Positions 1 through 52,343 of a stretch of 52,343 nucleotides of DNA are shown here, in pieces. A program made the translations under genes and the position numbers. Below the pieces are notes generated by a model. The model searched no databases. It had not been told where the DNA came from and saw nothing but the letters and a program-made list of their open reading frames with translations. Each line of letters begins with the position of its first letter. The first letter of the stretch is position 1. Source of the DNA: Desulfurellaceae bacterium (GTDB taxonomy: Bacteria; Campylobacterota_A; Desulfurellia; Desulfurellales; Hippeaceae); NCBI GenBank assembly GCA_015490005.1, contig WFYS01000040.1, positions 1-52,343 on the forward strand, read 5' to 3'.

Positions 1-99
1 ATGCTACACAGGGCATACATTTACATCTTTATCTTTAGCGCAATAATAGTTTCAATTTATATTGCTGTGAGAAGGAGAAAAAATGATAGGCGAGTTTAG
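1..99 (+). CDS. tiny single-span membrane peptide, or C-terminal end of a gene entering from the left
   Basis: The frame is open from the first base and ends at TAG 97-99, so this is either a complete 32-residue peptide starting at the ATG at 1 or the tail of a longer protein. It consists of a hydrophobic segment (about residues 6-24, rich in Ile, Phe and Tyr) followed by a basic tail (RRRKNDRR), the positive-inside pattern of a one-helix membrane protein. Its end overlaps the start of the next gene by 17 bases. Size and layout recall small helper proteins such as CcmD or CcoQ, but nothing diagnostic is visible and the upstream context is missing, so no function is assigned. Confidence 0.4.
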   Translation: MLHRAYIYIFIFSAIIVSIYIAVRRRKNDRRV

Positions 100-646
100 A
101 AGAGTGGGAAATTTGCTATTTCTATCGCACCTTGTTGATGTATCAAGTGGAAACATGAGTACGCGCGTTAAAGACGGTATATGGATTACGAAAACGGGGA
201 GAAGTCTGTACAATTTGAGAGGCAAGGACATAGTGAAAATAGGCCTTAAACGAGACGTTAGGTGGAATGCCGCATCAAGCGAAGTAGAAATCCACGTCAA
301 TGTGTACAAATTGGTTGGTGAAGCAAAGGCCATCGTCCATGCCCATTCACCATCAACTGTGGCACTGTCTCTTTTGGGCTACAAAACCATAGAGCCGATT
401 GACTATGAAGGCTATTTATTTTTAAAATCCGTTGATGTCTTAGACATTCCTTACAACAGTTGGCAACTTTCAAAAGAGGTAATACCTGAATACTTTAAAG
501 ACACCAACCGTCCAATCGTTGTGGCAAAGGGGCACGGTGTATTTGCCTTTTCAGAAACACTGTTTAAAGCGGCACAGCTTGTATCTGCTTTGGAAAACTC
601 CTCTAAACTCATTTTAGAGGCGGATCATGGAAGAAAAGATCTTTAA
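83..646 (+). CDS. class II aldolase/adducin-family protein
   Basis: This 187-residue protein has the class II aldolase fold signature used by Zn-dependent sugar-phosphate aldolases, dehydratases and decarboxylases (FucA, AraD, MtnB). The phosphate-binding SSGNMS motif is at residues 21-26. The probable catalytic Glu is E67 in SSE, and the metal ligands are H86 and H88 (VHAHS) and H151 (AKGHG), so the zinc site looks complete. The ATG at 83 is preceded by GAAGGAG at 71-77, which fixes the start. At 187 residues it is somewhat shorter than FucA (about 215). The 3' end overlaps the sirtuin gene by 20 bases, so the two are probably co-translated. The substrate cannot be named from sequence. Confidence 0.85.
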   Translation: MIGEFRRVGNLLFLSHLVDVSSGNMSTRVKDGIWITKTGRSLYNLRGKDIVKIGLKRDVRWNAASSEVEIHVNVYKLVGEAKAIVHAHSPSTVALSLLGYKTIEPIDYEGYLFLKSVDVLDIPYNSWQLSKEVIPEYFKDTNRPIVVAKGHGVFAFSETLFKAAQLVSALENSSKLILEADHGRKDL

Positions 647-1370
647 GATTGCTGAGAAAATAAAGAATGCAAAGAAAATAACTGTTATAACGGGTGCGGG
701 CATATCAAAGGCAAGTGGCATACCAACGTTCAGGGGCAAAGACGGCTTATGGAGTAAGTATTCGCCCAGTGAACTTGCCACATACCAAGCATTCACAAAG
801 AACCCAAAATTGGTCTGGCAGTGGTATAATTACAGAAGAAAAATCATAAAAGCGGCAAAACCCAACGCCGCGCACTACGCCATTTTAGAATTAGAAAAAA
901 TCTTTAAAAACAACTTTACACTCATAACCCAAAACATTGACTCTCTGCACAGACAGGCAGGCAACAAGAACATTTTGGAGTTGCATGGGAATATATTTGA
1001 AACAAAATGTTTGATCTGCGATAAAATCTACTTTGATGACACTATCTACGAAGATGACGAACTACCGCCAAAGTGTAAATTCTGTGGTGGAAAGGTTAGA
1101 CCCAATGTTGTATGGTTTGGGGAAAATTTAGATAGAAACATTCTAGATAAAGCAATGGAAGCTTCAGCGCAATGCGACGTATTTTTATGCATAGGAACAA
1201 GTGGCGTTGTGCAGCCCGCGGCAAGCTTACCGAAAATAGCCTCAGACATAAGGGCTTTTGTGATTGAAATAAATATAGAACATTCTGGAGTTTCAATATA
1301 TTCAGATGAAGTAATAATTGAAAAAGTAGAGGAGATGCTACCTAAAATAGTTGACCTTGTTAAAAAATAA
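627..1370 (+). CDS. cobB: Sir2-family NAD-dependent protein deacylase (sirtuin, CobB-like)
   Basis: Sirtuins remove acyl groups from lysines using NAD and release nicotinamide and O-acyl-ADP-ribose. The NAD-binding GAGIS (residues 23-27), TQNID (101-105) and catalytic H120 in LHGN are present, as is a four-cysteine zinc ribbon (C128, C131, C150, C153). Y67 and R70 (in WYNYRR) sit where E. coli CobB Tyr92/Arg95 and SIRT5 Tyr102/Arg105 read acidic acyl groups, so desuccinylase as well as deacetylase activity is likely. Length (247) is normal. The ATG lies inside the aldolase gene. A cytosolic regulatory role (for example acetyl-CoA synthetase activation) is known for the family but has no support from neighbours here. 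Confidence 0.93.
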   Translation: MEEKIFKIAEKIKNAKKITVITGAGISKASGIPTFRGKDGLWSKYSPSELATYQAFTKNPKLVWQWYNYRRKIIKAAKPNAAHYAILELEKIFKNNFTLITQNIDSLHRQAGNKNILELHGNIFETKCLICDKIYFDDTIYEDDELPPKCKFCGGKVRPNVVWFGENLDRNILDKAMEASAQCDVFLCIGTSGVVQPAASLPKIASDIRAFVIEINIEHSGVSIYSDEVIIEKVEEMLPKIVDLVKK

Positions 1371-1385
1371 AAAATTGTGTATCAT
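1357..1385 (+). promoter_or_regulatory. putative sigma-70 promoter of lptB, predicted leaderless
   Basis: TTGTTA (1357-1362) and TATCAT (1380-1385) are separated by 17 bases. Only five bases (TTAAT) lie between the -10 box and the lptB ATG at 1391, and no Shine-Dalgarno is visible, so transcription would begin at or next to the start codon. The -35 matches only 4 of 6 consensus bases and lies inside the cobB 3' end, so the assignment is tentative. Confidence 0.45.
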
Positions 1386-1390
1386 TTAAT

Positions 1391-2107
1391 ATGTTAGAGT
1401 GTTCGGAATTAATAAAAAGCTATAAAAAGAAATTGGCTGTTAATAACGTTAGCCTGAACGTAAAAGAGGGTGAAATTGTTGGTCTTTTAGGTCCAAATGG
1501 CGCAGGCAAAACAACTACTTTCTACATGATTGCAGGACTAATCAGACCAGATGATGGCAAAATCAGAATGGATGGAGAAGATATTACCCATCTTCCAATG
1601 TATAAAAGGGCACAAAAGGGTTTGTCATATCTGCCACAGGAACCATCCATATTCAGGGGAATGACGGTTGAGGAGAACATTTACTCAATTTTGGAGTTTC
1701 TATACAAAGACGAAAAAGCAAAAAAAATGGTTTTAGAAAGGCTTCTAGAGGATTTAAATATAGCCCATATCAGGAAAACCCAAGCTTATGCAGTGAGTGG
1801 TGGTGAAAGGCGTAGAGTAGAGGTTGCAAGAGCTTTGGCAACAAAACCTAAATTCATACTATTGGACGAACCATTTTCTGGTATAGACCCAATAATCGTT
1901 GACGAGCTTAAGACAATAATAAAGGGGTTAAAGGAACGTAATATTGGCATAATAATAACAGACCACAATGTTAGGGAGATTTTGGATATTGTAGACAGGG
2001 CATATCTTTTGTTTGATGGAAAAATAATAAAACATGGAACACCAGATGAATTAATAAAAGATGAACAGGTAATAGACACTTATCTTGGGAAAAGATTTAA
2101 TCTATGA
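1391..2107 (+). CDS. lptB: LPS export ABC transporter ATP-binding protein LptB
   Basis: LptB is the cytoplasmic ATPase that drives LptFG to pull lipopolysaccharide out of the inner membrane into the Lpt bridge. The 238-residue protein has Walker A GPNGAGKTT (34-42), the LptB-type signature SGGERRRVE, Walker B ILLDEP and the switch histidine in TDHNV. Placement immediately before rpoN is the classical lptB-rpoN arrangement of proteobacteria. The stop codon overlaps the rpoN start (ATGA). No ribosome binding site precedes the ATG (see the promoter at 1357-1385). Its presence implies an LPS-bearing outer membrane. Confidence 0.95.
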   Translation: MLECSELIKSYKKKLAVNNVSLNVKEGEIVGLLGPNGAGKTTTFYMIAGLIRPDDGKIRMDGEDITHLPMYKRAQKGLSYLPQEPSIFRGMTVEENIYSILEFLYKDEKAKKMVLERLLEDLNIAHIRKTQAYAVSGGERRRVEVARALATKPKFILLDEPFSGIDPIIVDELKTIIKGLKERNIGIIITDHNVREILDIVDRAYLLFDGKIIKHGTPDELIKDEQVIDTYLGKRFNL

Positions 2108-3426
2108 TAGATTTAAGACAAACACTTGAAACTAATTTAGGTCTTATACTAACACCAAGAATAGACCTATCACTAAAAATACTAGCTATGAACACTATAG
2201 AGATTGAAGAGCAACTTAAGGAAATTGTTGAGACAAACCCACTTGTTAAGATTGACGATGGAACTTTGGTAAAAAAACAGGCATTAATTAAGGATAGAAC
2301 AAAAGAGATAGATGACGCTTTTAAAGAAAGATTTACACCGGACGAAAATAGTACATCTGACATTATAGAAGCAACAGCTAGGTCGTCAGAAAGTCTTGAG
2401 ATGTCACTGTTGAGGCAATTAAAGTTTGAAATAGATTTAGATAAAAAAAGCGAAGAGATAGCAAAACAAATAGTATTCAACTTAAATGAAAAGGGATATC
2501 TAGTTACAGAAACGCAAACAATATCGAAAAATCTCGGTGTGCCTATTGAATTGGTAGAATATATCAGAAAAAGAATAACACTACTTGAGCCATTGGGATG
2601 TGGCTGCTTAAACTATAAAGAATTTGTTATTCTGCAGGCAAAAGAAGACGATGAGAGTTTTATCCCTACCTTAGAAAAACTTCTGAAAGCTATAGACGAA
2701 ACTAACAAACTTGATATAGAGAAGATTAAATTATTCTCTAATCTCGATGAGCAAACATTTAAAAGGGCTATGGAAAAGTTAAAAAACTACTCTCTATATC
2801 CACTTGAGAACTATTATCCTATAGAAAATGAAAATTATATACAGCCTGATGTGTACGTGAAATATATTGGAAACAATTTAGTGGCTATTCTTGAAGATAG
2901 ATATGCAAACAACATATTAATTGATGAGAAAATGTTAGAAGACTATTTAAACGACGACTCTACAAAGGACTTTATACAGGAAAAGTACAGGCAGATAAAG
3001 GAATTTATGCTAGCTATAACAAACAGAAATAAAACTCTTTTAAAAACCGTAAACATAATTTTAGATAAACAAAAAAGGTTTTTTAAAGAGGGCATACTTA
3101 TGCCTTTAACAAGAAAAGAAATAGCAGAAGAACTAGGCTTTAACGTATCAACTATAACAAGAACAGTAGCAAATAAATATCTTGATTTTGAAGGCAAATT
3201 AATTCCATTGAGTGCATTTTTTTCATCAGGTTTGAGCGAAAACGTGTCCAAAGAGTATGTAAAATCTCTAATCAAGGAAATGATAGAAAAGGAAGACAAA
3301 GCCAACCCATTAAGTGATGACCAAATAAGAGAAATTTTAAAAAGTAAAGGAATAAAATTGACACGCAGAACGGTGACAAAATACAGAAAAGAAATGAAAA
3401 TACCAAGTAGCAGAGAGAGAAAATGA
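2104..3426 (+). CDS. rpoN: RNA polymerase sigma-54 factor
   Basis: RpoN directs RNA polymerase to -24/-12 promoters and needs AAA+ activators. Region I is at the N-terminus (LILTPRIDLSLKILAMNTIE), although it is poorer in glutamine than enterobacterial versions. The core-binding domain spans roughly residues 90-280. The DNA-binding end has the helix-turn-helix ELGFNVSTITRTVANKY and the RpoN box TRRTVTKYRKEMKIPSS. At 440 residues it is a little short because the acidic region II is brief. Both ends overlap neighbours by four bases (lptB and rnr), so translation is coupled. No sigma-54 activator gene lies in this window. Confidence 0.96.
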   Translation: MIDLRQTLETNLGLILTPRIDLSLKILAMNTIEIEEQLKEIVETNPLVKIDDGTLVKKQALIKDRTKEIDDAFKERFTPDENSTSDIIEATARSSESLEMSLLRQLKFEIDLDKKSEEIAKQIVFNLNEKGYLVTETQTISKNLGVPIELVEYIRKRITLLEPLGCGCLNYKEFVILQAKEDDESFIPTLEKLLKAIDETNKLDIEKIKLFSNLDEQTFKRAMEKLKNYSLYPLENYYPIENENYIQPDVYVKYIGNNLVAILEDRYANNILIDEKMLEDYLNDDSTKDFIQEKYRQIKEFMLAITNRNKTLLKTVNIILDKQKRFFKEGILMPLTRKEIAEELGFNVSTITRTVANKYLDFEGKLIPLSAFFSSGLSENVSKEYVKSLIKEMIEKEDKANPLSDDQIREILKSKGIKLTRRTVTKYRKEMKIPSSRERK

Positions 3427-5486
3427 AATTTAAAACGGCGATTATCTCCCTTTTATCATCAAAAGACTATAAACCACTTAAAGGAGCAGATATAAGAAGA
3501 ACATTAGGGGTATCAAAGGCACAAAAGGGGGCATTCTACAAAGAACTAAAAAATTTAAGAAAAGAAGGAAGAATCAAGAAAATATCCAATAGCAAATATA
3601 TACTTACAAAACGAAAATCTACTAACACACCAATTTTAAGCGGAGTTCTCACTATAAAAGACGGAGTTTACTTTTTAAGCAATAACAAGGGAGAGATTCG
3701 ATTACCCAACCTTATAAATACACTCAAGGCGTTAGAAGGAGATAGTGTAATAGTAAAGATTGAAAAAAGAAGGGTTGGAATAACATCATGGGTAGTAAAA
3801 ATAACAAAAAGAAGATTAAAAAATGTAATAGGCTATCTTCACAGAACACCGAAAGGATGGATTGTTGACCCTATAGAAAGAAAAATTCCTTTTGTAGTTA
3901 ATATTAAAACAGACTTAAAATTAAAAGAGGGATGGCTTGTACTATGCAGAATTACGTCACTAGGCGAAAAAAGAAATACAGTATTAGGAAAAATAGAGAA
4001 AGTATATGGAGACCCTTACAATACTGAAATAGACAAAGAAGTTGTTATAGACAAATTCAACCTACTACATGAGTTTTCTACCAATGTAAAAAAAGAGTTA
4101 GAATTAATAAAAGAGCCAAATGAATCAGACTTTGTGAATAGAACTGATTTTAGAGAGCTACCCACAATAACAATAGATGGAGAAGACGCTAGAGATTTCG
4201 ATGACGCAATAGACATTAAAGAGACAGAAAACGGATTTAAGCTCTATGTACACATAGCTGACGTTTCAAACTACGTAAAAGAAGGAATGGCTCTGGATAA
4301 AGAGGCGCTGGAACGGGGTTTTAGCGTATACTTCCCTGAATCAGTAATCCCTATGTTGCCCTTTGAATTGTCCAACAACATTTGTTCCCTTGTACCAAAC
4401 AAAGACAGGTTAACTGTTAGTGTTATTATAGACATATCCCAAAATGGGTCTATTAGAAAATACAAAATCGTAGAAAGTATTATTAGAAACAAAAACAGGA
4501 TGACCTACAACAATGTCCAAAAAATAATAGACAAAGAAGCGCAAGTTGATGGCGAACTAACAAAAACTTTAAAAACAATGGAAAAGCTTGCCAAAGTTTT
4601 AAGAAAAAGAAGATTTAAAAAAGGGAGCTTAGATTTAGATATACCTGAACCTTATATTGTTATGGAAGGTGGAAAAATAGTTGATATTAAAGAAAGACCG
4701 CAGCTCTTTTCCCATCATATCATTGAAGAGTTCATGTTAGCCGCTAATTTGTGTGTAGCCGACTTTTTAAAAAATAACTATGAGTATTACATACGAAGGG
4801 TGCATGATGACCCAGATCCAGTTAAATTGTCTATCCTTATAACTTTTCTGAATAGACTTGGCATAAAGCTAAATCTACCAGATAAAATTACTTCAAAAGG
4901 CTTACAGAAGATATTAACTACGATAAAGGACGAAAAACAGAAAAAAATAGTGTCATACATGTTGCTTAGGTCATTAAAAAGAGCTGAATATTCGATTGAG
5001 AATAAAAGACACTTCGCTTTAAATTTTGACAATTACACACATTTTACATCTCCTATAAGGCGCTATCCGGATTTAATCGTACATAGAATGATAAAAGACA
5101 TATTAAAAAAACAAAAAAATATCTATTCAAATTTAAGAGATAAAGCTCAAATCATAAAAGATAGAGAGATTGCAACTGAAAATGCCATGTTCTATATGAG
5201 AGATATAAAATCTGCTCAATTCATGAAAGAACATGTAGGAGAAACCTTTACAGGAACAATTACAACAATTATACCGAACGGCTTTTTTGTAAGACTGAAA
5301 GAGTATTTTGTCGAAGGCTTTGTTCCTGCCCATCAACTAAAAGATGATTATTACCAATACATAGAATACCTTTACGCTATGGTAGGGAAAAGAACGAGAA
5401 AAATGTTCAAACTGGGTGATGATGTAAAAGTTATGCCCATATCTGTTAATAAATTTGCAGGAGAGATAGACTTAACGGTGGTGTAA
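3423..5486 (+). CDS. rnr: ribonuclease R (RNB-family 3'-5' exoribonuclease)
   Basis: RNase R degrades structured RNA processively from the 3' end. The 687-residue protein starts with a winged-helix segment (about 1-60), continues with OB/cold-shock-like domains (about 70-230) and the RNB catalytic domain, whose Mg-binding acids D252, D258, D260 and D261 lie in the motif DGEDARDFDD. It ends with an S1 domain (about 605-685). The winged helix and full S1 argue for RNase R rather than RNase II. The start overlaps rpoN by four bases. The lysine-rich basic tail of E. coli RNase R is absent. Confidence 0.94.
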   Translation: MKFKTAIISLLSSKDYKPLKGADIRRTLGVSKAQKGAFYKELKNLRKEGRIKKISNSKYILTKRKSTNTPILSGVLTIKDGVYFLSNNKGEIRLPNLINTLKALEGDSVIVKIEKRRVGITSWVVKITKRRLKNVIGYLHRTPKGWIVDPIERKIPFVVNIKTDLKLKEGWLVLCRITSLGEKRNTVLGKIEKVYGDPYNTEIDKEVVIDKFNLLHEFSTNVKKELELIKEPNESDFVNRTDFRELPTITIDGEDARDFDDAIDIKETENGFKLYVHIADVSNYVKEGMALDKEALERGFSVYFPESVIPMLPFELSNNICSLVPNKDRLTVSVIIDISQNGSIRKYKIVESIIRNKNRMTYNNVQKIIDKEAQVDGELTKTLKTMEKLAKVLRKRRFKKGSLDLDIPEPYIVMEGGKIVDIKERPQLFSHHIIEEFMLAANLCVADFLKNNYEYYIRRVHDDPDPVKLSILITFLNRLGIKLNLPDKITSKGLQKILTTIKDEKQKKIVSYMLLRSLKRAEYSIENKRHFALNFDNYTHFTSPIRRYPDLIVHRMIKDILKKQKNIYSNLRDKAQIIKDREIATENAMFYMRDIKSAQFMKEHVGETFTGTITTIIPNGFFVRLKEYFVEGFVPAHQLKDDYYQYIEYLYAMVGKRTRKMFKLGDDVKVMPISVNKFAGEIDLTVV

Positions 5487-5487
5487 A

Positions 5488-5721
5488 ATGTCTTTTGTAA
5501 ACGTTGGATTTGGAAATTATATAAATAAAGAAAGAATAGTTTCTATTGTAACCCCATCATCAGCGCCGATTAAAAGGCTCAAAGACACATTGGAAAAAGA
5601 AGGAAAAGTTATAGATGTTACACAAGGTAGAAAAACAAGGGCATTGATAATTATGGATTCAGGTCATATAATCCTATCTGGTATTGCTGTTTCTACGTTA
5701 GCTGAGAGAGTTAATGAATGA
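5488..5721 (+). CDS. DUF370/RemA-like small regulatory protein
   Basis: This 77-residue protein matches the RemA/DUF370 family along its whole length (VGFGNYI near the start, SAPIKR, QGRKTRALIIMDSGHIILS). In Bacillus, RemA is a DNA-binding activator of matrix genes that forms ring-like assemblies. In Gram-negative bacteria the family is widespread next to gmk but poorly characterised. Its ATG follows the rnr stop by one base, and its own stop overlaps the gmk start (ATGA), so it is a genuine operon member. DNA binding is likely, the targets are unknown, and the symbol is left blank because the function is transferred only by family. Confidence 0.85.
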   Translation: MSFVNVGFGNYINKERIVSIVTPSSAPIKRLKDTLEKEGKVIDVTQGRKTRALIIMDSGHIILSGIAVSTLAERVNE

Positions 5722-6347
5722 GGGGTGTAATTTTTATTATATCTTCTCCAACTGGAATAGGAAAAACAACACTTTGCAACATAATACAAAAAGAAAGAAG
5801 TGATATAGAAAGGGTCGTTACACACACGACAAGGAAGCCAAGAAAAGGAGAAATTAACGGAATAGATTATAACTTTGTTAGAACAGAAACATTTAAAGAT
5901 ATGATTAAAAAAGGTGAATTTGTTGAATACGCACTTGTCCATGACAATTACTACGGAACAAGCAAAAAGGCTTTAAACAATGTTATCAAAAAAGGCAAAA
6001 ACCCAATACTTGCTATAGATGTGCAAGGTGCAAAGAACGTAATGAATTGGATAGATAGGGTTGTAAGCATATTTATTCTTCCCCCATCGTTCGATGAATG
6101 GCTAAATAGATTAGAAAAGGACAAAAACAGGGATAATTTGCACATTAGACTAAATACTGCGATCAAAGAATTTAACGAAATAGAGAACTTTGATTACTGT
6201 ATAATAAACGATGATTTAAGTGAGGCTGTAGAAAATCTAAAAAAGATTATAGACACAACAACACTTAAAACGAGGTTTTTCAAAGATAGATTTATCGATA
6301 TATCCAACTGTTTAAAGAAAAAAATAAAAGAATATTTGGAGGGATAA
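5718..6347 (+). CDS. gmk: guanylate kinase
   Basis: Gmk phosphorylates GMP to GDP with ATP, feeding GTP and (p)ppGpp pools. It has the P-loop SSPTGIGKTT (residues 9-18) and the GMP-binding THTTRKPRKGEINGIDYNF segment (about 36-54), followed by VEYALVHDNYYGTSK, the usual lid/GMP contacts. At 209 residues it is full length. The P-loop has Thr-Gly-Ile where many homologues read Ser-Gly-Ala/Val, a conservative change. It is coupled by overlap to the DUF370 gene, and rpoZ starts two bases after its stop, the conserved gmk-rpoZ-rel order. Confidence 0.95.
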   Translation: MRGVIFIISSPTGIGKTTLCNIIQKERSDIERVVTHTTRKPRKGEINGIDYNFVRTETFKDMIKKGEFVEYALVHDNYYGTSKKALNNVIKKGKNPILAIDVQGAKNVMNWIDRVVSIFILPPSFDEWLNRLEKDKNRDNLHIRLNTAIKEFNEIENFDYCIINDDLSEAVENLKKIIDTTTLKTRFFKDRFIDISNCLKKKIKEYLEG

Positions 6348-6348
6348 G

Positions 6349-6555
6349 ATGGAAAAGTTATTTATGCCCGAGGTGATAAACAAGTCCTTAAAACACTTTG
6401 AAAACAGGTATGAACTTGTAAGAGCTGCGGCAATCAGAGCCAACTCACTTTCAAGGGGAGATAGACCTCTAATATCTGAGAGAATAGCCACACAACACAA
6501 AAATACGATAGTCAGCCTTTTAGAGATTAAAGAGGGATTGTGGACAAAAAAATAG
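6349..6555 (+). CDS. rpoZ: RNA polymerase omega subunit
   Basis: This 68-residue protein carries the omega core (ENRYELVRAAAIRAN, then GDRPLISERIATQHKN). Omega stabilises beta-prime and forms one of the ppGpp sites on polymerase. A strong GGAGGG precedes the ATG. The last 16 bases overlap the GTG start of the rel gene, so the ppGpp-binding subunit and the ppGpp synthetase are translationally linked. Confidence 0.94.
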   Translation: MEKLFMPEVINKSLKHFENRYELVRAAAIRANSLSRGDRPLISERIATQHKNTIVSLLEIKEGLWTKK

Positions 6556-8720
6556 ATAGAGCTGTAAAACAACTTTACGAAGACTTCAGAGGGCAAATAA
6601 ACGTCGCTTTTAACAGGGAAAGGCTAGATAAGGCTTTTCTCTTTGCTTACGAAAAGCATAAGGAACAAAAAAGAGCATCGGGTGAGAGCTATATAACGCA
6701 TCCTATAGAGGTAGCAAAAATAGTTAACCAATTCTATGTGGATGAGAATTCCTTAATAGCTTCTCTTTTACACGACACTTTAGAAGATACCAAAACCGAA
6801 GAAGATGAAATAAAAGAAGAATTTAAGGAAGATGTTCTATTTTTAGTAAAGGCCCTTACAAAAATAAGCAAAATTAAGTACAAATCAACAGAAGAGAATC
6901 AAGCTGATAATTTTAGAAAGATGATTGTCGCAATGGCAAGTGACCTGCGTGTTATTCTGATTAAACTTGCCGATAGACTTCATAATATGCGTACAATTTG
7001 TTATCTTAATAATGAAAAACAAAAAAGAATATCGCGTGAAACATTAGATATATATGCGCCAATTGCGCACAGGCTGGGAATATACTGGTTAAAATCTGAG
7101 TTAGAGGATTTAAGCTTTAAGTACCTATACCCAGAGGAATATGAAAAAATAGAGAGAAAAGTCAATGAAATAATTCAAAAAAAGAGAGAAATCATAAAGT
7201 TTATTGAAAATAGAATTAAACAAGACATGGAAGAGGCTGGCATTGCCTGTTCGGTAAGCGGTAGAGTAAAACATTTATACAGCATATTTACAAAAATGCA
7301 GAGAAAAGGAGTGGATTTTGACGGGATACATGACCTACTTGCCGTAAGAATTATAACCGATTCGGAAAAAGATTGCTATGCAGCTTTGGGTGTTATTCAT
7401 AAGAATTACAAACCTCTGCCAGGTAGATTTAAAGATTACATAGCCCTCCCTAAACCAAACATGTACCAATCCCTACACACAACCGTATTTGGTCCAAGTG
7501 ATACAATCGTTGAAATACAAATCAGAACAAAAAAAATGCATGAAATTGCAGAAGAAGGTATAGCTGCCCATTATAAGTATAAAGAACAAAAGATTAGTAT
7601 TATAGACAAACACGACCAGCAATTTTTATGGTTGAGGCATCTCTTGCAATGGCAACAGGAAGTAAAAAACCCAAAGGAGTTTTTGAATACTATAAAAATA
7701 GACTTATTCAGAGGAGAAGTATACGTATTTACGCCTGCGGGTGACCTAAAGGTCTTACCACGCGGATCAACTCCAGTAGACTTTGCATATGCAATACACA
7801 CAGAAGTAGGTAATAGATGCGTTGGGGCAAAGGTTAACGGGAGAATCGTTCCACTGGATTACAAACTCAGCAACGGAGATATAATAGAAATTTTCACGCA
7901 AGTTAACCATCTACCATCGAAAGATTGGTTAAAATTTGTTGTTACAAGCAAAGCACGCAGCAAAATAAAGCAAAAAGTTAGGGAAGATGAGAAAAAAGAA
8001 GCAGCAGAAATAGGAAAGAGCATCCTTTCAAAAGAACTTTCAAAAATAAACAAAAGCCTACAAGCTTTTCTGAAAGAGGAAAACCTAGATAAGATTTTGT
8101 CTAATCTTGGATGTAATACCACAGATGAATTGCTAGAAAAAATAGGTTTTCTTAAGATACATCCAACTAACGTAGTAAATAAAGTTTATCCAACCCAAAA
8201 GAAAAAGACCCAGAAAACAACAGAAAAAAAAGAAATCTATAAAGTTAAGGTAAACGGCATCGATAATGTAGTAGTAAGACTGGCAAAATGTTGTAATCCA
8301 GTTGTTGGGGATGAAATTGTGGGCTACGTAGCTAAAAACAGAGGCATAATCATACATAGGGTGGATTGTGACAATATTGCAAAACTAGGCTACGACAACG
8401 AAAGACTTATAGAAGTAGAATGGGATACAGATATTAAACAAATAATGCCTGTTAAACTAAAAATAAAGTCAATTAATAGTATGGGTATATTAGCAAAAAT
8501 AACAAACATGCTTTTTGAAATGAGCATTAATTTAACAAATTTGAGAATAATATTTCTTGACAAATCGCATGAAAAAGTACTAATTGATATAGATATTGAA
8601 GTTTCTTCTAAATTTGAGCTTGAGAAACTTATAGGAAGTTTAAAAAAGATGGAAGAAATTTTAGAAATAGATAGAGGCAAACCTTATTATAAAAATTACA
8701 ATAAGAAAAAAAGGCGGTGA
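6540..8720 (+). CDS. rel: bifunctional (p)ppGpp synthetase/hydrolase (Rel/SpoT family)
   Basis: The protein makes and degrades the stringent-response alarmone. It has an HD hydrolase domain (HD at 78-79 in LLHDTLEDT), a synthetase domain with R296-F-K-D299, a TGS domain (about 395-455), a conserved-cysteine region (KCCNPVVGD) and a C-terminal ACT domain (about 650-720). The RFKD sequence is the RXKD form of bifunctional Rel enzymes, as opposed to EXDD of synthetase-only RelA, and the intact HD agrees. At 726 residues it is full length. The start is GTG and overlaps rpoZ. It appears to be the only long RSH gene in the window. Confidence 0.95.
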   Translation: MDKKIDRAVKQLYEDFRGQINVAFNRERLDKAFLFAYEKHKEQKRASGESYITHPIEVAKIVNQFYVDENSLIASLLHDTLEDTKTEEDEIKEEFKEDVLFLVKALTKISKIKYKSTEENQADNFRKMIVAMASDLRVILIKLADRLHNMRTICYLNNEKQKRISRETLDIYAPIAHRLGIYWLKSELEDLSFKYLYPEEYEKIERKVNEIIQKKREIIKFIENRIKQDMEEAGIACSVSGRVKHLYSIFTKMQRKGVDFDGIHDLLAVRIITDSEKDCYAALGVIHKNYKPLPGRFKDYIALPKPNMYQSLHTTVFGPSDTIVEIQIRTKKMHEIAEEGIAAHYKYKEQKISIIDKHDQQFLWLRHLLQWQQEVKNPKEFLNTIKIDLFRGEVYVFTPAGDLKVLPRGSTPVDFAYAIHTEVGNRCVGAKVNGRIVPLDYKLSNGDIIEIFTQVNHLPSKDWLKFVVTSKARSKIKQKVREDEKKEAAEIGKSILSKELSKINKSLQAFLKEENLDKILSNLGCNTTDELLEKIGFLKIHPTNVVNKVYPTQKKKTQKTTEKKEIYKVKVNGIDNVVVRLAKCCNPVVGDEIVGYVAKNRGIIIHRVDCDNIAKLGYDNERLIEVEWDTDIKQIMPVKLKIKSINSMGILAKITNMLFEMSINLTNLRIIFLDKSHEKVLIDIDIEVSSKFELEKLIGSLKKMEEILEIDRGKPYYKNYNKKKRR

Positions 8721-8725
8721 TGGTC

Positions 8726-9766
8726 ATGTTTAAATCAATTATTAACTACTTCTCTAACGATTTAGCTATAGATTTGGGAACGGCTAACACGCTCGTTTAT
8801 GTAAAATCTAAAGGCATAGTGCTAAACGAACCAAGTGTAGTAGCAGTGAAAACAGATTTAAGGGGAAGCAAAAAAATCCTCAGCGTGGGAAAAGAAGCAA
8901 AAGAGATGGTGGGAAGAACACCAGGAAATATTGAGGCAATAAAACCATTAAAAGACGGAGTTATAGCCGACTTTGATGTTACCGAAAGAATGTTAAGATA
9001 CTTTATTAAAAAATCAAAAGGTAGGCGTGGTATATTCAAGCCTAGAATTATCATAGCAGTACCACATGGCATAACACAGGTAGAAAAAAAAGCTGTTAAA
9101 GAGTCTGCCATCGATGCTGGGGCCAGAGAAGTTTATCTTGTAGAAGAGCCCATGGCAGCAGCTATTGGGTCAGGCTTACCTGTTCAAGACGCTATCGGCA
9201 GTATGGTAGTAGATATCGGTGGCGGGACGACGGAAGTTGCAGTAATATCTTTGGGGGGAATAGTACACAGTGTATCGGTAAGAGTTGGCGGCGACAAATT
9301 AGATCAATCTATTGTTAACTACATAAAAAAACAGTACAGCATCTTAATAGGAGAAAGCACTGCAGAGTCTATAAAGATACAATATGGAAGTGCATATCCA
9401 CAAGAAAACGAAGACGAAAGCGAGAAAATATCCGTAAAAGGAATAGATTTAATAACAGGAGTACCAACTTCCATAGAGATAACGAAAGAAGAGATAAGAA
9501 AAGCTTTAAAAGACCCAGTAAACGTGATTGTAGCAAGCGTAAAAGATGCATTAGAAAAAACTCCACCAGAACTCGCAAGCGATATTGTAGACAACGGAAT
9601 CATGCTTACAGGTGGGGGAGCTTTACTTAGAGGCCTAGATAAGCTCATTCATAAAGAAACTGGTCTACCAGTCACGGTCTTTGAAGAGGCCCTGTTTGCA
9701 GTTGTTAAAGGCGTAGGCATGATTTTGGACAATATAGATTTACTCGGCGAAGTTACGTTAGATTGA
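8726..9766 (+). CDS. mreB: rod-shape-determining actin homologue MreB
   Basis: MreB polymerises along the inner membrane and guides the elongasome. It has the actin phosphate-1 loop AIDLGTANTLVY near the N-terminus, phosphate-2 motif VVDIGGGTTEVAVISLGG and the adenosine motif MLTGGGALLRG. The N-terminus (MFKSIINYFSND) could form the short amphipathic membrane helix. In-frame GTG 8717 and ATG 8720 precede the chosen ATG at 8726, but AAGGCGG (8711-8717) is correctly spaced (8 bases) only for 8726. It is the first gene of mreB-mreC-mreD-mrdA and directly follows rel. Confidence 0.95.
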   Translation: MFKSIINYFSNDLAIDLGTANTLVYVKSKGIVLNEPSVVAVKTDLRGSKKILSVGKEAKEMVGRTPGNIEAIKPLKDGVIADFDVTERMLRYFIKKSKGRRGIFKPRIIIAVPHGITQVEKKAVKESAIDAGAREVYLVEEPMAAAIGSGLPVQDAIGSMVVDIGGGTTEVAVISLGGIVHSVSVRVGGDKLDQSIVNYIKKQYSILIGESTAESIKIQYGSAYPQENEDESEKISVKGIDLITGVPTSIEITKEEIRKALKDPVNVIVASVKDALEKTPPELASDIVDNGIMLTGGGALLRGLDKLIHKETGLPVTVFEEALFAVVKGVGMILDNIDLLGEVTLD

Positions 9767-9773
9767 AAAGTAG

Positions 9774-10544
9774 ATGCGTCTGGTTATCATATATGTATCA
9801 ATTGCGATTTTAATAAATATCGTTTTTAACACACTAAAACCCGTTAACAATTTAGTCAGAAACGTATTTACGAGTACAATTGTCACTATATCATATCCCA
9901 CAACAAAAGCATTAACATACGTACAGCATTTCATAGATAAGTATGTAATATTAGTGAATATACAGAAAGAAAATGAAGCTCTAAAGATGAAATTGGCAAA
10001 ATGCAAGTTATATTCAAGTCTGCTCAACGAAAGGTTGAGCAACCTTGCAAAGAAAACACCGCTTAAGCTAATACGTGTCCCTTATAGTTTTAAGGGCAAT
10101 TTCAAAACAGACTCAATTTATTTACGAATAACCAAGGAAATAGATTTAAAAAAACGATACTGCACAGTTCTTTCAAAAAACCTAAACTTGGTTGGAATGA
10201 TAGAAAAAAGGGCAGGAAAAAATATATATATTGCCAAAACGGTTTTTAATCCCTCATTTGTAGCGGATGTTTATATACTATCTAAAAAGAAAAAATATAG
10301 AGCCCTATTTATAGGAAATCCATATTTACCAAAGGCAGAATTTTTAGACCCAAATGTAGATATTCAAGATGGAAATAAGGTTTATACAACTGGAAACTTT
10401 GAAGTATATCCACCAAACATATTTTTAGGAACAGTAAGTTCAATAAAAAATGTAAATGGATATTACAAAATAGCTTACATAAATATAGATAGAGGATTTT
10501 TTAATAGCTGGAAGGTGTTTGTGTTGTGCAGAAAAAAGCAATAA
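9774..10544 (+). CDS. mreC: rod-shape-determining protein MreC
   Basis: MreC is a bitopic periplasmic scaffold that binds and activates PBP2. The 256-residue protein has an N-terminal transmembrane helix (about 2-18), a coiled coil (about 55-95) and the C-terminal double beta-barrel region, where a GMIEKRAGKNIYIAKT-like stretch resembles other MreC proteins. It begins seven bases after mreB and overlaps mreD by 19 bases. Sequence conservation is low, as usual for MreC, and context supports the call. Confidence 0.85.
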   Translation: MRLVIIYVSIAILINIVFNTLKPVNNLVRNVFTSTIVTISYPTTKALTYVQHFIDKYVILVNIQKENEALKMKLAKCKLYSSLLNERLSNLAKKTPLKLIRVPYSFKGNFKTDSIYLRITKEIDLKKRYCTVLSKNLNLVGMIEKRAGKNIYIAKTVFNPSFVADVYILSKKKKYRALFIGNPYLPKAEFLDPNVDIQDGNKVYTTGNFEVYPPNIFLGTVSSIKNVNGYYKIAYINIDRGFFNSWKVFVLCRKKQ

Positions 10545-10993
10545 AAGCATCTCTTTTGGGACTTTTACTATTTGTTCTTTCTGTGGAATTTACAGAAATT
10601 GCAAATTTTATTTATATGTTGCCCTTTGCCCTTCCCTTTTTTCTCTTCCTTGCATCATCAGAATCAGAGTTGAATGATGAAGACTTAGGCTATTCTGTTC
10701 CATTTATTTTTGGACTAATGAGTGATTTAGCAATCTTCAAAAGTGTAAGCATACTATGCATCATATTTCCTTCCTTAACTTACGTTATAAAATATGGAGT
10801 CAAAGAATTAAAACTACGTAAAGAACCAATATTTATTACCCTAATTTTATTTTATGCAATAACAGTTTATATGCTGCAATCTCCCCTTTGGGACAGCATC
10901 TTGGTGCTTGGATATACATTTTTATCATGGAAATTATTTAGCATAATATGCTCAAAAATTCTTTCAAAAAGAGAAAATGGCAAGACGAGATAG
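10526..10993 (+). CDS. mreD: rod-shape-determining protein MreD
   Basis: This 155-residue integral membrane protein has four to five hydrophobic segments, typical of MreD. It starts with GTG inside the mreC gene and its end overlaps mrdA by 17 bases. The residues SDLAIFKSVSILCIIFP resemble the conserved D-L central segment of MreD. Identification relies mainly on topology and position between mreC and mrdA. Confidence 0.8.
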   Translation: MQKKAIKASLLGLLLFVLSVEFTEIANFIYMLPFALPFFLFLASSESELNDEDLGYSVPFIFGLMSDLAIFKSVSILCIIFPSLTYVIKYGVKELKLRKEPIFITLILFYAITVYMLQSPLWDSILVLGYTFLSWKLFSIICSKILSKRENGKTR

Positions 10994-12854
10994 GTATATA
11001 TTAAAAGCCAATGCCATCAAGGGTAATTTAAAATATATATCGTTAATAATAGTAATTTCTATATTGATGCTCATATTAAGACTCATATATTTGCAAATCA
11101 TAAAAGGTAAATATTTTTCTGTTTTAGCTAGGAGAAACTCTATAAGACTCATTCCAATAGTACCACCAAGAGGCGATATTGTTACATCTGACGGTAGATA
11201 TTACGCAAAAAATATTCCTTCATTTTCAGCATACTTGTTCAAAACAAAAAATATCAACAAAAAAACAATAGAAAAAATTTCAAAAATTTTAAATATAGAC
11301 ACAAAAGAGCTATTAAAGAAATTAAAGTTTTCGCCTATGTACACCTCAATTTTAATAAAAAGAGGGGTAAATAGAAAAACTGTATTTGAACTTTTATTCA
11401 ACAAAACCATAGGCAACAAGATAAATATAGATGTTACACCAAAAAGATATTATCCACCAAACTCATACCCATATGCTAATATAGTAGGATACATAAGCGA
11501 GGTATCCATAAACGACTTAAGGAAACATCCCCGTCTTATGGTGGGTGACTTTATTGGAAGAAAGGGCGTAGAAAAGAAATACGATGGCATTTTAAGAGGC
11601 ATAAGAGGTCTTAAGGAAGTAGAGGTATCATCCACAGGAAGGATAGTTAAAATACTATCACAAACACCACCCCAAAAAGGTAAAAACCTAACACTAACCA
11701 TAAATTCCAAGCTGCAATCGTTTATATACCAGTTGTTTAAGAACAAAAACGAAGATGGCTCTGCAGTCGTCATGAGGCCAAATGGAGCTATTTTAGCACT
11801 TGTAGATAGCAATACCTTTGACCCAAATTACTTTCTGAATAATTTTACAAAAAAAGAGTGGAAAACCTTAAGAAAAAAACATCTTTTAAACCTATTTGAC
11901 ATATCCACTCAAGGAGCCTATCCTCCAGGTTCTACAATAAAACCATTCATGGCCTTAGCCGCCCTAAAAGAAGGTGTAATAAAACCCAAAACAACCCTGT
12001 TTTGTCCATACTCAATTAAAATCGGAAAGTATACATATAGAGATTGGAGAATTGGAGGGTTTGGAAAAATAGACTTGTATAGGGCAATAGAGAGTTCATC
12101 TGACGTGTTTTTTTATCAAGTAGGAATGAAGTTGGGAATAAATAAAATTGATTACTACCTATCCAAGTTCGGCTTTGGACAGTCTCCTCATTTATTTTCG
12201 TATTGTACATCGGGCAATTTACCATCAAAAGCATGGAAATATAAAAAATTCAATCAAGGGTGGTATATAGGTGACACGATATCAACAGCAATAGGGCAAG
12301 GCTTTTTCTTAACAAGCCCGCTTCAACTTGCAGAAGCATTTAGCATTATTGCCAATAAAGGTATAGGATATGAACCATATTTAGTAAAAAGAGACAAAGA
12401 AAAAATTTTATACATATTTAAGAGCAAATTTTATAAAGATATAAAAAAGGCCTTGTGGCTTGCGGTAAATGGTCCCTACGGAACAGGACATAACGCAGAA
12501 ATTAAAGGTTTAAATGTTTGTGGGAAAACGGGAACTAGCCAAGTTGTTACGAGTAAACTATATAAAAAAGAAAAAAAACTTTTAGAAGAGAAAAAAACAA
12601 CATTAAGGAAAGCTAAAGTATACTTTCCACATGCCTGGTTTGCCTCATTCGCACCAATAAAAAAACCACAAGTTGTGGTGGTGGTCTTTTTATTTCACGG
12701 TGAACATAGTTCTAAAGCTGCGGCGTTTGCTAAATTGATTTATGAAAAATTACTCGACCTTCATTTACTTAATGGTTTGCCCAATCTTGAATATAGGCAG
12801 ATACATGGAGACGACAAGAAAACCAATAACTCCGCCCAAAACAACAATAATTAA
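10977..12854 (+). CDS. mrdA: penicillin-binding protein 2 (elongasome transpeptidase)
   Basis: PBP2 cross-links peptidoglycan during side-wall growth with RodA and MreC. It has an N-terminal membrane anchor (about residues 18-40), the non-catalytic dimerisation region with the RG(D/E)I-type motif PPRGDIV, and the transpeptidase domain with S319-T-I-K (nucleophile), S374-S-D and K517-T-G. The SxD form of the second motif is normal for PBP2. Length is 625. The last 30 codons overlap pilC on the other strand in exact codon register, giving an Asn-rich tail (NNSAQNNNN). This tail lies beyond the catalytic fold and is probably a by-product of the overlap. No rodA is visible in the window. Confidence 0.94.
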   Translation: MARRDRYILKANAIKGNLKYISLIIVISILMLILRLIYLQIIKGKYFSVLARRNSIRLIPIVPPRGDIVTSDGRYYAKNIPSFSAYLFKTKNINKKTIEKISKILNIDTKELLKKLKFSPMYTSILIKRGVNRKTVFELLFNKTIGNKINIDVTPKRYYPPNSYPYANIVGYISEVSINDLRKHPRLMVGDFIGRKGVEKKYDGILRGIRGLKEVEVSSTGRIVKILSQTPPQKGKNLTLTINSKLQSFIYQLFKNKNEDGSAVVMRPNGAILALVDSNTFDPNYFLNNFTKKEWKTLRKKHLLNLFDISTQGAYPPGSTIKPFMALAALKEGVIKPKTTLFCPYSIKIGKYTYRDWRIGGFGKIDLYRAIESSSDVFFYQVGMKLGINKIDYYLSKFGFGQSPHLFSYCTSGNLPSKAWKYKKFNQGWYIGDTISTAIGQGFFLTSPLQLAEAFSIIANKGIGYEPYLVKRDKEKILYIFKSKFYKDIKKALWLAVNGPYGTGHNAEIKGLNVCGKTGTSQVVTSKLYKKEKKLLEEKKTTLRKAKVYFPHAWFASFAPIKKPQVVVVVFLFHGEHSSKAAAFAKLIYEKLLDLHLLNGLPNLEYRQIHGDDKKTNNSAQNNNN

Positions 12855-13970
12855 AGGCTCAATCATGCTCGTCAGATTTTTTACAGCATCGTCAACTTCA
12901 TCTTCGTAGTACTTGGATATTTTTTGCATCATATCATCAAGAGTGCCTGTTTCTTCACCAACAGACACCATCTGTATAACCATATCTGGAAACTCACCAA
13001 CAGTTGCCATAGCAAATGAAAGATTATCTCCTTTTCTAATCATATCTTTAACTTCGGTCAATGTTTCTTCAATAATTACATTCCCAGCGGTCTTGGCAGA
13101 TATTTCCAAAGCATCCAGAATATCTATACCGCTTGCACTTAAAGATGAAAGAATCGTTGTAAAATTGGCTATTGAACCCTTTTTAGCCAATATACCAAAA
13201 ATTGGCAAACTCAAAAGGATTCTATCAATTGCTTTTCTAACTCCATAAACTCTTTTATAAGAAATTCTTAAAGCTATGATGAATACAATTAAAGCAACAA
13301 GTATATATAAAAAATAATGCTTCATAAACATGCTAATATTTATGACAATTTGAGTCGGAAGTGGTAGTTGCATGCCGCTACTTGAGTACATACTGGCAAA
13401 AGTAGGTATAACAAATGTTAAGATAAGAGCTATAACTCCTACAGCTACAATCGTAACCATTGTGGGATATATAAGAGCGCCCTTAATTTTACGTTTTAAG
13501 GCTAAATGTTTTTCCATCATATCTGATAATCTTTTTAAAACCCCATCTAGGTTTCCTGTTTGCTCTCCAGCATGAACCATATTTATGTACATAGGAGGAA
13601 AAACCTCTTTATGCTTCTTCATAGCCTGGGAAATACTAGCTCCACTCTCTACGTTAAGCTTGATATCGTATAAAATTTCTCCCATTTTTTTAGATTCAGC
13701 CTGCTCAGCAATGATATTTAAAGCCTCGTCTAAAGGCAAACCGCTTGCAAGCATGCTGGCAAGCTGCTTTGTTACAATCATAAGCTCCTTATCTTTAATC
13801 TTTGTCTTTAAAAATGGAAGTTCTATATCTTTTGGAGATGGCTTTATAGAAATAACTGAAACTCTTTTTGTTTTTAGTTTTGCAATAGCCTCATTTTTAT
13901 TTGCTGCTATAATCTCACCTTTAACAATTTTTCCTCTTGGATTCCTACCCTTCCACCTAAAATACGGCAT
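12765..13970 (-). CDS. pilC: type IV pilus inner-membrane platform protein PilC/GspF family
   Basis: PilC transmits PilB/PilT motor action to pilin. The 401-residue protein has a soluble N-terminus (FRWKGRNPRGKIVKGEI, a typical PilC start), two homologous GspF domains (about 65-190 and 270-390) with the LASGLPLDEAL and LSASGIDILDALEIS motifs, and three transmembrane segments, the last being the conserved GGVIGFLVVSMYLPIF at the C-terminus. A GGGTGAG ribosome site precedes the ATG. It is the last gene of the tsaE-aroE-pilB-pilT-pilC run and overlaps mrdA convergently by 90 bases. With pilT and pilB adjacent, it is a pilus rather than a type II secretion component. Confidence 0.93.
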   Translation of the reverse strand: MPYFRWKGRNPRGKIVKGEIIAANKNEAIAKLKTKRVSVISIKPSPKDIELPFLKTKIKDKELMIVTKQLASMLASGLPLDEALNIIAEQAESKKMGEILYDIKLNVESGASISQAMKKHKEVFPPMYINMVHAGEQTGNLDGVLKRLSDMMEKHLALKRKIKGALIYPTMVTIVAVGVIALILTFVIPTFASMYSSSGMQLPLPTQIVINISMFMKHYFLYILVALIVFIIALRISYKRVYGVRKAIDRILLSLPIFGILAKKGSIANFTTILSSLSASGIDILDALEISAKTAGNVIIEETLTEVKDMIRKGDNLSFAMATVGEFPDMVIQMVSVGEETGTLDDMMQKISKYYEDEVDDAVKNLTSMIEPLIIVVLGGVIGFLVVSMYLPIFKIGQTIK

Positions 13971-13989
13971 TTACTCACCCTTCCCTATT

Positions 13990-15084
13990 TTAACCCTTAG
14001 CATACTTAACCTTATCCAGCTCTCTTTGAAGAGATTTTTTATCATTAGATGCATCTAGAGCAGCTTCATAAGAAATTAAACCTTTTTTAAAAAGAGAAAC
14101 TATGAATTGATTCATTGTAATCATACCGCTTTCTGCCTGACCCATCTGCATTGTTGAATAAATCTGAGGAATCTTGTTTTCCCTAATCAAATTTCTAATA
14201 GCAGCATTTGGTATCATAACCTCCATAGCAAGAACCCTACCCTTTCCATCCTTCCTCTTTATCAATGTCTGAGTAACAACGCCTTGCAGTGCAACAGATA
14301 GTTGGGTTCTAACCTGTTCCTGCTGATTTGGGGGAAAAACGTCTATAATTCTATTTATAGTTTCTGGTGAAGAATTTGTATGCAGAGTAGCAAAAACAAG
14401 ATGGCCAGTCTCGGCAACAGTTAACGCAGCCTGTATTGTCTCAAGATCCCTCATTTCACCAACCAAAATAACATCTGGATCCTGTCTTAAAATATGCTTC
14501 AAAGCACTAGCAAAACCCTTAACGTCGCTGCCCACCTCCCTCTGATCTATTAGGGCCATTCTATGTTTGTAAGTAAACTCTATTGGGTCTTCAATAGTTA
14601 TAATATGAACCTTTCTCTCTTTATTAATTTTGTCAAGTAAAGCCGCAAGCGTTGTCGATTTACCGCTTCCAGTAGGTCCTGTAACTAAAACTAAACCTTT
14701 TACAAGACTAGAGAACTTTTGTACTACCGGAGGTATTCCAAGTTGTTCAAAAGGTGGTATCTCAAAAGGAATTACCCTAAAAGCACCAGCAACTGTTCCC
14801 CTTTGAATGTAAACATTTGCCCTAAATCTTGAAAGTTTTTGTATACCAAATGAAAAATCTACATCAAAATCCTCTTCCAGTGATTTTCTCTGCAACTCAG
14901 TCATAACGCTATAACATAGGTTTTGAGCATCAGATGGAGTTAAAAAATCATACTCTTCCATATCTAAAAGCTCACCATGAACCCTCATTTTAGGTTTTGC
15001 ACCAGCTGTAATATGTAAATCAGAGCCCTCTTTTTCAAGCAAAACTTCTAGAAGCTCAACTAAATCCTCAGCTTTTTTTGCCAC
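13990..15084 (-). CDS. pilT: type IV pilus retraction ATPase PilT
   Basis: PilT depolymerises the pilus and powers twitching. The 364-residue protein has the N-terminal PAS-like domain (LLEKEGSDLHITAGAKP), Walker A GPTGSGKST (near residue 131), Asp-box IEDPIEF, Walker B ILVGEMRD, the His-box HLVFATLHTNS and the retraction motif AAIRNLIRE (near 290), which separates PilT from PilB and GspE. It lies 11 bases downstream of pilB and 19 upstream of pilC. Confidence 0.95.
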   Translation of the reverse strand: MAKKAEDLVELLEVLLEKEGSDLHITAGAKPKMRVHGELLDMEEYDFLTPSDAQNLCYSVMTELQRKSLEEDFDVDFSFGIQKLSRFRANVYIQRGTVAGAFRVIPFEIPPFEQLGIPPVVQKFSSLVKGLVLVTGPTGSGKSTTLAALLDKINKERKVHIITIEDPIEFTYKHRMALIDQREVGSDVKGFASALKHILRQDPDVILVGEMRDLETIQAALTVAETGHLVFATLHTNSSPETINRIIDVFPPNQQEQVRTQLSVALQGVVTQTLIKRKDGKGRVLAMEVMIPNAAIRNLIRENKIPQIYSTMQMGQAESGMITMNQFIVSLFKKGLISYEAALDASNDKKSLQRELDKVKYAKG

Positions 15085-15095
15085 TTGACACCCTC

Positions 15096-16793
15096 CTAAT
15101 AGAACGTTACGCTCATAACTTCATCGATTGTGGTAATTCCCTCTTTTATTTTTCTTAAACCACTCATCCTCAGTGAAGACATCCCTTCTTTTATAGCCTG
15201 TTCTCTTATCTCGTCGGTAGAGGCACCATCTAAAACCATCCTTCTAAGTTTTTCTGATATCAGCATAATTTCATATAATGCAATTCTGCCCTTATATCCG
15301 GTATCATTACAAAAATCGCACCCTTGCCCCTTGTACACTTTCATATTGTTAGCTTCTGCTCTAGAAAAGCCTATCTCTTCTAGAGCAGATGGTGGCACAT
15401 AAACCTCTTTCTTACAGTACGGGCATATTTTTCTAACCAATCTTTGAGCTAAAACAAGAACGAGAGAAGAAGCTATTAAATATCTCTCTATACCCATATC
15501 AGCAAGCCTCATAACCGTTGAAGGAGCATCGTTGGTATGTATAGTTGAAAATACTAAATGCCCTGTTAAAGCAGCTCTAATGGCAATTTCTGCAGTCTCC
15601 GAATCCCTTATTTCACCAACCATTATTATATCCGGATCTTGTCTTAAAAAGCTCCTTAAAGCTGATGCAAAAGTAAGTCCTATATCTTCCTTTACGTGCA
15701 CCTGATTTATGCCTTCGATATTATACTCAACAGGGTCTTCAACAGTCATTATATTAACATCTTCTCTGTTTAGTTTATTTAAAGAAGCATATAAAGTTGT
15801 AGTTTTTCCACTTCCCGTCGGACCTGTAACAAGAATCATGCCATAGGGTTTTTTGATTGCCGACGTATATTTTTTTAAATCATCAGACCCAAACCCTAAG
15901 CTCTCAAGCTCTACTCTAATACTACTTCTATCCAAGACCCTCATAACTACTTTCTCACCGTACACTGTAGGCAAAGTAGAAACACGCAAATCTATATCCT
16001 TACCACCACTTTTTATTCTAATCCTTCCATCTTGGGGCAAACGTTTCTCTGCTATATTAAGCTTAGACATAATTTTGAAACGAGAGATTAGCTTTGGCGC
16101 CATAGATTTAGCGAAGGTCATAACAGTCCCTAACTTTCCATCAATTCTATACCTAATTCTCAAATCATTTTCGTATGTCTCCACGTGAATATCACTAACA
16201 CCCTCTTGAACAGCCCTTGATATTATAGTATTTGCAAGCTTTACAATAGGTTCTTCTTCTGCCGATTTCTCAAGTTGATCAACATCTATCTCGCTTTCAC
16301 CCTCTTTCAAAACATCTATATCTTTTGAAAATTCGTCTAAACTTTCGGCGATTTCTTCAAGTTCTGTAGACGTCCCATAGTATTTATCAATAGCCCTCAT
16401 TATGGAGCGCTCATTGGAAAATAGAGGAATAACATTCATACCAGTGACAAAACGCACTTCATCTATAGCAAAAATATTTGTAGGGTCTGATATGGCAACT
16501 TTCAATCTACCATTCTCTACACCTACAGGCATTAAAACATATTTTTTAGCTATATTCGCAGGAACCTTTTTTATAACATCTCTAGGTATATCAATTGTGC
16601 TTAAATCTACGCTTTTTACACCGTATTGTTTACTTAGAAAGTCGTTTAAAATTTTTTCTTCAACATACCCTTTCTCTATGAGAATAGTCCCTAACTTTTT
16701 TTTTGTTTTCTTTTGTTCTTCTAAAGCTTCATCTAATTGCTCCTGCGTTATAATTTTGTTCCAAAGCAACAATTGACCAAGTAATGTTGTCAT
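15096..16793 (-). CDS. pilB: type IV pilus extension ATPase PilB with MshEN-type c-di-GMP-binding N-terminus
   Basis: PilB powers pilus assembly. The C-terminal motor has Walker A GPTGSGKTTT, IMTVEDPVEY, Walker B IIMVGEIRD and the His-box HLVFSTIHTNDA. A CPYC...CDFC zinc site is near 455-490. The N-terminus has two successive MshEN motifs: residues 5-27 (LGQLLL, then QLDEALEEQ) and about 33-56 (KLGTILIEKG, then LNDFLSKQ). In MshE-type ATPases this pair binds cyclic di-GMP. At 565 residues it is normal for PilB. Its ATG overlaps the aroE stop (ATGA). The abundance of c-di-GMP enzymes in this window makes nucleotide control of the motor plausible. Confidence 0.94.
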   Translation of the reverse strand: MTTLLGQLLLWNKIITQEQLDEALEEQKKTKKKLGTILIEKGYVEEKILNDFLSKQYGVKSVDLSTIDIPRDVIKKVPANIAKKYVLMPVGVENGRLKVAISDPTNIFAIDEVRFVTGMNVIPLFSNERSIMRAIDKYYGTSTELEEIAESLDEFSKDIDVLKEGESEIDVDQLEKSAEEEPIVKLANTIISRAVQEGVSDIHVETYENDLRIRYRIDGKLGTVMTFAKSMAPKLISRFKIMSKLNIAEKRLPQDGRIRIKSGGKDIDLRVSTLPTVYGEKVVMRVLDRSSIRVELESLGFGSDDLKKYTSAIKKPYGMILVTGPTGSGKTTTLYASLNKLNREDVNIMTVEDPVEYNIEGINQVHVKEDIGLTFASALRSFLRQDPDIIMVGEIRDSETAEIAIRAALTGHLVFSTIHTNDAPSTVMRLADMGIERYLIASSLVLVLAQRLVRKICPYCKKEVYVPPSALEEIGFSRAEANNMKVYKGQGCDFCNDTGYKGRIALYEIMLISEKLRRMVLDGASTDEIREQAIKEGMSSLRMSGLRKIKEGITTIDEVMSVTFY

Positions 16794-17611
16794 TCTAACA
16801 AGTCCTCAATCAACTTTTTCCCCATATCCATGTCAAATTCCATACCTGTCCATATTTTAAACGAATAATTTGCCTGTGCAATAAACATATCTAATCCATT
16901 TATAGATGTCAAGCCTATATCTCTTGCAGACTTCACTAAAGGTGTGTCGTAATAAATAACGTCCGCAATTAATGGTTCATTTACCCATGACAAATCAATA
17001 GGTACATCCTCCCCGTTAAGCCCTACAGGCGTGCAATTTATTATTACATTGGCATCTGATATAATATTTTTATCATTCAAACTTCCAACAGTAATTTCTA
17101 ATTTATCATCAAACTTTTCAGCTAACTTTTCAGCCCTTGAAGTATTTCTGTTTAAAACTAATACTTTTTTTATACCCAGCTTATAAAGCGCATAAACAAC
17201 ACTAACAGCGACACCACCTGCACCCAAAACTACTATTACATCATCATCAGAGCAAAACTTTGCATACTCGTCGAACATATACATAAAACCCAAAAAATCT
17301 GTATTGTAACCTATCAGCTTACCATTGTCATTTTTTACAGTATTCACAGAACCTAAAAATTCGGCATCTTCGTCTAGCTCATCGACAAGTTTAGCTACAT
17401 GCTCCTTAAACGGTATTGTTATATTTGCCCCTTTTATACCTAGAGACTTCATCCCAAGAATAGCATTGACGATATCTTCAACTTCAAACGCCACATAGAT
17501 GGCATTAACACCATAAAACTCGAACATATAAGTATGTAACGGTGGAGAAAGGCTGTGCTTTACAGGATTCCCAACAACACAATAAGTATCAGTATTAGCC
17601 GCTATATACAT
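16790..17611 (-). CDS. aroE: shikimate dehydrogenase
   Basis: AroE reduces 3-dehydroshikimate to shikimate with NADPH. Substrate-binding SLSPPLH, catalytic Lys in NITIPFKEHV, catalytic Asp in YNTDFLG, and the nucleotide motif GAGGVAVS followed by LNRN (the Arg reads the NADP phosphate) are present, as is NCTPVGLNG. I start it at ATG 17611 (273 residues) because AAGGAGAGGG at 17618-17627 is well placed. An in-frame extension to 17632 adds seven residues but would put the ribosome site inside the gene. It overlaps the tsaE 3' end by 17 bases and pilB by 4. Confidence 0.94.
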   Translation of the reverse strand: MYIAANTDTYCVVGNPVKHSLSPPLHTYMFEFYGVNAIYVAFEVEDIVNAILGMKSLGIKGANITIPFKEHVAKLVDELDEDAEFLGSVNTVKNDNGKLIGYNTDFLGFMYMFDEYAKFCSDDDVIVVLGAGGVAVSVVYALYKLGIKKVLVLNRNTSRAEKLAEKFDDKLEITVGSLNDKNIISDANVIINCTPVGLNGEDVPIDLSWVNEPLIADVIYYDTPLVKSARDIGLTSINGLDMFIAQANYSFKIWTGMEFDMDMGKKLIEDLLE

Positions 17612-18017
17612 GGATTTCCCTCTCCTTATCACTGATATCTAAAAACTCAATCAAAACGTCTGGTTTTATATCGAGTATTTCAGGCCATTCAACAAAAAAT
17701 ATACCATCCTTAGTTAGATATTCATCAATACCTGAGCCAAACACATCTTCTTTTGATTTAAGCCTATAAAGGTCAATGTGGAATACATTACCGTATTCAT
17801 TTACTATGGTAAACGTAGGGCTGCCATTAAATTTATCCTCTTTTATGCCAAGTTTTTCTAAAGCAAAACGCACAAATGTTGTTTTTCCACTACCTAAGTC
17901 ACCTTTTAAAAAAACGATACATCTATTTTTGCCCAAAATAAAATCCTCTACAATCTTATGGGCTATCATTTTGGTATCATCTAAACTCTTTGAAACCAGG
18001 TTAATACTACCCCCCAT
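17595..18017 (-). CDS. tsaE: tRNA threonylcarbamoyladenosine biosynthesis ATPase TsaE
   Basis: TsaE is the P-loop ATPase that works with TsaB and TsaD to install t6A37 in ANN-decoding tRNAs. It has Walker A KGDLGSGKTTF, the motif FNGSPTFTIVNEY, HIDLYRLKS and the family hallmark FFVEWPEIL. From the ATG at 18017 it has 140 residues. An upstream in-frame TTG at 18035 is disfavoured because the -10 box (18024-18029) lies between the two. No Shine-Dalgarno precedes the ATG, so a leaderless mRNA is predicted. It heads the operon aroE-pilB-pilT-pilC. Confidence 0.93.
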   Translation of the reverse strand: MGGSINLVSKSLDDTKMIAHKIVEDFILGKNRCIVFLKGDLGSGKTTFVRFALEKLGIKEDKFNGSPTFTIVNEYGNVFHIDLYRLKSKEDVFGSGIDEYLTKDGIFFVEWPEILDIKPDVLIEFLDISDKEREIHVYSG

Positions 18018-18023
18018 GATGTA

Positions 18024-18052
18024 CTTATACAACAACAGGCTTTACAATTCAA
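18024..18052 (-). promoter_or_regulatory. sigma-70 promoter of the tsaE-aroE-pilBTC operon, predicted leaderless
   Basis: Read on the minus strand, TTGAAT (18047-18052) and TATAAG (18024-18029) are exactly 17 bases apart. The tsaE ATG (18015-18017) starts six bases after the -10 box, so the first transcribed base should coincide with or touch the start codon. The element physically overlaps the divergent promoter at 18041-18068. Confidence 0.7.
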
Positions 18053-18068
18053 GATTTACTTTTATAAT
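18041..18068 (+). promoter_or_regulatory. sigma-70 promoter of the GT9 glycosyltransferase gene, predicted leaderless
   Basis: TTTACA (18041-18046) and a perfect TATAAT (18063-18068) are 16 bases apart. The ATG at 18078 follows the -10 box after nine bases with no Shine-Dalgarno, so the leader would be zero to three bases. Its -35 region overlaps the -35 region of the tsaE promoter on the other strand, so the two should compete for polymerase. Confidence 0.7.
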
Positions 18069-18077
18069 CCTTAAAGC

Positions 18078-19058
18078 ATGAAAATTCTGATTATTCAGCT
18101 TAGACAATTGGGGGATGTATTACTCTCAACACCGTTAGCAGAAAACGTAAAACACTTTTATCCAGACTATACTGTTCATTTTCTAACAACAAGAATGGCA
18201 AAAGAAATAGTAATTAACAATCCATATATAGACAAAGCACTATTACTAGATGATGGAATTCTGAACGAGTTCAAAATGATTAAAAGAGTTGTAAACGAAA
18301 AATACGATGCTATTTTAGATGTTCAGCGAACAGCACGTTCAAAAAGAATAAGCCTATTTTCTAAAGCTAAAACAAGAGCTGCATTCAAAGGAAAACACAA
18401 TAAACCTTTCTATAATTTGGAAATAGTAAAATTTACAAGCGGATATACAGCTTTTGAAAGATTAGACCTACTTAAGGCTATAGGCATAGAAAAGCCAAAA
18501 AAAATCCTACCAAAACTGTATTTTCCTAAAGAAATTGAGGAGAAAATTACTGAATACCTAAAAAGAAAGAACATAGATAGATATTTCGTTATCTCTCCGA
18601 CGGCAAGAAAAATAACAAAAATGTGGGACTTAGAGGAGTTTGGAAAGTTATCTGAAACACTATCTAAGCGTTTTAATTTAAAAGCAATAGTGGCATACGG
18701 CACACCCTCAGAAAAACAATTTGCTATCCTGTGTTCAAAATTTACAAATAATTCACACGTTTTAGAAAAACCATTTTCCATTATGGAATTTGCAGCTTTA
18801 GTTAAAAATGCAGAATTCAGTTTAGGAAATGACTCCTTTGCTTCACATGTTGCCGTTAGCCAAAACACAAAAACTGTTGTTGTGTGCGGCCCTACGAGTG
18901 GCTGGTTTCCTGAAAATAAAAATGTGCTTTTAATTTATAAAGGTTTGAGTTGCCAACCGTGCAACAATCCGGACAAATGCCCTTATGACTTAGCGTGCTA
19001 TAAAACACTAAAGCACACTGAATTTGTTGATAAAGTTATAGATTTCCTAAAGAGTTAA
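18078..19058 (+). CDS. glycosyltransferase family 9 (heptosyltransferase-like) protein
   Basis: GT9 enzymes such as WaaC, WaaF and WaaQ transfer heptose from ADP-heptose to LPS core at the cytoplasmic face. The 326-residue protein begins with the GT9 N-terminus MKILIIQLRQLGDVLLSTPL-type motif (conserved Asp near 13), has a Rossmann-like second half with VISPTARKITKMWD and the donor-site LGNDSFASHVA near 255, and ends in a Cys-rich segment (CQPC, CPYDLAC) seen in many GT9 members. The acceptor cannot be assigned. It is probably leaderless, and its end overlaps the convergent HD-GYP gene by 12 bases. Confidence 0.88.
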   Translation: MKILIIQLRQLGDVLLSTPLAENVKHFYPDYTVHFLTTRMAKEIVINNPYIDKALLLDDGILNEFKMIKRVVNEKYDAILDVQRTARSKRISLFSKAKTRAAFKGKHNKPFYNLEIVKFTSGYTAFERLDLLKAIGIEKPKKILPKLYFPKEIEEKITEYLKRKNIDRYFVISPTARKITKMWDLEEFGKLSETLSKRFNLKAIVAYGTPSEKQFAILCSKFTNNSHVLEKPFSIMEFAALVKNAEFSLGNDSFASHVAVSQNTKTVVVCGPTSGWFPENKNVLLIYKGLSCQPCNNPDKCPYDLACYKTLKHTEFVDKVIDFLKS

Positions 19059-20534
19059 ACTGCCAATTAAAGCATCTACAGAAGGTGTTATGCTAGCTTT
19101 AGAATCTTCAAATATAGCACATATATCGTGACCACTCATGGTTAAAAAATGTTCAAAAAATATTTCCTTATCGTTAAAAAAGATATTGGAGCAACCGTCA
19201 ATGCAACATTTTAAGATATCTATAGGTATAGGAGACTTATGAATAGATACAACATTGCTTCCTTCTAATATAACGACACCTTTCAACTTACCTAAAGATT
19301 CAAGTGTATTAAATAAAATAAATTCAATCTTATTACTATTTTTCTTGAAAGTATCCTTGAAGGATTCAATAATTTTTGTCTCCTTTTGAATTATCTTTTT
19401 ATACAAATCTATTTCTCTTTTTAAGCCCATATTTTCTTCTTTTAACTGGTTTATCATTTCATGATTACCTAAATATCCAGTGGATTGTCCAATTATACCC
19501 TTTTTATTTTTTATCCTCTTCCTGCACAAATAGAACCTATCGGAATTAATAAACTTTAAAGTAGCATCAATCACATCATCTGGCAATTTTTTTCTTAGCC
19601 CTTCAATTTCATCCATTAAAAATTTAATACCCAGCGAGTTTTTATATGATCTTGAAGATTGTATTGCATCAAGAATATCTGCAGACTGAACAATCCAACA
19701 CAAGTCACTTAAATCCGTTTTACCTTCAGGATATCCACTGCCATCTAATTTTTCATGATGGTGTTTAACAATTTCAAGTATTCCCTCATCTTCCACTCCA
19801 AATAGCTTTAAGTACTCATACCCTCTCATAGAGTGTCTTTTAACGATTTCAAATTCCATTTTGGTTAATTTACCCGGTTTTTTCAGTATATCAACAGGTA
19901 TAAATAATTTTCCGAAATCATGAAGCATAGAAGCTGTTTTAATTTTCCCTAAGCTTTTTTCACTCAAACCAAAAATCTTAGCTATTTCAAAAGCGTATAG
20001 TTTCACTCTGTATGAGTGCATATACGTATCTTGATCCAGATTATATAGAAGTTTCAAAGCGGCGGATATTATACTCTGTTGTTTGTTGCTCTCTCCGTTA
20101 AAACATAACAGGCTGCTAAAGTGTTTAATCAGAAGATTTGCCAAAGGAAGTTCGTGACTTTTTACTTTTTTAGAAAAAACCACCATACAAAATAAATCTT
20201 TCCTGCAACCAAAAGACTCTTTTAGCATATAATCGGCGCTTTGAAGGTTAAATAACGATTTAATTTTTAACAGAGTGGCTTTATGGTCAATCACAGACAG
20301 TGAACTTCTCGCATCACTTTTTGGATAAGAAAAAACAACATTACCTTTGACATCAACTATACATACAAAAACAGCACCGTATTCCAAAAGGCCTTTAGCT
20401 AAAGTTTCATATAGCTCAGTTTTATCTTTAAATGTTACTGAGAACAGTTCACTCAAATATCCTAGATTTGATAGCAGCTCTTCTTTAAATTTTGATAGAC
20501 TATCTATCAATCTAAGAATATTTTTCTCTTTCAT
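19047..20534 (-). CDS. HD-GYP domain protein, probable cyclic-di-GMP phosphodiesterase
   Basis: HD-GYP enzymes hydrolyse c-di-GMP at a bi- or tri-iron centre. The 495-residue protein has a GAF-like N-terminus (about 20-150, with CIVDVKGNVVFSYPKS), then a complete HD-GYP domain: HSYRV, the HD pair in MLHDFGK (about 203), HS in KRHSMRG, HHHEKLDGSGYP (about 253-264) and the last metal Asp in SADILDAI. The C-terminal 130 residues include a coiled-coil (ENMGLKREIDLYKKI) and a second GAF/roadblock-like unit. Its ATG overlaps the stop of the upstream HDOD gene, so the two are made together. Catalytic residues look intact, but activity against c-di-GMP versus other nucleotides is inferred. Confidence 0.88.
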   Translation of the reverse strand: MKEKNILRLIDSLSKFKEELLSNLGYLSELFSVTFKDKTELYETLAKGLLEYGAVFVCIVDVKGNVVFSYPKSDARSSLSVIDHKATLLKIKSLFNLQSADYMLKESFGCRKDLFCMVVFSKKVKSHELPLANLLIKHFSSLLCFNGESNKQQSIISAALKLLYNLDQDTYMHSYRVKLYAFEIAKIFGLSEKSLGKIKTASMLHDFGKLFIPVDILKKPGKLTKMEFEIVKRHSMRGYEYLKLFGVEDEGILEIVKHHHEKLDGSGYPEGKTDLSDLCWIVQSADILDAIQSSRSYKNSLGIKFLMDEIEGLRKKLPDDVIDATLKFINSDRFYLCRKRIKNKKGIIGQSTGYLGNHEMINQLKEENMGLKREIDLYKKIIQKETKIIESFKDTFKKNSNKIEFILFNTLESLGKLKGVVILEGSNVVSIHKSPIPIDILKCCIDGCSNIFFNDKEIFFEHFLTMSGHDICAIFEDSKASITPSVDALIGSLTL

Positions 20535-22354
20535 GACAAAATAAACATCATTTCATCAACTTTCTCTTTAATATCATCGTATTTATTAAAGAAATTTAGC
20601 AAATTTATATCAAATTTTTTCAAAAATAGGGAATAGGTGTGGTAATTAAGGTCATCCTTTGAATAATCTCCGAAAAAATACCCGAAGCTTTTAGCTAAAA
20701 TACTGGACGCATGAACAAGATGAACAGTGGTGTCAATGCCAGCTCGTTTTGGATAGAGGTAATATTTTATAACATTTACAGCTCTTTTTGGGAAATTCCA
20801 CTTTCTGGCCAAAAATTCACCTAAATCTTCAGTTGGAACAGGAAGAGCCTTAAGTTGAGAAATCTCATAGCTTAAACCTTTTCTAACTCCCTTTATAACA
20901 TCCATAAACATATCAGAAAAATGCTGGGCATAGAACATATCTCCAATCACATGCACCACAGAACCCAACGTAACCCCAGTAGTAATGGAAGCTAAAGATT
21001 CAAGGTATTTAGCAATTGCAAGTGTGGCTATTGAATATCTATACAACCTTTTAGTGTAGATGGACATAGATGAAGATAAGTAAGAAATACTAAGAGACAT
21101 ACCCAGCAACTCTTCGGTTCCTAAAATAACAGCAGCTTTATCAATACTCCTAACTTCTTTTCTCAGACCATAAAATACAGAATTTGCAAATTTAAGTATC
21201 TTAGACGTTATGGCAGGGTCTTTTTCAATTTCCTTTACTATCCTTCTAAAAGGAGCATCCTCGTTTATAAGCATTACAATATTCCTTTGAACTTCAGGCA
21301 AACTCATAAGTTGGTCTTCATCGTTTATAGAATCATAAAAAGACTCTTTAGAAATCTTTCTTTTGTTGGAAAGAATCATGGAAACTTTACCTAACAACTC
21401 ATCTCTTGCCATTATTAATCTATCTTTGCTAATTTTATCCTTTAATTTAGCTATAATCCTAGCCGTGCCTACATCGATAAACGCATCTACATATTTTTTA
21501 TACTCTTCAGAAAGCCATAGATTGGCAACCAACTCTTTATCGAGCAATTTAATAGCCAAAAACATGGTGTTGGGCTCACACTTATCCAACACATCTTTAT
21601 CAACTTTTACATCTTTAACATCACTAATTTTCAGATCTACAGAGACATCTTCTTTGTTCTCTTTTGGCAAAATGTCCCTAAAAGAATGAAAATTTTCACC
21701 TTTTTTGTAGATATTGGAACCTAAAAATTCAACATGCTCATTATCCTTTAGAATCTTTAATACAAACTCATCAATTTTTTTTCTTAATGCTTCAATTCCT
21801 AAAAAATCACCTTGATTCGAAGGGACAATTACAAAACCAAAGTTCGACACAACAAAAAACTCATCTCTTCTTTTCAAATTACCATAGATATCTTTTAACA
21901 TTCTTTCATTGTTCAATATTGCAGTGTTATCGAACTCGTTAAATATAAAAGCTATTAAATCTTTCCCATCTTCAATCTTCTTTTCAATATCTTTCATGGA
22001 ACAAACAGGAAATTCAAACCTTATTTTAATATCTTGATTTAATAAAGCATCTATATTATTTATATGATTGAGAACAAATTGTATTTGAGGAAACCTCTCA
22101 AAAAAATTATCATCTTTCTTGTTAGTTATTGCAATGATAGTTGTTTTTATGCTACCCATCTCTTCTATCAGACTATTCCATTTCTTGTGGTTAGTAGGCA
22201 TATCCAAGACAACAATATCTGGATTGTCAGCCTTGCTTAAAATAAAATTACTAGGTTTAAAACTCATAACTTTATAGCCCTTATTCTTTAATTTGCTTAT
22301 AATTCTAAAACCGCTATGTGCATTTTCGAACACTACAGCTGCTTTATGAACCAC
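20531..22354 (-). CDS. HDOD domain signalling protein with N-terminal pseudo-receiver
   Basis: The central part (about 360-560) is an HDOD domain, a catalytically inactive HD relative used in signalling scaffolds (LMSLPEVQRNIV, DPAITSKILKFANSVFYGLRKEVRSIDKAAVILGT in two halves). The first 120 residues look like a response-regulator fold with a candidate phospho-Asp (VVLDMP), but the acidic pocket is reduced (FEN instead of DDE) and the usual Lys is replaced (VLNHI), so phosphorylation is doubtful. The start is GTG 22354 with AAGGT upstream. It is the first gene of a two-gene unit with the HD-GYP protein, which suggests a scaffold-enzyme pair. Confidence 0.82.
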   Translation of the reverse strand: MVHKAAVVFENAHSGFRIISKLKNKGYKVMSFKPSNFILSKADNPDIVVLDMPTNHKKWNSLIEEMGSIKTTIIAITNKKDDNFFERFPQIQFVLNHINNIDALLNQDIKIRFEFPVCSMKDIEKKIEDGKDLIAFIFNEFDNTAILNNERMLKDIYGNLKRRDEFFVVSNFGFVIVPSNQGDFLGIEALRKKIDEFVLKILKDNEHVEFLGSNIYKKGENFHSFRDILPKENKEDVSVDLKISDVKDVKVDKDVLDKCEPNTMFLAIKLLDKELVANLWLSEEYKKYVDAFIDVGTARIIAKLKDKISKDRLIMARDELLGKVSMILSNKRKISKESFYDSINDEDQLMSLPEVQRNIVMLINEDAPFRRIVKEIEKDPAITSKILKFANSVFYGLRKEVRSIDKAAVILGTEELLGMSLSISYLSSSMSIYTKRLYRYSIATLAIAKYLESLASITTGVTLGSVVHVIGDMFYAQHFSDMFMDVIKGVRKGLSYEISQLKALPVPTEDLGEFLARKWNFPKRAVNVIKYYLYPKRAGIDTTVHLVHASSILAKSFGYFFGDYSKDDLNYHTYSLFLKKFDINLLNFFNKYDDIKEKVDEMMFILS

Positions 22355-22481
22355 AAAAATTACCTTTCAATAAACTTGTACATTATTATTAACTTTTCTC
22401 ACTTAAAATTTATATCAAATAAAATTAAATTTGACAAGTAAATAAATGTAAAGAAACACAAATTTTTTATTGCCTTAAAAC

Positions 22482-22509
22482 TTGACAAATCACAAAAATT
22501 GACTATTGT
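22482..22509 (+). promoter_or_regulatory. sigma-70 promoter of the hrcA-grpE-dnaK operon
   Basis: TTGACA (22482-22487) and TATTGT (22504-22509) have a 16-base spacer. Transcription should start near 22516, inside the CIRCE element, so bound HrcA would block initiation directly. Confidence 0.7.
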
Positions 22510-22510
22510 G

Positions 22511-22537
22511 TTAGCAGACAAGTGAGGTGAGTGCTAA
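22511..22537 (+). promoter_or_regulatory. CIRCE operator (HrcA-binding inverted repeat)
   Basis: The right arm GAGTGCTAA (22529-22537) is a perfect CIRCE arm. The left arm TTAGCAGAC (22511-22519) differs from consensus TTAGCACTC at two positions, and the spacer is the canonical nine bases. The element covers the predicted transcription start, the Shine-Dalgarno (GAGGTGA, 22524-22530) and the first base of the hrcA ATG. HrcA released or stabilised by GroEL is the known mode of control, predicting heat-shock induction of this operon. Confidence 0.88.
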
Positions 22538-23544
22538 TGACCTTAGACGAAAGAAAAGTTTTGGTGCTAAGCGTAATAGTTGATAACTATATAAAGAATA
22601 AACAACCGGCAGGTTCGAGAATATTAACAAGAAGATATAGTTTAAACTTTTCACCGGCAACAATGAGAAACGTCATGTTGGATTTGGAAGAATCGGGATA
22701 CCTGATGCATACGCATACATCTGGCGGGAAGATTCCAACGCCTAAGGGTATAAAGTTCTACCTCGACATGATATTTGAAAATTTTAACCCAAAAATAAGG
22801 AAAGAGTTCGAAAATATACCAATAATGAACGCTTTAACAACATTCGATGAAAAGATGAATGCTATTTTAGATACAGTGTCTAATTTAAGCGAACAAATAA
22901 GTGTTTTGAGTTTGCCTGATTTTTCTAAGACAAAAATAAAAAACCTTCAATTTATAAAAATGGGTGAGGGAAAGGTGCTCACTATACTTCTTTCGGATAG
23001 CAACATAATGGAAACAAAAATTATTTCATTAGAAAAAGACTTAAAAGAGGGTGAGCTCAAGGACTTTTCAGAATACATAACAAATAAATATGCAGGCTAC
23101 ACACTTGAAGAGATTAATGAAGATTTAAGAACATACATACTCAACAAAAGGGAAACGTGCGACAGTCTCGTAAATAAACTATTAGTAGAAACTAAAAAAC
23201 CTAAAGTAATGATTGACGGTATAGAAAATATATTCAAATATCCACAGCTAAAGGATGACCTTCAAAAACTAAAAAAACTAGTCAAGACGCTAGAAGACAA
23301 AAAGAAACTGTTAGAACTGATAAAAAATGTGATGAACAACGAGAGAATAATACTAATTGGAGATGAATTGCCACTTGAAGATTTAAATGAACTTGGTTTT
23401 ATATCATCTAGCTACCAGCACAATGACATAAATATTGGAGTTGTCGGAATAATGGGTCCAATAAACATGGATTATCCAGAGATGCTTAATATTATTGAAT
23501 CTGCAAAGAAAAAAATAAACGATATTATCAATCGAGGGGGTTAA
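22537..23544 (+). CDS. hrcA: heat-inducible transcription repressor HrcA
   Basis: HrcA binds CIRCE as a dimer and represses chaperone genes, and GroEL keeps it active. It has an N-terminal winged helix (residues about 1-70, with FSPATMRNVMLDLEESGYL and the wing HTHTSGGKIPT), then a GAF-like dimer domain and inserted segment ending in the conserved VGIMGPINMDYPEML. ATG 22537 is chosen over in-frame GTG 22531 because GAGGTGA ends six bases before it. Its own operator overlaps its start, so it is autoregulated. grpE follows two bases after the stop. Confidence 0.96.
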   Translation: MTLDERKVLVLSVIVDNYIKNKQPAGSRILTRRYSLNFSPATMRNVMLDLEESGYLMHTHTSGGKIPTPKGIKFYLDMIFENFNPKIRKEFENIPIMNALTTFDEKMNAILDTVSNLSEQISVLSLPDFSKTKIKNLQFIKMGEGKVLTILLSDSNIMETKIISLEKDLKEGELKDFSEYITNKYAGYTLEEINEDLRTYILNKRETCDSLVNKLLVETKKPKVMIDGIENIFKYPQLKDDLQKLKKLVKTLEDKKKLLELIKNVMNNERIILIGDELPLEDLNELGFISSSYQHNDINIGVVGIMGPINMDYPEMLNIIESAKKKINDIINRGG

Positions 23545-23546
23545 AA

Positions 23547-24128
23547 ATGCCTAAAAAGAAAGAAGCAAAAAAAGTGCAAATAAACATTGAGCAGAACGAA
23601 AAAGAAGAGGAAGCGAAGGATACAGACAGAGAAAATAAAAATGTGGAATTAGGGAAATTACAAGATGAATACAACAGGCTAAAAAACGATTATTTAAGAT
23701 TACTTGCTGATTTTGACAACTACAGAAAGCGTATGCAAAAGGAAATCGAAGACACAAAAGATGCGGCTAAGCACTCTATAATTAGAGAATTTTTGGTGAT
23801 TTTAGACAACCTAGAAAAGGCAATAGATATGGCATATCAACACAAAGATGCAATTATAGAAGGAATTGAACTGTCGATAAAATCATTTAAAGATATGCTC
23901 AAAAAACATGGCATCGAGGAAATTAACCCTAAAGAAGAGACATTTAATCCTAACATCCATGATGCCTTAATGACACAAGAATCAGATAAATTGCCCAAAA
24001 ATACGGTAATACAAACCATAGAAAAGGGCTACATTTACAAAGACAAGCTTATTAGACCAGCTAAGGTCATAGTAAGCGCTGGCAAAAAAGAAGAAAATCA
24101 ACAAAATAACAATACAGAGGAGGAATAA
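23547..24128 (+). CDS. grpE: nucleotide exchange factor GrpE
   Basis: GrpE releases ADP from DnaK and acts as a thermosensor. The 193-residue protein has a highly charged N-terminus, a long dimerising coiled coil (about 30-95, LQDEYNRLKNDYLRLLADFDNYRKR) and a C-terminal beta domain (FNPNIHDALM, then VIQTIEKGYIYKDKLIRPAKVIVS). It sits between hrcA and dnaK in the usual order. The Gln/Asn-rich tail is ordinary. Confidence 0.95.
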   Translation: MPKKKEAKKVQINIEQNEKEEEAKDTDRENKNVELGKLQDEYNRLKNDYLRLLADFDNYRKRMQKEIEDTKDAAKHSIIREFLVILDNLEKAIDMAYQHKDAIIEGIELSIKSFKDMLKKHGIEEINPKEETFNPNIHDALMTQESDKLPKNTVIQTIEKGYIYKDKLIRPAKVIVSAGKKEENQQNNNTEEE

Positions 24129-24131
24129 AAA

Positions 24132-26036
24132 ATGGGAAAGGTATTAGGAATTGACTTAGGAACAACAAACTCTTGTATGGCAATCATTGAAGGTGGAAAA
24201 CCACGTGTTATACCAAACGCCGAAGGAGCAAACACTACACCAAGTGTAGTAGCGTTCAGCGATAAGGGAGAGATACTTGTGGGTCAATCAGCAAAGAGAC
24301 AATCTATAACAAATCCAAGAAGAACAATCTTTTCAGTTAAAAGGTTAATAGGTAGAAGGTATCAGTCAAAAGAAGCCAAAGAGGCAATAAGCAGACTTCC
24401 ATATGAAGTTACACAAGGCCCAAACGGAGATTGTAGAATAAAAATTGACGGTAAGGAATACACGCCTCAGGAAATTTCAGCTAAAATCTTAATGAAACTA
24501 AAATCTGACGCCGAGGCATATTTAGGTGAGAAAATTACAGATGTTGTAGTGACAGTGCCAGCTTACTTTGACGATTCCCAAAGGAAGGCTACAAAAGATG
24601 CCGGTAAAATAGCTGGATTAAACGTTCTAAGAATTATAAACGAGCCAACGGCTTCATCTCTGGCTTTTGGCCTAGATAGGGAAAAGGAAGGAAAAATCGC
24701 AGTTTACGATTTAGGTGGTGGTACATTTGATATATCCATACTCGAAATAGGAGATGGGGTTTTTGAAGTTAAATCCACAAACGGGGACACGTATTTAGGT
24801 GGCGATGATTTTGACAGAGCCCTTATAGATTACGTTGCAGATGAATTCCAAAAAGAGCAAGGCGTAGACTTAAGAAAAGACGCAATGGCTCTTCAAAGAT
24901 TAAAAGAAGCTTGCGAAAAAGCTAAAATAGAGCTCTCAAGTGCACTTGAAACAGAGATAAACTTACCATTTATCACAGCCGACGCAAGTGGTCCAAAACA
25001 TTTAGTAATGAAGATAACAAGAGCAAAATTCGAGCAGTTAGTTGAGCCATTGATAGAAAGAACCCTTGAACCGTGCAGGCTTGCTCTAAAAGATGCAGGT
25101 CTTAAACCAGAAGATATCGACCATGTTATCTTAGTTGGTGGCATGACAAGAGTGCCCAGGATTAGAGAAGCTGTTAAAGAGTTTTTCGGCAAAGAACCAA
25201 GAAAAGACATAAATCCAGACGAAGCAGTAGCTTTAGGTGCTGCAATTCAAGGTGGAGTGTTAAAAGGCGATGTTAAAGACGTTTTATTGCTCGACGTAAC
25301 ACCGCTATCTTTGGGAATAGAAACGCTCGGTGGGGTAATGACAAAAATCATACCTAGAAACACAACAATACCAACAAAAAAAACGCAAACATTTACCACA
25401 GCCGAAGATAACCAAACAGCCGTTTCCATTCATGTACTACAAGGTGAGAGGGAATTTGCAAAGGATAATAAAACTTTAGGCAAGTTCGAGCTCGTAGGCA
25501 TACCTCCTGCTCCAAGGGGTGTACCACAAATAGAGGTAACCTTCGATATCGACGCAAACGGAATACTCAACGTAACAGCTAAGGACAAAGCAACCGGAAA
25601 AGAACAGAGCATAAAAATAACGGCATCTAGTGGATTAACAGATGAAGAGATTGATAAGATGGTAAAAGAGGCTGAAGCACATGCGGAAGAAGACAGGAGA
25701 AAAAAGGAGCTTATAGAAACAAAGAACAAAGCAGATTCTTTAATCTACGCCACAGAAAAAAGTCTAAAAGATTTCCAAGATAAGATAAGCGAAGATGAGA
25801 AAAAAGACATTCAAGAGGCAATAGACAAACTAAAGAAAGCAATGGAAAGTGATTCCAAAGAAGAAATAGAAAAAACTATGGAGGAATTGGCAAGAAAATC
25901 GCACAAACTTGCAGAAGAGGCATACAAAAAAGCCCAAGCGGAAAACTCAGCAGCAAGTGGACAAAATTCTCAACAACAAGAGAAAAAAGACGATGATGAG
26001 GTGGTAGAAGCAGAAGTTGAGGAAGACAACAACTAA
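24132..26036 (+). CDS. dnaK: chaperone DnaK (Hsp70)
   Basis: DnaK binds exposed hydrophobic segments with ATP-driven cycling, assisted by DnaJ and GrpE. The ATPase domain (1-385) has [20 protein letters not shown] and LVGGMTRVP. The linker [15 protein letters not shown] precedes the substrate domain. The lid is followed by an acidic tail ([15 protein letters not shown]). At 634 residues it is full length. It is three bases after grpE and is followed by a strong terminator, so dnaJ downstream is expected to be made at lower level or by read-through. Confidence 0.98.
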
Positions 26037-26066
26037 ACAATATGCTATAACCTAAGCGAGTTTAAT

Positions 26067-26101
26067 AAAAAGGGGGTTGAAGAAATTCAATCCCCTTTTT
26101 A
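26067..26101 (+). terminator. intrinsic terminator between dnaK and dnaJ
   Basis: A 15-pair hairpin is visible: arm 26067-26081 pairs with 26086-26100 around a GAAA tetraloop (26082-26085), with one G-T wobble in the G/C block. The A-run on the left and T-run on the right make it usable in both directions. It should attenuate transcription from dnaK into dnaJ. Confidence 0.85.
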
Positions 26102-26137
26102 TTATTTAGCAGTAATTTTTAAGTGGGGTGAAATTAA

Positions 26138-27235
26138 ATGAAAGATTATTACGACATCTTGGGTGTATCAAAAGATGCAAGGGGAGACGAAATAAAAAAG
26201 CGATTCAGGGAATTAGCTATAAAATACCATCCAGACAGAAATCCGGATAACAAAGAGGCAGAGGAAAAATTTAAAGAGATAAACGAAGCATACTCTGTTC
26301 TTTCAGACCCAAAAAAGAGAGCACAATATGACCAGTTCGGAGTCGTGGATGGTTCAGATGGTTATTCAAGCGAATACGATTTTGCAGACACTTTTAGTGA
26401 CATCTTTTCTAATCTTTCAAGTGTATTTGGTGATATTTTTGGTGATTATTCCTACAGAAGAGGCCCCAGACCTGAAAAAGGTGATGACATAGGAATGAAT
26501 CTAACAATAGATTTCAAAGAAGCAGTCTTTGGTGCAAAAAAGGAAATAAAAGTTAAAAGGAGAAAAACTTGCCCAAAATGTGGAGGTACAGGTGCTGATA
26601 AAAACGGTATAGAAACCTGTTCTTATTGTAGAGGAAGGGGCGAAATATCTTATTCCCAGGGATTTTTCTCAGTCAGGAAGACCTGCCCCAAATGTGGAGG
26701 TAAAGGCGTAATTATAACCAAAAAATGCACCAACTGTGGTGGTACAGGATACATATACGAAGAAGAACAACTTATTGTTAACATAGAGCAGGGTATAGAT
26801 AACGGTGACGTTCTAAGAATAACGGGAAAGGGAAACCCTGGAAAAAATGGAGGACCAGACGGGGATTTATACATATACATTCACGTAAAGGAACATGAAT
26901 TTTTCAAGAGAAAAGGAAGAGATATAAACATAGAAATACCTATATCAATAACGCAAGCCACTTTAGGGGCTGTTATAAAAGTGCCAACAATTTGGGGTGA
27001 ATCTGAGATAACAATACCGCCAGGAACACAAAATGGAGATGCATTTGTTTTAAAACACAAGGGTGTAGAGCTCAACGGAGTCAGGGGAAAACAAACAGTT
27101 AAAGTTAAAGTGGTCATTCCAAAACAATTAACAAAACGTCAAAGAGAGCTTTTGGAAGAACTTGCGAAGGAATCTGGCGAGGATTTATCATATAAAGAAT
27201 CTATTCTGGATAAATTCAAAAGCATGTTTAAATGA
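26138..27235 (+). CDS. dnaJ: chaperone DnaJ (Hsp40)
   Basis: DnaJ delivers clients to DnaK and stimulates its ATPase. The J domain (3-68) has HPD at 31-33. A phenylalanine/aspartate-rich linker with repeated DIF motifs replaces the usual Gly-Phe stretch. Four CxxCxGxG zinc repeats follow ([32 protein letters not shown]), then two C-terminal client-binding domains. Length (365) is normal. GGGGTGA is near the ATG. No obvious promoter lies in the 36 bases after the terminator. It is coupled by a four-base overlap to a DUF445 gene. Confidence 0.96.
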
Positions 27236-28512
27236 GTATAGATGTAGTAACTCTACCTATTATTGGTGCATTTATAGGATATTTTACAAATTATGTGGCC
27301 ATAAAAATGCTTTTTTATCCAAAGAGACCTTATTACATAGGAAAAAACATTAGGTTACCTTTTACACCAGGTCTTATACCAAAAAAAAGAGACGAGTTAA
27401 TAGAAAATATATCCAACGTTGTTGCAGAAAAAGTTATAAACAAAAACGAACTTACAAGATATGTATATTCAAAGAAAAACAGGGAATTTTTGTACAGCTA
27501 CACTCAAAACATACTAAACGACCTATTGGATAAAAAGTTATCAGAACTCAATTTGCCTTACAGAAAAATTTCTAAAATCGTCTCAAAACAGATAGAGCAA
27601 ACCAAGAAAACGTTTATTAGAGAAAAGTTAGCAACATTAGAGATAGATTTTGACTACATAACCTATAACGCATTTCTGCTTATTGATAAAAACAAGAGAG
27701 TTAAAGAACTAATCCAAAACAAAAATTTAGGGACCCTTTATCAAAACCTCGAATCTTTATCAAATAGCGCCCTATTTAACCTATCATCGAGGCTAGATGA
27801 CCCTGAGATTATAGAGTTAATAAGAAAAAAGATAACAGAGTCACTAAATGACTATATAGACGAATCAAATATATTAACGGCAAGCTTTGTGTCCATGATA
27901 GCACCATTGATTGAAGAAAACGAGAAGGTTATGGACATAATTATAAATAAACTCAAACAACTGTTGAACGATAAAAATGTTAAAATTAGGGTTAAGAATA
28001 GCATAATTGAGGCGTTTAATAGAGATATACTAAATTTGAGGTTAGGAGAGTTATTCATAAAATTCACAAATTCAAGTTTAGATGATTTAAGAAAAACAGT
28101 CTCTTCAAAAACCAAAGAAATCTTTGATAGATTAAATATAAAACAAAAAATTATTGATGAAATCATAAATGCAATTGAAGCTGAAAAAACAGCAAGAAAA
28201 ATAGTTGCATATTTTAGATTGGCACTTCAAAAAACCACGTTCCGTGATGTTCTAAAATTCATTAAACCCGAGTTTGAAAAAAAATTATCTAGATTTTTAG
28301 TAAACAATCTATTGATAATAGTAAGGAAGGAAAGCCAGCAGATATTTGATTTTGACATAGCAAAAAACGCGAAAAATAAATTGGAAAAATTGGATATAGG
28401 TCAAATTGAAGATATTGTGCTAAATATTAGTAAGGAGCAGTTCAAATACATAAACTTATTTGGTGGCATATTAGGCTTTATGATTGGGATTATAGAGGTA
28501 ATCTTGAGGTGA
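27232..28512 (+). CDS. DUF445 family membrane protein
   Basis: This 426-residue protein shows the DUF445 (YheB/YjiN) layout: an N-terminal membrane helix with the conserved [19 protein letters not shown] (about 11-29), [18 protein letters not shown] (about 43-60), a long helical middle and a C-terminal helix (about 407-425, [15 protein letters not shown]). The function of the family is unknown, and the two terminal membrane helices suggest a helical loop held at the membrane. It has no ribosome site of its own: its ATG overlaps the dnaJ stop, so it is translated by coupling, which ties it to chaperone expression. Confidence 0.85.
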
Positions 28513-28516
28513 AATG

Positions 28517-29290
28517 ATGAGCGAAAAATTTGACAAACTTGTAAATATCGTTAAACGCTTGAGAGCTCCAAATGGTTGTCCGTGGGATAGGAAGCAGACA
28601 CTTTACTCCTTAAAGCAAAACGTTATTGAAGAAGTTTTTGAGTTTATAGACGCTTTAGACAGAAAAGACATTGAAAACATAAAAGAAGAACTGGGCGATA
28701 TGCTTTTACATGTAGTTTTCCATTCAATTATTGCCGAAGAGGACAGTCTTTTTTCTATAGACGATGTACTAGATGGTATATCAGAAAAGCTTATTCGCAG
28801 GCATCCCCACGTTTTTGGCAATGTAAAAGTTAATGGAGTGGATGATGTCTTAAAAAACTGGGATGAAATAAAATTAAAAGAAAAAAAAGAAAAGCCAAAA
28901 CATTATTTAAATGATATTCCTAGAGGTCTGCCACCCATGGAGAGAGCTTATAAACTTCAGAAAAAAGCTTCAAAAGTTGGTTTCGATTGGTCAAGTTCAG
29001 ATAAATGTTTTAAAAAGGTAAAAGAAGAATTCGAAGAACTATATGATGCTCATAAGAATAAAGACGAAGGTGCTATCAAACATGAAATTGGAGACATGTT
29101 TTTTGCCCTTATCAATTACTCTAGACTGTCAAACATAGATTCGTCAGAGGCTTTAAGAGAAGCATCCTTAAGGTTTGAAGAACGCTTCAACTGTGTAGAA
29201 GATAAACTCAAAGAGGAAAACAAAGCACTCACCGAATCAGATCTAAACGAAATGGAGCAACTATGGCAAATTTGCAAACAAAAAAACTAA
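28517..29290 (+). CDS. mazG: nucleoside triphosphate pyrophosphohydrolase MazG
   Basis: MazG converts NTPs, including aberrant ones, to NMPs and pyrophosphate, and in E. coli lowers ppGpp indirectly. Two MazG domains are present: the first starts with NGCPWDRKQT and has the Mg-binding EEVFEFIDA and EELGDML, the second has EEFEELYDA and EIGDMFFAL. I prefer ATG 28517 because GAGGTGA (28506-28512) is too close to the alternative ATG at 28514. It follows the DUF445 gene directly and overlaps the convergent AsmA-like gene by four bases. Confidence 0.93.
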   Translation: MSEKFDKLVNIVKRLRAPNGCPWDRKQTLYSLKQNVIEEVFEFIDALDRKDIENIKEELGDMLLHVVFHSIIAEEDSLFSIDDVLDGISEKLIRRHPHVFGNVKVNGVDDVLKNWDEIKLKEKKEKPKHYLNDIPRGLPPMERAYKLQKKASKVGFDWSSSDKCFKKVKEEFEELYDAHKNKDEGAIKHEIGDMFFALINYSRLSNIDSSEALREASLRFEERFNCVEDKLKEENKALTESDLNEMEQLWQICKQKN

Positions 29291-30759
29291 AATAAATGCA
29301 AAATACTCTTTGGAACTTTAATAATTTTTTTCAACCCTTTATTTAGTTTATTTTTTATATATCCATTTAAATCTAACTTCACCTTAGGCTTATTCAAATC
29401 CCCCTTTACATAAACCTTCAAAGGCTTTTTTGCTATCATAATGTTCAAAACAGCGTTTACTTTATTTGCCTTCAAATTTACATAGGCATTTTTAGACGTA
29501 ATTTGTGTCAAACGGCTTTTCATATAAAGGTTTGAGATTATCGTCATATTATCAATTTTGCTGTCGATAGTGGAAAGTTTGTAAATCTCACGCGTTATAT
29601 CAAAGCCGGCAAGTGTATTAATCAAAAAAGACATCCTATTGGGCAAAAAGTGACCATTAATTAACTTAACATGGGCATAACCCTTAGCTGTCTTGAGATT
29701 GTAAGTCAATGTAAAATTGGTTTCTGAGTTGAACACCTCTGGATACTCAAGCATGTAAAGCAATTTAGATAATTTTCCGTCTGAATAGTTTGCATTAATA
29801 TCATTGTCTTTGAACCTAAGCTTAAAATCTCCACCTGCGATGTTCTCAGAATAAGCATTTACAATCAAATCATCATCCTTGCTAAAATCACCGTTAAACA
29901 CAACAGCCCCTCTTAGGTGCCTTTTTGTTGCAAAGTAAAGTTTATCCAAATTAGGCAGCATAAGCTTGAACTCACCTTTAACAACATCATCATCCAAATC
30001 TATATCAGACTTTGTAATATTAAATCTCGCAACATCAGAATTTAAGCTTGAAGTGAGGTGTAATAATTTACCTTTGGCATTAATATTCAAAACCACGTTA
30101 AATGGAATTTTAGCATTTTCAAAATTAAATTCCCTTTTTAGAACATCGGGGTTAGTTAAACCGTTTTTTAAATTAATAACAATATTACCTTTTGATTTTT
30201 TTCTACCTATATTATCAAGTTCCCCATTGGCTGAAATTTTACCGGAAGCATAAACAGGTTTTCCCAAAGCAGTCAAAATCTGGCTCAACTCTATATTAGA
30301 TGCATTCAACTTTAATAACGAAGGCTTCTCATCAACCAATTTTACCGTGTAGTTTAAAGAGCCACCAAATGCATCAGCCACTCCATCTACAATAAAATCC
30401 CCAAAGCTTCCATACACCTTACCCTGCGTTTCAAATCTACCTTTTATAATGCTTTTTTTCATAAAACCACTTAAATCTTTTATAAAAACAGCATAATTTA
30501 AGTCCATACTCCTAGAAAATATGCTTAACCTACCATGCACATTCAAAAATTTCTTACCATTAAGATTACAAACCAACTTCAGCGTTGATGGACGCAAACT
30601 AAAAACTTCTACTGTTATGTTTTTTTCTAAAGCTTTGGACAGTTTCTTTTGAACCGTAGTTTTTAACATGTTGTTACCAATCTGCGTAAACAACAAACCG
30701 TAAACACTGACAATAATTAAAATCAAAAAACCCACTATAGCCAAAACAACCTTTTTCAT
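29287..30759 (-). CDS. AsmA-like envelope protein
   Basis: This 490-residue protein has an N-terminal signal anchor (about 4-24) followed by an all-beta periplasmic region. The opening (TQIGNNMLKTTVQKKLSKAL...ITVEVFSLRP) and repeated short beta strands ending in LTYNLKTAKGYAHVKLINGHFLPNR and LKVYVKGDLNKPKVKLDL match the AsmA/TamB/YhdP style of bridge-like envelope proteins, which handle lipid or outer-membrane protein traffic. It is shorter than TamB or YhdP. AGGAGGT precedes the ATG. Substrate and family branch are uncertain. Confidence 0.65.
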   Translation of the reverse strand: MKKVVLAIVGFLILIIVSVYGLLFTQIGNNMLKTTVQKKLSKALEKNITVEVFSLRPSTLKLVCNLNGKKFLNVHGRLSIFSRSMDLNYAVFIKDLSGFMKKSIIKGRFETQGKVYGSFGDFIVDGVADAFGGSLNYTVKLVDEKPSLLKLNASNIELSQILTALGKPVYASGKISANGELDNIGRKKSKGNIVINLKNGLTNPDVLKREFNFENAKIPFNVVLNINAKGKLLHLTSSLNSDVARFNITKSDIDLDDDVVKGEFKLMLPNLDKLYFATKRHLRGAVVFNGDFSKDDDLIVNAYSENIAGGDFKLRFKDNDINANYSDGKLSKLLYMLEYPEVFNSETNFTLTYNLKTAKGYAHVKLINGHFLPNRMSFLINTLAGFDITREIYKLSTIDSKIDNMTIISNLYMKSRLTQITSKNAYVNLKANKVNAVLNIMIAKKPLKVYVKGDLNKPKVKLDLNGYIKNKLNKGLKKIIKVPKSILHLF

Positions 30760-30769
30760 GGATTACCTC

Positions 30770-31687
30770 CTAAACAAAATCTGAAAACAGTTTAGTTTTT
30801 TCAAGTGTTTTAACAAGTCTATACAATGTCTCGTTTACAGGCACATCAACACCAAACTTTTTACCCAGCTGAACAATATAACCGTTCAAATAGTCAATTT
30901 CAGTTCTTTTGCCTTTTCTTAAATCGACACCAACACTGGCATTCCACACTTTAGGTTTAAAATTCAATGAAAACTCAAACACTTCATCTGCTAATTTACG
31001 ACAATCAAACCCCAAGTCAAAATTTTTTCCAATTTCCACAATCTCATTCAAGGATTTTTCAACAATCCACTGAGTATGCTCATAGGACAAATCAAGTGTG
31101 GCAGTCAAAGCGTTAATCGTGGCAGAAGAACAATAAAACATAAATTTGTGCCACTTATCCCTCATGATATTTTCAGATTTTTCAACCTTAACACTACTGT
31201 CTAAAAGAGCATTTATTAAAACTTCCAAAAAATTCTCATTACCCAAACTACCAAGCTTCATCCCATAATCAAAAAACTGTTCAAGCCTATTTCTGCCTAT
31301 AAACTTAGAACCTATTAGCACAGAAGCAGGAAATATCTGATTTCTATCAAACATTTCCAAAGCCTTGTATTCCGTATAGACACCATTTTGAATAGTCATT
31401 ATATTCGTATTTGGCCAACGTGTTTTAACTATTTGTAAATTCTCATCAGTATTAAAGCTTTTGCAGGCAAGTACAACCAAATCCGGCTCAAATTCAACTT
31501 TATCTGCACCGTCAACAATATTAATCATTTTTCTCTTATTTTCCCCTGAGAACTTTACCTCAAGCCCGTTCCTAGAAACAAGCTCAGCTATACGCTCCCT
31601 TGAAACACATACAACTTCATTTTTATCGTGTAGAAACCAGCCGATTAACAAACCCAATGCACCGGCTGCCTGTACAACAATTCTCAT
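30770..31687 (-). CDS. ketopantoate reductase-like (PanE/ApbA family) oxidoreductase
   Basis: PanE reduces 2-dehydropantoate to pantoate with NADPH for CoA synthesis. The 305-residue protein has the family layout: N-terminal dinucleotide fold, IQNG (the Asn of PanE), catalytic Lys in DKWHKFMFYCSSATINALTA and the Glu in KRTEIDYLNGYIV. Oddly, the Gly-rich loop that reads G-x-G-A-x-G in PanE is A-A-G-A-L-G here (residues 8-13), so its first glycine is lost. AAGGAGGG precedes ATG 31687. Several PanE-family members act on other 2-keto acids, so the symbol is withheld. Confidence 0.78.
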   Translation of the reverse strand: MRIVVQAAGALGLLIGWFLHDKNEVVCVSRERIAELVSRNGLEVKFSGENKRKMINIVDGADKVEFEPDLVVLACKSFNTDENLQIVKTRWPNTNIMTIQNGVYTEYKALEMFDRNQIFPASVLIGSKFIGRNRLEQFFDYGMKLGSLGNENFLEVLINALLDSSVKVEKSENIMRDKWHKFMFYCSSATINALTATLDLSYEHTQWIVEKSLNEIVEIGKNFDLGFDCRKLADEVFEFSLNFKPKVWNASVGVDLRKGKRTEIDYLNGYIVQLGKKFGVDVPVNETLYRLVKTLEKTKLFSDFV

Positions 31688-31709
31688 ATCTCAACCCTCC
31701 TTTTTAACT

Positions 31710-31738
31710 ATTTTAACAATTTTTGGTGGAAAATTAAA
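31710..31738 (-). promoter_or_regulatory. putative promoter of the PanE-like/AsmA-like genes
   Basis: On the minus strand TTTAAT (31733-31738) and TAAAAT (31710-31715) are 17 bases apart, about 22 bases before the ATG at 31687, with AAGGAGGG in between. The AT-rich background makes chance matches possible. Confidence 0.45.
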
Positions 31739-31780
31739 TAAGAATTTGTATAATTAACTTAAAAAATATGGAGGTAAAAC

Positions 31781-32554
31781 ATGTATGAAAACATTGTCGT
31801 GGAAGTAAAGGATTTTATTGGAACTATAACCCTAAACAGACCTGATAACTTAAATGTCTTTACAACACCTTTGGCCAATGAGTTAAATGAAGCCCTATTA
31901 GAGCTTGATAAAAATAAAGATGCAAGGGTAATAGTCATAAAAGCGAACGGGAAGGGCTTTTCAGCCGGAATAGATATGAACGAGTTAAAAAACAAAACTG
32001 CCACTGAAATATATGACACAATAACCCTTATGGAAAGAATGAATCTAACCCTTACAAGTATAAGCACACCTACAATCGCATCTGTTCACGGATTCGCTGT
32101 TGCAAATGGGTTTGGCTTAGTATCTCTTTGTGATTTAGCCATCGCAGCAGAAGGGACAAAATTCGGGGCAACGGCAATAAATGTTGGACTATCATGCATA
32201 GGCCCTGCCGTATCTATTTCAAAGTTAGTGGGAAGAAAAAGAACCTTAGAGCTACTTTTAACAGGCAGAATAATTTTAGCAGAGGAAGCTTTGGAATGGG
32301 GATTAATAAACAAAGTAGTTCCAAAGGACAAATTAGAAGAAGAAACCAACAAATTAGCTAAAGATTTAGCAAGCAAAAGCCCCCTAGCGCTTCAAATAAC
32401 TAAAAGAGCATTTTACAACATGTCAGATATACCCTTAGAAAAAGCTTTAGAAATTGCAAATCAGGCATTTACCCAAATTTGCACGCTTGAAGATGCAGAA
32501 GAGGGCATACAGGCATTTTTAGAGAAACGAGAACCAAATTGGAAGCTAAAATAA
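31781..32554 (+). CDS. crotonase-fold (enoyl-CoA hydratase/isomerase family) protein lacking both hydratase glutamates
   Basis: The 257-residue protein has the crotonase fold and its CoA/oxyanion elements: KGFSAGIDMNEL (about 58-69) and SVHGFAVANGFGLVSLCDLA (about 101-120). The two acid/base glutamates of enoyl-CoA hydratase (rat Glu144 and Glu164) correspond here to G112 and A132, so ordinary hydration is unlikely. The stretch AINVGLSCIGPAVSISKLVG resembles ECHDC3-type members. Ribosome site GGAGGT is strong, and TATAAT at 31749-31754 probably serves as -10, but I see no convincing -35. No other beta-oxidation gene is adjacent. Thioesterase, isomerase or decarboxylase chemistry is possible. 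Confidence 0.85.
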   Translation: MYENIVVEVKDFIGTITLNRPDNLNVFTTPLANELNEALLELDKNKDARVIVIKANGKGFSAGIDMNELKNKTATEIYDTITLMERMNLTLTSISTPTIASVHGFAVANGFGLVSLCDLAIAAEGTKFGATAINVGLSCIGPAVSISKLVGRKRTLELLLTGRIILAEEALEWGLINKVVPKDKLEEETNKLAKDLASKSPLALQITKRAFYNMSDIPLEKALEIANQAFTQICTLEDAEEGIQAFLEKREPNWKLK

Positions 32555-32556
32555 AT

Positions 32557-32584
32557 TTGAAAATGCTAAAAAGTCGGTTATAAT
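32557..32584 (+). promoter_or_regulatory. promoter of tRNA-Pro
   Basis: TTGAAA (32557-32562) and a perfect TATAAT (32579-32584) are 16 bases apart. The tRNA begins 16 bases after the -10 box, leaving a short 5' leader for RNase P. Confidence 0.7.
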
Positions 32585-32599
32585 GGTGTGCGTTGTTTT

Positions 32600-32676
32600 C
32601 GGGGCGTAGCGCAGTTTGGTAGCGCACCAGTTTCGGGTACTGGGGGTCGGCGGTTCGAGTCCGCCCGCCCCGACCA
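32600..32676 (+). tRNA. tRNA-Pro (CGG anticodon)
   Basis: A full cloverleaf is visible: acceptor CGGGGCG/CGCCCCG, D-arm GCGC/GCGC, anticodon stem CCAGT/ACTGG around loop TTCGGGT (anticodon CGG), and T-arm GGCGG-TTCGAGT-CCGCC. The CCA end is encoded (32674-32676). It stands alone, convergent with the M24 peptidase gene that ends eight bases away. Confidence 0.96.
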
Positions 32677-32684
32677 TCTTACAT

Positions 32685-33740
32685 TTACATTGCCTCCATA
32701 AATGGCGTAAAGGCAATAATTTCTGTATCTGTCTCATGCACTAAAACCATATGTTCTAACCTAATACCCAACTCTCCAGGTACATAAATGCCAGGTTCAA
32801 TAGTAAAAACCATATTTGGTTGTAAAACTATATCATTCCCAGGAACAAGATAAGGAAATTCGTGAACCTCTAATCCAACTCCATGCCCCAATCCATGAAT
32901 AAAATATTTATCTAATCCAAATTTAGACAACTCTTTCTTCGCTCTCTCATAAACCTCACCCGCCTTTGTCCTTCCAGGCGCTATCATCTCTGTAGAATAT
33001 AATTGGGCATAAAAAACGGCATTGAACAGTTTCTTTTTTTCATCGGTTTTTTCACCCATTAAAAACGTATAGGTCATATCAGAATTATATCCATTAATAT
33101 TTGCCCCAAAATCTATAACAACAAATTCACCATCTTCTATTTTTTTATCTGTAGGCATATGATGGGGATAAACTGCGTTTGCTCCGCTTGCTACAATTGT
33201 ATCGAATGCCTCTTTTTCAGCTCCATGTTTCCTCATTTGATAAACAAGTTCATCCGCAATTTCTTTTTCAGTTATACCAGGTTTTAAATATGGATAAATT
33301 TTTATAAAAGCGTTTCTTGCAGTAAAAGCTGCACGTTTAATCTGATTAATTTCATCGCACTCTTTAATCATGCGCAAAATAAGAGTTTGATTAGAAAAAT
33401 CCACTATCTCAAAACCATCAAAAGCTTTTATTTGCTTATAGCTTAAGCGGAAAAAATCTAACCCCACCTTTTTAATGCCTTTTTTCCCTAAAAAGTTCGC
33501 AACATCTTCCAAATCCCTAGACAAAATTACGTTATTTTTAACCGCATCCAAAGCCGATTGATAATAGAGGCTGCTAACAAATAGATTAGCCTCCTCCTTA
33601 TCAACAACCAAAACACCCTCAACATCTGCTCCAGAAAAATACTTTATGTCAGCATTATTCTGTATTCCAAAGATTATAGTAGCATCACAATTAAACTCAT
33701 TAAGTTTCTCTCTCAATTTTTCTATTCTTTGGCTCATCAT
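32685..33740 (-). CDS. M24-family Xaa-Pro aminopeptidase/dipeptidase
   Basis: Pita-bread metallopeptidases of this family cleave X-Pro bonds. An N-terminal creatinase-like domain (about 1-120) is followed by the catalytic domain with the five metal ligands: Asp in [19 protein letters not shown] (two Asp), His in [13 protein letters not shown], Glu in TIEPGIY and Glu in RLEHM. From ATG 33740 it has 351 residues. AAGGAGA lies eight bases upstream, which excludes the longer in-frame start at 33764. Its start overlaps the stop of the upstream diguanylate cyclase gene. Cytosolic peptide turnover is the likely role. Confidence 0.9.
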
Positions 33741-35185
33741 AACTGTGTCTCCTTTACAGTGCAATTTCTCCTCTCTTTAGCTTTATAAAGCGCTTTATCC
33801 GCCTTTTTGATTAAAGTTTCAATAGTGTCGCCCTCTTTAAATCCAGCTGCACCAAAACTTGACGTAATAGAAAAAATATCATCCTTGTATTTAAACTTTA
33901 GCTTGCCAATTGCTAACCTCAGTTTCTCCGCAACATCATAAGCCTTATCTAAATCTGTGTTCGGCAAAATAATTATAAACTCTTCACCACCGTAACGTGA
34001 AGCTATATCAGCAGACCTGATAATCGACTTAACCGTCTTGCAGAAACCCTTTAAAACCATATCTCCGGCCAAATGGCCATAAGTGTTGTTTACATTACTA
34101 AAATGGTCAAGGTCGGCCATAATTATTGAAAGAGGCTGTTTGTAACGCTCTGCCCTTGCTATTTCAATTCTAAGGAAATGTATCAATCCCCTTCTGTTAT
34201 AAATACCCGTTAATGGGTCAATAACCAGATTTTCTTGAGCCTTTTTAAGCTTTTCGCGTAAATCCTCTATCATTTGCTGTGACTCTCTAAGCTTTGTAGA
34301 GTATTGCTCAATCTCACTCTTCATACTAACCGTTGTGTCTTTTATCTTTATTGCTATGCCAATCAATCTTTTACTTAATTCGTCAACGTCAACATCCTTA
34401 CTACTTATAGCACTGTTAATCTCGTTAATATGGCCTTCAAAAGTGTCAACATAGTTACTTGAGGAAGATGTAAAGGTAGTAATTGTGTATATAAGAGCCT
34501 TTAAAGCTTTATTGAGTTTGTTTTGAAGTGAATCTATATACTCTTCTTCTAATTTCTCTTTTTCTTTAACCAACTCCTTAATTTCATCCCTAATATCCCT
34601 CTCATCAATTCTGTAAGGGCTTGCAATAAGTTTACTCTGCAACTTCTTAACCTTATCCAAATATAATTTAGCTCTATTATCATCACTTTCTACATCCAAA
34701 AGAGAAAATAGAATCTGGAGTATATCTCTATAAACGACATCTTTAGAGTCCTTAGTTGTCGTACCTAATCTAAACAGAATTTCTTTAGTTTGTTTTAAGG
34801 AATCTACATCTATTTTTCTTTTAAGAATCTCCTTAACCTTCTCTAAGCTGTCGCGCCACTTTTTATCCGATTCAGCAGTTTTTGCTATCGCAACCAATAG
34901 GCTAATATTATTTAAGATAAGGTTGTTAAAGACGGCTTTCTTATTTTGAACAAACTCATCGTGTTCTATCACAAAATCTGCAATTGCATTGCGGAAAGCC
35001 ACTAACTTAGATGTATCTTCTTCATACTTTATCTTTTTCACCTTCTCCTTGAATGCGTCTATCTTGGCATCTATCTCCTTATCCCCAACTTTTAGAGAAA
35101 TCAAAAGATACACTATAGCCGCTGATAAATTTTCTATATATGTGGAGCACGAAACTCTTGTCTTAGAACTTCTTCTAATAACCAT
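33737..35185 (-). CDS. diguanylate cyclase (GGDEF) with helical N-terminal domain
   Basis: GGDEF enzymes condense two GTP into cyclic di-GMP. The C-terminal domain (about residues 315-480) has DPLTGIYNRRGL, DLDHFSNVNNTYGH and the active-site GGEEF (about 398-402). An inhibitory I-site R-S-A-D lies exactly five residues before GGEEF, so product inhibition is expected. The first 300 residues are soluble, helical and coiled-coil rich with no recognisable sensor. ATG 35185 is preferred over in-frame GTG 35191 by AGGGG spacing. It is the only fully canonical cyclase in the window and is translationally coupled to the peptidase. Confidence 0.92.
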   Translation of the reverse strand: MVIRRSSKTRVSCSTYIENLSAAIVYLLISLKVGDKEIDAKIDAFKEKVKKIKYEEDTSKLVAFRNAIADFVIEHDEFVQNKKAVFNNLILNNISLLVAIAKTAESDKKWRDSLEKVKEILKRKIDVDSLKQTKEILFRLGTTTKDSKDVVYRDILQILFSLLDVESDDNRAKLYLDKVKKLQSKLIASPYRIDERDIRDEIKELVKEKEKLEEEYIDSLQNKLNKALKALIYTITTFTSSSSNYVDTFEGHINEINSAISSKDVDVDELSKRLIGIAIKIKDTTVSMKSEIEQYSTKLRESQQMIEDLREKLKKAQENLVIDPLTGIYNRRGLIHFLRIEIARAERYKQPLSIIMADLDHFSNVNNTYGHLAGDMVLKGFCKTVKSIIRSADIASRYGGEEFIIILPNTDLDKAYDVAEKLRLAIGKLKFKYKDDIFSITSSFGAAGFKEGDTIETLIKKADKALYKAKERRNCTVKETQL

Positions 35186-35293
35186 TAACACCCCTAGCTA
35201 AAAAAAACAAACAAGTTGACAAAGTTAACCTTAAAAACTAATCTATAATACAACTTATGTTGCTTTCTGTCCAATTTTTGGGTGCTTTTTTTA

Positions 35294-36595
35294 ATGATTA
35301 AAACTAAGCAGTTTATAGACATAACAAAAACAAACCTCCTTATATTATCTATTAGACTCCTATCTGTAGCAGGAGCTATTCTTTGGGTAACCAACCCCAA
35401 TCTTTACATAGCAACAATAAATAAAGAATATCTAATATTCATATATAATGCAATAATATTTGTTTACGTGTTGTTTTTTGTTTTACGGTTTACAATCCCT
35501 CAAAAAACAAATAAATGTGAACACTTTTGTCTTATGACCTTTATTTTTGACCAAATAGCGATATCCTTTTTCACATACAATACAGGAGGTTTTTCAAGCC
35601 CATTTTATTCTGGATACTTTGTTGTAATCACATTCTCTGCTTTTGTGCTAGGTTTAAAAAATGCTACTATTACGGCATTTTTTGGGGCTTTGTTTTACAT
35701 TTTATTTAACTATTCATACGGGATTGGATTATACAACCTAGCCGATATTGCATACAGAATTATACCGTTTTTCATAATTGCCTATCCTACTGGTATTTTA
35801 AGCGACAGATTAGAAAAACACTTAGTCGAGATAGAAAAATTAAATGCCAAATTAAAAAGCAAGAATACAAAACTCAGAGCAACACTGATGGAAATGGAAA
35901 AAATGCATAACCAACTTGTAAAAAGGGAAAAAGAAAAAACCATGCTAGACTTAACAGAAAGTATGGCACACAGATTAAGAAACCCATTAATGAGTTTAGG
36001 CGGCATAGCAAGAATACTAGACAAAAAAATAAAAAAAGGTGCAAATTTGGATGAGATGCAAAAATACATAGAATACATTAAAAACGAAAGTAAAAACATG
36101 AGCGAACTCATAAATAATCTATTAGAAATGAGCTCAAGGAATATAGAGATGAGCTTCATCTCCTTAGAAAACTTAATAAAAAGCTTGGTTAGTGAATTAG
36201 AGGAAAGCATAAAACAAAACAACATATCACTGGAACTCAATATAGAAAAAAACCTACCTCCTTTAAGAACAGATAAAAATAAACTAAGGATAAGTTTAAG
36301 AAATATAATTGACAACTGTATAAAAGTCATGAAGCACGGAGGTAAGCTAACTATTAATGTCAGCAAATCAACTGCAATTGACAGCACTATTGAAATAACA
36401 ATAAAAGACACTGGGCCTGGCATACCAAAAGATATTCTTAAAAACATATTCAAACCGTTTGAGTCTGGTGGCTCTGTAAAAAAAGGTATAGGTTTGCCTT
36501 TAGCTAAACATTCTATTGAAATTTTGGGCGGAGAACTCTATATAGAAAGTGAAATTGGCATTGGCACAACGTTTAAAATAATTCTACCTATGTGA
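35294..36595 (+). CDS. membrane-bound sensor histidine kinase (orphan)
   Basis: From ATG 35294 the protein has about 433 residues. The N-terminal 170 contain five to six membrane segments with short loops (a conserved-looking NTGGFSSPFYSGYF loop), then a coiled coil, a HisKA domain with phospho-acceptor H226 (MAHRLRNPLM) and an ATPase domain with N-box (NIIDNCIKV), G1 (KDTGPGIP), F-box and G2 (KGIGLPLAK). All catalytic boxes are present. There is no response regulator next to it, so its partner lies elsewhere. The NPL context of the H-box resembles NtrB/AtoS-type kinases, which often serve sigma-54 activators, but this is inference. Confidence 0.88.
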   Translation: MIKTKQFIDITKTNLLILSIRLLSVAGAILWVTNPNLYIATINKEYLIFIYNAIIFVYVLFFVLRFTIPQKTNKCEHFCLMTFIFDQIAISFFTYNTGGFSSPFYSGYFVVITFSAFVLGLKNATITAFFGALFYILFNYSYGIGLYNLADIAYRIIPFFIIAYPTGILSDRLEKHLVEIEKLNAKLKSKNTKLRATLMEMEKMHNQLVKREKEKTMLDLTESMAHRLRNPLMSLGGIARILDKKIKKGANLDEMQKYIEYIKNESKNMSELINNLLEMSSRNIEMSFISLENLIKSLVSELEESIKQNNISLELNIEKNLPPLRTDKNKLRISLRNIIDNCIKVMKHGGKLTINVSKSTAIDSTIEITIKDTGPGIPKDILKNIFKPFESGGSVKKGIGLPLAKHSIEILGGELYIESEIGIGTTFKIILPM

Positions 36596-36604
36596 GGTTT
36601 AAAA

Positions 36605-37612
36605 ATGAGAAAAACTGTTTTAAGTGGGATGAGACCAACAGGCATCTTGCATTTAGGAAACCTGTACGGCGCTTTGCAAAATTGGATAGATCTTGAGAAA
36701 GAAAATTATAACAGATTTTACTTTGTTGCAGATTGGCACGCTCTTACCACAGGATTCGACGATGCAAATAACATTCTAGAGAGTACAATAAATATGGTTA
36801 TAGATTGGATTGCCTTTGGACTAAGCCCAGAAAAAAACACAATATTTATACAATCGCTCGTTAAAGAACATGCAGAGCTATTTCTCCTGTTATCTATGAT
36901 TACTCCCGTCGGATGGCTTGAAAGAGTTCCTTCATATAAAGACCAAATTGCACAATTAGGCAAGGCCAAAACATCCAATTACGGATTTTTGGGCTACCCA
37001 ATTCTAATGGCAGCAGATATTATAATTTATAAGGCTCATTACGTGCCTGTTGGCTTAGACCAAGTTGCTCACTTGGAGTTCACAAGAGAGCTAGTGAGGC
37101 ATTTCCATAATCTAACTCAAACAAATGTATTTATAGAACCCCAACCTCTTTTAACAAAAGTCCCAAAAATCTTGGGACTAGATGGTAGGAAAATGAGCAA
37201 ATCATATGGCAATGCCATATACCTATCCGATTCAGAAGAAGAAACTGCGAAAAAAATTAAGGTTATGTTTACAGACCCAAGGAGAAAACGCAAAACTGAC
37301 CCAGGCGTAGCAGAAGAGTGTGGTGTGTTTATGTTACACAAAATATTTACACCAAAAGAAACCCAAAATGAAATAAAAGACGCCTGCTCTAAAGCAACAA
37401 TAGGATGTGTAGAGTGTAAGAAAAAACTGATTAATAATTTAAACAGCGCCCTTAACCCAGTCAGAGAAAAAAGAGAAAAATTGCTAAATAAAAAAGAATA
37501 TGTTAAAGAAATGTTGACAGAAGGCTCTAAAAAGGCCCAAGATGTAGCTTCAAAAACATTGGAAGAGGTGAGAGATGCAATTTTTTCAGCAAAAAGATTT
37601 AGAAAAGCTTGA
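36605..37612 (+). CDS. trpS: tryptophanyl-tRNA synthetase
   Basis: This class I synthetase charges tRNA-Trp. It has the TrpRS signature RPTGILHLGNLYGAL (10-24, with HLGN as the HIGH motif), GYPILMAADIIIYKA for tryptophan recognition, and GRKMSKSYGN (about 193-202). Length (335) is typical of the bacterial enzyme. GAGGT precedes the ATG. The last 38 bases are shared with the start of the degenerate GGDEF gene. Confidence 0.96.
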   Translation: MRKTVLSGMRPTGILHLGNLYGALQNWIDLEKENYNRFYFVADWHALTTGFDDANNILESTINMVIDWIAFGLSPEKNTIFIQSLVKEHAELFLLLSMITPVGWLERVPSYKDQIAQLGKAKTSNYGFLGYPILMAADIIIYKAHYVPVGLDQVAHLEFTRELVRHFHNLTQTNVFIEPQPLLTKVPKILGLDGRKMSKSYGNAIYLSDSEEETAKKIKVMFTDPRRKRKTDPGVAEECGVFMLHKIFTPKETQNEIKDACSKATIGCVECKKKLINNLNSALNPVREKREKLLNKKEYVKEMLTEGSKKAQDVASKTLEEVRDAIFSAKRFRKA

Positions 37613-38096
37613 AAAGGATCTGATAGACAAAAATACTCAATTGTATAACAAAACTGCCCTTTATTTCTTAATGAACCATATTCTTCTACAACACGAAAGA
37701 TATGAAGAAAATTATAGTTTTATCATATTTGACTGCAGCAAAGAACACAGCGTAAGATCTAACTGCAAAGACATGAGTCAAAGTGTAATAGATAAAGCTA
37801 TTGCAGAAAAACTTAAAAAAATTTGCAGACGAAGCGATATTCTTTTTCACTGCAGCGAAGGTATATTCTGCATTTTAACACGAGTTTTTTTGGGAGATGA
37901 TACCGTTCTCTTTTGTGAGAAAATTACAAGAAATTTCGAATATTTAGGAAACGAAGATTGCACATTAGAAGTAAAACCTAAATACGGCATTACATTCTCA
38001 AAAATGGACGATACTCCAGAAAGCTTCGCTCAACGCAGCTGGGATGCCTTAAACAGGGCAATAGATGAAGAAGAAATTATAGTAATTGAAACTTAA
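37575..38096 (+). CDS. degenerate GGDEF domain protein with retained c-di-GMP I-site
   Basis: The 173 residues align with one GGDEF domain: DKNTQLYNKTALYFLMNHI equals the DxLTxLxNR start, and RRSD followed by five residues and SEGIF equals RxxD-x5-GGDEF. The catalytic GGDEF is lost (SEGIF), whereas the inhibitory RxxD motif is kept at the right distance. That pattern is known from c-di-GMP receptors such as PopA or CdgG. There is no sensor domain or membrane segment. GAGGTGAG precedes the ATG, which lies 38 bases inside trpS, so the two are co-expressed. Its 3' end overlaps accC convergently by four bases. Loss of cyclase activity is confident, and binding is inferred. Confidence 0.8.
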   Translation: MQFFQQKDLEKLEKDLIDKNTQLYNKTALYFLMNHILLQHERYEENYSFIIFDCSKEHSVRSNCKDMSQSVIDKAIAEKLKKICRRSDILFHCSEGIFCILTRVFLGDDTVLFCEKITRNFEYLGNEDCTLEVKPKYGITFSKMDDTPESFAQRSWDALNRAIDEEEIIVIET

Positions 38097-39436
38097 GTTG
38101 AACCTAAAAACTTCTTATCTATAAAATTAGTGTCGTAATTGTTGTTTATAAAGTCGTTAGTGGTAAGCAGTCTTTGAAAAAAAGGTATTGTGGTTTTAAC
38201 ACCCTCTATAACAAATTCATCTAAACATCTAAGCATCCTTTTACGAGCTTCCTCCCGGCTGTTACCTCTAACGATAAGTTTCGCTATCATGGAATCATAA
38301 TATGGTGAAATTTTAGTTCCACACGCGACAGCGGTATCCACCCTAACACCAGGCCCACCTGGGATGTAAAGCCCTTCTATAGTTCCTGGAAACGGATAGA
38401 ACTTATCAGGGTCTTCAGCGTTTATTCTGCACTCAATTACGTGAAATTCTGGCTTTAGTGCAGACTGCATAAAACTTAACTCATACCCTGCAGAAACGTT
38501 AATCTGTTCCTTAATTAAGTCTATACCAAAACACATCTCGCTTACCGGGTGCTCAACCTGTATACGCGTATTTATCTCAATGAAATAAAAATCTTCACCA
38601 TCAAATAAAAATTCCATAGTTCCTGCATTCTTATATCCTAAAACCTTGGCCGCCTCAACAGCTGTGTGGTGCAGTTTTTTTCTCGTGTATTCCTTTAAAA
38701 CTGGAGAGGGGGATTCTTCCAACAATTTTTGATGTCTCCTTTGAAGCGTGCAGTCCCTTTCACCAATATGAACAATATTTCCAAACTCGTCAGCTATAAT
38801 TTGAACCTCTATATGCCTCGGATGCTCTATAAACTTTTCTATATAAATATCGTCTCTACCAAAAGAAGCTTTAGCTTCAAGTTTCGCAGCACGGTAAGAG
38901 TCAATAAGCTCGCTTTCTTTTCTTACAACTCTCATACCCTTACCGCCTCCTCCCCATGATGCTTTCAACAACAGTGGATAGCCAATTCTATTGGCAACTT
39001 CAATTAAACTACTCTCATCATCTATTGACCCACTACTACCAGGAACAGTAGGTATACCATTTTCATCCAATATAGCTTTAACTTTAGCTTTATCAGCCAA
39101 TCTTTCCATAGTTTCTGCATCAGGCCCTATAAATTCTACGCCCAAATCGTCGCAAATTCTAACAAAATTAGGATTTTCGGACAAAAAACCGTATCCAGGA
39201 TGAACGGCATCACATCCAGAATTTGCTATAGCTTGGGCTATATTAAAAAGGTGTAAATAACTTTTCTTGGCTTCAGCAGGCCCTATACAAATTGCTTCAT
39301 CGGCTAATTTTACATGCATAGAGTCCTTGTCTTCTGTGGAATACACAGCAACAGTTTGTATACCCAACTCTTTAGCAGCCCTTATAACCCTAACAGCTAT
39401 CTCTCCCCTATTTGCAATAAGGATTTTCTTAAACAT
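38093..39436 (-). CDS. accC: acetyl-CoA carboxylase biotin carboxylase subunit
   Basis: AccC carboxylates biotin on BCCP with ATP and bicarbonate, the first step of fatty acid synthesis. The protein (447 residues from ATG 39436) has the N-terminal KILIANRGEIAVRVIRAA, the ATP-grasp Gly loop KASWGGGGKGMR, the bicarbonate/biotin site around EINTRIQVEHPVSE and a normal C-terminus. AAGAGG precedes the ATG, which overlaps the accB stop by one base (TGATG). It is the second gene of accB-accC. A pyruvate-carboxylase-type subunit is possible because the families are very similar, but the adjacent accB supports AccC. Confidence 0.94.
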   Translation of the reverse strand: MFKKILIANRGEIAVRVIRAAKELGIQTVAVYSTEDKDSMHVKLADEAICIGPAEAKKSYLHLFNIAQAIANSGCDAVHPGYGFLSENPNFVRICDDLGVEFIGPDAETMERLADKAKVKAILDENGIPTVPGSSGSIDDESSLIEVANRIGYPLLLKASWGGGGKGMRVVRKESELIDSYRAAKLEAKASFGRDDIYIEKFIEHPRHIEVQIIADEFGNIVHIGERDCTLQRRHQKLLEESPSPVLKEYTRKKLHHTAVEAAKVLGYKNAGTMEFLFDGEDFYFIEINTRIQVEHPVSEMCFGIDLIKEQINVSAGYELSFMQSALKPEFHVIECRINAEDPDKFYPFPGTIEGLYIPGGPGVRVDTAVACGTKISPYYDSMIAKLIVRGNSREEARKRMLRCLDEFVIEGVKTTIPFFQRLLTTNDFINNNYDTNFIDKKFLGST

Positions 39437-39924
39437 CAATCCAACCTCTTAACAAGAAATAATGGCTGGTCAAATTCAACCTTTTGGCCATTTTTAACCA
39501 ATATCTGCTCAATCTTGCAAGGAAACTCAGCTTCCAACTCATTCATTATCTTCATAGCTTCCAAAATACACAGAGTTGCTCCCTTCTTCACCTCATCTCC
39601 AACCTCAACATAAGGGGAAGATGTTGGAGATGGAGCCCTATAAAACGTCGCAACCATTGGGGACTTAATCTCTACAAGCCCTTCCTTTGCCCCCTTTTCC
39701 TTCTTTTCACCCATTCTCTCTTCAACGACTTCTTTATCCAACTGTTGTTTCTGCTCTCTAGTTTCAACTGCTACAGGTTGAGGAGCCTGTGTGACAATAT
39801 TATCCCCAACAAACGCCTCTTTCTTTTTTAACATTATATGTATTTCATCATCTTTGTATTCAAATTCCACAAATTGACTTTTTTCAACAAAACGCATCAA
39901 GTCCTTCAATGACTTTAAATCCAT
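39436..39924 (-). CDS. accB: acetyl-CoA carboxylase biotin carboxyl carrier protein
   Basis: BCCP carries biotin on a lysine between the carboxylase and transferase active sites. The 162-residue protein has the BCCP N-terminus (LKDLMRFVEKSQFVEFEYKDDEIHIMLKK), a charged linker (about 45-85, Lys/Glu-rich instead of the Pro/Ala linker of E. coli) and the biotinyl domain with ILEAMKIMNELE (Lys near 124). ATG 39924 is chosen over in-frame GTG 39927 because of GGGGG six bases upstream. A promoter lies at 39952-39980. Confidence 0.94.
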   Translation of the reverse strand: MDLKSLKDLMRFVEKSQFVEFEYKDDEIHIMLKKKEAFVGDNIVTQAPQPVAVETREQKQQLDKEVVEERMGEKKEKGAKEGLVEIKSPMVATFYRAPSPTSSPYVEVGDEVKKGATLCILEAMKIMNELEAEFPCKIEQILVKNGQKVEFDQPLFLVKRLD

Positions 39925-39935
39925 CACAAACCCCC

Positions 39936-39951
39936 TTTCATTATCATGAAA
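39936..39951. promoter_or_regulatory. inverted repeat at the accB transcription start (possible operator or hairpin)
   Basis: TTTCAT (39936-39941) and ATGAAA (39946-39951) form a perfect six-base inverted repeat with a four-base gap. It sits between the -10 box and the Shine-Dalgarno of accB and spans the predicted start of transcription, where a repressor could act. Confidence 0.35.
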
Positions 39952-39980
39952 ACTATATCAAAAAAAGAACTTTCATTCAA
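39952..39980 (-). promoter_or_regulatory. sigma-70 promoter of accB-accC
   Basis: On the minus strand TTGAAT (39975-39980) and TATAGT (39952-39957) are 17 bases apart, giving a leader of about 20 bases with a purine-rich ribosome site before ATG 39924. Confidence 0.6.
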
Positions 39981-39983
39981 ATG

Positions 39984-42116
39984 CTATTTAGAATCTAAAT
40001 TATAAGCAATAAACTTTAACTTCTTTAATTTTACCCTCAATACGTAAAGTAAATCCTCAAGAGTATCGCCTTCGTCCGGGTATAACACATGTGTTTTGTA
40101 AAGCAAGCCACTTGAGAACTTTTTAAAATCTTGCTCGTTATTCAAAAATTTATGTTTAAGATTCTTTTCTACTTTTTCAATAAACGAAAAAAATGTGCTT
40201 ACATTATCAGCCGGGCACAAACATATAAAAGAATCTGCTCCCGAACGCATAATTCTCAGCAAATAAGGACTTTTCATCAACTCTTCAGATAAAGTTTCTA
40301 TCATTTTATTTCCATATCCAGCACCGTATTTGTAGTTTATGTAACCCAAGCCAACTATATCCAAACCAAAAAGGTGAAACTTCTCTCTTTTTTCTATTTT
40401 TTGCTTAACGTATTCAGAAAAAACCATAAACCTATCTGTCCCCGTTAGATAATCCTTAAAAAATATATTAGCTCTCTCTTTTTCAATATTTTTCACCTTC
40501 GGCAAATTAAACCCGTTAGAACTTTCTAATAAGTATGCATCAACCAAAACATTCTTGACCTTATCAAATATAAATTTATCCAGCTCTATTTCGTCCATTA
40601 TCTCTATAGCTTCAACCGGCAAATACTTTTTTTTGCTCCTATAGATTCTTTCGCTTGTTAGAGCGTCAAACACGTCGGCTATAGCAAGTATTTTAGCGCA
40701 AGGTTCAATTTGACTACATAAAAGGCCGTCTGGATAACCACTTCCATCGCATCTTTCGTGGTGATGCCTAATACATTCCGCTATAGACCTAAGGTGGTCA
40801 ATATCCTTAACCATTTCATAAGAAAACACGGAATGATATTTTATTATTTCCAACTCATGTTTTGAGAGCCTACCCGGCTTTAAAAGAATAGAATCTGGAA
40901 TGCCAATTTTTCCTATATCGTGTAAAAGACCCGCTATATAAAGCTTATTGTTTGTTTTTTCATCATACCCTAAAGCTTCGCTTATCTTTTTAGCGTAAAA
41001 GGCAACGCGTTCTGAATGTCCATGAGTGTAAGAATCCCTCAACTCCGACATCTTCATAAAAGACCGAACAAACTGCTCCTCAGATTTTGTTAACACATCT
41101 TTCAATCTTCTAAGCCTTTTAAAAGAAAAAATTGCCATCACAAGATGAAAACCCACATTTCTAAGCAAAAGCTTATGGTAATTTATATTCTCAATATCTT
41201 TCGTATACCCATAAGCAAAAGAGGCCACTATATGCCCATTATATTCAACAGGAACAAATAGGCCATTTACAACACCGAGTTCTTTAGCCTCAAGAGATAG
41301 CGGCAAATCTAATTTATCTAAAATTTCCTTATATGTAACAGCTTTATTAACTTTGGCTTTGTAAAGTTTATAAACAATCCAATCCTTAACTCTATCGTTT
41401 ATACCATTAAAAAATGCTGTAAATCCACCTGTTCTATCGACTACACAGTATATATTATCTGAAGGCATTATAAACCCAGTAACTTCAGCCCCAGAAAGCC
41501 TTAAGATCTTTCTCAAGTTCTCTTCTAACCACACATCCATAGGCTTGTTTATACTACCCTTTAAGGAAGAGGATAAAATAACATGCATATCCTCAGTTTT
41601 CTTATGAAGCTCAACCTTGTATTTATCAAAAGATTCAGACAAAACCAAAGCTATGGCGTTAGCACAGTATTTTAAAAAGTCTATATGGCTCTCAATTTCC
41701 TCAAAAGGCTTAAAACTCGCAAGTTGCAGTACACCGTAAACTTCACCGTTTCTCTCAATAGGGATACTTACTACACTCTTTAAAGACGCTTCCCTCCATG
41801 CAGGTTCTGCGTTTTTATAGTCAGAATAATCTTTTATTATAAGCAATTTTCTTTGCTCAAAGGATTCTCTAAAAGCCCCAGAATATCTTATTATACCTAT
41901 CTTTTTTAACTTTTCTTTATCAACAACCCTATCGGAAATATATCTTTCAAAATAAACACTTATTCTTCCGTCAGCTAAAGCTACCAAATCCACAATGCCG
42001 AGAACTACAACATCTTTTTTAAAATAATCAACAAGGACAGACAACAATTCCCTATCATTTCTTCTGGGCTTCCATTTTGAAATAATAAAATTTATAACTT
42101 CCAAATTTTTATACAT
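39984..42116 (-). CDS. tandem GAF, HD-GYP and C-terminal pseudo-GGDEF signalling protein
   Basis: Domain order: GAF (about 20-165), a second GAF-like unit (about 185-335), HD-GYP (about 355-530) and a GGDEF remnant (about 560-700). The HD-GYP is complete: HGHSERV, HD in GLLHDIGK (about 395), HHHERCDGSGYP (about 450) and the final Asp in IADVFDALTSERIYR, so c-di-GMP hydrolysis is expected. In the C-terminal part the start KDYLTGTDRF is GGDEF-like, but the active motif reads G-A-D-S-F and there is no RxxD five residues before it. ATG 42116 is tentative: GGAAAGG lies very close to it, and an upstream TTG at 42134 has no ribosome site. It follows the EAL gene by about 45 bases and is probably co-transcribed with it. 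Confidence 0.86.
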   Translation of the reverse strand: MYKNLEVINFIISKWKPRRNDRELLSVLVDYFKKDVVVLGIVDLVALADGRISVYFERYISDRVVDKEKLKKIGIIRYSGAFRESFEQRKLLIIKDYSDYKNAEPAWREASLKSVVSIPIERNGEVYGVLQLASFKPFEEIESHIDFLKYCANAIALVLSESFDKYKVELHKKTEDMHVILSSSLKGSINKPMDVWLEENLRKILRLSGAEVTGFIMPSDNIYCVVDRTGGFTAFFNGINDRVKDWIVYKLYKAKVNKAVTYKEILDKLDLPLSLEAKELGVVNGLFVPVEYNGHIVASFAYGYTKDIENINYHKLLLRNVGFHLVMAIFSFKRLRRLKDVLTKSEEQFVRSFMKMSELRDSYTHGHSERVAFYAKKISEALGYDEKTNNKLYIAGLLHDIGKIGIPDSILLKPGRLSKHELEIIKYHSVFSYEMVKDIDHLRSIAECIRHHHERCDGSGYPDGLLCSQIEPCAKILAIADVFDALTSERIYRSKKKYLPVEAIEIMDEIELDKFIFDKVKNVLVDAYLLESSNGFNLPKVKNIEKERANIFFKDYLTGTDRFMVFSEYVKQKIEKREKFHLFGLDIVGLGYINYKYGAGYGNKMIETLSEELMKSPYLLRIMRSGADSFICLCPADNVSTFFSFIEKVEKNLKHKFLNNEQDFKKFSSGLLYKTHVLYPDEGDTLEDLLYVLRVKLKKLKFIAYNLDSK

Positions 42117-42160
42117 CACCTTTCCATGATACAAAAATTCATATAGAATCGCAAAATATA

Positions 42161-45100
42161 TTAGTCAAGAAGCGATAGAAACTCTTCTCTTTCTAAGGGT
42201 TTGCTAAACAGAAAACCCTGAATATAGTCACATTCCATCGACTTTAAAAGCTCAAGCTGTTTTTCAACCTCAACACCTTCTGCCACTGTCTTAAAACCAA
42301 ACTCTTTAGCAACGTTAACTATCAATCTCACAAGACTCAAGTCTTTCTCATTTTCCATCATTCCCCTAATAAAGGAAATATCTATCTTTAAAATATCTAT
42401 GGGTAGTTCCCTTATGTAGGTCAAGGAGGAGTAACCCGTTCCAAAATCATCAACTGCAATGTTTACATCCATTTTCTTTAATTGGTTCATTATGCTTTTT
42501 GTGTAGTTTCTATTTTCTAAAAACACCCTTTCAACAATTTCTACGGTTAAAAATCTACCATCCACTCCGTATTCTTTCAACGTCTGTTTGATAGTTGTCA
42601 CAAGATAATCCCTTCTAAAGCTCTTAGCAGATATGTTGACCGATATTGGAACTTTGTTCTTGCATTCCGATATGGTCTTGACAGCTTGATTTATCAAATA
42701 TTCCTCAACATCGTATATGAGATTTGAATTTTCCAATACGTCAATAAATTCACCCGGTGATATAATTTTTCCATTATGTTTCCATCTAATAAGGGATTCA
42801 GCTCCGGCAATTCTACCAGTTCTTATATCGTAATATGGCTGATAAAATAGAACAAACTCTTTATTATTAAAGGCATTATTAAGTTTGGTTTTAAGTTCAA
42901 TAACTTTCAATGCTTTTTGTTGGGATTTCTTTTTAAAAAAGCCAATTTCGTTATCGCCCTCCCTCTTTGCGTTAGCCAAGGCAAACTCAGCCTTTGTAAG
43001 CAGTTCCTCAATATCACTTCCATCAGATGGGTAAAAACTTACACCAATGCAATACGATGGAGAAAATTCATCATTATTAATTTCTACAGATTTATTCAAC
43101 GCTTTTAGCAAATTAGTTAAAGTTATCAAAACATCTTCATCCGATGAATAGCCAAACAAAACCAGGGCAAATTTATCTCCCGATAGCTTTCCTGCCAAAT
43201 CATAACTACCCATAAAATTCGTAATTCTCTGAGCCGTTATCTTAATTATCTCATCCCCACCTTTATATCCATAAGCCTGATTAATGTATGAACAATTCCT
43301 CACATCAACAATTGCCACAGCCAAAATCTTGCCATATTCCACTTTTTTCAGAATATCCCTAGCTTGGGATATAAAATTTTCCTTGTTCGGCAAACCTGTT
43401 TGTGGATCATGGTTTGAAAGGTAGGCAAGCCTTTTTTGAAGATTGGTTTCTTTGGTGATATCCTTGCCAACGGCTATATAATATTCAACCCCATCCTCTT
43501 TAAAAGGAATAATTGTGGTATATCCATATACCAATCTGCCATCTTTTGTTCTATAGCTAAAAACATCGCTAAATGTTTTACCCTGCCTCATTGCTTTCAT
43601 AAATCTTCTTACAAAAGCGTAGTCATGGAGCCCGCTTGAGAAAACAGAGTGCTTTTTTCCTATTATTTCTTCTACAGTAAAGCCATGCATTTTAACAGCA
43701 GCTTCATTCATATAAACGACCCTAAAATCCTTATCCATAATAATGACATAGGAAAAACCTTTTTGCATAGCCAAACTTATGAGTTTATTCCATCTTCTAT
43801 CCACAATAACCTTGATAGAGACAGACAAATCTTCCGTTATCTGATTAAGCAAACCCAAAAACTCTTTATCAAACACAACATCTTGAGAGAAAACAGAAAC
43901 CAAAACAGCTATGTTTTTATCTTTTATACGAATAGGCAAAGCAAAACACTTTTTTAAATTATATTTTTTAACATAATCCACGAAACCTTTGATCCTCGCA
44001 TCATTCTTCATATCGTCAACAAGCTTTACATTACCAGTATTAAAAGCGCGTATAAAAGGCAAATGAGCTCCATTAGGAGGTAGTTTTTCCAATCTATCTT
44101 TCAAAGTAGTAACAAAAGATTTAAATTTATCATCAGAAAATGCAGAGTAAGACATTTTCCACTTATCTCCAAATCTAAATACCAAAAAAGAAACACTAGC
44201 GCCTAAAAAATCAACAACAAGTTTGCAAAGGCTCTCAAATATTTCCGGTTCGTTTTCTGCGGATATCAATGCCTCATTTAAGTAAAACAGCGTTTTATAA
44301 AGCCTATTAAGCTGTTCTATTTTTCTACTTTGGGTCTTTCCATGAGTAATATCGCGCATCAAACCAACAAATTTTATCTCGCCATCTTTTCTTTTAATTG
44401 ATGCAATGGAAACGTCAAAGTATCTAACTTCACCAGATTTAGACCTAATAGAGGTGTCAAATCTGACAGAACCATTTTCTAAAGCATGCTTTATTATTAA
44501 ACTATCTTCACAACTACCTCTACCACCATCAAGGAAATAAAACGGCGTCTTACCGAACACCTCATTAATTTCATATCCAAAGGTTTTTGTAAAAGCTCTA
44601 TTCACAAACTCCATCTTGCATTTCGAATCCGTTATAACAACACTCTCTTCAATCCTATTTAAAACATTCATTATAAGTTTTAGATATTTATCTTTTTCCA
44701 GTCTTTTAAGTGCAAACTCTATATCAACGGTCAATTCAGTTAAGAGGTCAAGAAACTCATCTACAAATGCATTCTTTTCACCTGAAAAAACAATCAATAT
44801 GTACTCAATCTTACCATCTTTATGTATAGGTATTGCGCAGTGAGACATAAAACCGCATTTAAGTAAATCTTTACGCCAATAACCAATGTGAGGGTTAGTA
44901 TATGTATCTGGATTTAAAATTATCTTTCTTTCCAAAAAAGCTTTAGCGGCAATCCCACCTCCATGCTCAGATTTACCATTCACAGATGCCCTCACACTTT
45001 CAAAGAAATCACCACATTCTCCAGCTTTATGTGTTATATTAATAGATAAGTTCGATTCTATACGTGCTACTACTGCTGCCTTAAAGCCAACATCCACTAT

Positions 45101-45811
45101 AACATTGCAAATACCTTCAAGGAGTTCATACTCATTTTCTATCCTGACAATCAGTTGATTGATATTTTTTAATGCCGAATATACCCTCTTAAGATTTGTC
45201 TCATTGGTTTCATCCAACCCAACAAGTAAACCTGCAGGCTTACCTTTAAAAACAACACTGTTTCCATATACAGAAAATAGTCTGTAATTCCCATCTTTTG
45301 CGGGTATCTTAACGCCAAAATATTTGCTACTAAATTTCTCACCAGACAATCGATGCTCAACATGATGTTTGCATATACTTTTGTGTGGTTCCAAAATAAA
45401 GTCACAGAGATACTTGCCTCGAATCTCATCTAAAGAAATTCCAACTATATCCAAAAAAGAGTTGTTAGCGAATATTATATTCCCGCCCTCACCGTAAATA
45501 ACAATATGCGCATTTTCCACATTATCAAAAAGCTCAAAAAGAGCCTCATCAACCCTAGGTTTCTCAGAGCCAAAAACAAATCCATCTACGTAAAATTCAT
45601 TCTCTTCTTCCTTGCGGCTAATCACAGTACAAGAAAATTTATCAACCTTTATCTCAAAAACATGCTCTTCTTTAAAATTATTTTCTACGCAGAGTTTTAT
45701 CTCATCATGGGATATTCTTTGGTTATCTACATCTATCACAGAGAAGTTAGAAAATTTAAAGGACTCGCCTTTTTTTACAACTTTACCTTCAAAAATCACA
45801 TACACAAACAT
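42161..45811 (-). CDS. multi-sensor PAS/GAF protein with degenerate GGDEF and intact EAL domain
   Basis: This 1216-residue soluble protein reads: PAS (about 85-200), GAF (205-365), PAS (370-495), GAF (505-655), PAS (660-785), GGDEF (790-945) and EAL (960-1215). GGDEF is altered to SGDKF (about 877), so cyclase activity is doubtful, though it may bind GTP to stimulate the EAL. The EAL keeps the metal and base residues: ESL (Glu near 1005), SVNIS, VEIVE, the Asp pair in VDDFGTGYSSL, LKID, AEGVE and QGFLFSKPL. Thus it is most likely a c-di-GMP phosphodiesterase with five sensory domains, no heme motif recognised. The ATG lacks a ribosome site and lies nine bases after a -10 box (leaderless prediction). 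Confidence 0.92.
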   Translation of the reverse strand: MFVYVIFEGKVVKKGESFKFSNFSVIDVDNQRISHDEIKLCVENNFKEEHVFEIKVDKFSCTVISRKEEENEFYVDGFVFGSEKPRVDEALFELFDNVENAHIVIYGEGGNIIFANNSFLDIVGISLDEIRGKYLCDFILEPHKSICKHHVEHRLSGEKFSSKYFGVKIPAKDGNYRLFSVYGNSVVFKGKPAGLLVGLDETNETNLKRVYSALKNINQLIVRIENEYELLEGICNVIVDVGFKAAVVARIESNLSINITHKAGECGDFFESVRASVNGKSEHGGGIAAKAFLERKIILNPDTYTNPHIGYWRKDLLKCGFMSHCAIPIHKDGKIEYILIVFSGEKNAFVDEFLDLLTELTVDIEFALKRLEKDKYLKLIMNVLNRIEESVVITDSKCKMEFVNRAFTKTFGYEINEVFGKTPFYFLDGGRGSCEDSLIIKHALENGSVRFDTSIRSKSGEVRYFDVSIASIKRKDGEIKFVGLMRDITHGKTQSRKIEQLNRLYKTLFYLNEALISAENEPEIFESLCKLVVDFLGASVSFLVFRFGDKWKMSYSAFSDDKFKSFVTTLKDRLEKLPPNGAHLPFIRAFNTGNVKLVDDMKNDARIKGFVDYVKKYNLKKCFALPIRIKDKNIAVLVSVFSQDVVFDKEFLGLLNQITEDLSVSIKVIVDRRWNKLISLAMQKGFSYVIIMDKDFRVVYMNEAAVKMHGFTVEEIIGKKHSVFSSGLHDYAFVRRFMKAMRQGKTFSDVFSYRTKDGRLVYGYTTIIPFKEDGVEYYIAVGKDITKETNLQKRLAYLSNHDPQTGLPNKENFISQARDILKKVEYGKILAVAIVDVRNCSYINQAYGYKGGDEIIKITAQRITNFMGSYDLAGKLSGDKFALVLFGYSSDEDVLITLTNLLKALNKSVEINNDEFSPSYCIGVSFYPSDGSDIEELLTKAEFALANAKREGDNEIGFFKKKSQQKALKVIELKTKLNNAFNNKEFVLFYQPYYDIRTGRIAGAESLIRWKHNGKIISPGEFIDVLENSNLIYDVEEYLINQAVKTISECKNKVPISVNISAKSFRRDYLVTTIKQTLKEYGVDGRFLTVEIVERVFLENRNYTKSIMNQLKKMDVNIAVDDFGTGYSSLTYIRELPIDILKIDISFIRGMMENEKDLSLVRLIVNVAKEFGFKTVAEGVEVEKQLELLKSMECDYIQGFLFSKPLEREEFLSLLD

Positions 45812-45820
45812 ACAAACACA

Positions 45821-45849
45821 ATTCTATTGTCAAGCGAATAATTTGTCAA
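45821..45849 (-). promoter_or_regulatory. sigma-70 promoter of the PAS/GAF/EAL gene, predicted near-leaderless
   Basis: On the minus strand TTGACA (45844-45849, consensus) and TAGAAT (45821-45826) are exactly 17 bases apart. The ATG at 45811 starts after nine more bases without a Shine-Dalgarno. A second TTGACA overlaps the spacer but gives no suitable -10. Confidence 0.7.
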
Positions 45850-45864
45850 TTATATAAAACTCAA

Positions 45865-46656
45865 TCACAGAATATCTTTAAGTTTCAGAACTCCAGAAGC
45901 CATCGCCTCCCTACCCTTTTGCAACAATAGTGGAGTTTTCTCAATCTCGAAACGACCTACATCGCCAATATCAGGCTTTATTATGAGTTCAGCGAAGCTT
46001 TCCAGTTCTTTATTTCTAATCTCAACCATACTTTGCAAACTTTCAAGCAACACCTCAAACATATTGTTCGGCCTTTTGCCTTTCCCATAAGAGGAAAGTT
46101 CAACACCAACCACCACATCAAACCCATAAGTTTTTAAAACCTTACAATTCACATCAGCAACCAAAGAACCGTCAACAAGAACCATGCCATTAAACTCAAA
46201 AGGAACAAAAATGCCTGGTATAGCGCAACTCGCAGCCACAGCTACATGAACAGGGGTATCATCTAAAAAAACAAACTGTTCAGCCTTCATTAAATCCGTT
46301 GCTGTAATAAAAAGAGGCATATTAGCATCGCCAATCTTTTTCTCACCTATAGCACTAATAATAAGCTTTTCTATCCTATCCGTCTGAGACAAACCCATTT
46401 TAGACATCTTCCAGTGAAAAACATCTCCTAATTTTAACTTAAGAGCCATCTCTTTCATCTGATAAGGTTTATACCCAAAGGCATACAAAGCAGCCACGAT
46501 GCTTCCAGCTGATGTTCCTGCAATCCCATCAATTTTTATACCGTTTTCTTCAAGTACTTCTAAAACACCAATATGAGCGGTCGCCCAAATAGCTCCGCCA
46601 CCTAAAGCAACACCAAGTTTTTTATCATTTCGCTTAAATAAACTTAAAAGTTCCAT
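45865..46656 (-). CDS. patatin-like phospholipase family protein (RssA/YchK type)
   Basis: Patatin-type enzymes are Ser-Asp dyad lipid acyl hydrolases. The 263-residue protein has the oxyanion loop LGGGAIWATAHIGVLEVL (18-35), the nucleophile S49 in GTSAGS and the catalytic Asp in VDGSLVADV (about 162). The loop has Trp where many members read Arg-Gly. No signal peptide is present, so it acts in the cytosol or at the inner membrane. The ATG has no ribosome site, and TAAAAT ends eight bases before it, so it may be leaderless, but no clear -35 was found. The role (lipid turnover or regulation) is unknown. Confidence 0.88.
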   Translation of the reverse strand: MELLSLFKRNDKKLGVALGGGAIWATAHIGVLEVLEENGIKIDGIAGTSAGSIVAALYAFGYKPYQMKEMALKLKLGDVFHWKMSKMGLSQTDRIEKLIISAIGEKKIGDANMPLFITATDLMKAEQFVFLDDTPVHVAVAASCAIPGIFVPFEFNGMVLVDGSLVADVNCKVLKTYGFDVVVGVELSSYGKGKRPNNMFEVLLESLQSMVEIRNKELESFAELIIKPDIGDVGRFEIEKTPLLLQKGREAMASGVLKLKDIL

Positions 46657-46693
46657 ATGTTTTTATTTTATCAAATTTTTAAAGAAAAAGTAG

Positions 46694-46722
46694 TTTAATT
46701 TAACCCATTTTTTTGGTATAAA
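46694..46722 (+). promoter_or_regulatory. sigma-70 promoter of the class IV aminotransferase operon
   Basis: TTTAAT (46694-46699) and TATAAA (46717-46722) have a 17-base spacer. The leader of about 48 bases ends in the strong ribosome site GGAGGT before ATG 46777. Confidence 0.55.
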
Positions 46723-46776
46723 TTTTAGATATGAGGATTAAAAAACAATCAAACAAGTATTGATCTGGAGGTAAAA

Positions 46777-47682
46777 ATGTTTGAGAATTTGAAAGTATGG
46801 ATAAATGGAAAGTTCGTGAATTGGAACGATGCAAATGTACACTTGTTATCACACAGTTTCAGCAGAGCGAGTGCAATATTTGACGTCATGGGGTTTCACG
46901 AAACACCTAAAGGAACAGCAATTTTTAAGGCTGACAAGCACATAGACCGCTTTTTCAGGAGTGCAGAGCTTTTGTATATGGACATACCCTACTCAAAAGA
47001 CAAGATTAAAGAGACGATAAAAGAAAGTATAAAGAAAAACAACATAAAAAAGGGACTTGTCAAAATTATGGGATATTTCAGCGAACAGGCTATCATTTCA
47101 CTAGTGCTTGACGACCCAATCGATATTGCCATATTTGTAATACCTGAAACAGATGACCCAGAGCTCAAGAAAACAGAGCCCTTAAAAGCTTGCTTTTCAT
47201 CGTGGCGAAAGATACACCCAAAAACTGTGCCGGTAGAGGCTAAAGCATGCTCAAATTACCTAAACGGTGCATTAATTAGAAGGGAAGCAATGAAAAGAGG
47301 TTTTGACTTGGGAATTTCGCTAACCACCGAAGGTTACGTTGCTGAAGGTTCTATAGAATCTGTGTTCATGGTAAAAGATGGCGTTCTTAAAACATCAAAA
47401 ACAGGCAATATACTGCTTAGCATAACGCGCATGTCAGTTTTAGAGGTGGCAAAATCAATGGGTATAGAAACCCGAGAAGAAAACCTTCTTCCTTCAGATT
47501 TCATGCAAGCAGATGAAATATTCAGTTCTCACACGGGCATAAAAGTCAACCCAGTAAAGCAGATTGAAAGTCGGGTATTAGAACCTGTTCCTGGAGAAAT
47601 CACAAAAAAACTATTGAAGGAGTTTGATGATATTCTCAACCTAAAAAATGAAAGATTTTTAGACTGGTTAGAGTTTGTTTAA
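46777..47682 (+). CDS. ilvE: class IV PLP-dependent aminotransferase, branched-chain type
   Basis: The 301-residue protein has the fold type IV pattern: WINGKFVNWNDANVHLLSHSFSRASAIFDVM at the start, the PLP Lys in VEAKACSNYLNGALIRREA (about 160) and the cofactor Glu/phosphate-cup region TTEGYVAEGSIESVFMVKDG. Branched-chain aminotransferase (transfer of amino groups to and from Val, Leu, Ile) is the most probable activity. D-amino acid aminotransferase and 4-amino-4-deoxychorismate lyase share the fold, but NGALIRREA and length favour IlvE. The membrane protein that follows begins at the next base after its stop. Confidence 0.84.
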   Translation: MFENLKVWINGKFVNWNDANVHLLSHSFSRASAIFDVMGFHETPKGTAIFKADKHIDRFFRSAELLYMDIPYSKDKIKETIKESIKKNNIKKGLVKIMGYFSEQAIISLVLDDPIDIAIFVIPETDDPELKKTEPLKACFSSWRKIHPKTVPVEAKACSNYLNGALIRREAMKRGFDLGISLTTEGYVAEGSIESVFMVKDGVLKTSKTGNILLSITRMSVLEVAKSMGIETREENLLPSDFMQADEIFSSHTGIKVNPVKQIESRVLEPVPGEITKKLLKEFDDILNLKNERFLDWLEFV

Positions 47683-48285
47683 ATGCCACCACTTTTGAGT
47701 ATTTCTATAATTGTGTTTTATCTATCGATACTCATAAACCTATTTTTTTACTTCCAATTAGCAAAAAGAGATAAGCATTTTGAAAATTTTTCGTCAATCG
47801 GTGTTTTAACAGCGTTTACTGTTGGCTCTTTCTTGCTTTTAAACGGTTTTGCTTTGAAAATCCTTGTAGCTCTCATACCACTAGCCTTTTTCGGCTTCAT
47901 GTTAGACTTTGACAAAATCACACACAGGCTTTTATTAGAAATTTTGAGTTTACTTTTAAGCATTTTGGTCGTTTTGTTTATTTTTCATATGACCTTTAAA
48001 TTACCATTACTCGTTTTCGCGATTACACTACTGTTAAACCGTATACCAAACAGCACAAAATTTCTCATCTTTTTATACATATTCCTATTCATTTGTCTCG
48101 CTTTTCTATATCAAAAAATGGGCAATCCAAGTCTAATAAAAACATCCACACTTTTAGCCGTATCAACAGGTACACTAATTTTCGTAAATGTAGGCAAAGA
48201 GCGTATGAAAATAGGCTATAGCTTAAAATACAGTCTAAATTTTTTTATTGGTGCTATATTAATTGAATTATTGAAACAAATGTAG
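47683..48285 (+). CDS. hypothetical polytopic membrane protein
   Basis: I do not recognise this 200-residue protein with confidence. It has about six to seven hydrophobic segments and few charges. The stretch GFMLDFDKITHRLLLEILSLLLS slightly recalls the GxxDD...K cytoplasmic loop of the MraY/WecA glycosyl-phosphotransferases, but the NxxNxxDGxDG motif is missing and the protein is too short, so it is at most a remnant. The ATG abuts the stop of the aminotransferase with no ribosome site of its own, so it is translated by coupling. Confidence 0.6.
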   Translation: MPPLLSISIIVFYLSILINLFFYFQLAKRDKHFENFSSIGVLTAFTVGSFLLLNGFALKILVALIPLAFFGFMLDFDKITHRLLLEILSLLLSILVVLFIFHMTFKLPLLVFAITLLLNRIPNSTKFLIFLYIFLFICLAFLYQKMGNPSLIKTSTLLAVSTGTLIFVNVGKERMKIGYSLKYSLNFFIGAILIELLKQM

Positions 48286-48295
48286 AGGTGAAAAA

Positions 48296-49954
48296 ATGGA
48301 AAAGATTTACATAATTGGTCATAAAAATCCAGATACAGACGCAATTTGTTCTGCAATTGCATATTCAAAATTAAAAAACATAATAGACACAAACAACACC
48401 TACATACCGGCAAGGTGTGGCAACATAAACAGACAAACAAACTTTGTCCTAAAAAAGGCAAACACCAAGTCACCTGTTCTTTTAAACGACGTTTATCCAA
48501 GAGTATCTGATATAATGACCAAACCACCAATAGCTCTTAACAAAAACGCACCGCTTTTTGAGGTTATGCAAACAATTAAGGAAAAGGGCATAAGGCTTGT
48601 GCCAATCGTAGATAATGACAATAAATTACTAGGCATAACCAGCGTTTTCGAGCTAACAAACTTCTTCATCTCAGACAGAATCGATAAAAAACCAACGTAT
48701 CTATTTGACCTTGACAACTTTAAAAAGGTGCTCGGCGGATATTTTGTGAAGAAAGCGAACAAAACAACATTCAAAGGTCAAATAATCATAGGAGCAATGC
48801 CGTTTGACAAGTTCAAAGACTACGCTCAAAACATAAAACCAGACGAAACGGTTTTAATTGTAGGAAAAAGAACTAAAATCCTAAATTATGCAATAAACAA
48901 CCAATTTAAATGCATTGTTTTAACGGCAATTACATCTGAAAGGGAGCTAAAAGATATAGATTTTGCCAATTTTAAAGGAAGTGTATTTGTATCCTCATTT
49001 GACACATCTCAAACAGCAAGAAGACTAACCCTTAGTTCACCTGTAAAGTCCGTTTTAAACAAAAATGTAAAAACAGTCAAAGAAACAGATTATGTATCAG
49101 AAGCAAGAGAACTGCTCAGCCAAACGTCTTACAGAGGATTACCCACAGTTAACGATGAAAACAAACTTGTAGGTATCGTAACGAGGTCTGACATAATTAA
49201 AAAATTCTCAAATAAGGTAATCCTAGTTGACCACAATGAAGCCACACAGGCTATTAATGGTATAGAAACAGCGGAAATTTTAGAAATAATAGACCATCAC
49301 AGACTCGGTACAACTAAAACCACATATCCCGTTTTCTTCTTTAGTAAGCCCATCGGAAGCACGTGTAGTTTAGTTTATCAACTTTACAAACATCATAAGG
49401 TAGATTTAGACAAAGACACTGCCCTACTCTTATTAAGTGGCATATTGTCAGACACAGTATTGCTAAAATCACCAACGACAACAGAAGAAGATAAGATTAT
49501 TGCGCTTGAACTTTCACAAATAGCTAACGTTGATTTAGAAGAATACGGACGAGAAATGTCTGGAATAACAGGAACGCTAAATTCTCGCTCATCAGGGGAA
49601 ATAGTCAATGCAGATTTCAAGATTTACGAAGAATATGGAGTAAAGTTTGGTATAGGACAAGCAGAAACGGTCAACTTAGAAATTTTACCCGAAAAGAAAG
49701 TTGAAATACTTAGCGAGCTTGAAAACACAAAGAAAAACAAGCAATTAGACTGGGCGATGCTACTAGTAAGCGATATCATAAGCTCAAATAGCTTACTTTT
49801 GACAACAGTTCATGCTTGCGAAAGTCTACTTCCATATAAAAAAAATGGTAAAAACGAATATTTCCTCCCAAATGTATTATCCAGAAAAAAACAACTGCTA
49901 CCTACAATTCTCTCAATACTTGAACAGTTCAAAAACACAAATAAGAAAAATTGA
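48296..49954 (+). CDS. ppaC: CBS-domain Mn-dependent inorganic pyrophosphatase (family II, DHH/DHHA2)
   Basis: Family II pyrophosphatase hydrolyses PPi, here in the nucleotide-regulated form. Residues H9, D13 and D15 in GHKNPDTDA begin the active site. An inserted regulatory region (about 65-310) holds two CBS units (VSDIMTKPPIAL...RLVPIVDNDNKLLGITSV and a second around RGLPTVNDENKLVGIVTRSDI) around a DRTGG-like domain. Then come VDHNEATQAI, the DHH motif (EIIDHHRLG), GSTCSLVYQ, LSGILSDT and the C-terminal DHHA2 domain. At 552 residues it has the size of CBS-PPases, which respond to AMP/ADP (inhibition) and ATP or Ap4A (activation). GAGGTGA precedes the ATG. Confidence 0.93.
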   Translation: MEKIYIIGHKNPDTDAICSAIAYSKLKNIIDTNNTYIPARCGNINRQTNFVLKKANTKSPVLLNDVYPRVSDIMTKPPIALNKNAPLFEVMQTIKEKGIRLVPIVDNDNKLLGITSVFELTNFFISDRIDKKPTYLFDLDNFKKVLGGYFVKKANKTTFKGQIIIGAMPFDKFKDYAQNIKPDETVLIVGKRTKILNYAINNQFKCIVLTAITSERELKDIDFANFKGSVFVSSFDTSQTARRLTLSSPVKSVLNKNVKTVKETDYVSEARELLSQTSYRGLPTVNDENKLVGIVTRSDIIKKFSNKVILVDHNEATQAINGIETAEILEIIDHHRLGTTKTTYPVFFFSKPIGSTCSLVYQLYKHHKVDLDKDTALLLLSGILSDTVLLKSPTTTEEDKIIALELSQIANVDLEEYGREMSGITGTLNSRSSGEIVNADFKIYEEYGVKFGIGQAETVNLEILPEKKVEILSELENTKKNKQLDWAMLLVSDIISSNSLLLTTVHACESLLPYKKNGKNEYFLPNVLSRKKQLLPTILSILEQFKNTNKKN

Positions 49955-49986
49955 AAATCAAAATACAAGAGAAGGCAATTTTTCGG

Positions 49987-50014
49987 TTGACAAAGTCAAC
50001 AAATTCATTAATAT
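49987..50014 (+). promoter_or_regulatory. promoter of the tRNA Gly-Cys-Leu cluster
   Basis: TTGACA (49987-49992) and TAATAT (50009-50014) are 16 bases apart, and tRNA-Gly starts 14 bases after the -10 box. The -35 hexamer is part of the perfect inverted repeat GTTGAC-AAA-GTCAAC (49986-50000). Confidence 0.65.
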
Positions 50015-50027
50015 TAGCGTTGCAAGA

Positions 50028-50103
<76 letters not shown>

Positions 50104-50125
50104 TTTTTATTTACACACAAAAAAG

Positions 50126-50201
50126 GGCGGCATAGCCAAGCTGGCTAAGGCACGGGTCTGCAAAACCCTGATCCCCGGTTCGAGTCCGGGTGCCGCCTCC
50201 A
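50126..50201 (+). tRNA. tRNA-Cys (GCA anticodon)
   Basis: Acceptor GGCGGCA/TGCCGCC, anticodon stem GGGT/ACCC around loop CTGCAAA (anticodon GCA), T-arm CCCGG-TTCGAGT-CCGGG. The CCA is encoded at 50199-50201. It lies 22 bases after tRNA-Gly. Confidence 0.96.
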
Positions 50202-50210
50202 CAAAATTTT

Positions 50211-50298
50211 GCCGGGGTGGCGGAATTGGTAGACGCAAGGGACTTAAAATCCCTTGGAGCTATGCTCCGTGTGGGTTCGATTCCCACCCTCGGCACCA
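50211..50298 (+). tRNA. tRNA-Leu (TAA anticodon)
   Basis: A class II tRNA with a long variable arm (GGAGC/GCTCC). Acceptor GCCGGGG/CCTCGGC contains one G-T pair. Anticodon stem AGGGA/TCCCT encloses loop CTTAAAA (anticodon TAA, reading UUA). T-arm GTGGG-TTCGATT-CCCAC. The CCA is encoded at 50296-50298. Confidence 0.96.
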
Positions 50299-50317
50299 CT
50301 TAAAGCCTGTTATAACG

Positions 50318-50351
50318 CCAATCAGGACAGTTAGCCTTGGTTGGTTTTTTT
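50318..50351 (+). terminator. intrinsic terminator after the tRNA cluster
   Basis: CCAATCAGG (50318-50326) pairs with CCTTGGTTGG (50335-50344) with one bulge and a G-T pair. The loop is eight bases, and seven T residues follow (50345-50351). The rest of the 50299-50566 gap is AT-rich and shows only the putative promoter at 50494-50522. Confidence 0.7.
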
Positions 50352-50493
50352 ATTTGCTCCATACATTTCTTGTATATTTCTGATAATTTAACAGCGCAAT
50401 TATATACAAAGAAAAATAAAGACAGAAAACAGAACAACTTAATTGCAAGTGCACAAATTATATAACCACTAAACCTAAATTTAATTATCTTCT

Positions 50494-50522
50494 TTGACTT
50501 TGCTAAATATAAATAGTAAACT
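50494..50522 (+). promoter_or_regulatory. putative promoter of the HATPase-GNAT/MFS genes
   Basis: TTGACT (50494-50499) and TAAACT (50517-50522) are 17 bases apart. The leader would be about 38 bases and ends with AGGGG before ATG 50567. The -10 match is only moderate. Confidence 0.4.
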
Positions 50523-50566
50523 TATTTAGTGCGGATATTTTGCAAAAAATATTTATAGGGGTAGCG

Positions 50567-52000
50567 ATGATAAACTTTGAGTTATCAGCACCGAATAACT
50601 TGGTTTCATTGAGGATTGTTCAGTCCTTTATACTTGAATCAGCTAAGATTTCCGGCTTTGAGAAAGAAAACTTAGACCGTTTTTACTTAATAGCCGAAGA
50701 GGCGTTCTCCTACGTTTTGAGGCTTTTAAAAGAAGACAAAGAAAGCGAAACGATAAAGATTATCGCAAAAATCGACAAAAAATACTTCACCGTCTCATTT
50801 TTTGATAAGGGCATACCGCTGTCCAAAACCGATGAGTTAAGCGAGACAGAAAACTTAAGCCTAAACCTCATACAAGCTTACTGCAACAAGCTCATATGGG
50901 TTAATCACGGAAAAGAGGGCAAAGAATTAAGGCTGCTGTTTAACAAACCGCAGAAGGACATAACCCAATACGAGATGTTATTTGAGCAAGAAAAGGAAAA
51001 AGAGCCGTCGGATGAGATTTACATTGAGCCATTAAAACCGAAAAATGCATACCAAGTCTCAAGGCTAATTTACAAAACCTACGGATACAGTTATCCAAAC
51101 GGCGATATGTATTACCCTGAGGTAATCGAAACCATGAACAAAAGCAAAGAACTTATATCCATAACGGCCATTGACAAAAAATACGACAAGGTTGTAGGGC
51201 ATTATGCAATAGAGAGGCTATCAAGCGAATCTGTAGCCGAATTGGGGCAGGCAGCGGTTGACCCAGCATACAGAGGAAAAAAGCTTGCCAAAAATATGCG
51301 CAAAAAATTAGAAGAACTTGCTGCAAACATGAGGCTAAAGGGAATTTTTTCCCAGCCCGTAACAAGCCATACAGGAACGCAGAAGATTAACGAGGAGTTC
51401 GGTTCTAAGGCATGCGGTGTGTCGTTTGGTTTGGTCCCCAAGGAGTTTAACTACAAAAAAATGGAGATAAAGCCATTATCAGAAAGGGAAAGCTGCATCT
51501 TGTACTTTAAGCCTCTTGTGTATGAAAAAAGACTCGTCTATCTGCCCAAAAAACACAGCGCAATTATCGAAAAAATCTACGATAACTTGGATTTTGAAAC
51601 AGAAACACCCTCCAATCTCTTTTACGACAACGAAAGTCTAATAGACTCAAAGTACAGTGCATCGTGGGGCTTTGGAACAATAAATGTTTTCAATGTTGGC
51701 AAAAACCTATCTAAAGAAATAAAAAGCGCGTTCAACCGCTTAAGACTTTCAACCCAAGCCGAGGTTGTATTTTTAAACATCCCGCTAAACGATGCTCCTT
51801 TGGATGAGCATATAGACAAAATTGAGGAGTTGGGTTTTTTCTTCTGCGGCGTCGCCCCGTATATCTTAGACGGCAAGGATGCAGTTAGATTTGAATATCT
51901 GAACACACTGATAGATACAAACAGAATCAAGGTTTACGGCGATTTTGCAAAAGAGCTGTTTAACTATTCCGTTTCTATGATGAAGAAGGTTTTGTGGTAA
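50567..52000 (+). CDS. RsbW-like ATPase-fold/GNAT acetyltransferase fusion
   Basis: The first 130 residues resemble the GHKL ATPase fold of anti-sigma kinases such as RsbW (LIAEEAFSYVLR at 41-52, a G1-like FFDKGIPL at 78-85). The Mg-ATP Asn that should follow E45-A46 by three residues is Tyr (Y49), so kinase activity is doubtful. Residues about 155-300 form a GNAT domain, with acetyl-CoA loop motif VDPAYRGKKLAKNMRKKLEE. The last 180 residues are an uncharacterised mixed region that ends with a possible second GNAT-like half. ATG 50567 with AGGGG is preferred over an in-frame TTG at 50540. It overlaps the MFS gene by seven bases. Target of acetylation unknown. Confidence 0.78.
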   Translation: MINFELSAPNNLVSLRIVQSFILESAKISGFEKENLDRFYLIAEEAFSYVLRLLKEDKESETIKIIAKIDKKYFTVSFFDKGIPLSKTDELSETENLSLNLIQAYCNKLIWVNHGKEGKELRLLFNKPQKDITQYEMLFEQEKEKEPSDEIYIEPLKPKNAYQVSRLIYKTYGYSYPNGDMYYPEVIETMNKSKELISITAIDKKYDKVVGHYAIERLSSESVAELGQAAVDPAYRGKKLAKNMRKKLEELAANMRLKGIFSQPVTSHTGTQKINEEFGSKACGVSFGLVPKEFNYKKMEIKPLSERESCILYFKPLVYEKRLVYLPKKHSAIIEKIYDNLDFETETPSNLFYDNESLIDSKYSASWGFGTINVFNVGKNLSKEIKSAFNRLRLSTQAEVVFLNIPLNDAPLDEHIDKIEELGFFFCGVAPYILDGKDAVRFEYLNTLIDTNRIKVYGDFAKELFNYSVSMMKKVLW

Positions 52001-52343
52001 ATATTTTTAGTTCCAACCGTTATTTTTTAAGGTACTTTCTATCCCGCTTCGTATCCCGCATCGGCGACGGCATTCATTCGCTTGTGCTTTTGTGGATAAG
52101 CTATAAATGGAGCCATTCGGGTTTGGTTGTTGCTCTTGTTATGATATCGTTCAGCCTGCCTGCCGTTTTGGTTTTTCCTTTTGCAGGCTCTTTGGCTGAC
52201 AGGAAAAACCGTGCAAGGATAATGGTTGCAACCGATATTATTCAGGCTTTATGCACATTTTCATTGGCGCTTCTTGCCTATTACCACAAGCTTAATCTGT
52301 TTTATCTTATGTTTTTTACGGCTATTATGTCTCTTGCGAGTGC
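51994..52343 (+). CDS. MFS transporter, N-terminal part (runs off the window)
   Basis: The reading frame from GTG 51994 (AAGAAGG just upstream) is open to the last base, giving 116 residues. It shows the first three to four membrane helices of a major facilitator: FVSRIGDGIHSLVLLWISYKW, VVALVMISFSLPAVLVFPF, then the cytoplasmic motif A loop GSLADRKNRARIMVATD and the next helix. The start lies inside the preceding gene, so the acetyltransferase fusion and transporter are coupled. Codons here use CGC, CGT and GGC more than the AGA/GGA-rich genes elsewhere in the window. Substrate unknown. Confidence 0.85.
   Translation, partial: MVNIFSSNRYFLRYFLSRFVSRIGDGIHSLVLLWISYKWSHSGLVVALVMISFSLPAVLVFPFAGSLADRKNRARIMVATDIIQALCTFSLALLAYYHKLNLFYLMFFTAIMSLAS

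Follow-up and report, generated by a model that had tools for sequence, protein, structure and literature searches.

The 60 bases that separate the start codons of two divergently oriented genes in a sulfur-reducing bacterium of a genus taken to be Hippea (Desulfurellia, Campylobacterota) contain two divergent sigma-70-like promoters. These very probably form a compact and conserved sigma-70-type pair with abutting -35 boxes, in which each promoter would initiate transcription at, or within approx. 3 nt of, the start codon of its gene, both genes being leaderless. The two genes are located in a window of 52,343 nucleotides, i.e., the whole stretch of DNA that was analysed. On the minus strand, tsaE (17595..18017; 140 residues; ATG at 18017-18015) was recognized from its matches to the Pfam TsaE family (2.7e-29) and to TIGR00150, the latter above the cut-off; it heads the gene row tsaE-aroE-pilB-pilT-pilC. 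On the plus strand, a gene encoding a GT9-family (heptosyltransferase-like) protein (18078..19058; 326 residues; ATG at 18078-18080; Pfam PF01075, 4.3e-19) is apparently a single-gene unit. In a profile comparison, the product of this gene scored under the cut-offs of the heptosyltransferase I, II and III models.

The tsaE promoter, read on the minus strand, is formed by the -35 hexamer TTGAAT (18047..18052; ATTCAA on the plus strand) and the -10 box TATAAG (18024..18029), separated by 17 bp; the GT9 promoter, on the plus strand, is formed by TTTACA (18041..18046) and TATAAT (18063..18068), separated by 16 bp. A direct rereading of the sequence confirmed these letters and coordinates, which were already given in the first-pass annotation, as well as the short distance that it reported between the -10 boxes and the ATG codons (6 to 9 bases), which is 6 nt for tsaE and 9 nt for the GT9 gene. 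On the other hand, the promoters had been described as face-to-face, when they are in fact divergent (back-to-back) and point apart. They were also said to overlap in their -35 regions; this holds for the promoters as a whole, whose spans (18041-18068 on the plus strand and 18052-18024 on the minus strand) have 12 bp in common, but not for the hexamers, which abut (18046/18047) and have no base in common. The two distinct -10 boxes are separated by 33 bp (18029 to 18063), no -10 element being common to both strands. From this arrangement, transcription of tsaE is predicted to start at the A of its ATG (18017), 6 nt past the -10 box, and that of the GT9 gene at 18075..18078, 0-3 nt ahead of the ATG, given the -10-to-ATG distance of 7-9 nt found in eight of eight genomes; the predicted starts are approx. 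61 bp apart. Ahead of the two start codons, matches to AAGGAGGT do not exceed 3 nt, in agreement with the earlier claim that neither gene has a Shine-Dalgarno sequence, and RNA structure at the two 5' ends was not beyond that of shuffles (z 0.45 and 0.51).

The match to the promoter consensus is not by itself above chance: nine promoter-like sites were detected in the surrounding 3.5 kb, versus 15.7 expected from shuffles. The GT9 promoter is the best of these nine sites (11/12 consensus), and the tsaE promoter, whose -10 box does not end in T, is absent from the list. The absence of this usual final T was counted against the leaderless reading. It is because of its conservation, and not of a consensus match in a single sequence, that the site exceeds chance. 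The divergent tsaE/GT9 pair is present in eight of the nine genomes of the genus. The first-pass annotation had proposed that the intergenic region of related genomes be compared for conserved hexamers, and in all eight genomes with the pair the hexamers and both spacers are kept. On the minus side these eight genomes show TTGAAT-17-TATAAN, in which only the sixth base of the -10 box varies, followed after 6-7 nt by ATG or GTG; on the plus side they show TTTACA-16-TATAAT, followed after 7-9 nt by ATG. In the gap-free block of 45 bp that was aligned across these genomes, 23 of the 24 promoter-element columns are invariant, versus 6 of the 21 other columns (Fisher p = 2e-6). Third codon positions of the adjacent GT9 gene are near saturation: among its first 90 codons, 36 encode the same amino acid in all these genomes, and the third base is invariant in 3 of them. 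The 14-mer CTTTACAATTCAAG (18040..18053), which comprises both abutting -35 boxes plus one base on each side, is invariant in the eight genomes and occurs in each of them as one exact copy, at the tsaE/GT9 locus. One of the eight is H. maritima MH2T (G003), where the two promoters occupy approx. 482700-482768 of the chromosome. In the ninth congener, G002, a gene of 277 residues separates the pair, and tsaE retains TTGAAT-17-TATAAA-7-ATG. The invariant hexamers and the fixed spacers (18040-18068 and the orthologous regions) suggest that the sigma-70 factor of Hippea uses the -35 box, unlike that of C. jejuni.

Leaderless transcription of tsaE and the GT9 gene, as predicted in the first-pass annotation, is well supported by the comparison of these genomes, given the -10-to-start distance fixed in eight of eight, the lack of a Shine-Dalgarno sequence and the in-frame stops found in most species. 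According to that annotation, a conserved longer N-terminus of either protein would speak against its prediction. In most Hippea species longer N-termini are excluded, because in-frame stop codons are present within the promoter or immediately before the start codon, and the alignment of the GT9 proteins begins at residue 1 in all the orthologs. A longer N-terminus of TsaE, starting from the TTG at 18035, was considered and rejected, since this codon lies within the promoter and its frame is stopped in most relatives. The start codon itself was also counted against the leaderless reading: four of the eight tsaE orthologs start with GTG, a codon that is poorly used by E. coli on leaderless mRNAs. 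In G005, G008, G006 and G001 (loci L004, L005, L006 and L008) GTG occupies the leaderless position of tsaE; therefore, leaderless initiation at GTG is predicted in these genomes.

Similar promoters of tsaE were also found in four genera outside of Hippea. In genera g3, g4 and g5 this gene is preceded by TTGAA(T/A)-17-TATAA(A/G), with the ATG 6 or 7 nt downstream, and in genus g2 by TTGAAA-17-TATATT-10-ATG. In the sister genus g5 (genomes G017 and G018) the GT9 gene is likewise divergent, and 6-7 nt separate a TATAAT box from its start codon, ATG or GTG; the -35 boxes are kept apart by one to two dozen extra bases and still both genes look leaderless. In g6, which belongs to another family and is taken to be Desulfurella, the start of tsaE overlaps the stop codon with which the frame ahead of it ends, and no such promoter was found. 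This overlap was seen at the tsaE loci of G009-G011 (L079-L081, other family), where the preceding frame is, we presume, rlmH. The distribution of these arrangements suggests that tsaE switched between operon-internal and leaderless, self-promoted states across families. The leaderless state of tsaE seems to be characteristic of one family, and the overlap at the -35 boxes seems restricted to Hippea.

Promoters of this type were also detected elsewhere in these genomes. The pattern TTGA-18/20-TATAA-7/9-ATG showed 176 matches, summed over the nine genomes, versus 92 with a decoy spacing and 25 with the reversed pattern; a scan of 351 sampled genes revealed a modest excess of leaderless-spaced promoters, with 14 ATG matches at 5-9 nt. 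Among the pattern matches inspected in three genomes, several are located at gene starts and recur between species; judging from their N-termini, these genes encode FeoA-like, EamA-type transporter, LysM-domain, Mrp-like and FabG-like proteins. The Mrp-like and FabG-like starts also have a GGAG- or AAGG-like sequence nearby, and their leaderless status is ambiguous. The FeoA-like gene (75 residues) is preceded by a promoter of the TTGACTAA type, with 6-8 nt between TATAAT and the ATG, that is kept in several congeners (G003:C1:1389950, L126; G004:C1:451123, L148; G000:C49:12372, L131), and is another candidate for a conserved leaderless gene. In H. maritima (G003), which was sampled over 400 kb, a second divergent pair was found (L054:6040-6190), formed by genes for an MnmA-like protein and a response regulator with 120 bp between them, each preceded by a leaderless-type promoter; these two promoters do not overlap, and a plus promoter that resembles that of this pair recurs at G005:C86:324-362. 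The tsaE/GT9 pair is the tightest example found of this recurring class.

According to the mechanism that we favor, transcription of each gene would begin at its start codon or no more than approx. 3 nt from it. Both the row headed by tsaE (tsaE-aroE-pilB-pilT-pilC) and the GT9 gene would be read as leaderless mRNAs, presumably translated by 70S or leaderless-type initiation. The footprint of RNA polymerase extends from approx. -55 to +20; with a 12-bp overlap and starts approx. 61 bp apart, the footprints at both promoters should clash, and a polymerase bound at one of them would be a steric obstacle to binding at the other. These footprints do not imply a regulatory switch, and at ordinary promoter activity the hindrance would probably be a mild constraint; the overlap is most simply explained by the need to save space in a small genome. 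The first-pass annotation had gone further and proposed a reciprocal switch between the t6A/aromatic/pilus-motor genes and the glycosyltransferase gene. In such a reading, the mutual exclusion of polymerases would be the selected function, and the operon and the glycosyltransferase gene would be expressed in turn. The expected clash and the overlap geometry, fixed in all the congeners that have the pair, are what such a switch would show. Nevertheless, the sister genus g5 lacks the overlap, even though both genes look leaderless there, and so does G002, where another gene lies in between; there is no evident site for a regulator, and the 14-mer is unique to the locus; no antagonistic roles are known for the two gene sets; and all five of the five bidirectional promoters tested in E. 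coli were too weak at their basal level to compete, competition appearing only on strong activation of one side (PMC12825309). The proposal of a switch thus found no support, and we consider it quite improbable. The broader claim, that in Hippea two overlapping leaderless promoters suffice for a reciprocal switch with no regulator, and that 70S initiation is efficient there even when the leaderless start codon is GTG, is very improbable.

Two other explanations were considered. If transcription started further upstream, inside the neighboring gene, and translation proceeded from leaders devoid of a Shine-Dalgarno sequence, the promoters near the start codons would be coincidental; in an AT-rich genome promoter-like sites are indeed frequent by chance, but hexamers, spacers and start distances would hardly be fixed in eight species in which synonymous sites are near saturation, nor would the geometry of the tsaE promoter be repeated in other genera, and this explanation is highly unlikely. 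The invariant 14-mer could instead be the operator of a transcription factor that controls both genes, with the promoter matches being secondary, as might be thought from a run of 14 bases that do not vary within a diverged region and that show partial dyad symmetry (CTT....AAG, 8/14). However, no exact copies of it are present elsewhere in these genomes and copies with one mismatch are few, G002, g3 and g5 retain the tsaE half (CTTGAA) but not the GT9 half, at the position of the tsaE -35 box, and the -10 boxes are just as invariant; this is the least credible of the explanations considered. An operator of a regulon was rejected, CTTTACAATTCAAG being unique to the locus. The reading as a pair of divergent promoters of two leaderless genes is the one compared below with known systems.

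Leaderless genes have been predicted in 207 out of 953 bacterial genomes from TA-like boxes located approx. 10-12 bp before the starts, a set that includes delta- and epsilon-proteobacteria and in which RNA-processing genes are enriched (PMC3160421). The genes described here resemble these TANNNT leaderless genes in the -10 box located 6-9 nt before the start codon and in the lack of a Shine-Dalgarno sequence, and agree with TA-led leaderless genes in the position of the -10-like box and in the assignment of the start codon; the enrichment of information-processing genes in that set is a further likeness. They differ in that both genes of a divergent pair are involved, with conserved -35 boxes, and in that the Hippea case is predicted from sequence. 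Leaderless mRNAs have been mapped in C. jejuni and H. pylori, members of the same phylum, and are poorly conserved between species; promoters of C. jejuni have no -35 sequence and all its mapped leaderless genes start with ATG (PMC3847290). The Hippea genes share with them a TA-rich -10 box directly before the start and the lack of a ribosome binding site, but their -35 boxes are invariant, some of the tsaE orthologs start with GTG, and tsaE is predicted to be leaderless throughout Hippea and most of the sister genera. The earlier remark that nothing of the kind was described for this type of bacterium therefore has to be restricted to the divergent leaderless pair, of which no description was found for this bacterial group in the literature searched; the same search gave no relevant description of leaderless genes in Hippea. 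The tsa genes of M. tuberculosis are not among its leaderless genes (PMC5335608).

As for the arrangement of the promoters, the bidirectional promoters of E. coli similarly use one DNA region for both strands, which polymerase cannot occupy in both orientations at once; in contrast, they have one -10 element in common and starts 10-23 bp apart (PMC12825309), whereas at the tsaE/GT9 locus there are two promoters with abutting -35 boxes, approx. 61 bp between the starts and no common -10 element. A closer likeness is found in the PCR and PM promoters of the EcoRV system, which also diverge from each other and overlap in the sites at which polymerase binds, but are under the control of a C protein (PMC5333194), whereas no regulator is evident at the tsaE/GT9 locus. 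The 12-bp overlap of the core elements, fixed in eight of eight genomes, places this locus among divergent overlapping promoters. Leaderless genes are known, and so are divergent promoters that overlap; the tsaE/GT9 case brings the two features together, and its novelty is that of an instance, not of a kind. For a deep-branching, culturable lineage of the Campylobacterota, it provides a clean and conserved example in which leaderless transcription is predicted for tsaE, which belongs to the t6A tRNA-modification pathway, itself widely conserved, and the locus is a natural construct for measuring how polymerase is shared by abutting promoters and whether GTG functions as a start on a leaderless mRNA.
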